From NCBI RefSeq assembly GCF_035989265.1, contig NZ_JAYKZX010000003.1:620001-684000 (forward strand): a stretch of DNA of 64,000 nt, written 5' to 3'. This stretch comes from Sphingobium sp. HWE2-09 (GTDB lineage Bacteria; Pseudomonadota; Alphaproteobacteria; Sphingomonadales; Sphingomonadaceae). The notes beneath the pieces were generated by a model. The model was not told where the DNA came from and ran no database searches. It saw nothing but the letters and a program-made list of their open reading frames with translations. This document shows positions 1-64,000 of the stretch, piece by piece. Within the stretch, counting starts at the first letter, position 1. Each line of letters opens with the position of its first letter. A program made the translations under genes and the position numbers.

Positions 1-1372
1 TGATCGCGATGCCCTTTTGGCTGCCATGGACGCGCACGACCGCGGCGTCGCCGCCGGGGCGCTGGACCGTGTCGGCGCCGACCATATGGTCATATTGTTC
101 CCAGATCCAGCGGCGGCTGGCGATGTCGGGGCTGCCCATGAGCGTGACGAGGTCCGCGCCGATGTCGGCGCTTTGCGCGATGGCGCCCAGCGGCTCGACC
201 TTCGACCAGATCTTGTATTCGTCCTTGGGCATGGCGGGACGGTCGTAGAGCGGCGCGTCGTCGGCCAGCGGGGCAAGCGGGATGTCGCACACCGTTTCGC
301 CCTTGTGGATCAGCACCATGCGGCCGGTGTCGGTGACATGGCCGATGACCGCGAAGTCGAGTTCCCACTTCTGGAAAATGGCCTCGGCGAAATCCTCGCG
401 GCCCGGCTTCAACACCATCAACATGCGCTCCTGCGATTCGGAGAGCATCATTTCATAGGTGGTCATGCCGGTTTCGCGCTGCGGCACGTCGTCCATGTTG
501 AGCTGGATGCCGACGCCACCCTTCGACGCCATTTCGACGCTGGAGGAGGTAAGGCCCGCCGCGCCCATATCCTGGATCGCAACGATCGCATCGGACGCCA
601 TGAGTTCCAGGCAGGCTTCGATCAGCAGCTTTTCGGTGAAAGGGTCGCCGACCTGCACGGTGGGGCGCTTGGCGTCGGCGTCGTCACCAAAGTCCGCGCT
701 CGCCATCGTCGCGCCATGGATGCCGTCCCGGCCGGTCTTCGATCCCACATAGACGATCGGGTTGCCGATGCCGGACGCTGCCGAATAGAAAATCTTGTCG
801 GTGTCGGCGACGCCCACGGTCATCGCGTTGACCAAGATATTGCCGTCATAGGCGGGGTGGAAATTCACCTCGCCACCCACGGTCGGCACGCCCACGCAAT
901 TGCCGTAGCCGCCGATGCCGTGCACGACGCCCGCGATCAGATGCTTCATCTTGGGATGATCGGGGCGACCGAAGCGCAGCGCGTTCATGTTCGCTACCGG
1001 GCGCGCGCCCATGGTGAAGACGTCGCGCAGGATGCCGCCGACGCCCGTCGCCGCACCCTGATAGGGTTCGATATAGGACGGGTGGTTGTGGCTCTCCATC
1101 TTGAAGATCGCGGCCTGCCCGTCGCCGATGTCGACCACGCCGGCATTTTCGCCGGGGCCGCAAATGACCTGCGGGCCGGTGGTGGGCAGCTTCATCAGAT
1201 GGATCTTGGAGGATTTATACGAGCAATGCTCCGACCACATGACCGAGAATATGCCGAGTTCGGTGAGGTTCGGCTCGCGGCCGATCGCCTTCAATACGCG
1301 GTCATATTCTTCCGGGCTGAGGCCATGTTCGGCGACGACTTCCGGGGTGATTTGGGGCGCGGTGCTGGACAT
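1..1372 (-). CDS. purL: Phosphoribosylformylglycinamidine synthase subunit PurL (partial)
   Basis: PurL makes formylglycinamidine ribonucleotide from FGAR, ATP and glutamine-derived ammonia in purine synthesis. Translation from the ATG at 1372 gives about 457 residues before the window edge cuts off the C-terminus; the small-PurL family is usually about 730 residues. The N-terminal part carries the WSEHCSYKS motif with its catalytic His, then the MESHNHPS segment, the [15 protein letters not shown] loop and [11 protein letters not shown], all expected for the first AIRS-type half. No ORF with a stop is seen because the gene runs off the window. It reads away from the rest of the window, and purS/purQ are not visible here. 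Confidence 0.97.
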
Positions 1373-1439
1373 GTGCGCGCCTTTAGCGGGGGCGGGGGCG
1401 CAGGGCAATGGTGGGTGTGCGGGAGGCGGGCGGACTATT

Positions 1440-1573
1440 TATCCTCCCCAGCTTTTTCTGGGGAGGGGACCGCGGTACGCGGTGGAGGGGAAAATGCGCA
1501 ACGTCGCGCCATTCCCCTCCACCACGCTTCGCGCGGTCCCCCTCCCCACGCCTTCGGCGCAGGGAGGATTTTA
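1440..1573. repeat. Palindromic intergenic repeat, family 1 (copy A)
   Basis: An imperfect palindrome whose outer arms read ATCCTCCCC and GGGAGGAT, with a second inner pair CCGCGGTACGCGGTGGAGGGG / CCCCTCCACCACGC.GCGCGG. A second copy with the same arms and inner core is at 9818-9954. It lies upstream of purL and looks like a non-autonomous REP-like element. Confidence 0.8.
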
Positions 1574-1729
1574 TGGTCGGCACATGACCCGATGGGAACG
1601 TCAACAGTCTTTTGTCCGGTGTTGCTTTCACTTCACCCCTGCAAAGAGATTTCGTTAACCTTTTCCCGGAACATTTCGTCTTGCGGGGTGGCGATTCGGC
1701 GTAGAGCGAATGCCGCAGAGAGGTGCAGG

Positions 1730-1885
1730 ATGAAGGGGAGCGATTTCTTCTATTTTTCCAGCCGCTGCCGAAAGCAGCGCCTGATGGCGCAGGCGTCCAC
1801 ATCGAAGCGAGCGCGGGACGTGCATCGCCAGTTGGCCAATGCCTATGCCGACCGGGCGACGCTGGCGATGCTCAACAGCGAATGA
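1730..1885 (+). CDS. Small basic protein, 51 residues, unknown function
   Basis: ATG at 1730 follows a purine-rich GAGGTGCAGG stretch at a suitable distance and opens a 51-residue frame ending with TGA at 1885. The product starts MKGSDFFYFSSRCRKQR, is rich in Arg/Lys and Ala, and has no membrane segment or signal peptide. The start is chosen from the ribosome binding site; the frame is open much further upstream, but that part is antisense to purL. No family is recognised. It lies between purL (divergent) and a convergent lipoprotein gene, just before the terminator at 1905. Confidence 0.55.
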   Translation: MKGSDFFYFSSRCRKQRLMAQASTSKRARDVHRQLANAYADRATLAMLNSE

Positions 1886-1904
1886 GCGCCGTCGAGGTGG
1901 CAAG

Positions 1905-1937
1905 AAAAAGGCCGGACCTTTAGGGGAGGTCCGGCCT
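1905..1937 (-). terminator. Rho-independent terminator
   Basis: Perfect 11-base arms AGGCCGGACCT / AGGTCCGGCCT with a 7-base loop. Read on the minus strand it ends in a run of Ts, so it terminates the lipoprotein gene at 1964-2347. Confidence 0.85.
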
Positions 1938-1963
1938 GGTCATGAAAAAATGGGCTGTCCGGA

Positions 1964-2347
1964 TCAGACGTGGCAGGCCTTGGCGTCCTTGCCCGGCACG
2001 GTGATGGTCACCTCGTTGCCCGAACCCTTGATTTCATAGCCGCCGTCGGCGGTGAAGGGCTGACCGGCTTCGGCGGCCTTCAGGGTCGTGGCTGCGCCGC
2101 CCTTTTCGGTGCGCAGCAGGGCGGTCTTGTCGTCGCTCATATAGTCGACGAAGAACAGGCTGTTGTCCTTGCAGCGGAACTGCTTGTTGGCCTTGACCGA
2201 CGGCGGCAGCTCGACCGGCGCGGCGTTGGCGAGTTGCGCTGCCATCGGGTCGGCCGGGCCGCCCACGACTTCGGGTTCGTCATTCTTGTTACAGGCCGAC
2301 AGCAAAGCCACGCTGGCGACGGCGATCAGGGGGAGGTAATGTTTCAT
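1964..2347 (-). CDS. Lipoprotein with MliC-like (C-type lysozyme inhibitor) domain
   Basis: A 127-residue exported lipoprotein. Start ATG 2347 has AGGATC upstream; an in-frame start 39 bases earlier would only add an unlikely His-rich leader before the signal peptide. Residues 1-19 form a lipoprotein signal with lipobox LLSAC, so Cys19 would be lipidated. The second half (FRCKDNSLFFVDYMSDD ... GGYEIKGSGNEVTI) resembles the MliC/PliC fold, whose members sit in the envelope and block host C-type lysozyme. Two Cys residues in the mature domain could form the family disulfide. The family call rests on pattern only. It ends at a strong terminator and is a single-gene unit. Confidence 0.7.
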   Translation of the reverse strand: MKHYLPLIAVASVALLSACNKNDEPEVVGGPADPMAAQLANAAPVELPPSVKANKQFRCKDNSLFFVDYMSDDKTALLRTEKGGAATTLKAAEAGQPFTADGGYEIKGSGNEVTITVPGKDAKACHV

Positions 2348-2578
2348 AGCGATCCTTTTATGTGCATGTGCAACATGGTGCGTCAACGCAAATTCACCCG
2401 TTTCCCGCCATCCCCCTGAATTGCCGTCATGACGGCGCGATGACGCAGGCGGGAAAGATCATGGACCGCGAAAGGAAAATAGGGGCTGAACGAGCCGAGG
2501 CCAGCGGCATGGTGGTGGTTCGCCTTAAATGGCGGACGCGGGCTTGACCGGGGCCGTGGCGGCCGCCAATGCAAGGGC

Positions 2579-2832
2579 ATGGCTGAGGATATCACCCCCC
2601 CGATCCTGCGACCCTCTCCTTCGAGGATGCGTTGCGGGCGCTCGAAACCATCGTCCGTCGGCTGGAAAGCGGCGATGTGCCGCTGGACGAGTCGATTTCG
2701 CTTTATTCGCAGGGCGAGGAATTGCGCAAGCGCTGCACCGAGCGGTTGCAGGCGGCCGAGGCGCGGATCGCCAAGCTGACGGTCGACGCCAATGGGGCGG
2801 TGACGGGCGCCCAACCCTTCGGCGCGGACTGA
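2579..2832 (+). CDS. xseB: Exodeoxyribonuclease VII small subunit, apparent frameshift in a C tract
   Basis: XseB is the small subunit of exonuclease VII, which degrades single-stranded DNA in either direction. The family signature (LSFEDAL..LE.IV..LESGDVPLDESI) is readable from about 2611 to the TGA at 2830-2832. The natural ATG at 2579 (reading MAEDITP) is in a different frame: seven Cs at 2595-2601 break it, and eight Cs would give a continuous 84-residue protein of normal length (E. coli XseB is 80). Without the correction, the first start in frame is TTG at 2632, which removes part of the first helix. A sequencing slip, a real mutation or slippage are all possible. It lies directly before ispA, a common pairing. 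Confidence 0.75.
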
Positions 2833-2837
2833 CCCGC

Positions 2838-3752
2838 GTGACGGGGGCAGGGGGCGGTGCCGCGACGGCGCTGGTGACCGAGCGTGCGGCCATGATCGCC
2901 CAGGATATCGACATGGCGTTCGACCGGCTGCTGGCGGTGCCCGACGATGCGCGCGCGCGGCTTTATGACGCGATGCGGCACGCGGCAATCGGCGGCGGCA
3001 AGCGGCTGCGCCCGTTGCTGGTGCAGGCGGCGTGCGACCTGTTCAACATTTCCCGCGACTCGGCGCTGCGCGTCGGCCTGGCGATCGAATGCATCCATGT
3101 CTATTCGCTGATCCACGACGATCTGCCCGCGATGGACGATGACGACATGCGCCGCGGCAAGCCGACCGTGCACAAGGCGTTTGACGAGGCGACGGCGATC
3201 CTGGCGGGCGATTGCCTGCACGATCTGGCGTTCGAGATATTGGCGGACGAAGAAACCCATCCCGATCCGTTCGTGCGGATCGACCTGGTCCGGGCGCTGG
3301 CCGCTGCCAGTGGCCCGGCGGGCATGGCGGGCGGACAGATGATGGATTTGGAGGCGGAGCGCACGCGCTTCGACCTGGCGACGGTTACGCGGCTCCAGAA
3401 CCTCAAGACCGGCGCGCTCATCGCCTTTTGCGTGGAGGCGGCCGCGATCATGGCGCGCCTGCCGCACGATGCGCGGACCGGGCTGCACGGCTATGCGCGC
3501 GACATCGGGCTGGCCTTCCAGATTGCCGACGACCTGCTGGACGTGGAGGGCGACGCGGCGCTGGCGGGCAAGGCGCTGGGCAAGGATGCGGCGGCGGGCA
3601 AGGAGACGTTCGTGTCGCTGCTGGGCGTGGAGCGGGCGCGGGAGCAGGCGCATATGCTGGTCGATCAGGCCAAGGCGCATCTGCATGGCGCGGGCGAAGA
3701 GGCCAACCTGCTGCGCGCGATTGCCGACTATATCGTGGAGAGGGATCGCTAG
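2838..3752 (+). CDS. ispA: Polyprenyl (farnesyl) diphosphate synthase
   Basis: Short-chain trans-prenyltransferase that condenses IPP with allylic diphosphates to give FPP (or GGPP) for ubiquinone, carotenoids and hopanoids. Both aspartate-rich motifs are present: DDLPAMD near residue 94 and DDLLD near residue 231, plus GGGKRLRP for substrate binding. The start is uncertain: GTG 2838 lies 5 bases after the xseB stop and suits coupled translation; GTG 2874 and ATG 2892 are also in frame and give N-termini closer to family length. The same frame stays open upstream, but that part overlaps xseB. coaD follows after 3 bases, so xseB-ispA-coaD are probably one operon. Confidence 0.92.
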   Translation: MTGAGGGAATALVTERAAMIAQDIDMAFDRLLAVPDDARARLYDAMRHAAIGGGKRLRPLLVQAACDLFNISRDSALRVGLAIECIHVYSLIHDDLPAMDDDDMRRGKPTVHKAFDEATAILAGDCLHDLAFEILADEETHPDPFVRIDLVRALAAASGPAGMAGGQMMDLEAERTRFDLATVTRLQNLKTGALIAFCVEAAAIMARLPHDARTGLHGYARDIGLAFQIADDLLDVEGDAALAGKALGKDAAAGKETFVSLLGVERAREQAHMLVDQAKAHLHGAGEEANLLRAIADYIVERDR

Positions 3753-3755
3753 ACC

Positions 3756-4268
3756 ATGAGCACACAGCGTATCGGCGTCTATCCGGGCACGTTCGACCCC
3801 ATCACGCTGGGGCATATGGACATCATCCGTCGCGGCGCGAAACTGGTCGACAAGCTGGTCATCGGCGTCACCACCAACATCGCCAAGTCGCCGATGTTTT
3901 CCGACGAGGAACGGTTGGCGATGGTCCGCCGCGAATGCGCGGACATCGATACGGAGATCGTCGTCACCGGCTTCAATTCGCTGCTGATGGACTTTGCCGA
4001 GTCGCAAAATGCCAGCATGATCATCCGGGGGCTGCGCGCGGTCGCGGACTTCGAATATGAATATCAGATGGCGGGCATGAACCAGCAGATCAACGGGCGG
4101 ATCGAGACGGTCTTCCTGATGGCGGACGTATCGTTGCAGCCGATCGCGTCGCGCCTGGTCAAGGAAATCGCGCTTTATGGCGGGCCGATCCACAAATTCG
4201 TCAGCCCGGCGGTGCGAGACGAAGTGGCGGCGCGGGTGGAAAAGATCGGCCGCAAGGGCGGGATTTAA
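3756..4268 (+). CDS. coaD: Phosphopantetheine adenylyltransferase
   Basis: CoaD transfers AMP from ATP to 4-phosphopantetheine, the penultimate step of coenzyme A synthesis. The 170-residue length is normal. Residues 9-22 contain YPGTFDPITLGH, the nucleotidyltransferase T/HxGH-type motif with Thr17 and His20. RGLRAVADFEYE and LVKEIALYGG are the usual downstream segments; the family ISSS motif reads SLQPIAS here, a small change close to the active-site loop. It sits 3 bases after ispA and is likely co-transcribed with it. Confidence 0.96.
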   Translation: MSTQRIGVYPGTFDPITLGHMDIIRRGAKLVDKLVIGVTTNIAKSPMFSDEERLAMVRRECADIDTEIVVTGFNSLLMDFAESQNASMIIRGLRAVADFEYEYQMAGMNQQINGRIETVFLMADVSLQPIASRLVKEIALYGGPIHKFVSPAVRDEVAARVEKIGRKGGI

Positions 4269-4363
4269 GCGCGCTCAGCCTGCGTTCAGTTGCCAATCGC
4301 GATCAGCGCGCTATCAGGGCGGCTAGTCCCGTCGGTCTAAGATATCTAAGGAACTCCTCCCCC

Positions 4364-5161
4364 ATGCGTTTCACTTGCGCGCTCAAGACCGTGGCGATCG
4401 GCTTCGCCCTTACCGCGTCCGGCCTGGCCTATGCCCAGGGCGGCGGCGGTGGCGGCGGTGAGGATATGAAAAAAGCGGAGGCCGCGGCGCGGGCGCAGGA
4501 CAATGCCAAGTCGCTGGGCACCGACCTGACGCCCAAGCTGCCGCCTGCGACCATCCCGGCCGATCCGCAGAATATCTGGGATCTGGACCTGTCGAGCGGC
4601 GGTCGCGTGCGTATTCAGCTGCGCCCGGACATTGCGCCCGTCCATGTCGAGCGGATCAAGGAACTGACGCGCCAGGGCTTTTATAACGGCCTGAAATTCC
4701 ATCGCGTCATTCCCGGCTTCATGGCGCAGGGCGGCGATCCCAAGGGCGACGGCACCGGCGGTTCGACCATGCCCGACCTGAAGGCCGAGTTTAATCCGAT
4801 GCCGCATCTGCGCGGCACCGTGTCGATGGCGCGCGCCCAAAGCGAGGACAGCGCCAATAGCCAGTTCTTCATCGTCCTGCTGCCGCGCATGCAGCTCGAC
4901 AAGAAATATACCGTCTTCGGCCGGGTGATCGAGGGCATCCAATATGTCGACGCCATCCACCAGGGCGAGCCGCCGGCCGACCCGACCGTGATCCTGCAGG
5001 CGTCGATCGAAAGCGATGGCAAGCCGCCGGTGACCGTCGCGCCGACGCCGCCCGCGCCGCCGGTGTCGATCGCCAACCCGCCTGCGCCGAAGAAGCCGGT
5101 CGCGAAGAAGTCCGGCGCGGTTGCAAAGCCGATGCCGGTCAAGCCCGCGCCGAAGAAATAA
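4364..5161 (+). CDS. Periplasmic cyclophilin-type peptidyl-prolyl isomerase
   Basis: A 265-residue exported cyclophilin that isomerises Xaa-Pro bonds during periplasmic protein folding. Residues 1-24 form a signal peptide ending GLAYA. A Gly-rich linker follows, then the cyclophilin domain from about residue 70, with catalytic FHRVIPGFMAQGGD and the SANSQFFI active-site strand. After about residue 225 there is a Pro/Lys/Ala-rich tail, possibly a flexible wall- or nucleic-acid-contacting extension. The ATG at 4364 follows AGGAACTCC. It lies upstream of queA, separated by a palindromic repeat. The usual sphingomonad neighbour tgt is far away here, at 50 kb. Confidence 0.92.
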   Translation: MRFTCALKTVAIGFALTASGLAYAQGGGGGGGEDMKKAEAAARAQDNAKSLGTDLTPKLPPATIPADPQNIWDLDLSSGGRVRIQLRPDIAPVHVERIKELTRQGFYNGLKFHRVIPGFMAQGGDPKGDGTGGSTMPDLKAEFNPMPHLRGTVSMARAQSEDSANSQFFIVLLPRMQLDKKYTVFGRVIEGIQYVDAIHQGEPPADPTVILQASIESDGKPPVTVAPTPPAPPVSIANPPAPKKPVAKKSGAVAKPMPVKPAPKK

Positions 5162-5217
5162 GCCGGGTCGTTTCGGCCGTTCGAAGTCTGCCCCTATGAT
5201 GATTAGAGAGCATCGTT

Positions 5218-5279
5218 TTCCCGCGCAGGCGGGAACCCAGTTCAGACGGTGGGACTGGATTCCCGCCTGCGCGGGAATA
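5218..5279. repeat. Palindromic intergenic repeat, family 3 (copy A)
   Basis: Arms TTCCCGCGCAGGCGGGAA and TTCCCGCCTGCGCGGGAA flank a short core containing CCCAGTTCAGA. Related copies are at 21186, 36344, 38917, 62549 and a half copy at 62658; the element inside truB (29029) is a variant. It sits between the cyclophilin gene and queA. Confidence 0.85.
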
Positions 5280-5310
5280 CCCGTCTCCTGGGGACAGGGC
5301 GTATGATGCC

Positions 5311-6351
5311 ATGCGCGTAGATTTGTTCGATTTCGACCTGCCGCCGGAGAATATCGCGCTCCGTCCGGCGTCGCCGCGTGACAGTGCGCGAATGCTGCTG
5401 GTGCCAGGCGATGGCGAGATGCAGGATCGCATCGTGCGCGACCTGCCGTCGCTGCTGCGCGCGGGCGATGTGCTGGTGTTCAACGATACCAAGGTCATTC
5501 CTGCGCAACTGGAAGGGATGCGCGGGGAGGCGCGGATCGGCGCGACGCTGCACAAGCGGCAGGGGTTGCGGCAGTGGCAGGCGTTTCTGCGCAACGCCAA
5601 GCGGGTGCGGGCAGGGGACCGGATCGATTTCGGCGCGGGCGTGACGGCGATCGCCGGGCCGCGCGATGACGATGGCGGCGTGACGCTGGATTTCGAAGGC
5701 GACGAGCCGGTGGAAGTGCTGCTGGAACGGGCGGGGCGGATGCCCCTGCCGCCCTATATCGCCAGCAAGCGCCCTACCGACGAGCGCGACCGCAGCGATT
5801 ATCAGACGATGTTCGCGCGGGAGGATGGCGCGGTCGCCGCGCCCACCGCCGCGCTGCACTTCACGCCGGACCTGATGGCCGCCATCGCCGATGCGGGCGT
5901 GCGGACGGAAACGCTGACGCTGCATGTGGGCGCGGGGACGTTTCTGCCGGTCAAGGCCGACGATACCGACGACCACCGGATGCATGCGGAATGGGGGCGG
6001 ATCGACGCAGAAACGGCGGATCGGCTGAACGCTGCGCGCGCGGCGGGTGGTCGCCTGATCGCGGTGGGCACGACATCCCTGCGCCTATTGGAAAGCGCGG
6101 CGGGGGAGGATGGGATCATCCGCCCCTTCGCTGATGAGACACGCATCTTCATCACACCGGGATATAAGTTTCGGGCGGTCGATGGGCTGATGACCAATTT
6201 CCACCTGCCTAAATCGACGCTGTTCATGCTGGTCAGTGCGTTGATGGGGACGGAGCGGATGCAGGCTGTCTATGCCCATGCGATCGCAACGGGTTACCGC
6301 TTCTACAGCTATGGCGACAGTTCGCTCCTGCTTCCGCCCCGCGCAGTTTAG
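5311..6351 (+). CDS. queA: S-adenosylmethionine:tRNA ribosyltransferase-isomerase
   Basis: QueA moves and isomerises the ribosyl group of SAM onto 7-aminomethyl-7-deazaguanine in tRNA, giving epoxyqueuosine. The 346-residue length is normal. Family segments are present: [15 protein letters not shown] at the N-terminus, [32 protein letters not shown] ([13 protein letters not shown]), [10 protein letters not shown] and [16 protein letters not shown]. The stop overlaps by 4 bases the end of the small convergent gene at 6348-6533. Its pathway partner tgt is at 50049-51179. Confidence 0.97.
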
Positions 6352-6533
6352 CGGCGCACGCCCTTGCGGACGAGGCTGACCAAGCCGTAGCCCAGTGCCG
6401 CCAGCGTGCCGAGCTTGGCGACGGTCTTGACCGCGCCCGAGGCCGCATAGCCCAGAACCGCGCCCTTGACGCCGCTGTCGCCGTCCTTGCGATCGATCGC
6501 TGCGCCGATGACCGTGCCTACGATATTCTTCAT
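6348..6533 (-). CDS. Small membrane-associated protein, 61 residues, unknown
   Basis: Starts with ATG at 6533 ([17 protein letters not shown]) behind a GGAGATTGGC ribosome binding site. The product has a Gly/Ala-rich first part, then a hydrophobic stretch ([18 protein letters not shown]) long enough for one membrane helix, ending in Arg/Lys residues that would lie in the cytoplasm. It resembles the short glycine-zipper-like proteins common in sphingomonads, but no named family can be assigned. It ends inside the last codons of queA on the other strand. Confidence 0.6.
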
Positions 6534-6682
6534 GCCAATCTCCTATGTTGCGGATGCGAAGCGAGCGATCGGCGGGAAAGTTCCGGGTGGCTTACACGCC
6601 ATCGCGGGCCGTTCATTTGGTTCGCAACTGAAACCTTTGGCGTTCCAAGCGTTGATTCATTTGGATAATCGAGGAAATGACC

Positions 6683-6937
6683 ATGGAGATTGGTTTCGGA
6701 ACGGCCCGCCCGTCCTTTGCAAAGGGCTATAGCCCGCTATATCACGCGGAAGGCGACAACCGCTGCCCGTCCTGCACGCGCCAGCAATGGATCGTCGGGC
6801 GCATGGTTGCCGAATGCGCCTTTTGCGGCACGGCCTTGCCGCTGGAGCAGTTCAGCACCTATAGCGCCAGCCCGCGCTTCGCCTGCCATGGGCCAAGCGG
6901 GGCGGAACTGCCCGAGGCGTTGCGCCCGGTCGCTTGA
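6683..6937 (+). CDS. Small zinc-ribbon-like protein, 84 residues, unknown
   Basis: Start ATG 6683 is favoured over ATG 6677 because GAGG at 6671-6674 is 8 bases upstream of it. The product (MEIGFGTARPSFAKGYSP...) has a CPSC pair and a CAFC pair about 17 residues apart, a spacing suitable for one zinc ribbon, plus a further Cys/His near RFACHG. It may bind zinc and nucleic acid or protein, but no function is known to me. It is followed by a bidirectional terminator at 6961. Confidence 0.6.
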   Translation: MEIGFGTARPSFAKGYSPLYHAEGDNRCPSCTRQQWIVGRMVAECAFCGTALPLEQFSTYSASPRFACHGPSGAELPEALRPVA

Positions 6938-6960
6938 TCCTGACATCATCACCGACATGA

Positions 6961-6989
6961 AAAAGGCCCGGCATCACACCGGGCCTTTT
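6961..6989. terminator. Bidirectional rho-independent terminator
   Basis: Perfect 11-base inverted repeat AAAAGGCCCGG / CCGGGCCTTTT with a 7-base loop. It has a T run in both directions, so it serves the small zinc-ribbon gene and the convergent SWFGD gene. Confidence 0.85.
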
Positions 6990-7005
6990 CCGTCATGGGC
7001 GGCTA

Positions 7006-7932
7006 TCAGCGATAATTGGCGCCGCCATAGCTGCTACTGACGGAGCTTTCGCTGCTGCTGCTATTCTGGTCGCGGCCGCGATCGTTGAACAGGGCGTTCT
7101 GTTCGCGCTCGGTGCGCCACGCGTCCTGTGCCTGCTGCGCGGTCTTTTCCAGCGTCACCTTGGTTGCGTCCACCGACTTGATCCAGCTTGAGGGGATCGA
7201 GTGGTGGACGCCGCCAGCGTCAGCGTCATTCTTGGTCAGGATGATGCGGTCGCCGCGCAGCTTGTCGACGGTGCCGACATGCTCACCATCGCTGCCGACC
7301 ACTTCATGATGCTCGCGGACCTGGCCGATCGCTTGGCGTTGTTCGCCGCGGCGGGTGCGCCATGTGCCAAATTCGCTGTTGAAGCGGTCGCGATGTTCGC
7401 GCTGATATTCGGCATAGTCGCGGTCAAGTTCGTTGAGCCGCTCCTGACGCCAGGCCTGATAATTGCTGTCGTGATGCGCGCCATAATCCTGGCGTGGGCC
7501 GAAGTTGCGTGGCTCGCCATGATCTTCGCTGCCATAGCCGCTGCGTTCACCGGTATAAGGCGTAAAACCGCTATTGGGGACATAGTCCCGGCGCGCCGCC
7601 GACGCATAGCCCAGGCGGCTCGACTGGTCGCGCGGATCGCCATAGGGGCGGTTATAATATTCGTCATATTCGCGGCGGCGTTCGGCCTCTTCGTCGCCGA
7701 ACCAGCTGCGCACTTCGTCGCCCGCGCGGTCCAGGAAGCCACGGTCTTCGGGATCGTAGCCGCGTGGGGTGCGGCCATAATCGGACCGGCCATATTGGCT
7801 GCGCGATCCATAGCGATCGGCGCGGTCGTCGCGTCCATAATCGCTCGATCCGCGATAGCGATCGCCGCCGCGATCCCAGTTGCTGCCATATCGATCTTCG
7901 CCACCATAGCGGCGTCCGCCTTGGTAACCCAT
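7006..7932 (-). CDS. SWFGD-motif and DUF2171 protein, 308 residues
   Basis: The N-terminal 60 residues are rich in Arg, Gly, Tyr and Asp in loose repeats (DRYG, DYGR), likely disordered. At residues 76-80 is SWFGD within GDEVRSWFGDEEAERRR, the hallmark of a short motif seen in sphingomonad proteins. Residues about 205-265 (HHEVVGSDGEHVGTVDKL ... SSWIKSVDATKVTL) match the DUF2171 pattern, a PRC-barrel-like fold. The tail is Ser-rich. Function is unknown; such proteins are often stress-associated. On the minus strand upstream there is GGAAC at 8008-8004, then CATTGA after 16 bases, a weak match to an EcfG promoter. It is a single-gene unit ending at the terminator at 6961. Confidence 0.8.
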   Translation of the reverse strand: MGYQGGRRYGGEDRYGSNWDRGGDRYRGSSDYGRDDRADRYGSRSQYGRSDYGRTPRGYDPEDRGFLDRAGDEVRSWFGDEEAERRREYDEYYNRPYGDPRDQSSRLGYASAARRDYVPNSGFTPYTGERSGYGSEDHGEPRNFGPRQDYGAHHDSNYQAWRQERLNELDRDYAEYQREHRDRFNSEFGTWRTRRGEQRQAIGQVREHHEVVGSDGEHVGTVDKLRGDRIILTKNDADAGGVHHSIPSSWIKSVDATKVTLEKTAQQAQDAWRTEREQNALFNDRGRDQNSSSSESSVSSSYGGANYR

Positions 7933-8169
7933 CGTCCTTCTCCTTGCTTGTGGGCGACGCCTTCACGGCGTCCACGGGGCATCAATGAGCGGGCAGGGGC
8001 AACGTTCCGGGCGTTACGCAGGAGTAATATCCCGCCTGTCGGGCGTCTTGTCGCGCCACCATATTGGCGCTTTGTGTGTGGGCTGATCCAGATCATGAAG
8101 GTGGATCGCTTTTTGCGCAAAAGACTGTTGCAAGGGGGGAATCGCTATCCTATAGGCAGCGCTCCTTCG

Positions 8170-8245
<76 letters not shown>

Positions 8246-8310
8246 ACCCTTCCCCGGGTTGAACCGCAAGGACTTTACCGCCAGCGCCAGGAGCGCGTAG
8301 GGCGGTTCCC

Positions 8311-9084
8311 ATGACAGATGATAGAGCAGATACGGGTCGCCCGGCCGCGACGCTGGTGATCGTGCGCGACCGGCGCGACGGGCCGCCGGAATTGCTGATG
8401 GTGGAGCGCGCATCGACCATGGCCTTTGCGGCGGGCGCGCTGGTGTTTCCCGGCGGCGCGGTGGATACGGGCGATCATGCGCTGGCGGCGCGGATCGACC
8501 ATGGGCTGGAGCCGGACGATGCCGCCGGGCGGATCGCCGCCATTCGCGAGACGATCGAGGAAAGCGGGCTGGGCGTGGGCCTGACCGGGGATGTGGATGC
8601 GGCGGCGGTGCTGCGGCTGCGCGATGGCTTGCACGACGGACGGACGCTGGGGGAGATGCTGGATCGGCTGGGGCTGGGCATCGCGATGGATGTGCTGACG
8701 CCCTTCGCCCGTTGGCATCCCGCGCCGTTCGACCAGGCGCGGCGGATATTCGACACGCGCTTCTATCTCGCCCGCGCGCCCGACGGGCAGATGGCGAGCG
8801 TCGACACGACCGAGAATGTGCGACTGTTCTGGAGCAGCGCCGCCGATACGCTGGCGCAGGCCGATGCGGGGACGGCGCGGATCATCTATCCGACGCGGCG
8901 CAATCTGGAACGGCTGGCGCTCTATGGCAGCCATGCCGACCTGGTCGCCCATGCGCGCGCCTATCCGGTGAAAAAGGTGCAGCCATGGCAGGAGGAGCGG
9001 GACGGGGAGGTGCATTTATGCATTCCCGATCATCTGGGTTATCCGATCACGTCGGAACCGATGCGGCGGGTCCGGCGTGTTTAG
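8311..9084 (+). CDS. Nudix hydrolase family protein (NUDT19-like)
   Basis: A 257-residue protein that probably hydrolyses a nucleoside diphosphate linked to another moiety, perhaps CoA-type. The N-terminus (AATLVIVRDR ... LLMVERAS) is the first Nudix strand pair. AGALVFPGGAVD begins the Nudix box, an insertion of about 25 residues follows, and AAIRETIEESGL carries the REUXEE metal-binding core. The interrupted box is typical of the NUDT8/NUDT19 branch. The extensin-like gene begins 3 bases after its stop, so the two are likely co-transcribed. Confidence 0.85.
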   Translation: MTDDRADTGRPAATLVIVRDRRDGPPELLMVERASTMAFAAGALVFPGGAVDTGDHALAARIDHGLEPDDAAGRIAAIRETIEESGLGVGLTGDVDAAAVLRLRDGLHDGRTLGEMLDRLGLGIAMDVLTPFARWHPAPFDQARRIFDTRFYLARAPDGQMASVDTTENVRLFWSSAADTLAQADAGTARIIYPTRRNLERLALYGSHADLVAHARAYPVKKVQPWQEERDGEVHLCIPDHLGYPITSEPMRRVRRV

Positions 9085-9087
9085 GGG

Positions 9088-9813
9088 ATGCGCACCCTTC
9101 ATGTGACCATCCGCCGCCTCGTCCTGCTGGGCGGTGTTCTGATCTTGCTGCTGTTGGCCTATGGTTATGCGCGGCAGCGGCCGCAGGACATGCCGTGGAC
9201 GGATCTGGATCTGGCGCAGCCGGTGGGAATGTTCACCGGGCGCAAGCTGGCGGCGCTGACCGGGGATGCGGCCCAATGCAAGGCGCTGCTCGACCGGGCG
9301 GGCGTGTCCTATGTCGCGATGCAGCCGGGCGGGGCGGACCAGTGCCGCTATGCCGATGCGGTGCGGTTGCGCGCGGACAAGGACGCCATCGCCTTGACGC
9401 CCGCCGCCGTCGCGCCGTCCTGCCCGGTGGTCGCTGCGTTCAAGCTATGGGAATGGCAGGTGGTGCAGCCTGCGGCGCAGCGCATCTATGGGACGTCGGT
9501 GCGCAGCATACGCCATTTCGGCAGCTATAGCTGTCGGCGCATGTACGGGCGCGGGCAGGGCGATTTTAGCGAACATGCGACCGCCGACGCGATCGACATC
9601 GCCGCCTTCGTATTGAAGGACGGGCGGCAGGTGAGCGTGCTCAAAGACTGGAAGGGCGAGGGCAAGGACGCGGCGTTTTTGCGAGAGGTGCGGGACGGGG
9701 CGTGCGGGCTGTTTTCGACCGTGTTGTCGCCGGACTATAATGCCGCGCATCGCGATCATTTTCATCTGGATCAGGCGGAGCGGGGGGCGATGGGCGGACG
9801 GGCGTGTCGGTGA
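9088..9813 (+). CDS. Extensin-like C-terminal domain protein
   Basis: A 241-residue protein with one N-terminal membrane helix (RLVLLGGVLILLLLAYGYA) that would place the rest in the periplasm. The C-terminal half fits the extensin-like family, which is related to M15/D-Ala-D-Ala type zinc peptidases: SEHATADAIDIAAF supplies His and Asp ligands and DHFHLD the last His. Several Cys residues (PSCPV, YSCRRM, DGACGLF) could form disulfides. A peptidoglycan-related role is inferred. It follows the Nudix gene after 3 bases and ends just before a palindromic repeat. Confidence 0.85.
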   Translation: MRTLHVTIRRLVLLGGVLILLLLAYGYARQRPQDMPWTDLDLAQPVGMFTGRKLAALTGDAAQCKALLDRAGVSYVAMQPGGADQCRYADAVRLRADKDAIALTPAAVAPSCPVVAAFKLWEWQVVQPAAQRIYGTSVRSIRHFGSYSCRRMYGRGQGDFSEHATADAIDIAAFVLKDGRQVSVLKDWKGEGKDAAFLREVRDGACGLFSTVLSPDYNAAHRDHFHLDQAERGAMGGRACR

Positions 9814-9817
9814 TCTG

Positions 9818-9954
9818 AAATCCTCCCTGTCGCGCAGCGATGGGGAGGTGGCTGGCCGCAGGCCGGACGGAGGGGAAGGCGCGAGGTTGCGCATTGCCCC
9901 TCCACCACGCTGCGCGCGGTCCCCCTCCCCAAGACGGGCTTGGGGAGGATTTTA
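9818..9954. repeat. Palindromic intergenic repeat, family 1 (copy B)
   Basis: Same architecture as the copy at 1440-1573: outer AAATCCTCCC / GGGGAGGATTT arms and inner GGAGGGGAAGGCGC / CCCCTCCACCACGC segments. Its right end supplies the TAA stop of trpE (9952-9954), so the element touches coding sequence. It lies between two convergent genes and may act as a terminator. Confidence 0.8.
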
Positions 9955-11475
9955 CTGCCCGAAGCGGGCTTCCCGCGCCAGCGTCACTGCTTCGCGCGCG
10001 GCTGCCAGTAGCGCGCCGCTCTTGGCTTCGCATTCGCGCTGTTCATATTCGGCGGTCGAATTGGCGACGATGCCAGCACCTGCCTGCACATGCATGACGC
10101 CGTCCTTCAGCACGGCGGTGCGCAGGACGATGCAGCTGTCCATATTGCCGTCCGGGCCGAAATAGCCGACGCCGCCGGCATAGGCGCCGCGGGTTTCGGG
10201 TTCCAGTTCGGCGATGATCTCGCAGGCGCGGACCTTTGGCGCGCCGGAGACGGTGCCTGCCGGGAAGCCCGCGAACAAGGCGTCGATCGCGTCCTTGTCG
10301 GGCGACAGGCGGCCGACGACGTTGGATACGATATGCATGACGTGGCTGTAAAATTCGACGGTGTAGCTGTCGGTGACGGTCACGCTGCCCGCGCTCGCCA
10401 CGCGGCCGACATCGTTCCGGCCGAGGTCCAGCAGCATCAGATGCTCGGCTCGTTCCTTGGGATCGGCGAGCAGGCTTTCGCGATTCGCGGCGTCCTCCAC
10501 GGCGTTCTTGCCGCGCGGGCGGGTGCCCGCGATCGGGCGGATCGTGACTTCGCCGTCGCGCGCGCGGACCAGGATTTCGGGGCTGGAGCCGATGAGCGCG
10601 AAGCCGGGCAGGTCGAGATAATAGAGGAAGGGCGAGGGGTTGATCCGCCGCAGCGCGCGATAGAGAGCGATCGGCGGCAGGGTGAAGGGGCTGGTGAAAC
10701 GCTGCGCCAGCACGACCTGGAAGATGTCGCCCGCGACGATATAGTCCTTTGCCCGGTCGACCATCTGCGCATAGCGGCCTGGTTCCAGCACGGGCGTGAC
10801 GGTGACGTCGGCGATCTCCGCCGGGGCGGAGAGCGCGGGCAGGGGCGCGGCGAGGCGCGCGGCGGTCGCGTCGATCCGCTCCAGCGCCGATTCGATCGCC
10901 GCATCGGCATCGGTGAAGCTGCCCTTCCACACCGGCGCGACCAGATAGAGCGCGTCGGCGAGGCGATCGAACACCAGGATGACGGTCGGCCGCACGAACA
11001 GCATGTCGGGCACGCCGATCGGATTGGGGGCGGGGCGGGGCAGTTTTTCGACCAGCCCGACCGTTTCATAGCCGAAATAACCGACCAAGCAGGCGAGTGC
11101 GGCGGGCAGGGCCGGGTCCATATGTGCGCGGCATTCGGCGACCAAGGCGCGCAGCGCGTCGAGCGCGCCTGCGTCCTGGGCCAGGAAGGCGTCGCGATCG
11201 GTGGCCCATTGGCGGTTGATTTCGGCCTTCTCGCCATTGGCGCGAAAGACGAGATCGGGGGCCAAGCCGATCAGGCTGTGGCGGCCACGCACCGCGCCGC
11301 CCTCTACCGATTCCAGCAGATAATCGCCGCGGTCGGGTTCGAACAATTTCAATGCAGCGGAGATCGGCGTGTCGGTGTCGGCGATCTGCCGCCGCCACAC
11401 CAGCGCGGATTCGCCCCGCGCGAGCGCCGCGCGCGCCGTCGCCACGCCGTCTGCCGTACCCCCGCCTGCCGTCAT
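9952..11475 (-). CDS. trpE: Anthranilate synthase component I
   Basis: TrpE converts chorismate to anthranilate with ammonia from TrpG, the first step of tryptophan synthesis. The product is 507 residues from ATG 11475. The feedback site motif YLLESVEGG lies in the N-terminal domain. The catalytic half has PSPFLYYLD, IGSSPEILVR, PIAGTRPRG, DLGRNDVGRV, PAGTVSGAPKVRA and AYAGGVGYFG. Start ATG lies one base after the stop of the upstream ppiD, implying coupled translation; an ORF extension into ppiD is a shadow. No trpG follows on this strand. Its stop codon belongs to a palindromic repeat. Confidence 0.96.
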   Translation of the reverse strand: MTAGGGTADGVATARAALARGESALVWRRQIADTDTPISAALKLFEPDRGDYLLESVEGGAVRGRHSLIGLAPDLVFRANGEKAEINRQWATDRDAFLAQDAGALDALRALVAECRAHMDPALPAALACLVGYFGYETVGLVEKLPRPAPNPIGVPDMLFVRPTVILVFDRLADALYLVAPVWKGSFTDADAAIESALERIDATAARLAAPLPALSAPAEIADVTVTPVLEPGRYAQMVDRAKDYIVAGDIFQVVLAQRFTSPFTLPPIALYRALRRINPSPFLYYLDLPGFALIGSSPEILVRARDGEVTIRPIAGTRPRGKNAVEDAANRESLLADPKERAEHLMLLDLGRNDVGRVASAGSVTVTDSYTVEFYSHVMHIVSNVVGRLSPDKDAIDALFAGFPAGTVSGAPKVRACEIIAELEPETRGAYAGGVGYFGPDGNMDSCIVLRTAVLKDGVMHVQAGAGIVANSTAEYEQRECEAKSGALLAAAREAVTLAREARFGQ

Positions 11476-11476
11476 C

Positions 11477-13432
11477 TTACTGTTCGCCGCTGTTGGTGGC
11501 GGCCAGCGCGCTGCGCACCTGCGCCACGGCCTTGCCATTGCGGGTGACGCCCATTTCCTTTTCGATCGCACGTTCGAACTGCTGACCATATTCCTGGCCG
11601 ACCACTTCGCCCAGCTGGGTGCGGACCTGGTTCAACAGGTCGGGCTGGCCCTTGGCGTCGCCGCGCTCGATCTTGTTCAATTGCACGACGAAATAGCCGC
11701 GATCTTGGCCGATCGGCAGCGTCTTGACCGTGTTTGCCGCCATCGAGAAGAGGATGGCGACTTCGGCCGGGGGACGCTTTTCACCGCGCATGATGTCGGC
11801 GCGGCGGCCGCCCAGCATCTGCGGCGCGGGCAGCTTGACGCCCGCCTTGGCGATAGCGTCGGACAGTTTTTCGCCCTTGGCGACCTGGGCCTGGATCTTG
11901 TCGGCCAGCGCCTTGGCCTTCAGATTGCCTTCGTTCAGCTTATATTGCGCCAGTACCAACTGCTTGATTTCGGCCAGCGGCGGGGGCGCGGCGGCGACGA
12001 TATCGCCCGGCGCGGCCAGCGCGTAGCGCTTGTCGGGCGCGATCGGGATCAACTGCGCATCGTCGTCCGCGCTCATCGCGAAGACGGGGGCGAGCAGCGG
12101 CTGGATATCGGCCGGGGCGACATAGGCCTGGTCCTTCACCTGCTTGCCGGTCGAGACGACGAGCGGGCTGGTTTCCAGCTTCAGGCCGTTATCCTTCACC
12201 ACTTCATCGAAGCTGTCGCCATTGCCGATCGCATCCTCGATCTTGCCGGTGAAGTCCGACAGCAACTGCTTTTCCTTCTGCACACGCAGCGCCGCGACGA
12301 TCTCGGTCCGTGCCGCGTCGAGCGTGCGGGCGGGGGTTTCCTTGGTGCCCGACACACGCAGCAGCAGCCAGCCCAGCGAACCCCGCACCGGGCCGATCAG
12401 GTCGCCCTGCTTGCCCGAGAACACGGCGTCGGCCGCGACCTTGCCCGTCGTGGCGGCGAGCGCGTCGCGGCCTTGGTCGGCGAGGGTGGAGACGGCAAGG
12501 CCAGCGCCCTGCGCGGCGGCAGCGAGCGACTTGCCGCCCTTCACCTGATCGGCGATCGCCTTTGCGCCCGCCTGCGTCGGCAGCACCAGCTGTTCGACGG
12601 TGCGGCTCTGCTTGGCGGCATAGACGGCCTTGTTCTGATTATAATAGGCGCTGATTTCCGCGTCGGTCGGCTGCGCCGCCTGGGCGAAGCGCTCCGCGTC
12701 GATCACGGCGTAGCGGATGCGCCGCTGTTCGGGAATTGTGTAGCGGCTGGCGTTCTTCTTGTAGAAATCGGCCAGTTGCGCGTCGGTCGGGTTCTTTTCG
12801 TCCAGGAACACCACCGCCGGGATCGCCGCGACCGTGCCCTGCCGCGCTTCGAGCAGCAGCGAAGCATAGGGCAGCACAAGGCTATCGGTCAGCTTGACGC
12901 CCAAGCCCACTGGGTCGAGCAACTGACGCTGGAGGATTTCGCGGCTGATATCGTCGCGCAGCGCCTGTTCGGTCAGCCGTTCGCGCACCAGCAGGGCGCG
13001 GAAATTATCCTGGCTGAAATTACCCGCTGCGTCCTGGAAGGCGGGGATTTGCGCGATCTGGGCGTCGACCAGCCGCTTGGAGATATGCACGTCCTGCTGA
13101 TCGGCAAAGGCTTTAAGCGTCAGCGACGCGACCAGCTGGTCGAACACCTGCGCCGCGCCGCCCTGTGCGAAGAAATCGCCGATCTGCATCCCGGGATTGG
13201 AGCGGCGCGCATTTTCGAACACGCGCTGGACCCGGTCCTGCAATTCGGTTTCGGTGAGCTTGTAGCCCTTCGCCTTAGCCGCGGTGCCGCCGCCGCCCAG
13301 CATCGATCCCGAACCGAACTTGCCGCTGGTGACGTCGCCCAGGATGAACGCGCCGGCGATCACCCCCAGGAACAGGATGGCGAAAAGCGCGCCGAATTTC
13401 GATCGGATGAAGCTGCGAAAGACAGAAAGCAT
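11477..13432 (-). CDS. ppiD: Membrane-anchored SurA_N/PpiD-type peptidyl-prolyl isomerase
   Basis: A 651-residue inner-membrane periplasmic chaperone. Starts at ATG 13432 (MLSVFRSFIRSKFG), one transmembrane helix at about residues 14-33, then a SurA-N-like chaperone region (ETELQDRVQRVFENARRSNPG ... dysregulated helices to about 220) and a parvulin-like section around residues 230-370 (EQRRIRYAVIDAERF, GPVRGSLGWLLLRV). Another PPIase-like part follows. PpiD helps newly exported proteins near the Sec translocon. It is cotranscribed with trpE, an arrangement often seen in sphingomonads, and diverges from tpiA. Confidence 0.9.
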   Translation of the reverse strand: MLSVFRSFIRSKFGALFAILFLGVIAGAFILGDVTSGKFGSGSMLGGGGTAAKAKGYKLTETELQDRVQRVFENARRSNPGMQIGDFFAQGGAAQVFDQLVASLTLKAFADQQDVHISKRLVDAQIAQIPAFQDAAGNFSQDNFRALLVRERLTEQALRDDISREILQRQLLDPVGLGVKLTDSLVLPYASLLLEARQGTVAAIPAVVFLDEKNPTDAQLADFYKKNASRYTIPEQRRIRYAVIDAERFAQAAQPTDAEISAYYNQNKAVYAAKQSRTVEQLVLPTQAGAKAIADQVKGGKSLAAAAQGAGLAVSTLADQGRDALAATTGKVAADAVFSGKQGDLIGPVRGSLGWLLLRVSGTKETPARTLDAARTEIVAALRVQKEKQLLSDFTGKIEDAIGNGDSFDEVVKDNGLKLETSPLVVSTGKQVKDQAYVAPADIQPLLAPVFAMSADDDAQLIPIAPDKRYALAAPGDIVAAAPPPLAEIKQLVLAQYKLNEGNLKAKALADKIQAQVAKGEKLSDAIAKAGVKLPAPQMLGGRRADIMRGEKRPPAEVAILFSMAANTVKTLPIGQDRGYFVVQLNKIERGDAKGQPDLLNQVRTQLGEVVGQEYGQQFERAIEKEMGVTRNGKAVAQVRSALAATNSGEQ

Positions 13433-13645
13433 GGGGGTTCCAGAACTGCAGGCGTTATGGCGGCGAGCTTTAGGCGCGGATGCGCGCGGCGGCAAGGCTT
13501 GGACTGGACAAATGCGCGATCGCCGTTCATCGGCTTATGCAAGCGTCGGGACGATCCGAGGAGGCGTGGCCCCATGGGGTTGCGGCGGATCGACACCGGG
13601 GCATCGTGCAGCAATAACCACCTTAGATCACGGGGGAACGGGCAG

Positions 13646-14407
13646 ATGAGCAGGCGCAAGCTGGTTGTCGGCAATTGGAAGATGAACGGGATGCGCGAGC
13701 ATCTGGATGAGGTGGAGGCGATCGGCGATCTGGCCGCCGCGCATCCGGCGGTCGAGGTCGGGCTGTGCCTGCCCGCGACGCTGATCATGGCCGGGTCGGA
13801 AAAGCGCGGCGCGGCGTTCATCGGCGCGCAGAATTGCCATATGGACATGAGCGGCGCCTATACCGGTTCGCTGTCGGCGGAAATGCTGGCGGAGGCGGGC
13901 GCGACCTGGGTCATTACCGGGCATAGCGAACGGCGTGAGGCGCGCGGCGAAACCAATGCCGACATCGCGGCAAAGGCGCTGGCGGCCAAGGCGGCGGGCC
14001 TGAACGTCATCCTGTGCGTGGGCGAAAGCCTGGACGTGCGCGACGCGGGTAATGCCGAAGCGGTCGTGTCGGCGCAGTTGCTCGCATCGCTGCCCGAAGG
14101 CGCGGCGGCGGACTGGCTGGCGGTGGCCTATGAACCGATATGGGCGATCGGCACCGGCCGTATCCCGACGATGGAGGCGGTGGAAACCATGCACGCCGCG
14201 CTGCGCGCCGCGCTCGCCACCCGGATCGGCGCGGAGGCGGACAAGATGCGGATCCTCTATGGCGGGTCGATGAACGGCGCCAATGCGGCGGAGTTGCTGG
14301 GAATTGCGGATGTCGACGGCGGCCTGATCGGCGGCGCGAGCCTGACGGCGGCGAAATTCGCGCCGATCATCGAAGCGGCCGATGCCAAGGTGACGGCGGC
14401 GGTTTGA
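13646..14407 (+). CDS. tpiA: Triosephosphate isomerase
   Basis: TpiA interconverts dihydroxyacetone phosphate and glyceraldehyde 3-phosphate. The 253-residue product has all active-site elements: GNWKMNG with Lys12, ITGHSERR with the catalytic His, AYEPIWAIGTG with the catalytic Glu, and the phosphate loop ILYGGSMNGANA with GGLIGGASL. The start ATG 13646 is placed by the conserved N-terminus; an enormous upstream ORF in the same frame is antisense to ppiD and trpE. It diverges from ppiD and is followed by secG. Confidence 0.97.
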   Translation: MSRRKLVVGNWKMNGMREHLDEVEAIGDLAAAHPAVEVGLCLPATLIMAGSEKRGAAFIGAQNCHMDMSGAYTGSLSAEMLAEAGATWVITGHSERREARGETNADIAAKALAAKAAGLNVILCVGESLDVRDAGNAEAVVSAQLLASLPEGAAADWLAVAYEPIWAIGTGRIPTMEAVETMHAALRAALATRIGAEADKMRILYGGSMNGANAAELLGIADVDGGLIGGASLTAAKFAPIIEAADAKVTAAV

Positions 14408-14415
14408 GTAAATTA

Positions 14416-14442
14416 AGCCCCTCCCTCTCAAGGGAGGGGAGA
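14416..14442. repeat. Short palindrome, half copy of repeat family 2
   Basis: GCCCCTCCCTCTCAAGGGAGGGG forms a strong hairpin with the same arm as the longer element at 34481-34611. It lies 9 bases after the tpiA stop and may help end that transcript, but no T run follows. Confidence 0.6.
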
Positions 14443-14518
14443 AAAAGGCGCGGTTGCCCCCAACGTCCTTCGTCGCTATGTGCGCGCCAACGCATTCTAA
14501 AGTACCGGACCCCGTCGC

Positions 14519-14905
14519 ATGTTCACCTTCCTTCTCGTCGTGCAGGCCATCATCGCTGCCCTGCTGGTCGCCGTCATCCTGATGCAGAAGTCGGAAGGCG
14601 GCGGTTTGGGCGTGGGCGGCAGCCCGGCGGGCCTGATGTCGGCGCGCGGCGCGGCGGATTTCCTGACCCGGTCGACCACGGTGCTGGCGACGATCTTCGT
14701 CACCCTGTCGATCGTCATGGCGGTGATCGCATCGGTGCGGCACGCGCCCAGCGACATCGACACCTCGCTGGTGCGCAAGGCGCCCGCGAGCCAGAACGCA
14801 CCGGCTTCCAACAACGGCGATCCGTTGGCGGGTGCGGCGAGCAATGCGGCGTCGGCGACGCCCTCGGCTCCGGCGGCCAACGGCGCGGTTCCGCTCGCCA
14901 ACTAA
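14519..14905 (+). CDS. secG: Preprotein translocase subunit SecG
   Basis: SecG is the small membrane subunit of the SecYEG export channel. The 128-residue product has two hydrophobic helices (residues 3-21 and about 53-75) joined by the conserved loop MQKSEGGGLGVGGSP and FLTRSTTVLA. The C-terminal 45 residues are Ala/Ser/Asn/Pro-rich and probably disordered, as in other alphaproteobacteria. It sits between tpiA and pyrG, the usual order in this group. Confidence 0.95.
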   Translation: MFTFLLVVQAIIAALLVAVILMQKSEGGGLGVGGSPAGLMSARGAADFLTRSTTVLATIFVTLSIVMAVIASVRHAPSDIDTSLVRKAPASQNAPASNNGDPLAGAASNAASATPSAPAANGAVPLAN

Positions 14906-14994
14906 TCCGTTCACCGAATTTTCGATCTTTTTTGAGCGTGCGTGGATTTGCGCGCTTGCCCTTTATCGTTCTGAAAGGCTAAGCCTCTCCTCCC

Positions 14995-16626
14995 ATGACG
15001 CGGTATATTTTCATCACCGGCGGCGTGGTCTCCTCGCTTGGCAAAGGCCTCATGGCCGCTTCGCTCGCAGCTTTGTTGCAGGCACGAGGTTTCCGTGTGC
15101 GAATCCGGAAATTCGACCCCTATCTCAACGTCGATCCGGGCACGATGTCGCCCTATCAGCATGGCGAAGTCTATGTGACCGACGACGGGGCGGAAACGGA
15201 CCTTGACCTGGGCCATTATGAGCGCTTCACCGGCGTGTCCGCGCGCCAGAGCGACAATGTGACGCAGGGCCGCGTTTATCAGACGATCATCCAGCGCGAG
15301 CGGCGCGGCGATTATCTGGGCGCGACGGTGCAGGTCATTCCGCACGTGACGGACGAGATCAAGGCGTTCGCCCTGGCCGACACCGACGATCTGGATTTCG
15401 TGCTGTGCGAGATTGGCGGCACGGTGGGCGACATCGAATCGCTGCCGTTCATGGAGGCGATTCGCCAGTTGCATAACGATCTGGATCGCGGTCAGTCGAT
15501 CTTCGTGCATGTGACGCTGGTGCCCTATATCGCGGCGGCGGGCGAACTGAAGACCAAGCCAACCCAGCGTAGCGTGCGTGATTTGACGTCGCTCGGCATC
15601 CAGCCCGATATCCTCCTGTGCCGCTGCGAACATCCGTTGCCGGACAGCGAGCGCAAGAAGATCGCCTTGTTCTGCAACGTGCGGCCCGAAGCGGTGATCC
15701 CCGCGCTCGACGCCAGCAGCATCTACGCCGTGCCGCATCAATATCATGCCGAAGGGCTGGACGAGGAAGTGCTACGCGCCTTCGGTATCAAGGATGCGCC
15801 CGTGCCCCAACTGGAGCGCTGGGACGACATCATGGATCGCCAGCAGAACCCCGAAGGCGAAGTCACGATCGGCGTGGTCGGCAAATATGTCGGCCTGCTC
15901 GACGCCTACAAGTCGCTCTACGAAGCGCTCAACCATGGCGGCCTTGCCAACCGGGTGAAGGTGAAGGTCAAGTGGATCGACGCCGAACTGTTCGAGAAGG
16001 GCGACGACATCATCGCCAGCCTGGAGCCGATGCACGGCATATTGGTCCCCGGCGGCTTTGGCGTGCGCGGGTCGGAAGGCAAGATCGCGAGCGTTAAATT
16101 CGCGCGCGAACGCAATGTGCCGTTCTTCGGCATATGCCTGGGCATGCAGATGGCCTGTATCGAGGGTGCGCGGAACACGGCGGGGATCGCGGAGGCCTCC
16201 ACCACCGAATTTGGCGAGACGTCCGAGCCGGTCGTGGGCCTGATCACCGAGTGGATGAGCACGGAAGGCCTGCAGAAGCGGACGGCCGATACCGATCTGG
16301 GCGGCACGATGCGGTTGGGCGCCTATCCCGCCAAACTGACCGGCAACAGTGTGGTCGCAGGCATTTACGGCACGAACGACATCAGCGAGCGGCACCGCCA
16401 TCGCTACGAAGTGAATGCCGGTTATCGCGAACCGCTGGAGAAGGGCGGTCTGATCTTTTCCGGCATGTCGCCCGACGGCACGCTGCCTGAAATTGTCGAG
16501 CGGCCCGACCATAGCTGGTTCGTGGGCGTGCAGTTCCACCCGGAATTGAAGTCCAAGCCGTTCGATCCGCATCCGCTCTTCGCCAGCTTCATCGAAGCGG
16601 CGGTCAAACAGAGCCGGTTGGTGTAA
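14995..16626 (+). CDS. pyrG: CTP synthase
   Basis: PyrG aminates UTP to CTP using ATP and glutamine. The 543-residue length is normal. The N-terminal synthetase domain starts [15 protein letters not shown] with its P-loop and includes [16 protein letters not shown] and the [11 protein letters not shown] magnesium site. The C-terminal class I glutamine amidotransferase domain contains [10 protein letters not shown], the nucleophile segment FFGICLGMQ and the closing GVQFHPEL. It follows secG after a 90-base gap and ends in a terminator. Confidence 0.98.
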
Positions 16627-16630
16627 GGAA

Positions 16631-16655
16631 ATGGGGCCATCTGGCCCCGTTTTTC
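16631..16655 (+). terminator. Rho-independent terminator after pyrG
   Basis: GGGGCC / GGCCCC arms at 16633-16638 and 16643-16648 with a 4-base loop, followed by GTTTTTC. It lies directly after the pyrG stop. Confidence 0.8.
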
Positions 16656-16702
16656 GTTTCGGGCAGCCTCCTGGCGAAGGCGGAGCCGCATAAACACAAT
16701 CG

Positions 16703-17086
16703 TCAAAGGGCGGACATGACATCCGTTTGCGCGAAATCATTGCCGACGAACAGCAAGGGGCAGTTGCGCGTCGTTGCGAGTTCATAGGCGAAACAGTCGC
16801 CGAAGTTGAGACTGGCGGGGTGGACGCCTTTGCCCCACCGCGCATAGGCGTCGGCCGCGCGTTTTGCGGAATCCAGTGTTACCGGCACTATTTCGATGTC
16901 GAGTGTCTCGATCAGGCGCTTGGCCTGCGGACCATGATGACGCCGAAGCGCAACGATCAAGACCTCCGTCAACGTGCCTGCTGACATGATCAGCGCATCG
17001 TCGGTTTCCAAGGCTTTTGCGCAAACATCCGCTTCCGCTTCATTCAGCAGAATGGCCATGATCGCGGACGTATCGATGACGATCAA
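16703..17086 (-). CDS. vapC: PIN-domain toxin of a type II toxin-antitoxin pair (VapC-like)
   Basis: A 127-residue PIN-domain ribonuclease. Acidic residues expected for the metal site are present: Asp5 in MIVIDTSAIMAIL, a Glu in LTEVLIV, Asp in NFGDCFAYELA and Asp in VGNDFAQTDV. VapC toxins cut tRNA or rRNA and are held inactive by the partner antitoxin. It overlaps the upstream antitoxin gene by 4 bases (ATGA), showing translational coupling. The pair lies between pyrG and a sugar dehydrogenase gene. Confidence 0.88.
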   Translation of the reverse strand: MIVIDTSAIMAILLNEAEADVCAKALETDDALIMSAGTLTEVLIVALRRHHGPQAKRLIETLDIEIVPVTLDSAKRAADAYARWGKGVHPASLNFGDCFAYELATTRNCPLLFVGNDFAQTDVMSAL

Positions 17087-17340
17087 CCCGGCAGACCATT
17101 CTCATCGTAGAGAAAGTCCTGGCTTCGCGCCGCGCAGGGGCCGGGGGACGCAATCTTGGCGGCTTCCGCGCGAATTTCTTCGATCAAGGCGCGTCGGGAT
17201 GCAGCATCTACACGCGCCTTGACGGGCACAAGACGCACGGCGGCATGGCCGTGCCGGGTAAGGATGACTTCATCACCAGCCTCGGCTCGCCTGACAAGAT
17301 CGGTCAACTGCGCCTTGGCGTCGGATACGGAGATTTTCAT
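17083..17340 (-). CDS. Phd/YefM-family antitoxin
   Basis: An 85-residue antitoxin for the adjacent PIN toxin. The N-terminal part (MKISVSDAKAQLTDLVRRAE ... DEVILTRHGHAAVRLVPV) is the Phd/YefM DNA-binding and dimer domain; the tail (FLYDENGLPG) would thread through the toxin active site. ATG 17340 is preferred over GTG 17349 because AAGG lies 8 bases upstream of it. Two inverted repeats in the promoter (17355-17373 and 17373-17391) are likely sites for autorepression. Confidence 0.85.
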   Translation of the reverse strand: MKISVSDAKAQLTDLVRRAEAGDEVILTRHGHAAVRLVPVKARVDAASRRALIEEIRAEAAKIASPGPCAARSQDFLYDENGLPG

Positions 17341-17354
17341 CCTGATCACCTTAT

Positions 17355-17391
17355 ATAATGATCGGGTAATTATGGACTATCAAATGGTCCA
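17355..17391 (-). promoter_or_regulatory. Candidate double operator of the Phd/PIN pair
   Basis: Two adjacent inverted repeats, each with perfect 5-base arms and a 9-base spacer: ATAAT-N9-ATTAT (17355-17373) and TGGAC-N9-GTCCA (17373-17391). They share one base and lie 15-50 bases upstream of the antitoxin start, the expected place for autoregulation. The region is AT-rich compared with its surroundings. Confidence 0.5.
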
Positions 17392-17393
17392 AA

Positions 17394-18530
17394 TCAAGAT
17401 GCCGCAGGCGTCAGCTTCAACAGCCGTCCCTGCGATCCTTCCTTGCCATCCTCCAGCAACCACAGCGCGCCGTCCGGCCCTTGCTCGACTTCGCGGATAC
17501 GAGCGCCCAGGTCCCACTGGTCGGCCTTGGCCGCCTTTTCGCCGTCCAGTTGCACGCGGACCAGGCTCTGGCTGGACAGGCCGCCGATGAACAGCGATCC
17601 TTTCCAGGCCGGGAACAGATCGCCCGAATAATAGATCAGGCCGCCGGGGGAGATGACCGGGTTCCAGCTAACCTTGGGCGCTTCATAGCCGTCGCCCGCC
17701 TTGTGATCGGGAATGTCGCGGCCGTCATAATGGCTGCCATTCGATGCCTTGGGCCAGCCATAGTTGAGGCCGGGCTTGATCAAATTGACTTCATCGCCGC
17801 CCTTTGGCCCCATTTCCTGTTCCCACAGGCGGCCGTCCTTGTCGAAGGCGAGCCCAAGCAGATTGCGATGGCCGTAGGACCAGATGGCAGGGTCGAAGCC
17901 CTTGGCCGCCAGCGGATTGCCCGCCGCCGGGGTGCCGTCCAGGTTAAGTCGCAAGACCTTGCCCAGTGTCGCCTTGGGATCTTGCGCCGGATCGAATTTC
18001 TGCCGCTCGCCATTGGTGAAGAACAGATATTTGCCGTCGGGCGAGAAGGCGATACGGCCGGAATAATGACCGTTACCATCGACATAGGGGCTGGCGCGGA
18101 AGATGACGGTCACGCCGTCCAGCTTCGTATTGCCGTCGCTCGCCTGGTTGAACGCGCCCTTGGCCAGCGCGACGCCCTTCACCCCGTCACGCTCTTCGGA
18201 AAAGCTGAAATAGACGGCCTTGTCCTTCGCGAAGGTTGGGGAGAGGACGACGTCCATCAGCGCGCCCTGGCCCGCGCTGTCGACCTTGGGAATGCCCGCG
18301 ACCGGAATTTTGGTGCCGTTCTTCGGATCGAACAGGATCATCTCGCCCGCCTTCTCCGTCACCAGCGCGCGGCCGTCGGGCAGGAAGGTCATGGCCCAGG
18401 GCGATTCGAAGTCGGCGATGACGGCGGTCTTGAACGGCTTGTCGGCAGCCGTGGTGCTGTTCTGGCCGGTGGCGTTGTCGGCCGAACAGGCGATCAGGAT
18501 GAGGGGCAGGGCGGCCATGAAAGTGCGCAT
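17394..18530 (-). CDS. PQQ-dependent sugar dehydrogenase family lipoprotein
   Basis: A 378-residue predicted periplasmic beta-propeller of the glucose/sorbosone dehydrogenase (YliI/Asd) family. Residues 1-15 form a lipoprotein signal with LILIAC. The body has the family landmarks SPWAMTFLPDGRALVTEKAG, GQGALMDVVLSPTF, YSGRIAFSPDGKYLFFTNGER, the calcium/PQQ-site segment SYGHRNLLGLAFDKDGRLWEQEMGPKGGDE split across the middle, and a final EQGPDGALWLLED. It oxidises aldose sugars with PQQ; substrate not predictable. A family 5 palindromic repeat lies upstream. Confidence 0.88.
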   Translation of the reverse strand: MRTFMAALPLILIACSADNATGQNSTTAADKPFKTAVIADFESPWAMTFLPDGRALVTEKAGEMILFDPKNGTKIPVAGIPKVDSAGQGALMDVVLSPTFAKDKAVYFSFSEERDGVKGVALAKGAFNQASDGNTKLDGVTVIFRASPYVDGNGHYSGRIAFSPDGKYLFFTNGERQKFDPAQDPKATLGKVLRLNLDGTPAAGNPLAAKGFDPAIWSYGHRNLLGLAFDKDGRLWEQEMGPKGGDEVNLIKPGLNYGWPKASNGSHYDGRDIPDHKAGDGYEAPKVSWNPVISPGGLIYYSGDLFPAWKGSLFIGGLSSQSLVRVQLDGEKAAKADQWDLGARIREVEQGPDGALWLLEDGKEGSQGRLLKLTPAAS

Positions 18531-18542
18531 CAGGTTTCGACT

Positions 18543-18621
18543 CCGTTCGGGCCGAGCTTGGCGAAGCCCTGCCCATTCGTGAAGGGGAAGTGCAGCCCTT
18601 CGACAAGCGCAGGGCGAACGG
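18543..18621. repeat. Palindromic intergenic repeat, family 5 (copy A)
   Basis: Begins CCGTTCGGGCCGAGCTTGGC and ends CCTTCGACAAGCGCAGGGCG followed by AACGG, an imperfect inverted repeat. A second copy is at 29921-30020. It lies between the sugar dehydrogenase gene and rimP. Confidence 0.75.
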
Positions 18622-18790
18622 TTCGTATGGGGAACTGCCGATCACGAATAATGTTGCAGATTTCGTAGCTCTCACCTATATCGGCCTTGCTTCCTTACAT
18701 CGTTACACATGTCGGGGTCGCAGGCGGAACGCTTGCGGCACGGTAGGTCTGCGGCATTGGGAAGTGTGCATAGAGTTTTACGGAGATTGC

Positions 18791-19315
18791 ATGGCGGACA
18801 TCGCCCTATTGACCACGCTGATCGAACCCGAGGTAAAAGCCCTGGGCTTCGACCTCGTGCGGATCAGGCTGTTCGGGTCGGGCGACGAGCATACGCTGCA
18901 GATCATGGCCGAAGACCCGAGGACCAAGCAGTTGGTGATCGAGGATTGCGCCGCGATCTCCCGCCGCCTGTCGGACGTGCTGGACGAAACCGATCCGATC
19001 GAGGAAGCCTATCGGCTGGAAGTCAGTTCGCCGGGCATCGACCGGCCGCTGACCCGGCTTTCCGACTTTATCGAATGGGCGGGGCATGAAGCCAAGATTT
19101 CCGCCACCGAGATTGTCGAGGGGCGCAAGAGCTTTCGCGGCGTGCTGAACGGCGTCGAGGGCGAAGATGTCCTGTTTACCGATGCGAAGGCCGGCGATGT
19201 CGCCATCCCCTTCGCCTTGATCAGCGACGCAAAGCTGTTGCTGACCGACGCGCTGCTTTCTGCTACCATGCCGCTCTCATCCGATGGGGCGGACGACTTT
19301 GAAACCGAAGAGTAA
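18791..19315 (+). CDS. rimP: Ribosome maturation factor RimP
   Basis: RimP helps 30S subunit assembly. The 174-residue product, from ATG 18791 behind CGGAGA, has the family N-domain (LLTTLIEPEVKALGFDLVRI, IEDCAAISRRLSDVLDE) and the conserved VSSPGIDRPLTRLSDF, followed by the SH3-like C-domain and an acidic tail. The upstream open frame crosses a repeat and is not part of the gene. It is the first gene of the rimP-nusA-ylxR-infB-rbfA operon, with 14 bases to nusA. Confidence 0.95.
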   Translation: MADIALLTTLIEPEVKALGFDLVRIRLFGSGDEHTLQIMAEDPRTKQLVIEDCAAISRRLSDVLDETDPIEEAYRLEVSSPGIDRPLTRLSDFIEWAGHEAKISATEIVEGRKSFRGVLNGVEGEDVLFTDAKAGDVAIPFALISDAKLLLTDALLSATMPLSSDGADDFETEE

Positions 19316-19329
19316 GGGTTCCTAAAGCC

Positions 19330-20901
19330 ATGGCCAACGCCATTTCCGCCAACCGGGCAGAACTGATCGCGATCGCCAACAGCGTCGCATCCGAAAAGAT
19401 GATCGACAAGGCGATCGTCATCGAAGCGATGGAAGACGCGATCCAGCGCGCCGCCCGCGCGCGCTACGGCGCCGAGAACGACATCCGTGCCAAGCTGGAC
19501 CCGGAAACCGGCGACCTGCGTCTGTGGCGCGTGGTCGAAGTAGTCGAGGTCGTCGAGGATTATTTCAAGCAGGTCGACCTGAAGGCCGGGCAGAAGCTGA
19601 AGAAGGACGCCGTGATCGGCGACTTCATCGTCGATCCGCTGCCTGCCATCGACTTGGGCCGCATCGACGCCCAGTCGGCCAAGCAGGTGATCTTCCAGAA
19701 GGTCCGCGATGCCGAGCGCGAGCGCCAGCATGAAGAATTCAAGGACCGCGTGGGTGAGATCATCACCGGCGTCGTCAAGTCGGTTGAGTTCGGTCATGTC
19801 GTCGTCAATCTGGGCCGGGCCGAAGGCGTCATCCGCCGCGACCAGCAGATCCCGCGCGAAGTCGTTCGCGTCGGCGACCGCATCCGTTCGGTCGTGTTGA
19901 ACGTCCGCCGCGAAAATCGCGGGCCGCAGATTTTCCTGAGCCGCGCGCATCCCGAGTTCATGAAGAAGCTGTTCGCGCAGGAAGTCCCGGAAATCTACGA
20001 TGGCGTCATCACCATCATGGCCGCCGCCCGCGATCCGGGCAGCCGCGCCAAGATCGGCGTCATCAGCCGCGATTCGAGCATCGACCCTGTCGGCGCCTGC
20101 GTCGGCATGAAGGGCAGCCGCGTGCAGGCCGTCGTGCAGGAAATGCAGGGCGAAAAGATCGACATCATCCCTTGGTCGGAAGATACCGCGACCTTCGTCG
20201 TCAACGCGCTGCAGCCCGCGCAGGTCAGCCGCGTCGTCATCGATGAAGAAGAAGAGCGCATCGAAGTCGTCGTTCCCGACGATCAGTTGAGCCTCGCCAT
20301 CGGCCGTCGCGGCCAGAATGTCCGCCTCGCCAGCCAACTGACCGGCAAGGCGATCGACATCATGACCGAAGCGGACGCGAGCGAGAAGCGCCAGAAGGAA
20401 TTCGTCAGCCGTTCCGAACTGTTCCAGAACGAACTGGACGTGGACGAGACGCTGTCGCAGCTGCTGGTCGCCGAAGGCTTTGGCGAACTGGAAGAAGTCG
20501 CCTATGTCGAGATTGACGAGCTGGCGGCGATCGAAGGCTTTGACGACGAACTGGCCGGCGAATTGCAGAACCGCGCGCTCGAAGCGCTGGAACGCCGTGA
20601 GGCGGCCGCTCGTGAAGAGCGCACCAATCTGGGCGTCGAGGATGCGCTGGCCGACATGCCGCATCTGACCGAAGCGATGCTGGTGACTTTGGGCAAGGCG
20701 GGGATCAAGACGCTGGACGACCTGGCGGATCTGGCCACCGACGAACTGGTGCAGAAGAAGCGGATCGACCAGCGCCGTCGCAAATCGGAAACCACCGAGG
20801 ACAAGGGCGGCATCCTGGCGGCCTATGGCCTGTCGGACGAGCAGGGCAATGAGATCATCATGGCCGCGCGTGCGCACTGGTTCGAAGACGAGGAAGCATA
20901 A
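19330..20901 (+). CDS. nusA: Transcription termination/antitermination factor NusA
   Basis: NusA binds RNA polymerase and RNA to control pausing, termination and antitermination. The 523-residue product has the N-terminal polymerase-binding domain (ISANRAELIAIANSVASEK), the S1 domain (VGEIITGVVKSVEFGHVVV), KH1 and KH2 (GACVGMKGSRVQAV, LAIGRRGQNVRLASQL), and a C-terminal part with two helix-hairpin-helix-like repeats (LLVAEGFGELEEVAYV; TLGKAGIKTLDDLADL), as in other alphaproteobacteria. It is followed 6 bases later by a tautomerase gene, unusual inside this operon. Confidence 0.97.
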   Translation: MANAISANRAELIAIANSVASEKMIDKAIVIEAMEDAIQRAARARYGAENDIRAKLDPETGDLRLWRVVEVVEVVEDYFKQVDLKAGQKLKKDAVIGDFIVDPLPAIDLGRIDAQSAKQVIFQKVRDAERERQHEEFKDRVGEIITGVVKSVEFGHVVVNLGRAEGVIRRDQQIPREVVRVGDRIRSVVLNVRRENRGPQIFLSRAHPEFMKKLFAQEVPEIYDGVITIMAAARDPGSRAKIGVISRDSSIDPVGACVGMKGSRVQAVVQEMQGEKIDIIPWSEDTATFVVNALQPAQVSRVVIDEEEERIEVVVPDDQLSLAIGRRGQNVRLASQLTGKAIDIMTEADASEKRQKEFVSRSELFQNELDVDETLSQLLVAEGFGELEEVAYVEIDELAAIEGFDDELAGELQNRALEALERREAAAREERTNLGVEDALADMPHLTEAMLVTLGKAGIKTLDDLADLATDELVQKKRIDQRRRKSETTEDKGGILAAYGLSDEQGNEIIMAARAHWFEDEEA

Positions 20902-20907
20902 GAACAG

Positions 20908-21150
20908 ATGCCGTTCGTGGATATCCGTCTGGCTGGCACCGTAACCCGCGCGCAGAAAGCCGCGCTGGTCGCCGACGTCACCCGGTCGCTCGTTGAGCGA
21001 CTGGGGAAGCCGGCGGCTGCGGTGCAGATCGCTATCACCGAACTGAGCCTGGACAATTACGCGGCGGGCGGCGCATTGCTGGCCGACCGCGCGCCCACGC
21101 CGCTGCCTCTAACAAGGGAGGACGCCAATGCCGCGGTCACTCCCCGATGA
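20908..21150 (+). CDS. 4-oxalocrotonate tautomerase-like protein
   Basis: An 80-residue protein beginning MPFVDIRL, so the catalytic N-terminal Pro of the tautomerase superfamily would be exposed after Met removal. The body (TRAQKAALVADVTRSLVERLGKP split by AAVQIAITEL) matches the helix and strand order, and NYAAGGALLADR is the usual closing loop. The substrate is not predictable. It starts 6 bases after nusA and probably moves with that transcript; a family 3 palindrome separates it from ylxR. Confidence 0.8.
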   Translation: MPFVDIRLAGTVTRAQKAALVADVTRSLVERLGKPAAAVQIAITELSLDNYAAGGALLADRAPTPLPLTREDANAAVTPR

Positions 21151-21185
21151 GAGAATAAGCACCCCAACATCGCCAATGGGGCCAT

Positions 21186-21269
21186 GTGCTCCTGCGAAAG
21201 CAGGAGCCCAGTCCCCCGGTCACGCGCTTTCTCAACCGCGGAACTGGGTTCCTGCCTGCGCAGGAACAC
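21186..21269. repeat. Palindromic intergenic repeat, family 3 (copy B)
   Basis: Inverted arms GTGCTCCTGCGAAAGCAGGA and TTCCTGCCTGCGCAGGAACAC around CCCAGT / AACTGGG. It lies inside the nusA-infB operon, about 30 bases before the ylxR start, and its frame-extended reading would add a false N-terminus to YlxR. Confidence 0.8.
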
Positions 21270-21297
21270 GGGCCAGCCAAGAGGAGGGGGCATCCCT

Positions 21298-21960
21298 GTG
21301 ACCGAACGCAAATGTATATTGACCGGCGACCGCGCCGACCCAGACATGTTGATCCGCCTGGCGGTGGGACCGGAGGGGCAGGTGTTGCCCGACATCCGCG
21401 CCAAGGCGCCGGGGCGGGGTGCCTGGATCGGCGTGTCGCGCGCGGACCTTGAAACCGCGATCGCCAAGGGCAAGCTCAAGGGCGCGCTGGCGCGATCGTT
21501 CAAGGACGGCGCGCTGCTGATCCCCGATGGTCTGGCGGAGATGATCGAATCCGGCCTGCGCAAGACGCTGCTGGACCGGCTGGGGCTGGAATCGCGCGCG
21601 TCGATGCTGCTGACGGGGTCGGAAAAGATCGACGTCGCCTGCCGCAAGGGGCAGGTGCAATTGTTGCTCCACGCCGCCGATGCGGCGGCGGACGGCAATC
21701 GCAAACTGGACCAGGCGCTGCGCGTCGGACAGGAAGCGGAAGGCACGGATTTGGCGGGCACCGTCTTGCCTGTGGACCGCGACGCCCTATCTATGGCAAT
21801 GGGACGCGACAACGTCGTCCATATCGCGGTCACCGACTCGCGTGCGGCGTCGCGTCTGCGCGGCGCTATCGGCCGCTTGGAAAGCTATCTGGGTTGCGCT
21901 AACGGGGCGCCTGTACAGGGGGAGCATGACTCCACCGATGTGCCGGACGTGGTCGATTAG
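21298..21960 (+). CDS. YlxR/DUF448 RNA-binding protein with L7Ae-like C-domain
   Basis: A 220-residue protein from GTG 21298, chosen because GAGGAGGGGG lies 7 bases upstream; the longer frame from 21184 is built of repeat sequence. The N-terminal domain (VTERKCILTGDRADPDMLIRL, RGAWIGVSR) is YlxR, found next to nusA and infB in most bacteria. Its C-terminal half (SEKIDVACRKGQVQLLLHAADAAADGNRKL split) resembles the L7Ae/L30e fold, a fusion typical of alphaproteobacteria. It probably binds RNA. The tail is acidic. Confidence 0.85.
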   Translation: MTERKCILTGDRADPDMLIRLAVGPEGQVLPDIRAKAPGRGAWIGVSRADLETAIAKGKLKGALARSFKDGALLIPDGLAEMIESGLRKTLLDRLGLESRASMLLTGSEKIDVACRKGQVQLLLHAADAAADGNRKLDQALRVGQEAEGTDLAGTVLPVDRDALSMAMGRDNVVHIAVTDSRAASRLRGAIGRLESYLGCANGAPVQGEHDSTDVPDVVD

Positions 21961-22042
21961 CCGAAAGTTCGGATGTAAATTCGTTAAGGGCGCCGACGGG
22001 CCTTTCCGGTCGGAGCGGAAGTGAAGGGTTAAGTTCAGTCGT

Positions 22043-24631
22043 ATGAGTGACAGCAAGGAAGACAAGCCGGTTCTGGGCCGCAAGCCGCTGGGCATCAAGC
22101 GGACCGTTGAATCCGGTCAGGTGCAGCAGCAGTTCAGCCATGGCCGCAAAAATACGGTCGTGGTTGAAGTGAAGCGGCGCCGCGTCCTGGGCAAGCCGGG
22201 TGAGACGACCGGTGCTGCGCCTGCGGCTGCGCCACAGGCCGATCCCACCCCGGTCGCGCCGCGCCCCGCAGCGCCTGCGCCCGCGCCGCAGCAGACCCGC
22301 GCGCCGCAGCCCGCCCCCGTACGGCAGGCACCGCCGCAGAGCCTGATGTCGCGTCAGGAATTGCAGGCCAAGCTGCTGCGCGAAGCGGAAGAATCGCGCA
22401 TGAACGCGCTGGAAGACGCACGTCGCCGCGAAGACGCCGCCCGTCTGGCCGCGATCGAAGAGCAGAAGCGTCGCGCCGAGGAAAATCGCCAGGCCGCCGA
22501 GAGCCCGGAGCCGACGCCTGCGCCGGTCGAGCAGCCTGCTGCCGAGCCAGTGGCGGAGGCCGCCGCGCCCGTGCAGCCTGCGCAGGAGGCCGCTGCACCT
22601 GTAGCGCCCGCCGAGCAGGAGCGTCCCGCCGCGACCACGGCCGCTTCGCCGCCGCCGCGCCGCTTCACCCCGGTCACCCCGATCAAGCGTCCCGAGCCGA
22701 GCAAGCCCGAACGGGCGAAGAAGGGCGAGGATAATCGTCGCCAGGCCGGCAAACTGACCGTGACCAAGGCGCTGGCCGATGACGACAGCGCCCGCGCCCG
22801 TAGCCTCGCCGCGCTCAAGCGCGCGCGTGAAAAGGAACGCCGTGCGCATTATGCAGGCGGGTCCAAGACGCGCGAAAAGCAGTCGCGCGACGTGGTCGTG
22901 CCGGAAATCATCACCGTGCAGGAACTGGCCAACCGTATGGCCGAAAAGGGCGCGGACCTGGTCAAGTCGCTGTTCAAGATGGGGCAGGCGGTTACGCTCA
23001 ACCAGCCGATCGATCAGGATACGGCCGAACTGCTGGTCGAAGAATTCGGCCACCGCATCCAGCGCGTGTCCGAAGCCGACGTCGAAATCGGCATCGAAGG
23101 CGAAGCCGACGCGGTCGAATCTTTGAAGCCGCGTGCGCCAGTCGTCACGATCATGGGCCATGTCGATCATGGCAAGACCTCACTGCTCGACGCCTTGCGC
23201 GGGACCGATGTGGTCGCGGGCGAAAGCGGTGGCATCACCCAGCATATCGGCGCCTATCAGGTGACGACGAAGAAGGGCGATGTGATCACCTTCCTCGATA
23301 CGCCGGGCCATGAAGCCTTTTCGGAAATGCGCGCGCGTGGCGCCAACGTCACCGATATCGTCATCCTGGTGGTGGCGGCCGACGACGGGCTGATGCCGCA
23401 GACGATCGAGGCGATCAACCACACCAAGGCGGCCGGCGTGCCGATGATCGTGGCGATCAACAAGTGCGACAAGCCCGAGGCCAATCCGCAGAAGGTGCGC
23501 GAGCGCCTGCTGAGCGAAGAGATTGTGGTCGAAGATATGGGCGGTGACGTCCAGGATGTCGAAGTCTCCGCACTCAAGAAGACGGGTCTGGACGAGCTGA
23601 TCGAAAAGATCCTGCTGCAGGCCGAAGTTATGGAACTGACCGCCAACCCCGATCGCGCCGCCGAAGGCAATGTGATCGAGGCGCAGTTGGACAAGGGCCG
23701 TGGCGCCGTCGCCACCGTGCTGGTCCGCAAAGGCACGCTCAAGGTCGGCGACACCTTCGTCATCGGCGCGGAAAGCGGCAAGGTCCGTGCGCTGGTCAAC
23801 GACAAGGGGCAGCAGGTGAAGTTCGCCGGGCCATCGACCCCGGTCGAGGTGCTGGGACTGTCGGGCGTACCGATGGCAGGCGACCAGATGACGGTCGTGG
23901 AAAATGAAGCCCGCGCCCGTGAAGTCGCGGCCTATCGCCAGGAACAGATCACGCGCAAGCGGACGGCGTCCGTGCCGACCAACTTCGAACATATGTTCTC
24001 GGCGCTCAACACGACCATGATCGAATATCCGGTCGTGATCCGTGGCGACGTGCAGGGATCGGTCGAAGCGATCGTCAGTGCGCTTAACCGTATTTCGACG
24101 GACGAGATCAAGGTGCGTATCCTCAGCTCCGGCGTCGGCGCGATCACGGAAAGTGACGTGACGCTGGCAGCCGCCAGCCGTGCGCCGCTGATCGGCTTCA
24201 ACGTGCGTCCCAATGCCAAGGCCCGTCCACTGGCGGTGCGGGAGAAAATCTCGCTGCGCTATTATGACGTGATCTACGACCTGCTCGAAGAAGTGCGTGG
24301 CGAAATGGCGGGCCAGTTGGCGCCCGAGCGTATCGAAACGATCGTGGGTCGCGCCGAAGTGCTGCAGGTGTTCCCGGCGGGCAAGAAGGACAAGGCAGCC
24401 GGGCTGCTGGTTCTGGACGGCATCATCCGCAAGGGGCTCAATGCGCGCCTCACTCGGTCGGACGTCATCGTGTCGAAGACGATCATCCACTCGCTCCGCC
24501 GGTTCAAGGACGACGTGTCCGAAGTCCGCGCGGGCATGGAATGTGGCGCGGTGCTGCAGGATACGAACGACATCAAAGCCGGCGATACGCTGGAACTGTT
24601 CGAGGTCGAGGAACGTCAGCGCACGCTGTAA
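22043..24631 (+). CDS. infB: Translation initiation factor IF-2
   Basis: IF-2 is the GTPase that brings initiator tRNA to the ribosome. The 862-residue product begins with an IF2-associated N-domain (KPLGIKRTVESGQVQQQF), then a long Ala/Pro/Glu-rich linker to about residue 290, then the IF2_N motif. The G domain shows GHVDHGKTSLLDALR near residue 371, DTPGHEAF and NKCDKP. Domains II-IV follow, ending with ECGAVLQDTNDIKAGD-type sequence. Length and order are normal. A VOC gene, not rbfA, follows. Confidence 0.98.
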   Translation: MSDSKEDKPVLGRKPLGIKRTVESGQVQQQFSHGRKNTVVVEVKRRRVLGKPGETTGAAPAAAPQADPTPVAPRPAAPAPAPQQTRAPQPAPVRQAPPQSLMSRQELQAKLLREAEESRMNALEDARRREDAARLAAIEEQKRRAEENRQAAESPEPTPAPVEQPAAEPVAEAAAPVQPAQEAAAPVAPAEQERPAATTAASPPPRRFTPVTPIKRPEPSKPERAKKGEDNRRQAGKLTVTKALADDDSARARSLAALKRAREKERRAHYAGGSKTREKQSRDVVVPEIITVQELANRMAEKGADLVKSLFKMGQAVTLNQPIDQDTAELLVEEFGHRIQRVSEADVEIGIEGEADAVESLKPRAPVVTIMGHVDHGKTSLLDALRGTDVVAGESGGITQHIGAYQVTTKKGDVITFLDTPGHEAFSEMRARGANVTDIVILVVAADDGLMPQTIEAINHTKAAGVPMIVAINKCDKPEANPQKVRERLLSEEIVVEDMGGDVQDVEVSALKKTGLDELIEKILLQAEVMELTANPDRAAEGNVIEAQLDKGRGAVATVLVRKGTLKVGDTFVIGAESGKVRALVNDKGQQVKFAGPSTPVEVLGLSGVPMAGDQMTVVENEARAREVAAYRQEQITRKRTASVPTNFEHMFSALNTTMIEYPVVIRGDVQGSVEAIVSALNRISTDEIKVRILSSGVGAITESDVTLAAASRAPLIGFNVRPNAKARPLAVREKISLRYYDVIYDLLEEVRGEMAGQLAPERIETIVGRAEVLQVFPAGKKDKAAGLLVLDGIIRKGLNARLTRSDVIVSKTIIHSLRRFKDDVSEVRAGMECGAVLQDTNDIKAGDTLELFEVEERQRTL

Positions 24632-24666
24632 CGGACCTGTATCGATAGGCTGCGGAGGGAAGCGAT

Positions 24667-25050
24667 ATGGTCATGCTGGGCACGATCACGCCGGTTCTCC
24701 GCAGTTTCGACGAAGCCCGGACGCGCGCCTTCTATTGCGACTTTATGGGATTCGAGCAGGTGTTCGCGCACCGGTTCGAACCGGACCTGCCGCTATATAT
24801 GGGCGTGAAGCTGGGAGCCTGCGAACTGCATCTGTCTGAACATTATGGCGATGCGACGCCAGGATCGGCGATCCGCATCGCGGTGGACGATGTCACGGCC
24901 TATGTGGCGCAATTGCGGGCAAAAAATTTCGGCAATGCTCGGCCGGGCGCTCCAAAGAAGACAGACTGGGGCGGTCTGGAAACCACCATCACCGATCCAG
25001 CGGGAAACCGATTGATGTTTTATACCTATTTGCCGAAGGACCAGGCATGA
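24667..25050 (+). CDS. VOC superfamily protein (glyoxalase/bleomycin-resistance type)
   Basis: A 127-residue protein with two beta-alpha-beta-beta-beta modules: [15 protein letters not shown] and later [13 protein letters not shown] [18 protein letters not shown], ending [16 protein letters not shown]. Metal ligands expected for the family are partly visible (His in ELHLSEH, Glu/Asp near the end). It resembles glyoxalase/bleomycin-binding proteins such as the Ble group but no substrate can be named. GGAGG lies upstream of ATG 24667. Its stop overlaps the rbfA start by 4 bases (ATGA), so it is coupled to rbfA. Confidence 0.85.
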
Positions 25051-25445
25051 GCAAATCTCCGGAGGGTCCGTCCGTCCGCCTGCTCCGCGTGGGCGAACAG
25101 GTGCGGCACGTCCTGTCCGACATTCTCCAGCGCGGCGACGTGCATGACGATGTGCTGGACAAGCATGTCGTGAGCGTCACCGAAGTGCGCATGTCACCCG
25201 ACTTGCGCCACGCGACCATCTTCATCAAGTCGCTGCTGGGGCAGGATGAAGCCGCAGTGCTCAAGGCGCTGCGCACCAACACCGCCTATCTGCAGCGGGA
25301 AGTGGCGACGCGCATCGCGCTGAAATATGCGGCGAAGCTGAAATTCCTGGCCGACGACAGTTTCGACGAAGGCTCCCATATCGACAAGCTGCTGCGCGAT
25401 CCCAAGGTGGCGCAGGATCTGGTCAAGGACGAAGACGCGGATTGA
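25047..25445 (+). CDS. rbfA: Ribosome-binding factor A
   Basis: RbfA acts late in 30S subunit maturation and cold adaptation. The 132-residue product has the KH-like core: [38 protein letters not shown], and [18 protein letters not shown]. The ATG lies within the stop codon of the VOC gene. In most alphaproteobacteria truB follows directly; here about 3.1 kb intervene, starting with a toxin-antitoxin pair whose promoter overlaps the rbfA stop. Confidence 0.96.
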
Positions 25446-25476
25446 CTTGGGGTTAGGTAAGACGCATCTTACCGTC
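25442..25476 (+). promoter_or_regulatory. Promoter and palindromic operator of the AbrB/PIN pair
   Basis: TTGACT at 25442-25447 could be a -35 box, with CATCTT 17 bases later as a weak -10. Across that -10 lies a perfect 18-base palindrome GGTAAGACGCATCTTACC (25456-25473), ending 3 bases before the antitoxin ATG at 25477. Its placement fits autorepression by the swapped-hairpin antitoxin. Confidence 0.6.
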
Positions 25477-25758
25477 ATGAACGCCAAGACAACTCTGTCG
25501 GCCAAGGGCCAGGTCGTCATCCCCAAGGATGTGCGCGATCAGCTTGGTCTGTCGCCGGGGCAGGTGCTGGACGTCGTGCCCATGGGCGGCGGCGTGCTGC
25601 TCAAACCGCAGCACCGGAAATCGGGGCGCAGTTTCGATGAGATCATGGCGGGGATCAGGGCGCGCATCGCTTATGACGGTCCACCCGTCACGATTGAAGA
25701 GATGAACCAGACGATCGCCGAAGGCTGGCGCAAGGCGGGCGAGGACAGCGATCGTTGA
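25477..25758 (+). CDS. vapB: AbrB/MazE-type swapped-hairpin antitoxin
   Basis: A 93-residue antitoxin. Start ATG 25477 gives MNAKTTLSAKGQVVIPKDVR, the swapped-hairpin AbrB fold (KGQVVIPKDVRDQLGLSPG, DVVPMGGGVLLKP); a frame start 30 bases upstream overlaps the operator. The C-terminal half (SFDEIMAGIRARIAYDGP, EEMNQTIAEGW) would wrap the PIN toxin. The partner toxin begins within its stop codon. The promoter palindrome at 25456-25473 suggests autoregulation. Confidence 0.88.
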   Translation: MNAKTTLSAKGQVVIPKDVRDQLGLSPGQVLDVVPMGGGVLLKPQHRKSGRSFDEIMAGIRARIAYDGPPVTIEEMNQTIAEGWRKAGEDSDR

Positions 25759-26141
25759 AGGCGGTGGACACCAACATCCTGGCCCGCGCCCTTGTTCGGG
25801 ACGATATTGTGCAAGCCCGGATTGCAGACGCCTTAATTGCCGATGGCATATTCATCCCGCTGACCGTCATGCTCGAAACCGCATGGTTGCTGGGCAGCCG
25901 ATATAAGGTGGGGCGGGCAGCGCTGGCGGATATCCTGTCCGACATCATGGACCTGCCCAATGTGTCGGTGGAGCAGGGCGACGGCGTAAGATGGGCCGTG
26001 GCGCAGTTCCGCGCCGGCGCGGACATTGCCGATGCCATTCATGTATTGGCGGCCAACGGTACGGAAGCCTTCGTGACGTTTGATGCAGAGGCTTTCCGCA
26101 AACTGGTCGATCCGCCCGTAGCAATCGAGGTTCCGAAATGA
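25755..26141 (+). CDS. vapC: PIN-domain toxin (VapC-like), second pair
   Basis: A 128-residue PIN-domain nuclease read from TTG 25755, which overlaps the TGA of the antitoxin; GTG 25764 is an alternative. The acidic metal site is complete: AVDTNILARAL (Asp), VMLETAWLL (Glu), GADIADAIHVL (Asp) and FVTFDAEAF (Asp). It is translationally coupled to the antitoxin. The following hydrolase gene overlaps its stop by 4 bases, so the pair is transcribed onward into hydrolase and tdk. Confidence 0.88.
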   Translation: MKAVDTNILARALVRDDIVQARIADALIADGIFIPLTVMLETAWLLGSRYKVGRAALADILSDIMDLPNVSVEQGDGVRWAVAQFRAGADIADAIHVLAANGTEAFVTFDAEAFRKLVDPPVAIEVPK

Positions 26142-27034
26142 TGCGCTTTCCGTTCGCCCTGCTGCTGGCCTGTACCGTGATCGCTCCGGTCCATGCCAAG
26201 GAACCCGCGATCCATCATGCCGTCATCGCCGACCCCAAGCCGGACGCGGCTTATCCAGCGGGCATGAGCGCCTTCGTTATTCCGGCGGAGGATGGCGCGA
26301 TGAATGCGGTGATGTACACCGCAGCCGGTGCAGGCGTGCATCCCACATTGCTGCTGCTGCACGGCTTTCCGGGCAACGAGCAGAATCTGGACCTTGCTCA
26401 GGCAGCGCGTCGGGCCGGATGGAATGTGCTGACGCTCCATTATCGCGGGTCGTGGGGCAGTCCCGGCATTTTCTCGTTCATGCATGCGTCTGAAGATGCC
26501 TTTACCGCGCTGCAATATCTGCAACAGCCCGCGGTCGTCGCCCGCTATCATATCGACACCAGCGCGATCGTGGTGGCGGGACATAGCATGGGCGGCTTCA
26601 TGGCCGCCGATGCCGCCGCCGCAGACCCGCGCGTCGCCGGACTGTTCCTGATCGATCCCTGGGATCCGCTCCAGACCACCGCGTCGCTCGCGACACCGAA
26701 GGGAGAGGCGGACTGGAAGGCCGAAGTCGCGGGCGATTTGCCGCCGCTGAACGGCGCGACCTATGACAGCCTGACCGCCGAGATAAGGAATGGGGGCGAG
26801 AAGTTCGATCTGGGCCGCCGTCTGGCTGGCTATGGCCGCCGCCCGCTGACGATATTGGGCGCGGAAAAGGGGATCGGCGCGATGGCGCGCAAGGTCGCCG
26901 CCGACGCACAGGGGACCAATCCGTCGGCGCGGTTGATGGTGTGGCCGACCGACCATAGTTTTTCCGACAGCCGCATCGCGCTGGCCGATGCGCTGGTCCG
27001 TTTCCTGGCTGGCGTCGCGCCGACAATCCGCTAA
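26138..27034 (+). CDS. Exported alpha/beta hydrolase (S33/DLH-like)
   Basis: A 298-residue hydrolase with a signal peptide (residues 1-20, ending PVHA). The alpha/beta fold core shows LLLLHGFPGNEQN (oxyanion region), the nucleophile elbow AGHSMGGFMA with Ser in GHSMG, then a late Asp and WPTDHSFSD, whose His would complete the triad. Substrate unknown; similar proteins are predicted periplasmic peptidases or esterases. Start ATG 26138 overlaps the toxin stop; ATG 26141 is equally possible. tdk follows 9 bases later. Confidence 0.85.
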   Translation: MMRFPFALLLACTVIAPVHAKEPAIHHAVIADPKPDAAYPAGMSAFVIPAEDGAMNAVMYTAAGAGVHPTLLLLHGFPGNEQNLDLAQAARRAGWNVLTLHYRGSWGSPGIFSFMHASEDAFTALQYLQQPAVVARYHIDTSAIVVAGHSMGGFMAADAAAADPRVAGLFLIDPWDPLQTTASLATPKGEADWKAEVAGDLPPLNGATYDSLTAEIRNGGEKFDLGRRLAGYGRRPLTILGAEKGIGAMARKVAADAQGTNPSARLMVWPTDHSFSDSRIALADALVRFLAGVAPTIR

Positions 27035-27043
27035 TCGGGGCCG

Positions 27044-27622
27044 ATGGCGAAGCTCTATTTCTACTATAGCTCGATGAATGCGGGGAAATCGACCACCCTG
27101 CTGCAATCGGATTTCAACTATCGCGAACGCGGCATGGACACGATGTTGTGGACCGCCGCGCTGGACGATCGTTATGGCCGGGGGCGGATCGTGTCGCGCA
27201 TCGGGCTGGAAGCACAGGCGCATCTGTTCGATCCGCAGGTCGATATCTTCGCCGCCATCGCCGCCCAGCATGACGCCACGCCGCTGTCCTGCGTACTGCT
27301 GGACGAGGCGCAGTTCCTGACCGAAGCGCAGGTGTGGCAACTGGGCGCGGTCTGCGACCGGCTGGGTATCCCGGTGCTCTGCTATGGCATCCGCACCGAT
27401 TTCCAGGGGGAACTGTTTCCCGGCAGCGCCGCGTTGCTGGGCCTTGCCGACACGCTGACCGAGATCAAGACGGTGTGCGATTGCGGGCGCAAGGCGACGA
27501 TGAATTTGCGCGTCGATGCCGCAGGGCAGGCGATCCAGCAAGGCGCGCAGACCGAAATCGGCGGCAATGATCGCTATGTCGCGCTATGCCGTCGCCATTT
27601 CGTGGAGCAGATGCAGCGCTGA
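27044..27622 (+). CDS. tdk: Thymidine kinase
   Basis: Tdk phosphorylates thymidine with ATP to salvage dTMP. The 192-residue product has the P-loop [21 protein letters not shown] (Walker B/catalytic Glu), the lasso-type substrate loop [14 protein letters not shown], and four zinc ligands in CDCG and CRRH near the C-terminus. This is the type II (E. coli-like) family at normal length. It lies in the block inserted between rbfA and truB and converges with the HAD gene. Confidence 0.96.
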
Positions 27623-27634
27623 ACGCCGGAGCCG

Positions 27635-28330
27635 TCAATCGATCGTCGCGATCCAGTCGGGCAGGTCGGTCAGCCGCTCCAATTGGATGAAGCGCGCATG
27701 GTCGGACGGCGCGGTGGCGCTTTCATGCGACCAGCCGCCTTCCTGCGGGACGAAGGCGGCCCATGCGCCCGCCTCCAGCGCGGGCAAGATATCCGACCGC
27801 ATCGAATCGCCCGCCATCACGGCCTGTTCTGCAGCGACGCCGTGGCGGGCGAAGAGCGTGCGGAAGGTGTCCACTTTCTTGTCGCTCACGATTTCGATGC
27901 CGGAAAACAGATCACCCAGGCCGGACGCCGCCAGCTTGCTTTCCTGGTGCAGCAGGTCGCCCTTCGTCACCAGCACCAGCGGCCCGACCTTCGCCAGCCG
28001 TGCCAGCGTGTCTTCGACCCCGTCGAACAGATCGACCGGATGGGCGAGCAGTGCGCGCCCCGCCGCCAATATTCCCTCGATCATCGCGGTGGACAGCGAC
28101 TCGCCTGCCAGTTCGACCGCCGTTTCGATCATCGAGAGGGTGAAGCCCTTCGCGCCATAGCCATAGAGCGGCAGATTGCGCGTCTCGCACGCGATCAGCC
28201 GCTCACGCGTCACATCCGCGTCGGCAAAGGGGCGCAGCATGTCGAGCAGCGCGTCTTCGGTCGCATTGAAATGGCGCATATTGTGCCAAAGCGTGTCGTC
28301 GGCATCCAGGCAGATGAGCTTGATCGTCAT
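27635..28330 (-). CDS. HAD-superfamily hydrolase (predicted phosphatase)
   Basis: A 231-residue haloacid-dehalogenase-type phosphatase. Motif I is LICLDADDTLWHN with the nucleophile Asp in DADDTL; motif II is VLVTKGD; the Lys motif is SDKKVDTF; motif III is MAGDSMRSDI. A helical cap lies between motifs I and II. Start ATG 28330 is set by MTIKLICLDADD; the upstream frame runs into a repeat. It is related to predicted nucleotide/sugar-phosphate phosphatases, substrate not assignable. It converges with tdk, 12 bases apart. Confidence 0.88.
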   Translation of the reverse strand: MTIKLICLDADDTLWHNMRHFNATEDALLDMLRPFADADVTRERLIACETRNLPLYGYGAKGFTLSMIETAVELAGESLSTAMIEGILAAGRALLAHPVDLFDGVEDTLARLAKVGPLVLVTKGDLLHQESKLAASGLGDLFSGIEIVSDKKVDTFRTLFARHGVAAEQAVMAGDSMRSDILPALEAGAWAAFVPQEGGWSHESATAPSDHARFIQLERLTDLPDWIATID

Positions 28331-28411
28331 GCGCGCCCTGTATCGCGGGATGGGGCAAGGGGGAATGGTGGAATTGGGAGGCCACGGACCACCTCTGCCA
28401 TAGCACATATT

Positions 28412-28493
28412 CGTCACCCCGGACTTGATCCGGGGTCCCGCTGTCTTGTGATGGGAGGAAGAAGCGGGATCCCGGATCAAGTCCGGGATGACG
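28412..28493. repeat. Palindromic intergenic repeat, family 4 (copy A)
   Basis: Arms CGTCACCCCGGACTTGATCC and GGATCAAGTCCGGGATGACG enclose GGGGTCCCGC...GCGGGATCCC. The second copy is at 41586-41671. It lies between the divergent HAD and truB genes. Confidence 0.85.
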
Positions 28494-28563
28494 GGGAATG
28501 GATGCGGAGTCCTGTAGCTTTAAAAGCTGACAGGGCAGGACGAGGCAGCTAAGCCCCGCCGCC

Positions 28564-29547
28564 ATGCATGGCTGGATCATCCTCGACAAACCGCACGGCC
28601 TTGGCTCCACCCAGGCGGTGAGCGCGGTCAAGCGCGCGCTGCGCACCAGTGGTGCTGGCAAATGGAAGGTCGGCCATGGCGGCACGCTCGATCCGCTGGC
28701 GACCGGGGTTCTGCCGATCGCGGTGGGGGAGGCGACCAAGCTGGCGGGCCGGATGCTCGACAGCGACAAGATTTACGACTTCACCGTCGCATTCGGTGTC
28801 CAGACCGACACGCTCGACCTGGAAGGCAAGGCGATCGCCGAGAGCGACGTGCGGCCTACGCTGGGGCAAGTGGAAGCGGTGCTGCCGCGCTTCACCGGCG
28901 AGATCGAACAGGCGCCGCCCGCCTATAGCGCCATCCTGATCGACGGCCAGCGCGCCTATGACCTTGCCCGCAAGGGGGAGGAGGTCGAGATGAAGTTGCG
29001 CAGCGTGACGATTCACCACCTCGAAATCCGTCATCCCCGCATAGGCGGGGATCCATCTCTCAATAGTGGGACTGGGCGCGAGGTGTGGGAGATGGGTTCC
29101 CGCCTTCGCGGGAATGACGACCCGTTGGACTGCATCACCCTCACCGCCCATGTCTCCAAGGGCACTTATATCCGCTCCCTCGCCCGCGACATCGCGCTGG
29201 CGCTGGGGACGGTCGGCCATGTCACCATGTTGCGCCGTATCAAGGCCGGGCCGTTCACGCTGGAAACCGCGATAACGCTGGACAAATTGGACGAAGCTGC
29301 TAAGGGCGGCGGCATCGGTGGGCTTATGCTGCCGTTGACGGCGGGGCTGGACGACATCCCGGCTCTCCCCGTCTCTCCCGATCAGGCCATCGCTCTCCGC
29401 CAGGGGAAGATACTGACCGGGATCGCCGCTGCCACTGGCCTTCATCTGGCGACCGACGGGATCATCCCCGTCGCGCTGGTCGAAATGCAGGATGGCGACA
29501 TCCGTGTGGTGCGCGGTTTCAACCTGATGTCGAGGGAAGACGATTAG
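28564..29547 (+). CDS. truB: tRNA pseudouridine(55) synthase, with in-frame palindromic insert
   Basis: TruB makes pseudouridine 55 in the T loop of tRNA. The 327-residue product has HGWIILDKPHGLGSTQAV, the catalytic Asp in GGTLDPLATGVLPIAVG (about residue 43), APPAYSAILIDGQRAYDLAR and SKGTYIRSLARDIALALG. Between the VTIHHLEI strand and LDCITLTAHV lies an extra stretch of about 30 residues (roughly residues 155-185) encoded by a palindromic repeat at 29029-29119 that is otherwise intergenic. The frame stays open and all catalytic motifs are intact, so the enzyme is probably active with a surface loop. rpsO starts at the base after its stop. Confidence 0.95.
   Translation: MHGWIILDKPHGLGSTQAVSAVKRALRTSGAGKWKVGHGGTLDPLATGVLPIAVGEATKLAGRMLDSDKIYDFTVAFGVQTDTLDLEGKAIAESDVRPTLGQVEAVLPRFTGEIEQAPPAYSAILIDGQRAYDLARKGEEVEMKLRSVTIHHLEIRHPRIGGDPSLNSGTGREVWEMGSRLRGNDDPLDCITLTAHVSKGTYIRSLARDIALALGTVGHVTMLRRIKAGPFTLETAITLDKLDEAAKGGGIGGLMLPLTAGLDDIPALPVSPDQAIALRQGKILTGIAAATGLHLATDGIIPVALVEMQDGDIRVVRGFNLMSREDD
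29029..29119. repeat. Palindromic repeat inside the truB coding sequence
   Basis: Outer arms CGTCATCCCCGC and GCGGGAATGACG, inner arms GATCCATCTC and GAGATGGGTTCC, core GTGGGACTGGGC. This is the family 3-like element usual between sphingomonad genes, here read through in frame as part of TruB. Confidence 0.85.
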
Positions 29548-29817
29548 ATGACGATTACTGCCGAGCGCAAGGAAGCGCTGATCAAGGAATATGCCCGCGC
29601 TGAGGGTGATACGGGTTCGCCAGAGGTTCAGGTTTCGATCCTGACCGAGCGGATCACCAACCTGACCGAGCATTTCAAGGGTCACCACAAGGACAATCAT
29701 AGCCGCCGTGGTCTGCTGATGATGGTCAACAAGCGTCGTTCGCTGCTGGACTATCTCAAGAAGAAGGATCAGGCGCGTTACACCGACCTGATCGGCAAGC
29801 TGGGCCTGCGTAAGTAA
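29548..29817 (+). CDS. rpsO: 30S ribosomal protein S15
   Basis: S15 binds 16S rRNA early in 30S assembly. The 89-residue product is full length with the classic [19 protein letters not shown] and [20 protein letters not shown] segments. It starts at the base following the truB stop. A terminator follows at 29833, then a repeat, then pnp; in related species S15 controls its own translation. Confidence 0.98.
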
Positions 29818-29832
29818 GCCTGCACAAAAGGG

Positions 29833-29855
29833 ACGGCCCCATTCGGGGCCGTTTC
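29833..29855 (+). terminator. Rho-independent terminator after rpsO
   Basis: ACGGCCCC / GGGGCCGT arms with loop ATTC, followed by TTTC. It is placed 16 bases after the rpsO stop. Confidence 0.75.
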
Positions 29856-29920
29856 TGATTCTGACACATGGCGTCCGGCAATTCGGCAAGGCGTTCATGA
29901 TCCGGGAGACATCTCCCACA

Positions 29921-30020
29921 CCGTTCGGGCTGAGCGAAGTCGAATCCTTATGCTGAACGAAGTGAAGCAAGAGCCTTCGCTCCGCTCAGGCGAGCCCTTC
30001 GACAGGCTCAGGGCGAACGG
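29921..30020. repeat. Palindromic intergenic repeat, family 5 (copy B)
   Basis: Outer arms CCGTTCGGGCTGAGCGAAGT and CTTCGACAGGCTCAGGGCG with closing AACGG, and an inner pair GAACGAAGTGAAGC / GCTCCGCTCAGG. Shared with 18543-18621. It occupies most of the gap between rpsO and pnp. Confidence 0.8.
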
Positions 30021-30114
30021 AGGAGAGTGTAAAGCTCTCCATTCATGGAGCCGCACCGGCTCCACCAAAGGCCCCGCCCGGCAATAGGGCCGACGCGGGC
30101 GAAGGAAAAAATCT

Positions 30115-32451
30115 ATGTTCGACGTCAAGAAAGTATCCATCGAGCTGGCCGGCAAGACGCTGACTCTCGAAACCGGTCGTATCGCGCGCCAGGCTGACGC
30201 CGCCGTGCTGGCCACCTATGGCGAAACCGTGGTGCTGTGCGCCGTGACCGCTGCTAAGAGCGTGAAGGAAGGGCAGGACTTTTTCCCGCTGACCGTTCAC
30301 TATCAGGAAAAATATTCCGCCGCCGGCCGCATCCCCGGCGGCTTCTTCAAGCGTGAGCGCGGCGCGACGGAAAAGGAAACGCTGGTTTCCCGCCTGATCG
30401 ACCGTCCGATCCGCCCGCTATTCCCCGAAGGTTTCTATAACGAAATCAACGTCATTGCCCAGGTTCTGAGCTTCGATGGCGAAAGCGAGCCAGATATCGT
30501 GGCGATGATCGCCGCGTCGGCTGCGCTGACCCTGTCGGGCGTGCCCTTCATGGGTCCGATCGGCGCTGCGCGCGTCGGGTACAAGGATGGCGAATATATC
30601 CTCAACCCCTCGCTGGACGAAGCCAAGGCCGGCGAACTCGACCTGGTCGTCGCCGCCACCGGCAACGCGGTGATGATGGTCGAATCCGAAGCCAAGGAAC
30701 TGTCGGAAGAGGTCATGCTGGGCGCGGTCCTGTTCGCCCATGAAGCGAGCAAGAAGATCGCCAACGCGATCATCGACCTGGCCGAAAAGGCGGCGAAGGA
30801 TCCGTGGGATATCGCCAAGGGCGACAATCTGGAAGACCTGAAGAAGAAGCTGAAGAAGCTGATCGGCAAGGACATCGCGGCGGCCTACAAGCTGACCGAC
30901 AAGTCGGCCCGTTCCAACGCGCTGAACGAAGCCCGCGCCAAGGCGAAGGCCAGCTTCACCGCCGAAGGCCTGGATGCCCAGACCGTGATGGCCGGCATCA
31001 AGCTGACCAAGAAGCTGGAATCGGAAATCGTGCGCGGCGCCATCCTGAAGGACGGCAAGCGCATCGACGGCCGCACCACCACGCAGATCCGTCCGATCGA
31101 AGCGATGGTCGGCTTCCTGCCCCGCACCCATGGTTCGGCCCTGTTCACGCGTGGTGAAACGCAGTCCATCTGCACCACCACGCTGGGCACCAAGGACGCC
31201 GAGCAGATGATCGACGGCCTAACCGGCCTGCATTATGAAAACTTCATGCTACACTATAACTTCCCGCCCTATTCGGTCGGTGAAGTCGGCCGCTTCGGCG
31301 CGCCGGGTCGTCGCGAAGTGGGTCATGGCAAGCTGGCATGGCGTGCGCTGCACCCCGTGCTGCCGAGCAAGGACGAGTTCCCCTACACGATCCGCGTTCT
31401 CTCCGACATCACCGAGTCGAACGGTTCGTCCTCGATGGCGACCGTCTGCGGCGGTTCGCTTTCGATGATGGATGCCGGTGTGCCGTTGAAGCGCCCCGTG
31501 TCCGGCATCGCCATGGGCCTGATCCTGGAAGGCAAGGACTTTGCCGTCCTGTCCGACATTCTGGGTGACGAAGATCATCTGGGCGACATGGACTTCAAGG
31601 TCGCGGGCACGTCGGAAGGCATCACCACGATGCAGATGGACATCAAGATTGCGGGCATCACGCGCGAAATCTTCGAAGCCGCGCTCACCCAGGCGAAGGA
31701 AGGCCGCGCGCATATCCTTGGCGAAATGAGCAAGGCGCTGTCCTCGACCCGCACCGAATTGTCGGCCCATGCCCCGCGCATCGAGACGTTACAGATCGAC
31801 AAGTCGAAGATCCGCGAAGTCATCGGCACCGGCGGCAAGGTGATCCGCGAGATCGTCGCCGAAACCGGCGCGAAGGTGGACATCGACGACGAAGGCCTGA
31901 TCAAGATCAGCTCGTCCGACCCGGCGCAGATCGAAGCGGCCCGCAAGTGGATCCTGGGCATCACCCAGGAAGCGGAAGTCGGCAAGATCTATGACGGCAA
32001 GGTCGTCAACATCGTCGATTTCGGTGCCTTCGTGAACTTCATGGGTGGCAAGGACGGTCTCGTCCACGTCTCCGAAATGAAGAATGAGCGCGTCGAAAAG
32101 CCGACCGACGTCGTGTCGGAAGGCCAGGAAGTGAAGGTCAAGGTTCTCGAAATCGATCCGCGCGGCAAGGTTCGCCTGTCGATGCGCGTCGTCGATCAGG
32201 AAACCGGCGCAGAGCTGGAAGACACCCGTCCTGCCCGTGAAGCGCGCGAGCCGCGCAGCGACCGTGGCCCGCGCCGTGATGGCGGTGGCGATCGTGGCCC
32301 GCGTCGCGAAGGCGGCGAAGGCCGTGGCGACCGTGGCCGTGGCCCGCGCCGCGATGGCGGTGACCGTGGTCCCCGTCGTGAACGCAGCGAAGGCGGCAAT
32401 GATGACGGCCCGGCACCGGGTGGCCTGCCCGACTTCCTGACCCAGGACTAA
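30115..32451 (+). CDS. pnp: Polyribonucleotide nucleotidyltransferase (PNPase)
   Basis: PNPase degrades RNA 3' to 5' by phosphorolysis. The 778-residue product has two RNase PH cores ([34 protein letters not shown] ... [16 protein letters not shown] split), the KH domain ([16 protein letters not shown]) and the S1 domain ([18 protein letters not shown]). After about residue 700 an Arg/Gly/Asp-rich tail of degenerate repeats (DRGPRRDGG) ends in LPDFLTQD, which may bind RNA or RNase E. Length is somewhat above E. coli PNPase (711) because of the tail. It is followed by a terminator. Confidence 0.98.
32255..32405 (+). repeat. Degenerate tandem repeat encoding the PNPase RG-rich tail
   Basis: Successive units of about 27 to 30 bases around GACCGTGGCCCGCGCC encode DRGPRR(D/E)GG-like peptides at the C-terminus of Pnp. 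Repeats of this sort change length easily by slippage. Confidence 0.65.
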
Positions 32452-32488
32452 GGGACGTGCCGATCGCAGGATCGGCCGACCACATGAT

Positions 32489-32524
32489 AAAACGGGGTGT
32501 CCGGTCCGCCGGGCGCCCCGTTTT
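32489..32524. terminator. Rho-independent terminator after pnp
   Basis: AAAACGGGG...CCCCGTTTT arms around an inner CCGG-rich loop, with T run on the plus strand and a mirrored T run on the minus strand. Confidence 0.8.
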
Positions 32525-32609
32525 CGTATCTGCAATCCATTAAGCTGATTTCGATCAATGCGCGTCGTGAAAGTTCTGATACTGTAACAACGGGCATTTG
32601 GGGATCGTC

Positions 32610-33629
32610 ATGCAACGGAGGAATTACCGCTTTGTCGAACGCCTGCCGCTCGTCCTCGACCGGCCGGTCTATGCCTATATCCTGACCATTGTCTTTTGCG
32701 CATCCGCCCTGCTGTTGCGTTATGCGGCGGAGCCTTTGCTGCCGACGGGCTATCCCTTCGTCACTTTCTTCCCCGCGGTCATCCTGTCATCCTTCCTGTT
32801 CGGCGTGCGGCCCGGCATCTTCGCGGGCGTTTTGTGCGCGATCCTGTCCTGGTATGTCTTCATCCCGCCCTATGGCAGCTTCACGCTCAATCCCGCGGTG
32901 GCGGTGGCGATGCTATTCTATACCGGCGTGGTCGTGGTGGACATCGCGCTCATCCATTTCATGCAGCGCGCGAATTTCAACCTCGCGATAGAGCGGGAGC
33001 GCAGCGCTGCGCTGGCGGAAAATCGCGAACTGCTGTTCCACGAACTCCAGCATCGCGTGTCCAACAATCTGCAGGTCGTCGCCGCGATGCTCTCGCTCCA
33101 GCGGCGTCATGTCGATCATGACGTCGCGCGCCGGGCGCTGGACGACGCATCGGCGCGACTGGCGCTGGTCGGCCGCATCAGTCGCGCGCTTTACGATCCG
33201 TCGGGCGTAGGACAGGACATGCGCAGCTTCCTGACGACGCTGACCGCCGACATCGTGGACGCCAGCGGGCGTCAGGATATCGCCCTGACCGTGGTCGCGC
33301 CGGCCGATTTGCGGCTGGACCCCAATATCACGGTGCCGCTGGCGCTGGTGGTGGCGGAATCGGTCAGCAATGCGATCGAACATGGCCTGCCCGACCGCGC
33401 CGGGCATATCGGCGTGACATTGGAATCGGCGAACGGAGCGCTGGCTTTGCTGGTCGCCGACGACGGGCAGGGCATCCCGGCGGATGGCGGCGCGGACAAG
33501 AATGGATCGCTGGGCCTGCGCATCGCCCATGCGCTTGCGGCCCAGTTGGGCGGCCGTTTCGCGCTGCTGCCAGGGGGGCAGGGGGGCGCGATCGCCCGGC
33601 TGGATCTGCCTGTCCGGGCAGGCTGTTGA
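32610..33629 (+). CDS. DUF4118 membrane histidine kinase of the HWE/HisKA_2 type
   Basis: A 339-residue sensor kinase starting at ATG 32610 (a TTG 12 bases upstream is possible). The N-terminal 110 residues hold about four membrane helices of a DUF4118/KdpD-like domain (YILTIVFCASALLLRY, FVTFFPAVILSSFLFG). The phospho-acceptor motif is FHELQHRVSNNLQVV, the HisKA_2 type. The ATPase domain is intact: VVAESVSNAIEHG (N box), VADDGQGIP (G1) and GSLGLRIAHAL (G2). No response regulator is adjacent. HisKA_2 kinases are known phosphodonors for PhyR, so a role in the stress response encoded at 51-55 kb is possible but not shown. Confidence 0.88.
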   Translation: MQRRNYRFVERLPLVLDRPVYAYILTIVFCASALLLRYAAEPLLPTGYPFVTFFPAVILSSFLFGVRPGIFAGVLCAILSWYVFIPPYGSFTLNPAVAVAMLFYTGVVVVDIALIHFMQRANFNLAIERERSAALAENRELLFHELQHRVSNNLQVVAAMLSLQRRHVDHDVARRALDDASARLALVGRISRALYDPSGVGQDMRSFLTTLTADIVDASGRQDIALTVVAPADLRLDPNITVPLALVVAESVSNAIEHGLPDRAGHIGVTLESANGALALLVADDGQGIPADGGADKNGSLGLRIAHALAAQLGGRFALLPGGQGGAIARLDLPVRAGC

Positions 33630-33672
33630 AAGACGCGCATTCTGCCGCTTGGCGGCGGCGCGTCGCTCGGCT

Positions 33673-34473
33673 ATGACCCGCTCCATGCTGACGAAAACCA
33701 CGACGCGCATCGGCGCGGCCACCGCCCTGGTCCTGACCGCTTCGCTTGTCCTGACAGGCTGTTCGACGTCTAAGAACAAGGCCGATACCCAATATGTCGC
33801 CCGCGACGTATCGACCCTGTATAATAGTGGTAAGGACCGGCTGGACCGCGGCCAGTATAAGCTCGCCGCCGCACTGTTTGACGAAGTCGAGCGTCAGCAT
33901 CCCTATTCGCCCTGGGCGCGCCGGGCGCAGCTTATGTCGGCGTTCAGCTATTATATGAACACCGACTACAACGAAGCGATCGCCGCGGCGCAGCGTTTCC
34001 TGTCGATCCATACTGGCAACAAGGACGCGCCCTACGCCTATTATCTGATCGCGCTGTGCTATTATGAGCAGATTGCCGACGTCACCCGCGACCAGAAGAT
34101 CACGCAGCAGGCGCTGGATTCGCTGGGCGAGCTGATCCGCCGTTATCCCGACACGCGCTACGCCGCCAACTCGCGGTTGAAGGTCGATCTGGTCAACGAT
34201 CATCTGGCCGGCAAGGAAATGGAAGTCGGCCGCTTCTACCAGCGGCGCGGCCAGTGGCTCGCCGCCACGCTGCGCTTCCGTTCGGTGGTCGATAAATATC
34301 AGACCACGACGCACACGCCCGAAGCGCTGGAGCGGCTGGTCGAATCCTATCTCTCGCTCGGCATCCCCGCCGAAGCGCAAAAGGCCGCCGCCGTCCTGGG
34401 CGCCAACTATCCTGGCAGCGAATGGTATGCGCGCAGCTACAAGTTGATGCAGCAGCATGGCGGCAAGGCTTAA
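33673..34473 (+). CDS. bamD: Outer membrane assembly lipoprotein BamD
   Basis: BamD is an essential part of the BAM complex that inserts beta-barrel proteins in the outer membrane. The 266-residue product has a lipoprotein signal ending LVLTGC (Cys near residue 30) and about five TPR-like repeats: LYNSGKDRLDRGQYKLAAALFDEVERQHPYSPWA is the first, split by helices, then AYYLIALCYYEQIADV and LGELIRRYPDTRYA. ATG 33673 or 33685 may be the start; both give a signal peptide. The family 2 repeat and recN follow. Confidence 0.94.
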   Translation: MTRSMLTKTTTRIGAATALVLTASLVLTGCSTSKNKADTQYVARDVSTLYNSGKDRLDRGQYKLAAALFDEVERQHPYSPWARRAQLMSAFSYYMNTDYNEAIAAAQRFLSIHTGNKDAPYAYYLIALCYYEQIADVTRDQKITQQALDSLGELIRRYPDTRYAANSRLKVDLVNDHLAGKEMEVGRFYQRRGQWLAATLRFRSVVDKYQTTTHTPEALERLVESYLSLGIPAEAQKAAAVLGANYPGSEWYARSYKLMQQHGGKA

Positions 34474-34480
34474 TAGATTT

Positions 34481-34611
34481 TAGCCCCTCCCTTTCAAGAG
34501 AGGGGCTAGGGGTGGGTCGCGACCCCGCAGAGGGCGCGTCAGACCTCACCGTTGCAGGCGCCGCTGGCGCGGCGCACCCACCCCCTGACCCCTCCCTTGA
34601 AAGGGAGGGGG
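34481..34611. repeat. Palindromic intergenic repeat, family 2
   Basis: Outer arms AGCCCCTCCCTTTCAAGAGA and CCCCTCCCTTGAAAGGGAGG, inner arms GGGGTGGGTCGC / GCGCACCCACCCC. It ends 5-11 bases before the recN start and supplies its only ribosome-binding-like sequence. A half copy is at 14416. Confidence 0.8.
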
Positions 34612-34621
34612 AGTAATTGCG

Positions 34622-36286
34622 CTGCTAACCTCGCTCGCCATCCGCAACGTCGTGCTGATCGAAGCGCTGGACCTGGAGTTCGGCGCGGGCCTGTCGGTGC
34701 TGACGGGCGAAACGGGCGCGGGCAAATCGATCCTGCTCAATTCGCTGGGACTGGCGCTGGGCGCGCGCGCCGATAGCGGCCTGGTGCGCAATGGGGAGAC
34801 GCAGGCCAGCGTCGTCGCCAGCTTCGAACCGCCCGCTGCCGCCACCCGCGTCGCGCTGCTGCTGGCGGACAACGGCATCGATATCGAACCGGGCGAACCG
34901 CTGCTGATCCGCCGCCTGGTGAAGGCGGACGGCGGCAGTCGCGCCTTCGTCAACGACCAGCCCTGTTCGGCCGCGCTACTGCGCGATATCGGCGGATCGC
35001 TGGTCGAAATCCACGGCCAGCATGACGATCGCGGTCTGCTCAACCCGCGCGGGCATCGGGCTTTGCTCGACAGCTATGGCCGCTGCGAAGCAGGCGCGGT
35101 CGCCGCCGCCCATGCCGCCTGGCGCACGGCAGCGACCGCTTTGGCGGAGGCGCGCACCAGCGTGGACAATGCTGCACGCGACCGCGATTATCTGACTCAC
35201 GCGGTCGAGGAACTGCGCAAATTCGCGCCTGAACCGGGCGAGGAAGCGGCGCTCGCCGAAGAGCGCGCGACCATGCAGAAGGGCGCGCGCCTGACCGATG
35301 ACCTGTCCGCCGTGGGCGATTGCCTGACCGGATCGGACGGCGGTCTCGCCCAGTTGCGGCAGGCCGCGCGTCGGCTCGATCGCATCGCGTCGGAAGAACC
35401 GCTGCTCGCCGCCGTGCTCGACGCGCTGGATCGCGCCGTGGCGGAAGCGAGCGAGGCGGAGGATCGGCTGGCCGAAGCCGCCGACGCCCTGAGCTTCGAC
35501 CCCGCGCGCTTGGACCGGGTCGAAACCCGCTTGTTCGATCTGCGCGGCCTGGCCCGCAAACATCATGTCCAGCCCGATGACCTGGCCGCTCTGCACGACG
35601 ACATGGCCGCCAAATTGGCCGCGATCGAGGGCGGGGAGGAGCATCTCGCCAAGCTGGAGGCCGATGTCGCGACGAAGGCCGACGCCTATCGCGCCGCCGC
35701 ACAGGCGCTGTCGGCCGAACGGCAACTCGCCGCCGGTCGTCTCGATGCTGCGGTGGCGGGCGAACTGGCGCCCCTGAAACTCGACGCCGCCCGTTTCCGC
35801 ACCGTGGTTGCGCAGCTGGACGAGGGCCAGTGGAGTCCGCAGGGCATGGACCGGGTCGAGTTTGAAATCTCGACCAATCCCGGCGCGCCCTTCGCCCCAC
35901 TGGCGAAAATCGCATCGGGCGGCGAATTGTCGCGCTTCATCTTGGCGCTGAAGGTCGCGCTGGCGGAACGGGGCGGGGCGGACACGCTGATTTTCGACGA
36001 GATCGACCGGGGCGTGGGCGGCGCGGTAGCCGACGCGATCGGCGAACGCCTGTCGCGGCTGGCGCAGAGCAACCAGATATTGGTCGTGACCCATAGTCCA
36101 CAGGTCGCGGCGCGGGGCGCGGGTCATATGCTGATCGCGAAATCCAGCGACGGCACGGTCACGCGCACGGGCGTCCATGCGCTGGATGATGCGGAGCGGC
36201 GCGAGGAGATTGCACGGATGCTGTCGGGCGCGGAGATCACGGCGGAGGCGCGGGCGCAAGCGGAGCGGTTGTTGGAGCGGGTGTAG
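34622..36286 (+). CDS. recN: DNA repair ATPase RecN
   Basis: RecN is an SMC-like ATPase used in double-strand break repair. The Walker A VLTGETGAGKSILLNSLGLALGAR is near the start, ISSGGELSRFILALK-like ASGGELSRFILALK is the ABC signature, LIFDEIDRGVGG is Walker B, and the middle is helical coiled coil. Conservation (LLTSLAIRNVVLIEALDLEF) extends upstream of the first ordinary start, GTG 34652, back to CTG 34622 or ATT 34616. So translation seems to begin at a non-standard codon right after the family 2 repeat, whose GGGAGGGGG could be the ribosome site. If GTG 34652 is used, the first strand is lost. Confidence 0.9.
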   Translation: MLTSLAIRNVVLIEALDLEFGAGLSVLTGETGAGKSILLNSLGLALGARADSGLVRNGETQASVVASFEPPAAATRVALLLADNGIDIEPGEPLLIRRLVKADGGSRAFVNDQPCSAALLRDIGGSLVEIHGQHDDRGLLNPRGHRALLDSYGRCEAGAVAAAHAAWRTAATALAEARTSVDNAARDRDYLTHAVEELRKFAPEPGEEAALAEERATMQKGARLTDDLSAVGDCLTGSDGGLAQLRQAARRLDRIASEEPLLAAVLDALDRAVAEASEAEDRLAEAADALSFDPARLDRVETRLFDLRGLARKHHVQPDDLAALHDDMAAKLAAIEGGEEHLAKLEADVATKADAYRAAAQALSAERQLAAGRLDAAVAGELAPLKLDAARFRTVVAQLDEGQWSPQGMDRVEFEISTNPGAPFAPLAKIASGGELSRFILALKVALAERGGADTLIFDEIDRGVGGAVADAIGERLSRLAQSNQILVVTHSPQVAARGAGHMLIAKSSDGTVTRTGVHALDDAERREEIARMLSGAEITAEARAQAERLLERV

Positions 36287-36343
36287 AACGGACTGTTCCC
36301 CGGCGAAGGCGGGTTAGGATCGAATAGCGCGGGTCTAGCCTTT

Positions 36344-36408
36344 GTGTTCCCGCACAGGCGGGAACCCAGTCCCGCCCTCTGAACTGGGTTCCCGCCTGCG
36401 CGGAACAC
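36344..36408. repeat. Palindromic intergenic repeat, family 3 (copy C)
   Basis: GTGTTCCCGCACAGGCGGGA and TCCCGCCTGCGCGGAACAC arms around CCCAGTCCCGCCCTCTGAAC. It lies after recN. Confidence 0.85.
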
Positions 36409-36434
36409 GGACGGTATGATAGGAGGACATGGCA

Positions 36435-36689
36435 ATGACCCATAACCGTCGAGACATGGTAGGCCTTAACGCCGCCATCGCGGAGGCCTGCCCGATCATT
36501 ACCGGTTTCTTCCAGCACGTCGAAACCGTGCCGGTGGGGGTGTGCAGTGCCATGTGTTCACGCGGAGACGCGAAGACGCAGAGATTTTTAGCGGCCTCCG
36601 GCCCCTTAAATGATGCCGGGCAGCGACCTTCGACGGCCTCCGCACTACCCCTCCGCCAACATCCTCCGCGTCTCCGCGCCTCCGCGTGA
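36435..36689 (+). CDS. Possible small protein, C-terminus made of repeat sequence
   Basis: ATG 36435 has GGAGG 8 bases upstream and opens an 84-residue frame (MTHNRRDMVGLNAAIAEACP...). From about residue 41 the coding sequence is the family 6 palindrome (36556-36691), so the true C-terminus may have been replaced by the repeat. No family is recognised and the opposite strand is also open. Treat as doubtful; otherwise this 460-base gap between recN and ligA holds only repeats. Confidence 0.25.
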   Translation: MTHNRRDMVGLNAAIAEACPIITGFFQHVETVPVGVCSAMCSRGDAKTQRFLAASGPLNDAGQRPSTASALPLRQHPPRLRASA

Positions 36690-36691
36690 AC
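36556..36691. repeat. Palindromic intergenic repeat, family 6
   Basis: Outer arms GTTCACGCGGAGACGCGAAG and GTCTCCGCGCCTCCGCGTGA with closing AC. The centre contains GCGGCCTCCGGCCCC. Only one copy is seen in this window. Confidence 0.75.
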
Positions 36692-36740
36692 AATCAAAGG
36701 CGAGAAGCGCTTGCTTTCGCTGATGCAAGACAGACGCTAA

Positions 36741-38879
<2,139 letters not shown>

Positions 38880-38916
38880 CAGATCGGGTTGATCGGGAAG
38901 CATCACGACTATCTGG

Positions 38917-38982
38917 GTTCCCCGGCGAAGGCCGGGGTCCAGTTCAGCTCTCACAGCTGGGCCCCGGCCTTCGCCGGGGAAC
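38917..38982. repeat. Palindromic intergenic repeat, family 3 (variant, copy D)
   Basis: GTTCCCCGGCGAAGGCCGGG and CCCGGCCTTCGCCGGGGAAC form near-perfect arms around CAGTTCAGCTCTCACAGCTG. It lies between the convergent ligA and chrA genes and may act as a terminator. Confidence 0.85.
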
Positions 38983-38992
38983 AGTCACTATG

Positions 38993-40294
38993 TTACAACC
39001 CGCTCACCACCAACCCCGCCGCCGCACAGATTGCCAGCACGGTCATCACGCCGCGCTTGGCGACAAAGATCAGCAGGGCCGCGCCTAAGCCGATCACCGC
39101 AATCCGCCAGTCCATACTCGTCCAGTCCGGCCACCACAGGCTGATCGGTCCCGCCGTTACGCGCGCGCCGCGCAGGAACAGCACATGCAGTGCGAACCAC
39201 AGCGTCAGATTGCCGATCACTCCGACGATCGCCGCGGTCAGCGCCGCCAGCGCGCCTTGCAGGCGCGGCGCGCGCTCCAGCCGCTCCATCCATGGCGCGA
39301 CGCTGAAAATCCACAGGAAGCAGGGCGCGAAGGTCACCCATGTCGTCAGTAGCGCGCCGAGCATCCCCGCGACCAGCGGCGTGAAGGGCGCAGGCGCGCG
39401 AAACGCGCCCAGGAAGCCGACGAACTGCGTCACCAAAATCAGCGGCCCGGGCGTCGTTTCGGCCAAGCCCAGCCCATCGGTCATCTCGCCCGCCGACAGC
39501 CAGTGCATCGATTGCACCGCCTCCTGCGCCATATAGGCCAGCACGGCATAAGCGCCGCCGAACGTCACCACCGCCAGCTGCGAGAAGAAGACGCCGATCT
39601 TCCACAGTATATGATCCGGGCCGAGCGTCACCAGCACCGCCAGCATCGGCGCGGCCCAAATGGCGATCCAGATCAGCACCGACCGCAGCGTCTGCGCCCA
39701 GGGGAGTGGTCCGACCGGCGCATCGCCTGCGGCTTTGCCATGGGCGTGCAGCCAGTCGGGCCGCACCCGCGCCAGCACGAAACCGATCGCCGCCGATCCC
39801 AGCACCACCAGCGGAAAGGGCAGGTTGAACAGGAACAGCGCCAGGAAGGCGGCAAAGGCGAGCGCCCGCTTGAACCCGCTGTCCAGCGCGCGCCGCGCAA
39901 TGCGGATCAGCGCTTGCACCACGATCGCCAACACCGCCGCCTTGATCCCCAGGAATAGCGCCGCCACGGGCTTCAAATCGGCGGCAAAGGCATAGAGCAT
40001 CGACAGCCCCAGCATGATCGCCGCGCCCGGCAGCACGAACAACAGGCCGGACGCAAGGCCACCGACCGTGCCATGCATCCGCCAGCCGATCCATGTCGCC
40101 AGTTGCTGCGCCTCCGGTCCCGGCAGCAGGTGGCAGACATTGAGTGCGCGCAGGAACGCGCCTTCCTCCACCCATTCCCGCTCTTCCACCAGTTCGCGAT
40201 GCATCAGCGCGATCTGCCCCGCAGGCCCGCCAAAGCTGATCAGCCCGATCCGCGCGAAAACCCGCAACAATGTCGATAAATCCGGTTGAAACAT
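38993..40294 (-). CDS. chrA: Chromate transporter, two-domain type
   Basis: ChrA family inner-membrane proteins pump chromate (and possibly sulfate) out of the cell. The 433-residue product is the long form with two homologous halves of about six helices. The first half has RIGLISFGGPAGQIALMHREL, HLLPGPEAQQLATWIGW and G.LASGLLFVLPGAAIM; the second repeats the pattern with VTFGGAYAVLAYM, LGLAETTPGPLILVTQFVGF. The second, overlapping open frame on the same strand (38988-40352) is a shadow. Promoter region faces a HxlR regulator gene on the same strand, 143 bases upstream. Confidence 0.92.
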   Translation of the reverse strand: MFQPDLSTLLRVFARIGLISFGGPAGQIALMHRELVEEREWVEEGAFLRALNVCHLLPGPEAQQLATWIGWRMHGTVGGLASGLLFVLPGAAIMLGLSMLYAFAADLKPVAALFLGIKAAVLAIVVQALIRIARRALDSGFKRALAFAAFLALFLFNLPFPLVVLGSAAIGFVLARVRPDWLHAHGKAAGDAPVGPLPWAQTLRSVLIWIAIWAAPMLAVLVTLGPDHILWKIGVFFSQLAVVTFGGAYAVLAYMAQEAVQSMHWLSAGEMTDGLGLAETTPGPLILVTQFVGFLGAFRAPAPFTPLVAGMLGALLTTWVTFAPCFLWIFSVAPWMERLERAPRLQGALAALTAAIVGVIGNLTLWFALHVLFLRGARVTAGPISLWWPDWTSMDWRIAVIGLGAALLIFVAKRGVMTVLAICAAAGLVVSGL

Positions 40295-40437
40295 GCACGT
40301 CCCCCATGGGCCGGACGCAACGACGCGCGTCCAAGGCCCGATACAGCCGCAATGCTTGGGCGGGGAACGCCTGAACGGGAGATTGCCTTACCCCGTGCGC
40401 CGCTTATGCGGTGGTGGCGCGCGACGATCAAGCGGAT

Positions 40438-40839
40438 TTACGCGGCCAGCGCATCGGCCCCGTCCTGCGCGCGATCATGGGCGCGCCGGGCCGTCATGAT
40501 GTCGCCGACATGGGTTTCGGCCCAACCGGTGATCTGGTCCAATATGCCGATCAGTCCGTCGGCAAGCGGGGTCAGCCGATATTCCACCGTGACCGGCACG
40601 GTGGGGAAGGCGGCGCGGCTGACCAGGCCGTCGCGCTCCAGGCTTTTCAACGTCTGCGACAGCATCTTCTGCGAAATCGCGCCGATCCGACGGCGCAGGT
40701 CGTTGAACCGCACCGGGCCATCCTTGAGGCAGAGCATCACCAGCACCGCCCATTTGTCGCCGATCCGGTCGAGCACATGGCGGGTCGGGCAATCGGGATT
40801 ATAGGCGTCACCGACACGAAGGGGCAGGGCGGCGGTCAT
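40438..40839 (-). CDS. HxlR-family transcriptional regulator
   Basis: A 133-residue winged-helix regulator. Start ATG 40839 gives MTAALPLRVGDAYNPDCPTRHVL; the Cys in NPDCPTR is typical of redox- or electrophile-sensing HxlR/YodB members. The HTH (FNDLRRRIGAISQKMLSQTL, LERDGLVSR) and wing (VPVTVEYRLTPLADGL) follow. It is transcribed away from the NAD(P)-binding protein gene at 40948, which it probably controls; an inverted repeat TGGTT-N9-AACCA (40913-40931) lies between them. Confidence 0.9.
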   Translation of the reverse strand: MTAALPLRVGDAYNPDCPTRHVLDRIGDKWAVLVMLCLKDGPVRFNDLRRRIGAISQKMLSQTLKSLERDGLVSRAAFPTVPVTVEYRLTPLADGLIGILDQITGWAETHVGDIMTARRAHDRAQDGADALAA

Positions 40840-40912
40840 AGCTATGGTATCCTTGGCGTAACCAGGTGATGGCAAAGTGCCTTCTTGTCGGCATGATATC
40901 GCAATCGCTATC

Positions 40913-40931
40913 TGGTTTCCATCAGTAACCA
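40913..40931. promoter_or_regulatory. Candidate HxlR operator
   Basis: Inverted repeat TGGTT-N9-AACCA, 5-base perfect arms, in the divergent promoter region between the HxlR gene and the NAD(P)-binding protein gene. Spacing of about 16 bases to the ATG at 40948. Confidence 0.4.
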
Positions 40932-40947
40932 CCTATGGAGACGACAT

Positions 40948-41559
40948 ATGAAGGTAGCGATCATCGGCGGCACCGGCCGCGCGGGCAGGGAAATCAGCGC
41001 GGAACTGGCGCGGCGCGGGCATCAGGTTACGGCGATATCCCGCCATCCCGAAAATGCGGTCGATACTGATGGCGTCACGGCGGTCGCCGGGGATGTCGGG
41101 CATCCCGATGCGCTGATCGAGGCGATCAGCGGCCATGATGTGGTGGTAAGCGCGGTGATGTTCTCCGACACCGATCCGGCCGCATTGGTCGGCGTGGTGC
41201 GCGAGTCCGGCGTGCCGCGCTATCTGGTGGTCGGCGGCGCGGCCAGCCTGGAAGTCGCGCCCGGCGTGCCGCTCCTCACCACCCCGGATTTCCCCGACGC
41301 CTATAAGGCCGAAGCGACCAGGGGCGCAGCATTCCTCGACTATCTGCGCGGCGTGGACGACATCGATTGGACCTTCCTCTCGCCGTCGGCCTATTTCTTC
41401 GTCGGCGACCGAAAGGGCAGCTTCCGCCTGGGCAAGGACGAACTGCTGGTCGATACCGATGGCAACAGCAGCATTTCCTACGCCGACTATGCCATCGCGC
41501 TGGTCGACGAGATCGAGACGCCGCAGCATAGCCGCGCGCGGTTTACGGTGGGGTATTGA
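40948..41559 (+). CDS. NAD(P)-binding SDR-like protein (YwnB/NmrA type)
   Basis: A 203-residue Rossmann protein. The N-terminal MKVAIIGGTGRAGREISAEL carries the GxxGxxG dinucleotide loop; SPSAYFF in place of the YxxxK motif shows it is of the atypical/NmrA-like branch that may sense or reduce quinones. It is divergently paired with an HxlR regulator, a common arrangement for electrophile- or quinone-response genes. GGAG lies before ATG 40948. A family 4 repeat follows. Confidence 0.88.
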   Translation: MKVAIIGGTGRAGREISAELARRGHQVTAISRHPENAVDTDGVTAVAGDVGHPDALIEAISGHDVVVSAVMFSDTDPAALVGVVRESGVPRYLVVGGAASLEVAPGVPLLTTPDFPDAYKAEATRGAAFLDYLRGVDDIDWTFLSPSAYFFVGDRKGSFRLGKDELLVDTDGNSSISYADYAIALVDEIETPQHSRARFTVGY

Positions 41560-41585
41560 GGCCTAAACGGGCAATCACCCGGCGT

Positions 41586-41671
41586 CGTCACCCCGGCCTT
41601 GAGCCGGGGTCCCGCTACTTTTCACGCCTTGTAGGAAAAAAGCGGGATCCCGGGTCAAGCCCGGGATGACG
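41586..41671. repeat. Palindromic intergenic repeat, family 4 (copy B)
   Basis: CGTCACCCCGGCCTTGAGCC and GGTCAAGCCCGGGATGACG arms around GGGGTCCCGCT/AGCGGGATCCC. Same type as 28412-28493. It lies between two convergent genes. Confidence 0.85.
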
Positions 41672-41696
41672 TTGGGTGTAGAACGTGCGAGGTGTC

Positions 41697-42566
41697 TTAC
41701 GCCGCCCCCTCAACCTTATCCTGCGTCTTGGTCGCGAAATCGCCTGCGTCGTGGCGCTCGTGCAGCTGCTCTTCCAACGGCCCGTTCACCTTGTTGACGA
41801 TCCGCCCGCGCTTGACCGCAGGCCGCGCGTCGATGGCCTTGGCCCAACGCACGACATTGGTATAGCTCGCCGCGTCCAGAAATTCCGCCGCCTCATAGGC
41901 CCGGCCCAGCACGATGCCGCCATACCAGGGCCAGATCGCGATATCCGCGATCGTATAGTCCGCGCCCGCGATAAATTCATGATCCGCCAGCCGCCGGTCG
42001 AGCAGGTCCAACTGCCGCTTCACTTCCATCGTATAGCGGTTGATCGGATATTCGTATTTCTCCGGCGCATAGGCATAGAAATGGCCGAAGCCGCCGCCCA
42101 GCAACGGCCCGGCGCCCATCTGCCAGAACAGCCAGTTCAGCGTCTCGGTCCGGCCTGCCGGGTCGGTCGGCAGGAACTTGCCGAATTTTTCGGCCAGATA
42201 GAGCAGGATCGACCCGGATTCGAACACCCGCTGCGGCGGGGAGACGCTATGGTCCAGCAACGCGGGGATTTTGCTGTTGGGATTGATGGCGACGAAATCG
42301 CTGCCGAACTGATCGCCGTCACCAATCTTGATCAGCCAGGCGTCATAGTCCGCTCCGGTCACGCCCGCTTCCAGCAATTCCTCCAACAGGATCGTCACCT
42401 TCTGCCCATTGGGCGTGGCGAGCGAATAAAGCTGCAGCGGATGCTCGCCGACCGGCAGCGTCTTGTCATGCGTCGCGCCTGCGATCGGCCGGTTGATGCT
42501 GGCGAACGGGCCGCCATTTTCCTTGTCCCAGGTCCAGACTTTGGGCGGGGTATAGCTGTCGGTCAT
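41697..42566 (-). CDS. yghU: Glutathione transferase-like disulfide reductase (YghU type)
   Basis: YghU-type proteins bind two glutathione molecules and reduce organic disulfides and hydroperoxides. The 289-residue product has the family N-terminal extension (PPKVWTWDKENGGPFASINRP), the thioredoxin-like domain (LQLYSLATPNGQKVTILLEEL, NPNSKIPALLDH) and the all-helical C-domain with NWLFWQMGAGPLLGGGFGHF and YTIADIAIWPWYGG. The N/T-P-N-G region replaces a catalytic Ser/Cys, as in the family. It is a single-gene unit near usp. Confidence 0.93.
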   Translation of the reverse strand: MTDSYTPPKVWTWDKENGGPFASINRPIAGATHDKTLPVGEHPLQLYSLATPNGQKVTILLEELLEAGVTGADYDAWLIKIGDGDQFGSDFVAINPNSKIPALLDHSVSPPQRVFESGSILLYLAEKFGKFLPTDPAGRTETLNWLFWQMGAGPLLGGGFGHFYAYAPEKYEYPINRYTMEVKRQLDLLDRRLADHEFIAGADYTIADIAIWPWYGGIVLGRAYEAAEFLDAASYTNVVRWAKAIDARPAVKRGRIVNKVNGPLEEQLHERHDAGDFATKTQDKVEGAA

Positions 42567-42650
42567 GCGCTGGCTCCATCATGCGAAATCCTGCCGCAGG
42601 TAGGAAGCGGCACGGCGGCCCGCAACCAAGCCTCGCTCAACGACCGATGA

Positions 42651-43085
42651 TTATTTCGCATCAGTCCGCACCACGAGCACACTGACCGGCGACTGATGCA
42701 CGATCGCCGACGCATTGGAGCCGAGCAAGCGGGAGGAGAGGGAGGGCTGGTGCGATCCGATGACGATCAGGTCGGCCTTGCGCTGCTCCGCTTCGGTAAT
42801 CACCTCGTCCCGCACGCGTCCGCGCCGGGTGAATATCTGCGTGCGGTCCGGGTCCAGTCCCGCCTCGATCGCCCAGGCCTGCATATGCGACAGCGCATCC
42901 TGCTCCTCCTGCTCGTCGAAATCGATCACCAGCAATTCGGAATAGCGGGTCGGCAGATAATAGCGGACATGCAGGATATGGACGGTGCCATCCGGCCCGG
43001 CCGTCTGCGCGGCACCTGCAATCGCGGCGCGCGCCAAGTCCGGAGCGTTCACATCGACGGCGGCTATGACGTTGGTGTAGGGCAT
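42651..43085 (-). CDS. Universal stress protein (UspA family)
   Basis: A 144-residue single-domain Usp. It begins MPYTNVIAAVDVNAPDLARA, and DLIVIGSHQPSLSSRLLGSN and SPVSVLVVRT near the end resemble the family ATP loop. The first Gly of the G-2x-G-9x-G(S/T) signature is kept but the second is changed (GSHQ), so ATP binding is uncertain. Its start region faces groES. It has no partner genes. Confidence 0.88.
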   Translation of the reverse strand: MPYTNVIAAVDVNAPDLARAAIAGAAQTAGPDGTVHILHVRYYLPTRYSELLVIDFDEQEEQDALSHMQAWAIEAGLDPDRTQIFTRRGRVRDEVITEAEQRKADLIVIGSHQPSLSSRLLGSNASAIVHQSPVSVLVVRTDAK

Positions 43086-43299
43086 CCTCGTCTCCTTTTT
43101 GGCTTATGTCCCTACAACCGGCAGCGCGCGCAGCAGGCGCGGCTGTCATCAAAGATTCCCGAACGGACATGTAAGACGGGCCAGCCGCAATATCCGCGCA
43201 ACCCATCGCGGCGCGGATGACGATGACATCGCGGCGGCCTATGTCCGGCGCGCGCCATCGACATGGCGAAACGCGTGGAAAATTTTTCCGCTCCCCGAC
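43086..43299. other. Intergenic region without recognised gene
   Basis: 214 bases between the usp gene and the groESL promoter. I see no convincing ORF or repeat. The usp promoter must lie here on the minus strand. Confidence 0.5.
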
Positions 43300-43329
43300 C
43301 TTGACCCGCGGAATGATTTTTCCATATGG
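43300..43329 (+). promoter_or_regulatory. groESL promoter (sigma-70 and heat-shock sigma overlap)
   Basis: CTTGACC at 43300 could act as -35 for both housekeeping sigma (TTGACC) and RpoH (CTTGA); CCATATGG at 43322 serves as the -10 region. Spacing is about 16-17 bases. CIRCE follows directly. Confidence 0.55.
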
Positions 43330-43335
43330 ATGCCG

Positions 43336-43362
43336 CTAGCACTCTTGATCAGTGAGTGCTAA
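43336..43362 (+). promoter_or_regulatory. CIRCE element (HrcA operator)
   Basis: CTAGCACTC-N9-GAGTGCTAA is a nearly perfect match to the CIRCE consensus TTAGCACTC-N9-GAGTGCTAA. It is bound by the HrcA repressor and lies between the groESL promoter and groES. Confidence 0.95.
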
Positions 43363-43472
43363 CAACGACAAGTTCATCGGGAGACGGACAGACGAGCAGG
43401 CTTTTGTGGGGGAGATCGTTCCTCACCTTGCGCGTCGACCCCTCCCAAAATGTTAGGGAAAGGCACTCAAAC

Positions 43473-43760
43473 ATGGCATTTCGTCCGTTGCACGACCGTG
43501 TTCTCGTCCGCCGCATCGAAGCGGAAGCGAAGACCGCTGGCGGCATCATCATCCCCGACACCGCCAAGGAAAAGCCGCAGGAAGGCGAAATCGTCTCCGT
43601 CGGCACCGGCAGCAAGGCCGAAGACGGCAAGGTCACGCCGCTCGACGTGAAGGCTGGCGACCGCATCCTGTTCGGCAAATGGTCCGGCACCGAAGTCAAG
43701 GTCGACGGTGAAGACCTGCTCATCATGAAGGAATTGGACATTCTGGGCGTCGTCGCTTAA
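43473..43760 (+). CDS. groES: Co-chaperonin GroES
   Basis: GroES caps the GroEL folding chamber. The 95-residue product is full length: [39 protein letters not shown] and the mobile loop, ending with [10 protein letters not shown]. Start ATG 43473 is set by the family N-terminus; the frame upstream crosses the promoter. First gene of the CIRCE-controlled groESL operon, 50 bases before groEL. Confidence 0.98.
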
Positions 43761-43798
43761 GAATTTCGCGTTCCCGATACCCTGTATTTGCAAGATAA

Positions 43799-45460
<1,662 letters not shown>

Positions 45461-45486
45461 GTCCGACGCTTTTTCGCGAAAAATCA

Positions 45487-45518
45487 GGGCCGGTGGAGCG
45501 ATCCACCGGCCCTTTTTT
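45487..45518 (+). terminator. Rho-independent terminator after groEL
   Basis: GGGCCGGTGG / CCACCGGCCC arms with a 6-base loop, then six Ts. Confidence 0.9.
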
Positions 45519-45580
45519 GCGTCCGCGCTTTCTTGCGCCCGTTCCGCTTGGCATGATGCGCTCTCTCTTCGGGAGGACGC

Positions 45581-45776
45581 ATGGCACCCCTGTTCATCAT
45601 CACCGCGCTGCTGTTGCCCACTGCCGCCGCCGCAACGGCCAATTCCGCGCGCCCCTATTTCCCGCCGCAGACGGCGACGCACCGCTGCCAATATGGTGAC
45701 AAGTCGCACGACGTTCCGCTGGTTAACGAAGGCGCTGTTACGGCTGGCCGGACTGGATGGCGAAGAAATCTACTAA
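45581..45776 (+). pseudogene. Small exported protein, apparent frameshift
   Basis: ATG 45581 starts a signal peptide (MAPLFIITALLLPTAAAATA) followed by THRCQYGDKSHDVPLVNEGA. After about 45736 that frame runs antisense into the GNAT gene, but the neighbouring frame continues LLRLAGLDGEEIY and stops at 45776, a natural end four bases into the convergent gene. A one-base change near 45735 would fuse both into one protein of about 65 residues. The Cys and the VPL..E pattern suggest a periplasmic or lipoprotein-like product, family unknown. Confidence 0.4.
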
Positions 45777-46468
45777 GCCGTAGCGCTCACGACCATCATC
45801 GGCACGTCTGCCCGCACTTCGAAACCCAGCGTCCGATACAGCGCGATCGTGCGCTCATGGGCGGCATAGGCGTGCAGGAAGGGCACATCGCCCCGATCCA
45901 AAATCGCCTGAGCGACGATCCGCATCAGCGCCCCGGCCAGCCCGCGCCCGCGCCAGTCGGGATGGGTGCACACGCCGCTGACTTCGGTAAAGCCGGGCAG
46001 GCGCATCCGCTCTCCCGCCATCGCGACCAGCCTGCCGCCGTCCCGCACCCCGATGAAACGCCCCAGCCGTGCCGTATGCGACCTGAAAGGGCCGGGCTGG
46101 GTCAATAGCGCCAGTTCCAGCATATCGCCATGGTCGACCTCATCCAGCACCACCCAGTCGGGCGGCGCGATCGTGGCAGGCGTCAGAACGGCCGCGACCA
46201 TTTGCGCCAGCATCGCGGTGCGCGCTACGCTCAGCCCCGGCGGCGGGCTAAGGGCGTCGGGGCCAAGCAACCAAAGCTCGTCACCGGGTGGCACAAGCGC
46301 GGCGAATTTCTGCCGCTGACCACCGCTGCCATCCGCCGTCGCGCCGAACGGGCCATAGCGCGGATCGATCCGCAATGCCCCGCCATCGCCTTGCGCAAGA
46401 TGGGACCAGCCATGGGTCAGGCTATGCCAGATCGGATGGTCGAGCGGATAGATGATACATATCCCCAA
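45773..46468 (-). CDS. GNAT-family acetyltransferase
   Basis: A 231-residue N-acetyltransferase. The C-terminal GNAT core shows RFIGVRDGGRLVAMAGERM, FTEVSGVCTHPDWRGRGLAGALM (acetyl-CoA loop, pattern Q/RxxGxG/A) and AIALYRTLGFE-like TIALYRTLGFEV. The start is unclear: no ATG in frame until 46528, which would overlap the GGDEF gene region, and TTG 46468 gives the family-like GICIIYPLDHPIWHSL. Substrate unknown. It converges with the frameshifted small protein gene. Confidence 0.85.
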   Translation of the reverse strand: MGICIIYPLDHPIWHSLTHGWSHLAQGDGGALRIDPRYGPFGATADGSGGQRQKFAALVPPGDELWLLGPDALSPPPGLSVARTAMLAQMVAAVLTPATIAPPDWVVLDEVDHGDMLELALLTQPGPFRSHTARLGRFIGVRDGGRLVAMAGERMRLPGFTEVSGVCTHPDWRGRGLAGALMRIVAQAILDRGDVPFLHAYAAHERTIALYRTLGFEVRADVPMMVVSATA

Positions 46469-46574
46469 TTTTGAGCCGGTACGCTCCGGCGATGTCCAAC
46501 GATATGGCCCAAGACGATACTGGAGCAAGGGCGGAAAAGACCAAGACCGGCATCGCCAATCACCCGTTTACCAA

Positions 46575-48599
46575 ATGGCAATGCGGATCACCGATAAGGC
46601 TGGAGACGTGTCACGCCCGCTCCACTTTCTGCGCGGAAATCTGCGCGGGCGCTTTTCGCCCCATACCCAGCAAAGCGCTGAGGTAAAGGACAGTCTTGTC
46701 AAAGCGCTCTACGCCTCGCCTGCCTCGCTGCTCAGCGGCGCGGTGTCGGGCGGATCGCTGGGGCTGGTGGTCGCCTATTATGCGCAACTGACCCCCATCA
46801 CCGTCATTTCCGCCCTGATCCTGATCGTGGGCATCAGCCGGTCGATATCGGCCGTCTATTTCCAGCGGCAACTCGCCCATGTCGATAAGCCCGCCAGCCC
46901 GATCTGGGGCGCGGCCTATGAACTGGGCGCCTGGGCCTATGCCGCGCTGCTTGGGCTGCACGCGCTGGCGACGCTGACGATGACCAATACGGCCAGCCTT
47001 CATGTGCTGAGCATCGGCATGGTGGCCTCCTATGCGGGGGGCATTTCGGGCCGCAATGCCGGGCGCGTCCATGTCGCCATCGGCCAGACCTGCTTCTCGC
47101 TGCTGCCGACCTCCGTCGGCCTGATCATGGCGGGCGGCCTTGGCTATACCGTGCTGGGCGTGCTGTGCTTCCTGATGATCTTTGCCATGGCGGAAATCAC
47201 CAAGACGACTCATCGGATCGTGTTGGAAGCGCTGCTGGCGAAGAATGAAAAGGCGATGCTGGCGCAGAAGTTCGAGCGGCTGGCCCGCTTCGACAGCCTG
47301 ACCGGCGTCGAAAACCGCATGGCGATGCAGATGCGGCTGCACGATTTGTTCGAACAGCGCACGTCCGACTATGAACCGATGGCGATCCTATGGATGGACC
47401 TTGATCGGTTCAAGGAAATCAACGATTCGCTCGGCCATATCGTGGGCGATCAGTTGCTGTGCCAGGTGGCGGAACGGCTCACCAGCGCGACCGATGGCAG
47501 GGGGCATGTCGCGCGCTTCGGTGGCGACGAATTCATCATCATCTGCCCCCATGGCGATCATGTCGTGGCCGAAGCGGTCGCGTCCGACGTGATGCGCGAA
47601 TTTTCCAGCCCGTTCGAGGTCAGCGGCTATTCGCTCAGCGTGACCGCATCTATGGGCATGGCGGTGGCGCCCGCCGATGGGCGCGACGGCGATGAATTGC
47701 TGCAACATGCCGACGTCGCGCTCTATCAGGCCAAGCATAATGGGCGGAACCGCCACAGCCGCTTCAACTGGTCGATGAAGGAACGGCAGAACCGCATCTA
47801 CGAACTGGAAATGGGGCTGCGTTCCGCCGTGGCGAATGGCGATCTGCGCCTGCATTACCAGCCGATCTTCAACACGCAGACCGGGCGGATCGTCATCTGC
47901 GAAGCGCTGATGCGCTGGACCCATCCGCAACTTGGCCCGATTTCTCCGGCGGAATTCATTCCGATCGCGGAAAGCAGTTCGCTGATCGAACCGATCACCA
48001 CCTGGGCGTTGGAACGCGCCTGTCAGGACGCCATGGCCTGGGACGACGATGTGCGCGTCGCCGTCAACATATCGCCCGCGCTCATCAAGAGCGACGGACT
48101 GTCCCGCGCGGTGATGGGCGCTCTGCTCAAGGCGGGGATGCGCGCACGCCGCCTGGAACTGGAAGTTACCGAATTGACTTTTCTGGAAGATGACGGTCAT
48201 ACCCATCTGATCCTGGCCGAACTGCGGCGCATCGGCCTGCGGCTGGCGCTGGACGATTTCGGCACCGGCTATTCATCGCTCGGATCGCTGCGGACCCATG
48301 CGTTCGATACGATCAAGGTCGACCAGAGCTTCATGCGCGGCGTCGGCGAAAATCCGCGCGACCGCGCCATCGCGCAATCGGTCGCCTTCCTCGCCCATTC
48401 GTTGGATGTCGAAACCGTGGCGGAAGGGATCGAGACGGAAGAACAGTTGCGCTATGCCCGCGAAGTCGGTTTCACCAACGTGCAGGGTTTCGTGCTGGCC
48501 AAGCCGATGCCCGCCGACGCCCTGCTGGAACTGATGGCGCAGATGCAGGTCGGCGATCAGGACATGGTCGGCCTGATCGAACAGCGGCGCCTCGCCTGA
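46575..48599 (+). CDS. Membrane GGDEF-EAL protein (c-di-GMP turnover)
   Basis: A 674-residue protein with four to five N-terminal membrane helices (about residues 50-200: LLSGAVSGGSLGLVVAYYA, TVISALILIVGIS, WAYAALLGLHALATL, GLIMAGGLGYTVLGVL). The diguanylate cyclase domain has DSLTGVENR, LDRFKEINDSLGH and intact GGDEF at residues 316-320; the phosphodiesterase domain has EAL at 443-445 (CEALMRW), NISPALI, LEVTELTFLED, DDFGTGYSSL and KVDQSF. Both look catalytically complete; no RxxD inhibitory site is visible before GGDEF. The start is ATG 46575 or 46581. It ends 22 bases from the end of the rpfF homologue, tail to tail. Confidence 0.92.
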   Translation: MAMRITDKAGDVSRPLHFLRGNLRGRFSPHTQQSAEVKDSLVKALYASPASLLSGAVSGGSLGLVVAYYAQLTPITVISALILIVGISRSISAVYFQRQLAHVDKPASPIWGAAYELGAWAYAALLGLHALATLTMTNTASLHVLSIGMVASYAGGISGRNAGRVHVAIGQTCFSLLPTSVGLIMAGGLGYTVLGVLCFLMIFAMAEITKTTHRIVLEALLAKNEKAMLAQKFERLARFDSLTGVENRMAMQMRLHDLFEQRTSDYEPMAILWMDLDRFKEINDSLGHIVGDQLLCQVAERLTSATDGRGHVARFGGDEFIIICPHGDHVVAEAVASDVMREFSSPFEVSGYSLSVTASMGMAVAPADGRDGDELLQHADVALYQAKHNGRNRHSRFNWSMKERQNRIYELEMGLRSAVANGDLRLHYQPIFNTQTGRIVICEALMRWTHPQLGPISPAEFIPIAESSSLIEPITTWALERACQDAMAWDDDVRVAVNISPALIKSDGLSRAVMGALLKAGMRARRLELEVTELTFLEDDGHTHLILAELRRIGLRLALDDFGTGYSSLGSLRTHAFDTIKVDQSFMRGVGENPRDRAIAQSVAFLAHSLDVETVAEGIETEEQLRYAREVGFTNVQGFVLAKPMPADALLELMAQMQVGDQDMVGLIEQRRLA

Positions 48600-48621
48600 A
48601 GCGCCGCTGCTGCAGTAGGGT

Positions 48622-49575
48622 TTAGCGCGTCAGGCGCGTCTGCGCGGATGCCAGCCGCCGCATCATCCGCATATCCTTCAAATCGATCTTCAGCGCCGAT
48701 GCGGCCCAATTTTCTACGATATCCTTCAACTCGTCATATTCCAGCGGATCGACCCGGCGGCCGGCCTGGAACACGCCGACATGGCCCGAATGATGCGGGC
48801 GCGACGCGCTGATATAATCGCGTACCGCCGCTTCACCCTCGCCATCCTCGACCAGCTTGTGGACGATGCCCAGGTCGAACATCTCCTCCGCCGTATAGAC
48901 CTTGCCTGACAGGATCATCCGCTCGGCCGTCAACCGGCCCAGCTTGCGCGCCAGGATCGAATAGGCGCCCATGCCGGGGAACAGGCCGAACAGCATTTCG
49001 GGCAGGCCAAAACGGGCGCTGCGTTCGGCGATGACGATGTCGAAGCACAGCAGTGCCTCGAACCCGCCGCCCAGCGCGTCACCCTGCGCCAGCGCGATCG
49101 ACACCACCGGCATGTCGCCGTTGCGCCAGGTGCGGTGGACGACATCGATGCAGGCATGGCCGTAATCCACCAGGCCCGGCAGGTCGCCCCGTTCGATGCA
49201 ACCGGCGAATAGTTCCAGGTCGCCGCCCAGGTTGAACACGCCAGGAAAGCGCGATCCCGCCACCAGATATTTGATCGGCAGTTGCCCGGCATCGAACAGC
49301 CGCTTCGCCTCGACATACCAGGTTTTGACGTCGCGCAGCATGGTCAGCGAGAAATTCGGCCGTTCATTGGGCGTCATCATCGCCCAGAGCGTGTCCATCG
49401 GGGCGTCCCAATGCACGTCGATCTGGCCCAGGTCGAACATGGTCGACCGGGCGGTCGCCTGCGCCTCTTCGGTTGCATTGCTGTCAAAAGCCATATTGTC
49501 GGTGTCGGAAAAATGCTCGTCCGACGCCGTTTCCAGCCCATGATCTTTCGAATTAAACCGTCCTGAATCAATCAT
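48622..49575 (-). CDS. rpfF: RpfF-family DSF synthase (crotonase superfamily)
   Basis: RpfF makes cis-2-unsaturated fatty acids (diffusible signal factors) from acyl-ACP, acting as both dehydratase and thioesterase. From ATG 49575 the product is 317 residues. After an acidic N-terminal 45 residues it matches RpfF strongly: FNLGGDLELFAGCIERGDL, SIALAQGDALGGGFEALL and GLPEMLFGLFPGMGAYS. The catalytic pair is Glu173 and Glu193, 20 apart as in characterised RpfF. A hydratase would lack this GGDLELF and FPGMGAY pattern. RpfC or RpfR is not adjacent, but a membrane GGDEF-EAL protein is convergent. Confidence 0.88.
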   Translation of the reverse strand: MIDSGRFNSKDHGLETASDEHFSDTDNMAFDSNATEEAQATARSTMFDLGQIDVHWDAPMDTLWAMMTPNERPNFSLTMLRDVKTWYVEAKRLFDAGQLPIKYLVAGSRFPGVFNLGGDLELFAGCIERGDLPGLVDYGHACIDVVHRTWRNGDMPVVSIALAQGDALGGGFEALLCFDIVIAERSARFGLPEMLFGLFPGMGAYSILARKLGRLTAERMILSGKVYTAEEMFDLGIVHKLVEDGEGEAAVRDYISASRPHHSGHVGVFQAGRRVDPLEYDELKDIVENWAASALKIDLKDMRMMRRLASAQTRLTR

Positions 49576-49800
49576 CTGCGACCCCGTTTTCTTATGTAGA
49601 ATGAAAAGATCAGGCTGGGCAGCAGGATGCAATGAACGGGCGATCCATTGACAGCGCGTTAACCATTTTTCGTTCCAACTGTTGCAACAAGGTCGCCCCT
49701 AAATCCGCCATTTCGCCCTTTATGTGGCGCTAAAACCACAACATCTTTGTTGAACGATCGTATGATTGCGGTAGCAGGGCTTTATTAACCCTCATTAATT

Positions 49801-49992
49801 ATGTCGGTCGGCATGAACGATCCGCGCCGCCACTCGCCTTGCGTCACTCTGGCCCTGCACGATGCGCAGGGCGCGCCATGGCCGCTGCGCCTGTCGGCTG
49901 ACTGCCTGCGCTTCATCGGTCCCTATCGCCGGGTCGAGGGCTTCCATATCGATGCGCTGGCGCTGTTCGACGGCGTCCGCAACGCCGGTTGA
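49801..49992 (+). CDS. Small protein of unknown function, 63 residues
   Basis: ATG 49801 opens a 63-residue frame before tgt. The product (MSVGMNDPRRHSPCVTL ... RFIGPYRRVEGFHIDALALF) has no signal or membrane helix; it looks like a compact beta-rich domain. The upstream 225 bases (49576-49800) are AT-rich, with a perfect TGTTGCAACA palindrome, and must hold the rpfF promoter on the other strand. No family recognised. The second ATG (49813) is also possible. Confidence 0.45.
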   Translation: MSVGMNDPRRHSPCVTLALHDAQGAPWPLRLSADCLRFIGPYRRVEGFHIDALALFDGVRNAG

Positions 49993-50048
49993 TCGCCGTC
50001 CGGCGGCACATCCTTGTGCGCGCGCCGCTTCGCCCGTAGAGCGCGGCC

Positions 50049-51179
50049 ATGACCAAGCCTCGTTTTTCCTTCGCGATTCATGCCACCGACGGCAAGGCGC
50101 GGACCGGCACCATACAGATGCGTCGCGGCGATATCCGCACGCCCGCCTTCATGCCCGTGGGCACCGCCGCGACCGTCAAGGCGATGCGCCCGGCCGAAGT
50201 GCGCGCGACCGGCGCGGACATCATACTGGGCAACACCTATCATCTGATGCTGCGTCCCGGTGCCGAACGGATGGCGCGATTGGGCGGGTTGCATGGCTTC
50301 ATGGCCTGGGACCGGCCGATCCTGACCGACAGCGGCGGCTATCAGGTGATGAGCCTGTCGGCGCTCACCAAGATGAGCGAGGAGGGGGTCGCCTTCTCCA
50401 GCCATATCGATGGGTCCAAACATATGCTGACCCCGGAACGCTCGATGGAAATCCAGCGGCTGCTGGATAGCGACATCGTCATGGCGTTCGACGAATGCAC
50501 CAAAAATGGTTGCACCCATGATGAGGCGGCAAAGTCCATGGAGCGATCCATGCGCTGGGCCAAGCGATCGCGCGACGGGTTCGACGCGGGCGGCGACCAT
50601 GCGGAACGCGCCGCGCTGTTCGGCATCCAGCAGGGGTCGCTGGACGAAGGACTACGCCGGGTGTCGGCGGAAAAGCTGATCGAGGTCGGCTTCGACGGCT
50701 ATGCTGTGGGGGGGCTGGCCGTGGGGGAGGGGCAGGAGGCGATGTTCGCCACCCTGGATTTCGCGCCCGACATGCTGCCGCAGGACAAGCCGCGCTACCT
50801 GATGGGCGTGGGCAAGCCCGACGACATCGTCGGCGCGGTGGAGCGCGGAATCGACATGTTCGATTGCGTGCTGCCGACGCGGTCGGGCCGCAACGGACAG
50901 GCCTTCACCTGGGCCGGGCCGCTCAACATCCGCAATGCCAAGTTCAATGAGGATCAGGGACCGATCGACCCGCGCTGCGGCTGCCCGGTGTGCGCGACCT
51001 GGAGCCGCGCCTATCTGCACCATCTGGTCAAGGCTGGCGAAATGCTGGGCGCGATGCTCATGACCCAGCATAATATCCATTTCTATCAGGAACTGATGCA
51101 GGGGCTGCGCGACAATATCGCAGCGGGCACGTTGGCCCGCTTTACCGCCGATTTCCGCCGCGACTATCAGCGGGTCTGA
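50049..51179 (+). CDS. tgt: tRNA-guanine transglycosylase
   Basis: Tgt replaces guanine 34 of GUN tRNAs with preQ1 in queuosine synthesis. The 376-residue product has [14 protein letters not shown], the base-recognising catalytic Asp region [18 protein letters not shown], the second Asp in [13 protein letters not shown] and the zinc site CGCPVC...HH. Length and motifs are normal. Its partner queA is at 5311-6351, 45 kb away, where tgt is often adjacent in this group. Confidence 0.97.
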
Positions 51180-51195
51180 CGCCCGGAATAGTCCG

Positions 51196-52779
51196 TCAGG
51201 GAATGACGGTAATCACGATCGCATAGCTGCCCGTCTCGCCATCATAGTCGAGCGGCGCGCGCAGCTGGCGCGACAGGCCGGTCAGCACCCGGCCATAGCG
51301 TTCGTCCAGATGGCCGGTCATGTCGGGCGACGCCCGCAAGCCCGGTGACCGGACCAGCAAACGCGCCCGATCGTCGCGATCGGGTTCCAGCTGCACCGAT
51401 ATCTGCATCGTCGCCTGCGGCGCCAGCATCATCGCCAGTTCGACCAGTTCGGTTAGCAGGAAGGCGATCGGCACCGCCACATCCTGGCTGATGTGCAGAT
51501 TGTCACTGTCGATCTGAATGGCGAAGCGGCGCGCGTCGCTTGGCGCGGTGCCGCGCAGGCTGGCCGACAATTCGCTGATCAGCGGACGCACGCCGACGCC
51601 GCGATTTTCTTCCAGCTCGGCAAAATGATTGCGATGCACCACCGACAAGGCATCGACCCGCCGCTGGATAGAGGCATAGGCCTCCACCGCTTCGGGATTA
51701 TGCGCGGACCGGGCATGGAGGTTGATCAGGCTGGCGATGATCTGCAGGTTGTTCTTCACCCGATGATGCACTTCGCGCGTCAATTTGCGCTGCGTTTCCA
51801 GGCTCTCGGATATCTCCGCCTCGTGCGTCGCCACATCCTTGCTGATTTCGTGGAACGTGTCGGCCAGCGCCACGATCTCCAGCGCAGGGGTGCGTACCCG
51901 CTGCATCGGTTGCAGTACTTCGCCCGGCTGATAATCCGCCACCACCCGGCGCAACAGCACCAGCGGGCGGATCAGCACGCGGTTGACCACGAACCAGCCG
52001 ATCGCGGCGGCCGCGAACCACATGACCAGCGGCAGGAACAGCGATAGCGACCGCGCCAGCGTCGCGGGCGGCTCCCGCACCGTCATCGTCAGCAATATGT
52101 CGGGCGGATCGAGCCGGGCGGACAGGCTGTTGATGTTGCCGATCGCATGGCCCGGACGGCTGACGATCAATTGCCTGTCGCCCTGGCGCAGGCTTAGCTG
52201 CCGGTTCTGCAGGGCCGTCGCCGGATCGGCGATGCTTTCGAGATGCGCGCGGGAATAATAGGCCAGCGCGACCAGCCGCCCGTTGCCACTGCGCACCCGA
52301 CTGACCAGATGGGTCGGCAGCAACTGCGCGATCGGGCGATCGAAACGGTCCGCCGTCGCGATACCGGCCGGTTCGGGCTGGCTGGAACTGCAGATCCGCT
52401 GTCCGGCGCGGTCATAGATGTAGAAATGCCCGCCTTCGGCATCCTGCGCCGTCAGGAAGAAGCCCAGCCGTTTGCACATGCCCTGATCGGCTACATTATT
52501 GGCCATCGCATTGACGACCAGTTCCATCGCCGTGCGATCGGACTGCAGATCGGCCGTCAGCTTGCGTGCGCTCTGCGTCACTGCGACGCGCAGCAATGCT
52601 TCCTTTTCGATGTCGGCAGTGCGGATGGCCTGGAGCGACGCGACCAGCGCAATCAGCCCCAACGGCAAAAGCGCCAGGGTGAGGATGAGAAACATCTTCA
52701 CGCCGGTCGAGCGGAAAAATTGCAGCAACGGCTCTGCAGCGGAGCGGGCTGCCGGAGGAAGGCTGCCCCCCTGTGTCAC
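51196..52779 (-). CDS. phyP: PhyP-type HisKA_2 protein of the general stress response
   Basis: A 527-residue membrane sensor at the phyR locus. Two membrane helices (about residues 29-49 and 247-266) flank a periplasmic domain; a HAMP-like linker follows. The HisKA_2 motif EVHHRVKNNLQII has His339. The ATPase domain is eroded: N box reads TELVELAMM instead of ExxxNAxKH, and no DxGxG G1 box is seen. In Sphingomonas the PhyP homologue acts as a PhyR phosphatase, which fits. The start is GTG 52779, 4 bases after the nepR stop. Confidence 0.9.
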   Translation of the reverse strand: MTQGGSLPPAARSAAEPLLQFFRSTGVKMFLILTLALLPLGLIALVASLQAIRTADIEKEALLRVAVTQSARKLTADLQSDRTAMELVVNAMANNVADQGMCKRLGFFLTAQDAEGGHFYIYDRAGQRICSSSQPEPAGIATADRFDRPIAQLLPTHLVSRVRSGNGRLVALAYYSRAHLESIADPATALQNRQLSLRQGDRQLIVSRPGHAIGNINSLSARLDPPDILLTMTVREPPATLARSLSLFLPLVMWFAAAAIGWFVVNRVLIRPLVLLRRVVADYQPGEVLQPMQRVRTPALEIVALADTFHEISKDVATHEAEISESLETQRKLTREVHHRVKNNLQIIASLINLHARSAHNPEAVEAYASIQRRVDALSVVHRNHFAELEENRGVGVRPLISELSASLRGTAPSDARRFAIQIDSDNLHISQDVAVPIAFLLTELVELAMMLAPQATMQISVQLEPDRDDRARLLVRSPGLRASPDMTGHLDERYGRVLTGLSRQLRAPLDYDGETGSYAIVITVIP

Positions 52780-52783
52780 GACA

Positions 52784-53005
52784 TCAGCCCAGCTTGCTTA
52801 GCAGATCCAGCATTTCGGACGGAATATCCTCGTCCACGGCGCGTTGATAGACGGTACGCAGCGCCTGGGACACATGCGCGTCTTCTTTGCCAGCGGTGGG
52901 CTGGCGCTTGCGCTGGGCAGCGGTGCCCTTCGCCTGTGCGTTCCGGGTTACGACGTCGGCATCCTTTTCATCATCGGCCACGCCCCGCTCCGTCGTTGAA
53001 GACAC
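52784..53005 (-). CDS. nepR: Anti-sigma factor NepR
   Basis: NepR binds and blocks the sigma factor EcfG until phosphorylated PhyR takes it away. The frame is 73 residues from GTG 53005; TTG 53008 or TTG 53038 are alternatives, GAGGGG lies 9 bases upstream of the GTG. The conserved helices sit at the C-terminus: SQALRTVYQRAVDEDIPSEM and LLDLLSKL. The charged N-terminal part is probably disordered. It is cotranscribed with phyP and divergent from phyR. A candidate EcfG promoter is at 53141-53166. Confidence 0.9.
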   Translation of the reverse strand: MSSTTERGVADDEKDADVVTRNAQAKGTAAQRKRQPTAGKEDAHVSQALRTVYQRAVDEDIPSEMLDLLSKLG

Positions 53006-53140
53006 CAAAATCAGCCCCTCTAAAGCAATTTTCGCCAAGTCTGCCCGCCCGTTTCGCGGGTTTGCGCCATGACGTCAATTCGCGCAACCGTGCCATCCAT
53101 GGGAAAATCACGATATCGTCTAAAAAACCATCTGGATGCG

Positions 53141-53166
53141 AAACAAATTCCCCAGTTGATGGTTCC
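53141..53166 (-). promoter_or_regulatory. Candidate EcfG promoter for nepR
   Basis: Minus-strand GGAACC (complement of 53166-53161), then GTTTC about 17 bases downstream. It is a partial match to GGAAC-N16/17-CGTT, about 140 bases before the nepR start. Confidence 0.45.
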
Positions 53167-53314
53167 GCCCCTCGAAGCATTTTTTACATCGCGTCGATTT
53201 ACGCGGTGAAGGGGCGGCGGGGGGTTGTCATCACGACAGGGACATTCCATCCTTCCACCATGTTCCCATGCTTCGGGACAATGTCGCCCCGACGGGCAGG
53301 GAGAAGATTTTACG

Positions 53315-54103
53315 ATGTCGCTTGGACAGCAACTACACCCCCATCTTCCGTTCCTGCGGCGTTATGCCCGGGCGTTGACGGGCAGCCAGAATCATGGCGA
53401 CGCTTATGTACGTGCCGCGCTGGAAGCGATCGTCGCCGCGCCGGAAGAATTTCCCAGCGACGTCGATCCGCGCCTGGGCCTGTACAAGACGTTCCAGGCC
53501 ATCTGGTCGTCCACCCATCTGGAAGATGTGCCATTGAGCGGCGGTGGCCGGGAAGCGATCGCCCAGGCGCGCTTGGCCCAGCTGACGCCATTGCCGCGCC
53601 AGGCGCTGCTGCTGACCGCGCTGGAAGGCTTCACCGTCGATGACGTCGCCTATCTGATCGATCTGGAAAGCAGCGACGTCGAAGCGCTGGTGGAAGAAGC
53701 GCTGAGCGAGATCGAAGCGCAGACCCGTGCGAAGGTGCTGATTATCGAGGATGAGCCGATCATCGCGATGGACATCGAAACCATCGTGCGTGACCTCGGC
53801 CATGACGTGACGGCAATCGCCGTGACCGCCGAAGACGCGGTGCGCGAAGCGCTTGCCGATCGTCCCGGCCTGGTCCTGGCCGACATCCAACTGGCCGACG
53901 ACAGCAGCGGCATCGATGCGGTGAAGGATATCCTGGCCGAATTTTCGGTGCCGGTCATCTTCATCACCGCCTTCCCCGAACGCCTGCTCACCGGCGAACG
54001 GCCCGAACCGACCTTCCTTATTACCAAGCCGTTTCAACGCTCTACGGTCAAGGCGGCGATTTCGCAGGCGCTGTTCTTCGACGAAGCCACCGCGCCAGCC
54101 TGA
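53315..54103 (+). CDS. phyR: Stress response regulator PhyR
   Basis: PhyR carries a sigma-factor-like domain that captures NepR when its receiver domain is phosphorylated. The 262-residue product, from ATG 53315 with GGAGAAG upstream, has the sigma-like domain (residues 1-120, SLGQQLHPHLPFLRRYARAL, PRQALLLTALEGFTVDDVA) and the receiver (residues 133-258, VLIIEDEP, phospho-acceptor Asp190 in LADIQLADD, and FITAFPERLLTGERP typical of PhyR receivers). It diverges from nepR-phyP and precedes ecfG. Confidence 0.95.
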   Translation: MSLGQQLHPHLPFLRRYARALTGSQNHGDAYVRAALEAIVAAPEEFPSDVDPRLGLYKTFQAIWSSTHLEDVPLSGGGREAIAQARLAQLTPLPRQALLLTALEGFTVDDVAYLIDLESSDVEALVEEALSEIEAQTRAKVLIIEDEPIIAMDIETIVRDLGHDVTAIAVTAEDAVREALADRPGLVLADIQLADDSSGIDAVKDILAEFSVPVIFITAFPERLLTGERPEPTFLITKPFQRSTVKAAISQALFFDEATAPA

Positions 54104-54124
54104 CGATCCGAACCAGAAAGTCAC

Positions 54125-54151
54125 GGAACCCCGATCGATACGCTGCGTTAA
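54125..54151 (+). promoter_or_regulatory. EcfG promoter before the 43-residue gene and ecfG
   Basis: GGAACC at 54125, 15 bases spacer, CGTTAA at 54146 (GGAAC-N16-CGTT). An excellent match to the EcfG consensus, directly after phyR. It implies autoregulation of ecfG. Confidence 0.75.
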
Positions 54152-54178
54152 TGATGCGTAACGATCGGGAGACGCGCT

Positions 54179-54310
54179 GTGGTCGGTCATGAAGAGCATA
54201 TTGCCACGGACGACGCGCGTGCAGGCTCCACACCCCATGTGGTGCGTTACGTGCTCGGCATTTCATTGGCCTTGGCGATCATCGCCATGCTGCTGGTGAT
54301 CTGGCGATAG
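54179..54310 (+). CDS. 43-residue membrane protein of the stress response locus
   Basis: GTG 54179 follows GGGAGA at 8 bases and encodes MVGHEEHIATDDARAGSTP, then a 22-residue hydrophobic helix (YVLGISLALAIIAMLLVIWR) at the C-terminus. It is too short for the usual gene finders. An EcfG promoter is 28 bases upstream and ecfG is 46 bases downstream. No homologue is known to me; single-pass tail-anchored type. Confidence 0.65.
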   Translation: MVGHEEHIATDDARAGSTPHVVRYVLGISLALAIIAMLLVIWR

Positions 54311-54356
54311 AAAAGTTGGCCTTTGGCTTTGATCGGTTTAGGGTACGGATAGGCAT

Positions 54357-55064
54357 ATGGCTTTGATGACGTCGGTTCATGCGGCGAGTGCAGTTTCCAG
54401 CACGGGGGTTGGTCCGATGGACGACGATGACGTTGGCGAGATCAACGGGATCGAGGAGCGTGCGACGCTTTCCGATTCAGACTTCAAGCGCGAACTGGCA
54501 GCCGTCATTCCGCACCTGCGCGCCTTTGGTCGCTCCCTGTCCGGCAACCGCGATCTGGCGGACGACTTGGTGCAGGAAACTCTGCTCAAGGCATGGGCTG
54601 CGCGGAACCGTTTTCAGGCGGGCACCAACATGCGCGCCTGGACCTTCATCATCCTGCGCAACCATTATCTCTCGCAGATGCGCCGTTCACGCTTCCGCGG
54701 CGATTGGGACGATCTGACCGCGGACCGTATCCTGGCCGCACCGGCGGGTCAGGACAAGCATGTCGAGCTGTCCGACATGCAACGCGCGCTGCTGCAATTG
54801 CCGCAGCCCCAGCGTGAAGCGCTGATCCTGGTCGGCGCGGGTGGTTTCGCCTATGAAGAAGCCGCCGAGATTTGCGGCGTCGCCGTCGGCACGATCAAGA
54901 GCCGCGTGGCGCGCGGTCGCGCCGCGCTGGAGCAGATCCTGGAAAGCGGCGACCTGCCATCGCGTCGCACGCAGGAAACGACCGACACCGCCGTGCTCGA
55001 TGAGATCATGGAAGATGTCGATCGCCTCAGCCGTGGGCGGACCGTGGACGACAGCCAGAAATAA
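54357..55064 (+). CDS. ecfG: Extracytoplasmic-function sigma factor EcfG
   Basis: EcfG (ECF15-type) drives the alphaproteobacterial general stress regulon. The 235-residue product has sigma2 (HLRAFGRSLSGNRDLADDLVQ, LLKAWAARNRF, MRAWTFIILRNHYLSQMRRS) and sigma4 (LLQLPQPQREALILVGAGGF, EEAAEICGVAVGTIKSRVARG). It starts at ATG 54357 or 54366. The N-terminal 45 residues are extra and acidic. It belongs to the unit with the small membrane protein and PhyR. Confidence 0.95.
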   Translation: MALMTSVHAASAVSSTGVGPMDDDDVGEINGIEERATLSDSDFKRELAAVIPHLRAFGRSLSGNRDLADDLVQETLLKAWAARNRFQAGTNMRAWTFIILRNHYLSQMRRSRFRGDWDDLTADRILAAPAGQDKHVELSDMQRALLQLPQPQREALILVGAGGFAYEEAAEICGVAVGTIKSRVARGRAALEQILESGDLPSRRTQETTDTAVLDEIMEDVDRLSRGRTVDDSQK

Positions 55065-55080
55065 GCCGTCGCACAGCAAC

Positions 55081-55106
55081 GGAACGTTCCACCGGTCCGG
55101 CCCGTT
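55081..55106 (+). promoter_or_regulatory. EcfG promoter before the 87-residue gene
   Basis: GGAAC at 55081-55085 and CGTT at 55103-55106 with a 17-base spacer. It sits 25 bases upstream of the ATG at 55131, just after the ecfG stop. Confidence 0.75.
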
Positions 55107-55130
55107 GATGGCGGATGAGGATGATCAATC

Positions 55131-55394
55131 ATGAGTAACGGCCATAAGGGTCGGGACGAACGGTGCGGCGATTCCGGATCGCTCGCCGATCGTCCACGCA
55201 GCGGCGGCATAGTGTTCGCGCTGGTTGCGCTTGCACTCATCCTCGCCATCGGTTTTTTCTACATGACCAGCGAACGCCGCGCCGATCGGGCTGCCGATAA
55301 GGTGACGAAGGCTGCGGGCACCGTGGACGACGCCGCGCGCGTCGTGAGCGAAGCCGCGAAGAATGCGGCCGACAGGCTGCGCGAAGGGCATTGA
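55131..55394 (+). CDS. Predicted stress-induced membrane protein, 87 residues
   Basis: ATG 55131 follows GGATGAGGATGATCAATC. The product has a charged N-terminal part, one membrane helix (GIVFALVALALILAIGFFYM, residues 26-45) and an amphipathic Ala/Arg/Lys-rich tail (DKVTKAAGTVDDAARVV, EAAKNAADRL), so it could sit in the inner membrane with a helical periplasmic or cytoplasmic tail. An EcfG promoter precedes it. No named family recognised. Confidence 0.65.
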   Translation: MSNGHKGRDERCGDSGSLADRPRSGGIVFALVALALILAIGFFYMTSERRADRAADKVTKAAGTVDDAARVVSEAAKNAADRLREGH

Positions 55395-55582
55395 TCCGCA
55401 CTCTTCGCGCGCTCCCTCGTCGCATCATTAAGTGGCGGGCTGATTTTAAGCACCAACTTGCCTGATCGGCATCGGCAAACGCGGCCTGCCCTAACGTCCA
55501 TCCGGCAAATCGCCCTGTAATTTCCCCACGATTCAGCATTTCTTTGCCATTGTCAGGCAGGGTACGCGCACTGTCGGATTAT

Positions 55583-55600
55583 CTTACATCCCGTTGTAAG
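55583..55600. promoter_or_regulatory. Perfect palindrome upstream of the sugar transferase gene
   Basis: CTTACA-TCCCGT-TGTAAG, 6-base perfect arms, 57 bases before the start codon of the gene at 55657. Possibly an operator; the 262-base gap has no other feature I recognise. Confidence 0.4.
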
Positions 55601-55656
55601 GCGGTCCGGCTCCGTAAAGGCGCGCCAACCCGGCGGTCAGCAGGATATGCGTAACG

Positions 55657-57045
55657 ATGATCAGGCTGTTCAAACATTATGTGCCGCATGCGGTGCTGCT
55701 GCTCGGACTGCTCGATTTCGCTTTATTGCTCTGCGCGGCCGAAGGCGGTTGGATATTGCGCGCGCGCCAGATCGGCATGGATGTCGACCATGTGATGACG
55801 CGGATCGGGCCGCTGCTCAGCTTCGCCATCGCGATCCAGACCGGCATGATCGCCGTCGGCGTCTATGGCGTCGAAGCGTTGCAATCCATCCGCTTCGCCT
55901 TCGCGCGGCTGCTCGTCGCAGTGTCGCTGGGCGTCATCTTCCTGTCGGTCCTCTATTTCCTGATGCCCGGCATGACGCTGTGGCGCTCCAACTCGCTCTA
56001 CGCCATGGGGCTGGCGATGGGCCTGCTGGTGGTCGTGCGCCTCCTGCTCGGTTCCATGCTGGGCGGGGAAGCGTTCAAGCGGCGGCTGGTGGTGCTGGGC
56101 GCAGGCAATCGCGCCAACCGCATCAAGGAACTGGAGCAGAAGCGCGGCGCGGGCTTCTTAGTCGTGGGCTTCATCGCCATGAACGACGGGCCGCAGGTCA
56201 TCCCCGAAGCGATCAACCGCGACGCCGTCTTCAACCTCTCCGACTTCGTCGTGCGCCTCAACGCCAGCGAAGTGGTGCTGGCGCTGGAGGAACGGCGCAA
56301 CGCCATCCCCATGTCGGACCTGCTACGCATCAAGACCACCGGCGTCCATGTGAACGACCTGTCCAGCTTTCTGGAACGTGAAACCGGCCGCGTCGATCTT
56401 GCCAGCGTCAATCCCAGCTGGCTCATCTTCTCCGACGGTTTTTCCGCCGGTCGCCGCCTGTCCAGCATCGCCAAGCGACTGTTCGACATCGTCGCCAGCT
56501 CCATCCTGCTGGCGCTGACCGGTCCCATCATCCTGATCGCCGCAATCCTGGTGAAGATGGACAGCAAAGGACCGGCTTTCTATCGCCAGCAACGCGTCGG
56601 CCTGTTCGGCCAGGAATTCTGGATCGTGAAGCTGCGCACCATGCGGCTGGACGCGGAAGTCAACGGCCAGGCGGTCTGGGCAGAAAAAGACGATCCGCGC
56701 ATCACCCGCCTGGGCTATTGGCTGCGCAAGCTGCGCATCGACGAATTGCCGCAGACCTGGACGGTACTGAAGGGCGAGATGAGCTTCGTCGGCCCGCGCC
56801 CCGAACGCCGCCAGTTCGTCGAGGATCTGGAACAGCATCTGCGCTATTATGCCGAGCGGCATATGGTGAAACCCGGCATCACCGGCTGGGCGCAGATCAA
56901 CTATCCTTACGGCGCGTCGATCGAGGATAGTCGGCACAAGCTGGAATATGATCTTTATTACGCCAAAAATTACACGCCCTTCCTGGACCTGCTGATCCTG
57001 ATCCAGACGCTGCGGGTCGTGCTTTGGCCCGACGGCGCGCGCTGA
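55657..57045 (+). CDS. XrtA/PEP-CTERM-associated sugar transferase
   Basis: A 462-residue polyprenyl-phosphate sugar phosphotransferase. The first half is four to five membrane helices followed by a Rossmann-like CoA-binding-like region (RRLVVLGAGNRANRI). The C-terminal half is the bacterial sugar transferase domain: RLFDIVASSILLALTGPI, FYRQQRVGLFGQEFWIVKLRTM (split), RIDELPQTWTVLKGEMSFVGPRPER and KPGITGWAQINYPYG. It would start exopolysaccharide synthesis by loading the first sugar. It matches the type linked to XrtA exosortase systems (TIGR03013). prsK follows 13 bases later. Confidence 0.9.
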   Translation: MIRLFKHYVPHAVLLLGLLDFALLLCAAEGGWILRARQIGMDVDHVMTRIGPLLSFAIAIQTGMIAVGVYGVEALQSIRFAFARLLVAVSLGVIFLSVLYFLMPGMTLWRSNSLYAMGLAMGLLVVVRLLLGSMLGGEAFKRRLVVLGAGNRANRIKELEQKRGAGFLVVGFIAMNDGPQVIPEAINRDAVFNLSDFVVRLNASEVVLALEERRNAIPMSDLLRIKTTGVHVNDLSSFLERETGRVDLASVNPSWLIFSDGFSAGRRLSSIAKRLFDIVASSILLALTGPIILIAAILVKMDSKGPAFYRQQRVGLFGQEFWIVKLRTMRLDAEVNGQAVWAEKDDPRITRLGYWLRKLRIDELPQTWTVLKGEMSFVGPRPERRQFVEDLEQHLRYYAERHMVKPGITGWAQINYPYGASIEDSRHKLEYDLYYAKNYTPFLDLLILIQTLRVVLWPDGAR

Positions 57046-57058
57046 GGCGATAGCGGGC

Positions 57059-59130
57059 ATGGGCGCGCTCCTTCTCTTCGTTGGCGACTGGGGCCATGCG
57101 CTCGCCGCGGTGCTGTTCGCGGCGCTGGGCATCTTCCTGCTCCGCCGCCGCGACGACGCGCCCGAACCGCGCCTGCTCGCCGCCGCCTTGCTGCTCACTT
57201 CCTGCTGGGCGCTTTATGTCTCCTTCGGCGGCGTGTCGAAACCGCTGTCGGGCATCGGCGAAAGCATCCGCAACGCCGCCTGGCTGCTGGCGATGTTCGT
57301 CATGCTGCGGCGTGGGCCGGTCAGCCGCGCTGGCCCGACCGTGGCGATCAGCGCGGTCTATGCCGCCGTCGCGGGGTTGATCCTGCTCCAGACCTTCACC
57401 GACCTCATCTGGCGCCAACTCTCGCCGATGAGCGACCTGCACAAGGCGCTCGTCACCTGTTCGCTGATCCTGCGGATGATGACCGCGATCGGCAGCCTTT
57501 TGCTGGTCCATCATCTCTACACCGCCTGGCCCTCACGGGAGCGGGGCGGGGTGGCGCTGCTGCTGGGATCGCTGGCGGCGATGTGGACCTATGATCTCAA
57601 TCTCTACGCCATCTGCTGGTTCGCGCCGCATCGGGTGGACGAACTCTACGCCCTGCGTGGCCTGCTGATGGCGCTGGTCGCCCCGGTGATCGCGGTGGGT
57701 ATGCGAAAGGGCATGGCGGGCCGCCTGCAACTCTCGCGCGCCATCACCTTTCAGTCGCTTTCGATCGTCGCGGTCGGCCTCTATGTCGCCGTATTGACCG
57801 CCGCCGCCGTGCTGATCGAACTGATCGCCGGGCCTTATGCGCGGGTTGTGGAGATCGGTGCAGTCTTCTTCACCGCCGTCACCGCCCTGGTTCTGCTGCC
57901 CTCGCCGCAGGTGCGCGCGCTGTGGAAGGTGCAGGTCGCCAAGCATTTCTTCCAGCATCGCTACGATTATCGCACCGAATGGATGCGTTTCGGCGACACG
58001 ATCGGCCGCCCCGGAGACGACGCCGCGCCGCTCGGGCAACGCGTGGCGAAGGCGGTGGCCGACATCACCGATTCGCCCGGTGCCATGCTGCTGCTGCGTG
58101 ACGATCATGGCGCGCTGGCCTATGAAACGCACTGGAACTGGGCCGCTGATCTGGGCGATGCCGGACCTGTGCCGCCCGCCACCGTCCTGCAACTGGAAAA
58201 GAGCGGCTGGATCGTGGATATCGCCCGCTTGCAGGCTGGCGATCGCCCGTTGGCGCTGCCCGACTGGATGGTGCAGGACCGCCTCGCCTGGGCGCTGGTG
58301 CCGCTGATCCATTATGGCCGCCTGATCGGCGCGCTGCTGCTGGCCCGCCCGCCCATCGACCGGCGGCTGGACTGGGAGGATTTCGACATGCTGCGCGCCG
58401 CCGGGCGGCAGGCGGCGACCCATATCAGCGAAGCGCAGGGGCAGCAGGCGCTGGACGACGCGCAACGGTTCGAGGAATTCAACCGCCGCTTTGCCTTCAT
58501 CATCCATGACGTCAAGAATTTGGTCAGCCAGCTGTCGCTGCTCTCCCGCAATGCGGAGCGGCATGCCGACAACCCCGATTTCCGCGCCGACATGGTCCTG
58601 ACGCTCAAGGAATTGGTGGGCAAGATGAACGACATGCTCGCCCGCCTGTCGCAACATAATAAGGGCAGGGCGGAAGAGCCGCGCCCCGTCGCGCTGATCG
58701 ATCTGTTGCACCAAGTCGCCCGCACTCGCGCGCGCAATCACCCCATCCATGTCGATGGCGACGCGCCGCTCGCCTTGGCCGATCCCGCGCGCGTCGAACA
58801 GATCGTCACCCACCTGCTGCAAAATGCGATCGACGCCAGCGCCCCCGACAGCCCGGTCGAGCTACGCCTGTCCACCGATGGCGGCGAAGCGCTGGTCGCG
58901 GTGATCGACCGGGGCAGGGGCATGAGCGCGGAATATATCCGCCGCGACCTGTTCAAACCCTTTTCCTCCAGCAAGGCGGCGGGCTTTGGCCTGGGCGCAT
59001 TCGAAGCCCGCACTTTGGCGCAGGCCATGGGCGGGCGCATCGACGTGGATAGCAAGCCCGGCGCGGGCAGCCGCTTCACCCTGCGCCTGCCGCTCGCACC
59101 CCAGACAGACAGACAGGAAAAGGCCGCCTG

Positions 59131-59131
<1 letters not shown>
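57059..59131 (+). CDS. prsK: PEP-CTERM system histidine kinase PrsK
   Basis: A 690-residue membrane histidine kinase. Residues 1-265 hold about eight hydrophobic helices, then a GAF-like domain (about 310-440), then the kinase core with FAFIIHDVKNLVSQLSLLSR (His in HDVKN), VEQIVTHLLQNAIDAS (N box), VIDRGRGMS (G1) and GFGLGAFEARTLAQ (G2). PrsK with PrsR controls exopolysaccharide and PEP-CTERM protein genes. Its stop overlaps the prsR start by one base. Confidence 0.9.
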
Positions 59132-60495
<1,364 letters not shown>

Positions 60496-60500
60496 TCGCG

Positions 60501-62540
60501 ATGCGCCGGTCCCGCCTGTTCGCCCTGGTCGGCGTTCTCCTGCTGCTGCTTGCCGCGGTCGGCTTCTGGCAATGGCGCGCGCATGAACGCGACGGCAGCG
60601 CCGCCCTGACGCGCGGTCTGGCCGCGCTTGATCGGGGCGACGCGCGCACCGCGCGGGTCGAATTGATGAACGCGATCAAGGGCAGCCCGCGCTCCGCCGT
60701 CGCCCATGCCGCGCAGGGGCAGGCGCTTGCTCAACTGGGCGATGGCGCAGGCGCGCAGAAAGCGATCGAACGCGCCCGCGCTTTGGGCATCGATCCGGCG
60801 GACACTCGCGCCGTCATGGCGCAGGCGTTGTTCCTGCAAGGCGATCTGGATGGCGCGCTACGGGAAGCCCGCGCGCGCGACCTGCCGTCCGCATCGGCCG
60901 TGGCGGCCGCGCAGGTCATCGCCCGCGCGGCGATGGCGCAAGGCGACATGACCGCTGCCCGCGCGGCATTGGAGCGCGCGCTCGCCATCGCCCCGCGCGA
61001 TCCCGACACATGGGTCGATCTTGGCCGCTATCGGCTGGCCTCCGGCGATCAGGCCGGGGCGATCGGCGCGGCCGACCGCGCGGTCGCGCTTGCGCCCGCC
61101 AGTGCCAAGGCGCTGACCCTGCGCGGCGAACTGACCCGCGCCCAATATGGCCTCACCGCATCGCTCCCCTGGTTCGAACGCGCGCTGGCGGCGGAGCCGG
61201 ACTCGGTCCCCACGCTCGAAGCCTATGCCGCGACATTGGCCGACGCCGGACAGGCCAGCCGGATGCTCAGCCTCACCCGCCGCCTGCTGGCGCTCGATCC
61301 CTCCAATCCGCGCGCCTGGATCATGCAGGCGGTGATGGCGGCGCGGGCAGGGCAGGGCGACCTCGCGCGCACGCTACTCGACCGCACCCAGGGGCGGCTG
61401 GATAATGAACCGGCCACCCGGCTGCTGCGCGGCGTGCTCCAGTTGCAGGACGGCAATCCCGTGCTCGCCGCCGAAGCGCTCGCCCCGCTGGTGCAGGCGC
61501 AGCCCGACAATCGCACCGCGCGCACGCTGCTGGCGCGGGCCTTCTATAATGTTGGCGACTTCGCGTCCGCCGCCTCCACGCTGGCACCCATGGTCGCGCA
61601 GCGCGATGCCGATCCCTATGTGCTGACGCTCGCCGCCCGCGCCCAGGAGTCGCTCGGCGACCGCGCGATGGCGGACGACATGCTGACGCGCGCCGCCTGG
61701 CCGATACGCGCAGCGGCGGACCCCTTCGCCAGCCCCGGCGACGACGCCATCGCCAATGGCCCGGCCCCAGCCAACGCCGCAACCGCGCGCGACAATATCC
61801 CCTATATCCGCGCCTTGCTCAGCAGCGGGCGCAATGCCGACGCGGTGGCCCGCGCGCGCCTGCTCAGCCGCGCCAACCCCGGCGCGCCTGCCGCCTGGCT
61901 GATCCTGGGTGACGCGCTCGACAGCGACGGCGCGCCGCAGGATGCCGCCCGCGCCTATGAAGCGGCCGCCAATATCCGCTTCGATCGCGATGCCGCGCTG
62001 CGCCTGGCCGCCGCTTGGGGCAAGGCAGGCGACGCCGCGCGCGCCGCGCAGGTGGTGCAATTATTCCTCACGCAAAACCCCAACGATATCGAAGCACAGC
62101 GTCTGGCCGCCGGTATTGCCGCGCAAGCGCAGGACTGGCGCGGCGCGCTACGCCTGTTGCGCGCGGTGCAGGCGCAGGTCGGCGACAATGACGCCCTGTT
62201 GATGGCGGACCTCGCCCGCGCTTCGCTCGAAACCGGCGACCGCACTGCCGCCCGCGCCTACGCCGCCCATGCCTATCGCCTGATGCCCGCCAATCCCCTG
62301 ACCGCCGACATGTTCGGCTGGGTGCTGATGAAGACGGGAGAAAAGGGACCGGTTGCTGTCGACCTGCTGGAAAAAGCCGTCGCATTGGCCCCGAATGTCC
62401 CGGCACTACACATGCATCTGGGGCAAGCCTATGCGGCGGCGGGGCGCAAGGACGACGCGAAACTGGCGCTGGGCCGCGCGGCGGCCGTGCCGGGCTTTGC
62501 CGGTCGAAAGGAAGCGCTCGACACCTTGGCCGCCCTGTAA
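60501..62540 (+). CDS. prsT: PEP-CTERM system TPR protein PrsT
   Basis: A 679-residue exported tetratricopeptide protein. Residues 8-24 are a hydrophobic anchor or signal (LFALVGVLLLLLAAVGFWQW), then Ala/Arg-rich TPR repeats to the end, for example AALDRGDARTARVELMNA. It starts at ATG 60501 (AGGG 9 bases upstream) rather than the TTG at 60492. In XrtA systems PrsT is thought to help exopolysaccharide export; it is shorter than the roughly 900 residues often seen. No lipobox Cys is visible. Confidence 0.85.
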   Translation: MRRSRLFALVGVLLLLLAAVGFWQWRAHERDGSAALTRGLAALDRGDARTARVELMNAIKGSPRSAVAHAAQGQALAQLGDGAGAQKAIERARALGIDPADTRAVMAQALFLQGDLDGALREARARDLPSASAVAAAQVIARAAMAQGDMTAARAALERALAIAPRDPDTWVDLGRYRLASGDQAGAIGAADRAVALAPASAKALTLRGELTRAQYGLTASLPWFERALAAEPDSVPTLEAYAATLADAGQASRMLSLTRRLLALDPSNPRAWIMQAVMAARAGQGDLARTLLDRTQGRLDNEPATRLLRGVLQLQDGNPVLAAEALAPLVQAQPDNRTARTLLARAFYNVGDFASAASTLAPMVAQRDADPYVLTLAARAQESLGDRAMADDMLTRAAWPIRAAADPFASPGDDAIANGPAPANAATARDNIPYIRALLSSGRNADAVARARLLSRANPGAPAAWLILGDALDSDGAPQDAARAYEAAANIRFDRDAALRLAAAWGKAGDAARAAQVVQLFLTQNPNDIEAQRLAAGIAAQAQDWRGALRLLRAVQAQVGDNDALLMADLARASLETGDRTAARAYAAHAYRLMPANPLTADMFGWVLMKTGEKGPVAVDLLEKAVALAPNVPALHMHLGQAYAAAGRKDDAKLALGRAAAVPGFAGRKEALDTLAAL

Positions 62541-62548
62541 CGCACGCC

Positions 62549-62613
62549 GTGTTCCCGCGCAGGCGGGAAGCCAGTCCCGCCGTTTCAACTGGGTTCCCGC
62601 CTGCGCGGGAAAA
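62549..62613. repeat. Palindromic intergenic repeat, family 3 (copy E)
   Basis: GTGTTCCCGCGCAGGCGGGA / TCCCGCCTGCGCGGGAAAA arms around CCAGTCCCGCCGTTTCAACT. It starts 8 bases after the prsT stop. Confidence 0.85.
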
Positions 62614-62657
62614 CGGCTGGTTTGCAATCCTGACTCGATGATATCATCACATGGCAC

Positions 62658-62689
62658 GTGTTCTCACGCAGGCGGGAACCCAGTTCAGA
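62658..62689. repeat. Half copy of repeat family 3
   Basis: GTGTTCTCACGCAGGCGGGA followed by ACCCAGTTCAG; the left half only, without the mirrored right arm. Confidence 0.7.
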
Positions 62690-62738
62690 GCAGCCGTCCG
62701 AACCAACCCTTACTGCAACACACTCAGCCCAAAAATAC

Positions 62739-63083
62739 TCAAACCTTCACCAGATCCAGATCGTCCAGCCTGATCCCCAGCCGCTTGATCTGTGCGGCGA
62801 CCGGCGGCCACACGCTGTCCATGAAGCGTTCCCGCTCCGCGTCGCGCAATCGCCGCGTCGCGCCATCGGCGACGAACATGCCGACGCCGCGCTTCACCAC
62901 GACCAGACTGTCATCCTGGAAACTCTGATAGGCTTTGGCGACGGTCAAGGGATTGGCCCCCTGCGTCGCGGCAAAGGCGCGGACCGAAGGCAGCATGTCG
63001 CCGTCCCTATAGTCGCCATCCAATATGGACGCGGCGATAATCTCACGCAGGCGGAGGTAAACGGGTTTGGAGTCTTCAGCCAT
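62739..63083 (-). CDS. GntR-family (YtrA type) transcriptional regulator
   Basis: A 114-residue regulator. The N-terminal winged helix (PVYLRLREIIAASILDGDYR, MLPSVRAFAATQGANPLTV, YQSFQDDSLVVVKRGVGMFV) is GntR; the short tail, without a ligand domain, marks the YtrA subfamily, which controls transporter or efflux genes in gram-positives and some proteobacteria. No ABC transporter is adjacent; a nitroreductase gene is 71 bases upstream on the same strand. Confidence 0.92.
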   Translation of the reverse strand: MAEDSKPVYLRLREIIAASILDGDYRDGDMLPSVRAFAATQGANPLTVAKAYQSFQDDSLVVVKRGVGMFVADGATRRLRDAERERFMDSVWPPVAAQIKRLGIRLDDLDLVKV

Positions 63084-63154
63084 AGTGCATCAGTGCCATA
63101 ATACAGCCACGCGCGTCAAGTCCAGATATTACGTTTGTGTATTTTTCCGCGCAA

Positions 63155-63733
63155 CTATCTATCCCAATTGGATACGATAGCGTCATAATCCGGCCGCGGT
63201 CGCTCCTCTTGGGCCTTGCCCGGCGTGCCGATGAACACGAACCCCGCGATCGTCTGTCCCTCATCGCCGAAAGCGTCTCGAACATCCGCATTATAGGTCG
63301 GCCATCCGGTCAGCCAACCGCCCGCAAAACCCAGCGCATGGGTGGCATGCAGCATATTCATAATCGCCGCGCCGACCGAAAGTTCCTGTTCCCACACCGG
63401 GATCTTGCTACCTGCGACCGGCGCGGACAGGGCGACCACCAAAGTCGGCGCCTGGTGCGCGAACTGGTGCATCGCCTCGATCTCCAGCCGCCCGGCGTCC
63501 GGCTTCTCCTTGCGATAGGCCGCCTCCAGCAAGTCCGCGAGCGCCGCGCGCTTTGCCTGCGGCACGGTCACGAACCGCCACGGCGCTAGCTTGCCATGAT
63601 CAGGCGTGCGCAGCGCCACCTCCAATATCTGGCGCAATTGCGCGTCGTCCGGGCCGGGCGCGATCAGGTCGCGGGGCTTACCGGAACGGCGTGTCTGGAG
63701 CAGGGCGAGCGGGGAGGAGAGATCGTTGAACAT
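63155..63733 (-). CDS. Nitroreductase family protein (YdjA-like)
   Basis: A 192-residue flavoprotein of the NfsB/YdjA group that reduces nitro groups or quinones with NAD(P)H. It begins with the FMN-binding SPLALLQTRRSGKPRDL segment; RTPDHGKLAPWRFVTV binds FMN phosphate; SVGAAIMNMLHATHALGFAGGWLTG and VFIGTPGKAQEERP close the fold. It is short, as in YdjA. It diverges from the peptide transporter gene. Confidence 0.92.
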   Translation of the reverse strand: MFNDLSSPLALLQTRRSGKPRDLIAPGPDDAQLRQILEVALRTPDHGKLAPWRFVTVPQAKRAALADLLEAAYRKEKPDAGRLEIEAMHQFAHQAPTLVVALSAPVAGSKIPVWEQELSVGAAIMNMLHATHALGFAGGWLTGWPTYNADVRDAFGDEGQTIAGFVFIGTPGKAQEERPRPDYDAIVSNWDR

Positions 63734-63886
63734 CGCCGCGACAGATGGCGCGGCCTTCCCTTGTGCGCAAGGGCCGGAGCGCAGACATGCCGCGCTTTTG
63801 ACAGGACGATCCGATCCGCTCTAGGCTGCGTGCCATAAGCGGCCGCCGCACGGCAGGCCGGACACAAGATAAGCAAAGGGTGCCGA

Positions 63887-64000
63887 ATGGCGACTTCGGA
63901 CATGGTGACGGTCGAGGCAGGTAAGACCTGGCTCGGCCATCCGCGCGGGCTGTACCTGCTCTTTTTCGCGGAAATGTGGGAGCGTTTCTCCTATTACGGG
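63887..64000 (+). CDS. POT-family peptide transporter (partial)
   Basis: ATG 63887 gives 38 residues to the window edge: [19 protein letters not shown], then [19 protein letters not shown]. The [12 protein letters not shown] segment is the signature of proton-coupled oligopeptide transporters (ExxERF at helix 1). The rest lies outside the window. Confidence 0.85.

Follow-up and report, generated by a model that had tools for sequence, protein, structure and literature searches.

Palindromic repeats that add sequence to proteins are known from Rickettsia and from a 2013 survey of REPs, mostly as scattered cases as far as the available part of the survey goes (PMC3733652). That part reports REPs in the tRNA pseudouridine synthase B genes of S. 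maltophilia, E. litoralis and S. alaskensis, cites RPE-1 in truB of R. conorii, equates the CGTC-1 and CGTC-4 elements of R. conorii with RPE-6 and RPE-4, and states that CGTC REPs have no dedicated transposase; its remark on a shared insertion site is about recB in two species of Xanthomonas. That truB can carry palindromes is already known, and the original prediction that such insertions were undescribed for sphingomonad tRNA enzymes falls with the listing of S. alaskensis and E. litoralis. What the prior literature, in the parts available, did not show is the recurrence of many families at one tip: the same part of PMC3733652 holds no description of it, and a literature search, with most subscription papers outside its coverage, returned nothing closer to this pattern.

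The element described here shares with the CGTC-1 REPs, as the available part of the survey defines them, the CGTC end, an 8-bp stem starting with A-T, a 4-nt loop, a CCA tail and the head-head dimer, as well as an alphaproteobacterial setting, no dedicated transposase and some in-gene copies, truB included. It differs in that one tip common to many families is a feature here. The RPE of Rickettsia, as presented in that part of PMC3733652, are likewise palindromic repeats lying in frame in conserved genes, whereas in the present case a single tip is used again and again, across a family, by six or more DNA clusters of palindromes. REPINs and the GTAG REPs mobilised by RAYT are also short palindromic units, often paired, dispersed and without genes of their own; unlike them, the truB element ends in CGTC rather than GTAG and lies in a genome with no Y1_Tnp match.

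A CGTC-type element within the truB reading frame

The window analysed here is a 64,000-nucleotide stretch of the Sphingobium sp. HWE2-09 genome, with these features at truB:

28564..29547, plus strand: truB, tRNA pseudouridine(55) synthase, 327 aa, reading frame intact (from ORF, profile and fold)
28999..29028, plus strand: hairpin strand before the insert, residues 146-155 (AlphaFold model)
29029..29119, plus strand: palindromic element of the CGTC REP type, two units with CGTC ends outside, encoding residues 156-185 (definition from the available part of PMC3733652)
29029..29055, plus strand: REP unit 1, with CGTC, an 8-bp perfect stem, the 4-nt loop ATAG and a CCA tail (same definition)
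29093..29119, minus strand: REP unit 2, with CGTC, a stem paired at 7/8 positions, the 4-nt loop GAAG and a CCA tail (same definition)
29131..29154, plus strand: hairpin strand after the insert, residues 190-197 (AlphaFold model)

The palindrome spans 91 nt, starting with CGTCAT and ending with ATGACG, and 26 of the 31 positions pair in its outer 31-nt arms. It is absent from the repeat-finder output because the arms have no common exact 9-mer; an arm-consensus search allowing up to three mismatches matched both arms, with matches in none of 100 dinucleotide shuffles of the window. Folding predicts one long stem, at z = −3.7 against mononucleotide shuffles (−5.7 with other margins). Both units carry the terminal CGTC, the 4-nt loop, the CCA tail and an 8-bp stem with A-T first, paired at 8/8 positions in unit 1 and 7/8 in unit 2, and the tags lie outside, CGTC opening the element at 29029 and its complement closing it at 29119. 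Judged against the definition in the available part of PMC3733652, the element fits the published CGTC-1 REP as a head-head dimer. It does not fit a GTAG REP or a REPIN with a RAYT, its end being CGTC and the own genome having no PF01797 match.

As predicted, the palindrome is read through without a stop: the frame stays open across 29029-29119, and the protein scores 220.8 bits against the TruB equivalog profile TIGR00431 (cut-off 151.45). Its fold resembles E. coli TruB with a T stem-loop (1k8w, the best solved structural match; TM 0.82/0.88). The insert is modelled as a disordered loop between the two strands of a β-hairpin, with pLDDT below 50 for residues 159-178, and sequence comparison with chain 1r3f_A places it between residues 163 and 169 of that chain. 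The hairpin tip is probably surface-exposed and directed away from the RNA. The expected addition of about 30 residues near 155-185 is right for what the DNA encodes (30 residues, 156-185) and too high as a net gain, which comes to about 23 residues over most insert-free Sphingobium relatives because these carry some 9 other residues in a short tip of their own. Nor do relatives lack just these residues, the outcome proposed as decisive; they have the short unrelated tip or another insert.

Many TruB positions are invariant in 70 aligned sequences, including the GTLDPLA motif, to which we presume a catalytic role, and the conservation suggests that the insert-bearing enzyme remains active. An assembly error, which the original prediction had named as a possible refutation, or a dead gene deserves almost no credence. 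The assemblies of G020 and G276 do break at or near the site, and in G005 the truB frame is broken at an insert of family D (below) and again downstream, where damage and assembly error are indistinguishable; the window's gene, however, is intact inside a 3.2-Mb contig and keeps the residues invariant in its 70 aligned relatives, and many independent assemblies contain insert-bearing genes that are intact. The G005 sequence (L061) comes from a draft genome with 7% contamination.

Within its own genome the element gives at least 55 matches, counted on both strands and with 40 of 119 candidates scored; they represent 19 distinct places of near-full length, truB among them, and some partial ones. 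The element is hence dispersed and repeated, and it lies in frame and stop-free in a conserved gene that lacks it in some relatives. This bears out the suggestion that a palindromic repeat dispersed through the genome has left an RPE-like copy in frame. The flanks of the 19 copies show no common target by eye. Three further hairpins in the window (5215-5280, 36350-36403 and 62546-62617) have similar arms, as had been noted, but no CGTC ends, so their build is similar to rather than the same as that of the truB element. Also present in the window are another CGTC-ended palindrome at 28412-28493, about 70 bases upstream of the truB start, with 31-nt arms that are 94% complementary, and an inverted repeat at 36555-36692 with CGCGGAGACGCG-like arms, which resembles the F-type truB insert of other species. 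A search for a Y1_Tnp (IS200/RAYT; PF01797) gene found none in the own genome and a match in 5 of 14 control genomes, in agreement with the statement, in the available part of PMC3733652, that CGTC REPs have no dedicated transposase.

Palindrome families at the TruB hairpin tip

TruB turned up in 119 of 120 relatives (72 from the same genus). The stretch flanked by the two hairpin strands could be compared in 70 of 73 same-genus genomes, the own included (left out were G005, with its broken frame; G020, split over contigs with a B-type start; and G064, partial), and many of these relatives carry other palindromes at the same tip. We assigned the inserts to classes by peptide pattern:

Class A (the window's): RHPRxGGxP...RLRGxDD
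Class B: SSPQGGEDSAACPQGG...
Class C: PVRFELVE...STGSNRT
Class D: SSPARGG... or LPGTGRGT...GPPPRAGEE
Class E: RHAELVSAS...LKQVQGDD
Class F: SASPRE...
Class G: VRPELVEG...STSSARTD
Class H: LPFRGG...PSPEGEG
Class I: a small class

Single-linkage clustering of the insert DNA gave six clusters with at least four members and one with two. The largest, of 45 inserts, lumps A, E and G with a non-palindromic class Z and is joined at least partly via composite inserts, which is why the peptide patterns were used instead; the count of eight families is our own classing, and the six DNA clusters are the firmer figure. Peptides of different families have no common sequence. Copies of A, B and C all occur in the own genome.

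Of the parsed rows, 27 of 70 for the genus, 23 of 107 for the family (two rows being common to both) and 36 of 79 for the named loci reach a fold of z ≤ −3.5; the control, equal-length windows elsewhere in the same genes, gave 8 of 1240. By peptide, classes A-I take in 42 of the 70 genus and 30 of the 107 family rows (40 and 29 before three rows were reassigned), counts that include short remnants such as L042, L057 and L189; the three are L014 and L017, now B, and L190, now F-like. In the neighbour-protein tree described below, L134 stands as D. No insert (class '0') is present in 27 of 70 and 45 of 107. Among the named loci (labelled Sphingobium, Sphingomonas, Novosphingobium, Erythrobacter, Sphingopyxis and others) plus the window, 44 of 81 fall in classes A-H, a share that may be inflated since the query that retrieved these loci as its best matches itself carries an insert; the family sample is fairer. 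That sample held 119 genomes from 96 genera, of which 117 matched, giving 113 sequences and 107 parsed rows (G266, G276, G282 and G326 were left out). Of its six unparsed rows, five (L255, L260, L277, L278, L297) look insert-free by eye and L296 has an H-type element with a disturbed following strand; in the named set 79 of 80 were parsed, and L154 is class E by eye. The non-palindromic extension Z (...GRPDPYDP..APLELAD...) occupies the tip in 24 of the 107 family rows (e.g. L193, L194, L201, L215, L227), and palindromes of A, E and G also lie beside it (L223, L234, L231, L287). One record, L156, is titled Bacillus sp. 2B10; it groups with Sphingomonas sp. Leaf32 at support 100 and is probably mislabelled.

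In wider samples, 133 of 142 genomes matched across the class and 149 of 150 across the phylum; in both, insert excess was read from coordinates. Among the phylum-wide matches listed, an excess above 20 residues occurs in five genomes, all of family f1, and the largest excess among the remaining genomes listed is 14 (G435). Of the class outliers scored, L170, L173, L176 and L177 do not fold and L171 reaches z = −3.3; L174 (G193), outside the window's family, has a long insert in the same hairpin (fold unscored). Large insert excess at the TruB tip was seen in the window's family, and a few class outliers exist.

Repeated landing and its possible causes

Event counts were taken from a FastTree tree of five neighbouring proteins (68 loci, 2250 columns) rather than from a TruB tree. 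On it the insert class changes at least 27 times, or at least 24 times after branches below 95 are collapsed and resolved for the fewest changes, with losses counted among the changes. By its neighbour proteins the window is nearest, among named records, to S. psychrophilum (97% over 2241 columns); the two, carrying A and B respectively, are sisters with support 100, and a second sister pair with unlike families consists of Novosphingobium sp. Chol11 (B) and S. quisquiliarum (F). Descent of every insert from one ancient event, with later divergence, would account for the use of the same tip throughout, and inheritance is likely within group B: in truB, the G033 and G070 copies are 93% similar, as against 75-77% likeness to the query for the other near-full-length B copies of G033, which indicates that this group was probably inherited for a while. 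Against a single origin stand the differing sequences, junctions and, for D, frames, together with those 24 or more changes, and we regard it as highly improbable. Because many relatives have other palindrome families at the same tip, the pattern is that of a hotspot and not of one insertion. These comparisons show the TruB hairpin tip to be a recurrent landing site for many palindrome families in sphingomonads and erythrobacters, and we conclude that 29029-29119 is a real in-frame REP insertion at such a recurrent landing loop.

We located 18 distinct CGTC elements (A and E) by their six leading bases, leaving out L027, at offset 39, which is no element by fold. These elements start at offset 21 in 14 cases, 24 in three and 99 in one, and all are read in the frame beginning RH. 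Family B begins at 21 in 12 rows, C at 18 in five and F at 12 in five, while D starts at 13, 15, 16, 18, 19 or 24 and uses two reading frames. The truB frame is open in all 76 distinct folding inserts, partly by construction since the parser requires an open frame; the other five frames are open in 30-57%. Hydropathy does not explain the choice: among 70 inserts, the frame in use was the more hydrophilic one in 25 (p = 0.11).

To place truB among other genes, we aligned 16 genes, truB included, from the named loci and the window (9 to 81 sequences per gene). In truB, 37 of 81 sequences have an insert that is 10 aa or longer and folds at z ≤ −3.5, and every one of these sits at the same core column; the 15 neighbouring genes together have six, one in pnp and five in the gene at 21151-21957. 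These five (L092, L105, L121, L151, L152) lie near the start of that gene, possibly upstream of its true start codon, and the gene itself sits between nusA-like and infB-like genes. The neighbour names nusA, infB, rbfA, rpsO and pnp are ones we assume from sequence and order. In infB, 99 length inserts are spread over 36 of 71 sequences and none reaches z ≤ −3.5 (lowest −3.4); length tolerance alone therefore does not predict palindromes.

These observations bear on active targeting, in which the elements or a moving enzyme would prefer the DNA of the truB tip or older palindrome remnants there. The near-constant junction of the CGTC elements, always in the same frame, and the scarcity of palindromes in other length-variable regions such as infB keep targeting a serious rival, and inserts are also reported within truB, be it at this tip or elsewhere in the gene, of a Rickettsia and of S. 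maltophilia (PMC3733652, available part). We nevertheless judge it unlikely, given the six offsets and two frames of family D, the want of a common target by eye in the own-genome flanks, and a second, unrelated gene that behaves alike with junctions varying by a few codons.

That gene is the one place of A in the own genome, besides truB, that lies inside a conserved domain, in a Pfam scan of ten long spanning ORFs from nine loci out of the 19 near-full-length places:

L007:821-1948 (G000:C3:1424024-1425151), minus strand (L007): class-V aminotransferase with an in-frame A element at residues ~121-149

The domain (PF00266) covers residues 9-363 of 376, and we take the enzyme to be cysteine-desulfurase-like. 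Among its 30 best-matching loci (L299-L328, the own included), a choice that may over-represent inserts, nine reach z ≤ −3.5 at about the same place with inserts that are A, G-like or other, and several more loci look like remnants. In this the second gene behaves like truB. Three more places lie in frame before conserved domains (MFS, FliP and T2SSG) and may precede the true start codons.

Constraint on the inserts

The inserts evolve under relaxed constraint: in all of 39 non-independent pairs with a common insert of at least 78% identity, dN/dS of the insert, at 0.27-5.15, exceeds that of the remaining truB sequence, at 0.10-0.34. The dS of the insert is below that of the gene in 35 of the 39; this could stem from a later insertion, from correction templated by the hairpin or from constraint acting on the nucleic acid. 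Remnants that no longer fold (L049, L054, L042, L019) also occur. In the D-type inner hairpins (e.g. L021, L030, L050, L035), the sequence varies by copy and the pairing stays good, by eye.

Selection for a benefit, whether from added length or disorder in the protein hairpin or from an RNA hairpin within the truB-rpsO-pnp transcript, would fit recurrence at one tip, and the low insert dS could reflect constraint on the nucleic acid. Yet the peptides of different families are unlike, many relatives are insert-free, remnants lose folding, and seven truB-borne B inserts give no net support for covariation (term +2.02), although 5 of 53 pairs changed on both sides. A benefit is in our estimation quite improbable, and we infer that tolerance rather than benefit explains the retention of the inserts.

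The reading we prefer, and consider probable, is a REP-like insertion at a length-tolerant hairpin tip that has been hit repeatedly, with in-frame, stop-free copies kept. A 91-bp REP-like palindrome without genes of its own would have inserted into truB at the β-hairpin tip; the tip would tolerate extra length, and selection would have kept the copy because it was in frame and stop-free. In sphingomonads and erythrobacters, different palindrome families would enter the tip again and again, the inserts then being shortened, lost or replaced while the rest of TruB stays under ordinary purifying selection. Three findings sit uneasily with this reading: the length inserts of infB, none of which folds; the 14 of 18 CGTC elements at one offset, tighter than tolerance requires; and the low dS of the inserts, which would not be expected from simple neutral drift after an insertion in a common ancestor. 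The broader proposal that the TruB tip is a preferred landing site for unlike palindromes, by DNA targeting or through a benefit of loop lengthening, and so repeatedly generates new coding sequence is possible, if doubtful.

One loop of a conserved enzyme that has been entered many times, with remnants decaying, amounts to a natural replicate experiment, in which one may ask which frames survive, how fast inserts decay and whether landing is random or targeted. The TruB tip is also a defined place where the movement of CGTC REPs between strains could be caught. For annotation, length variants of sphingomonad truB need not be errors.
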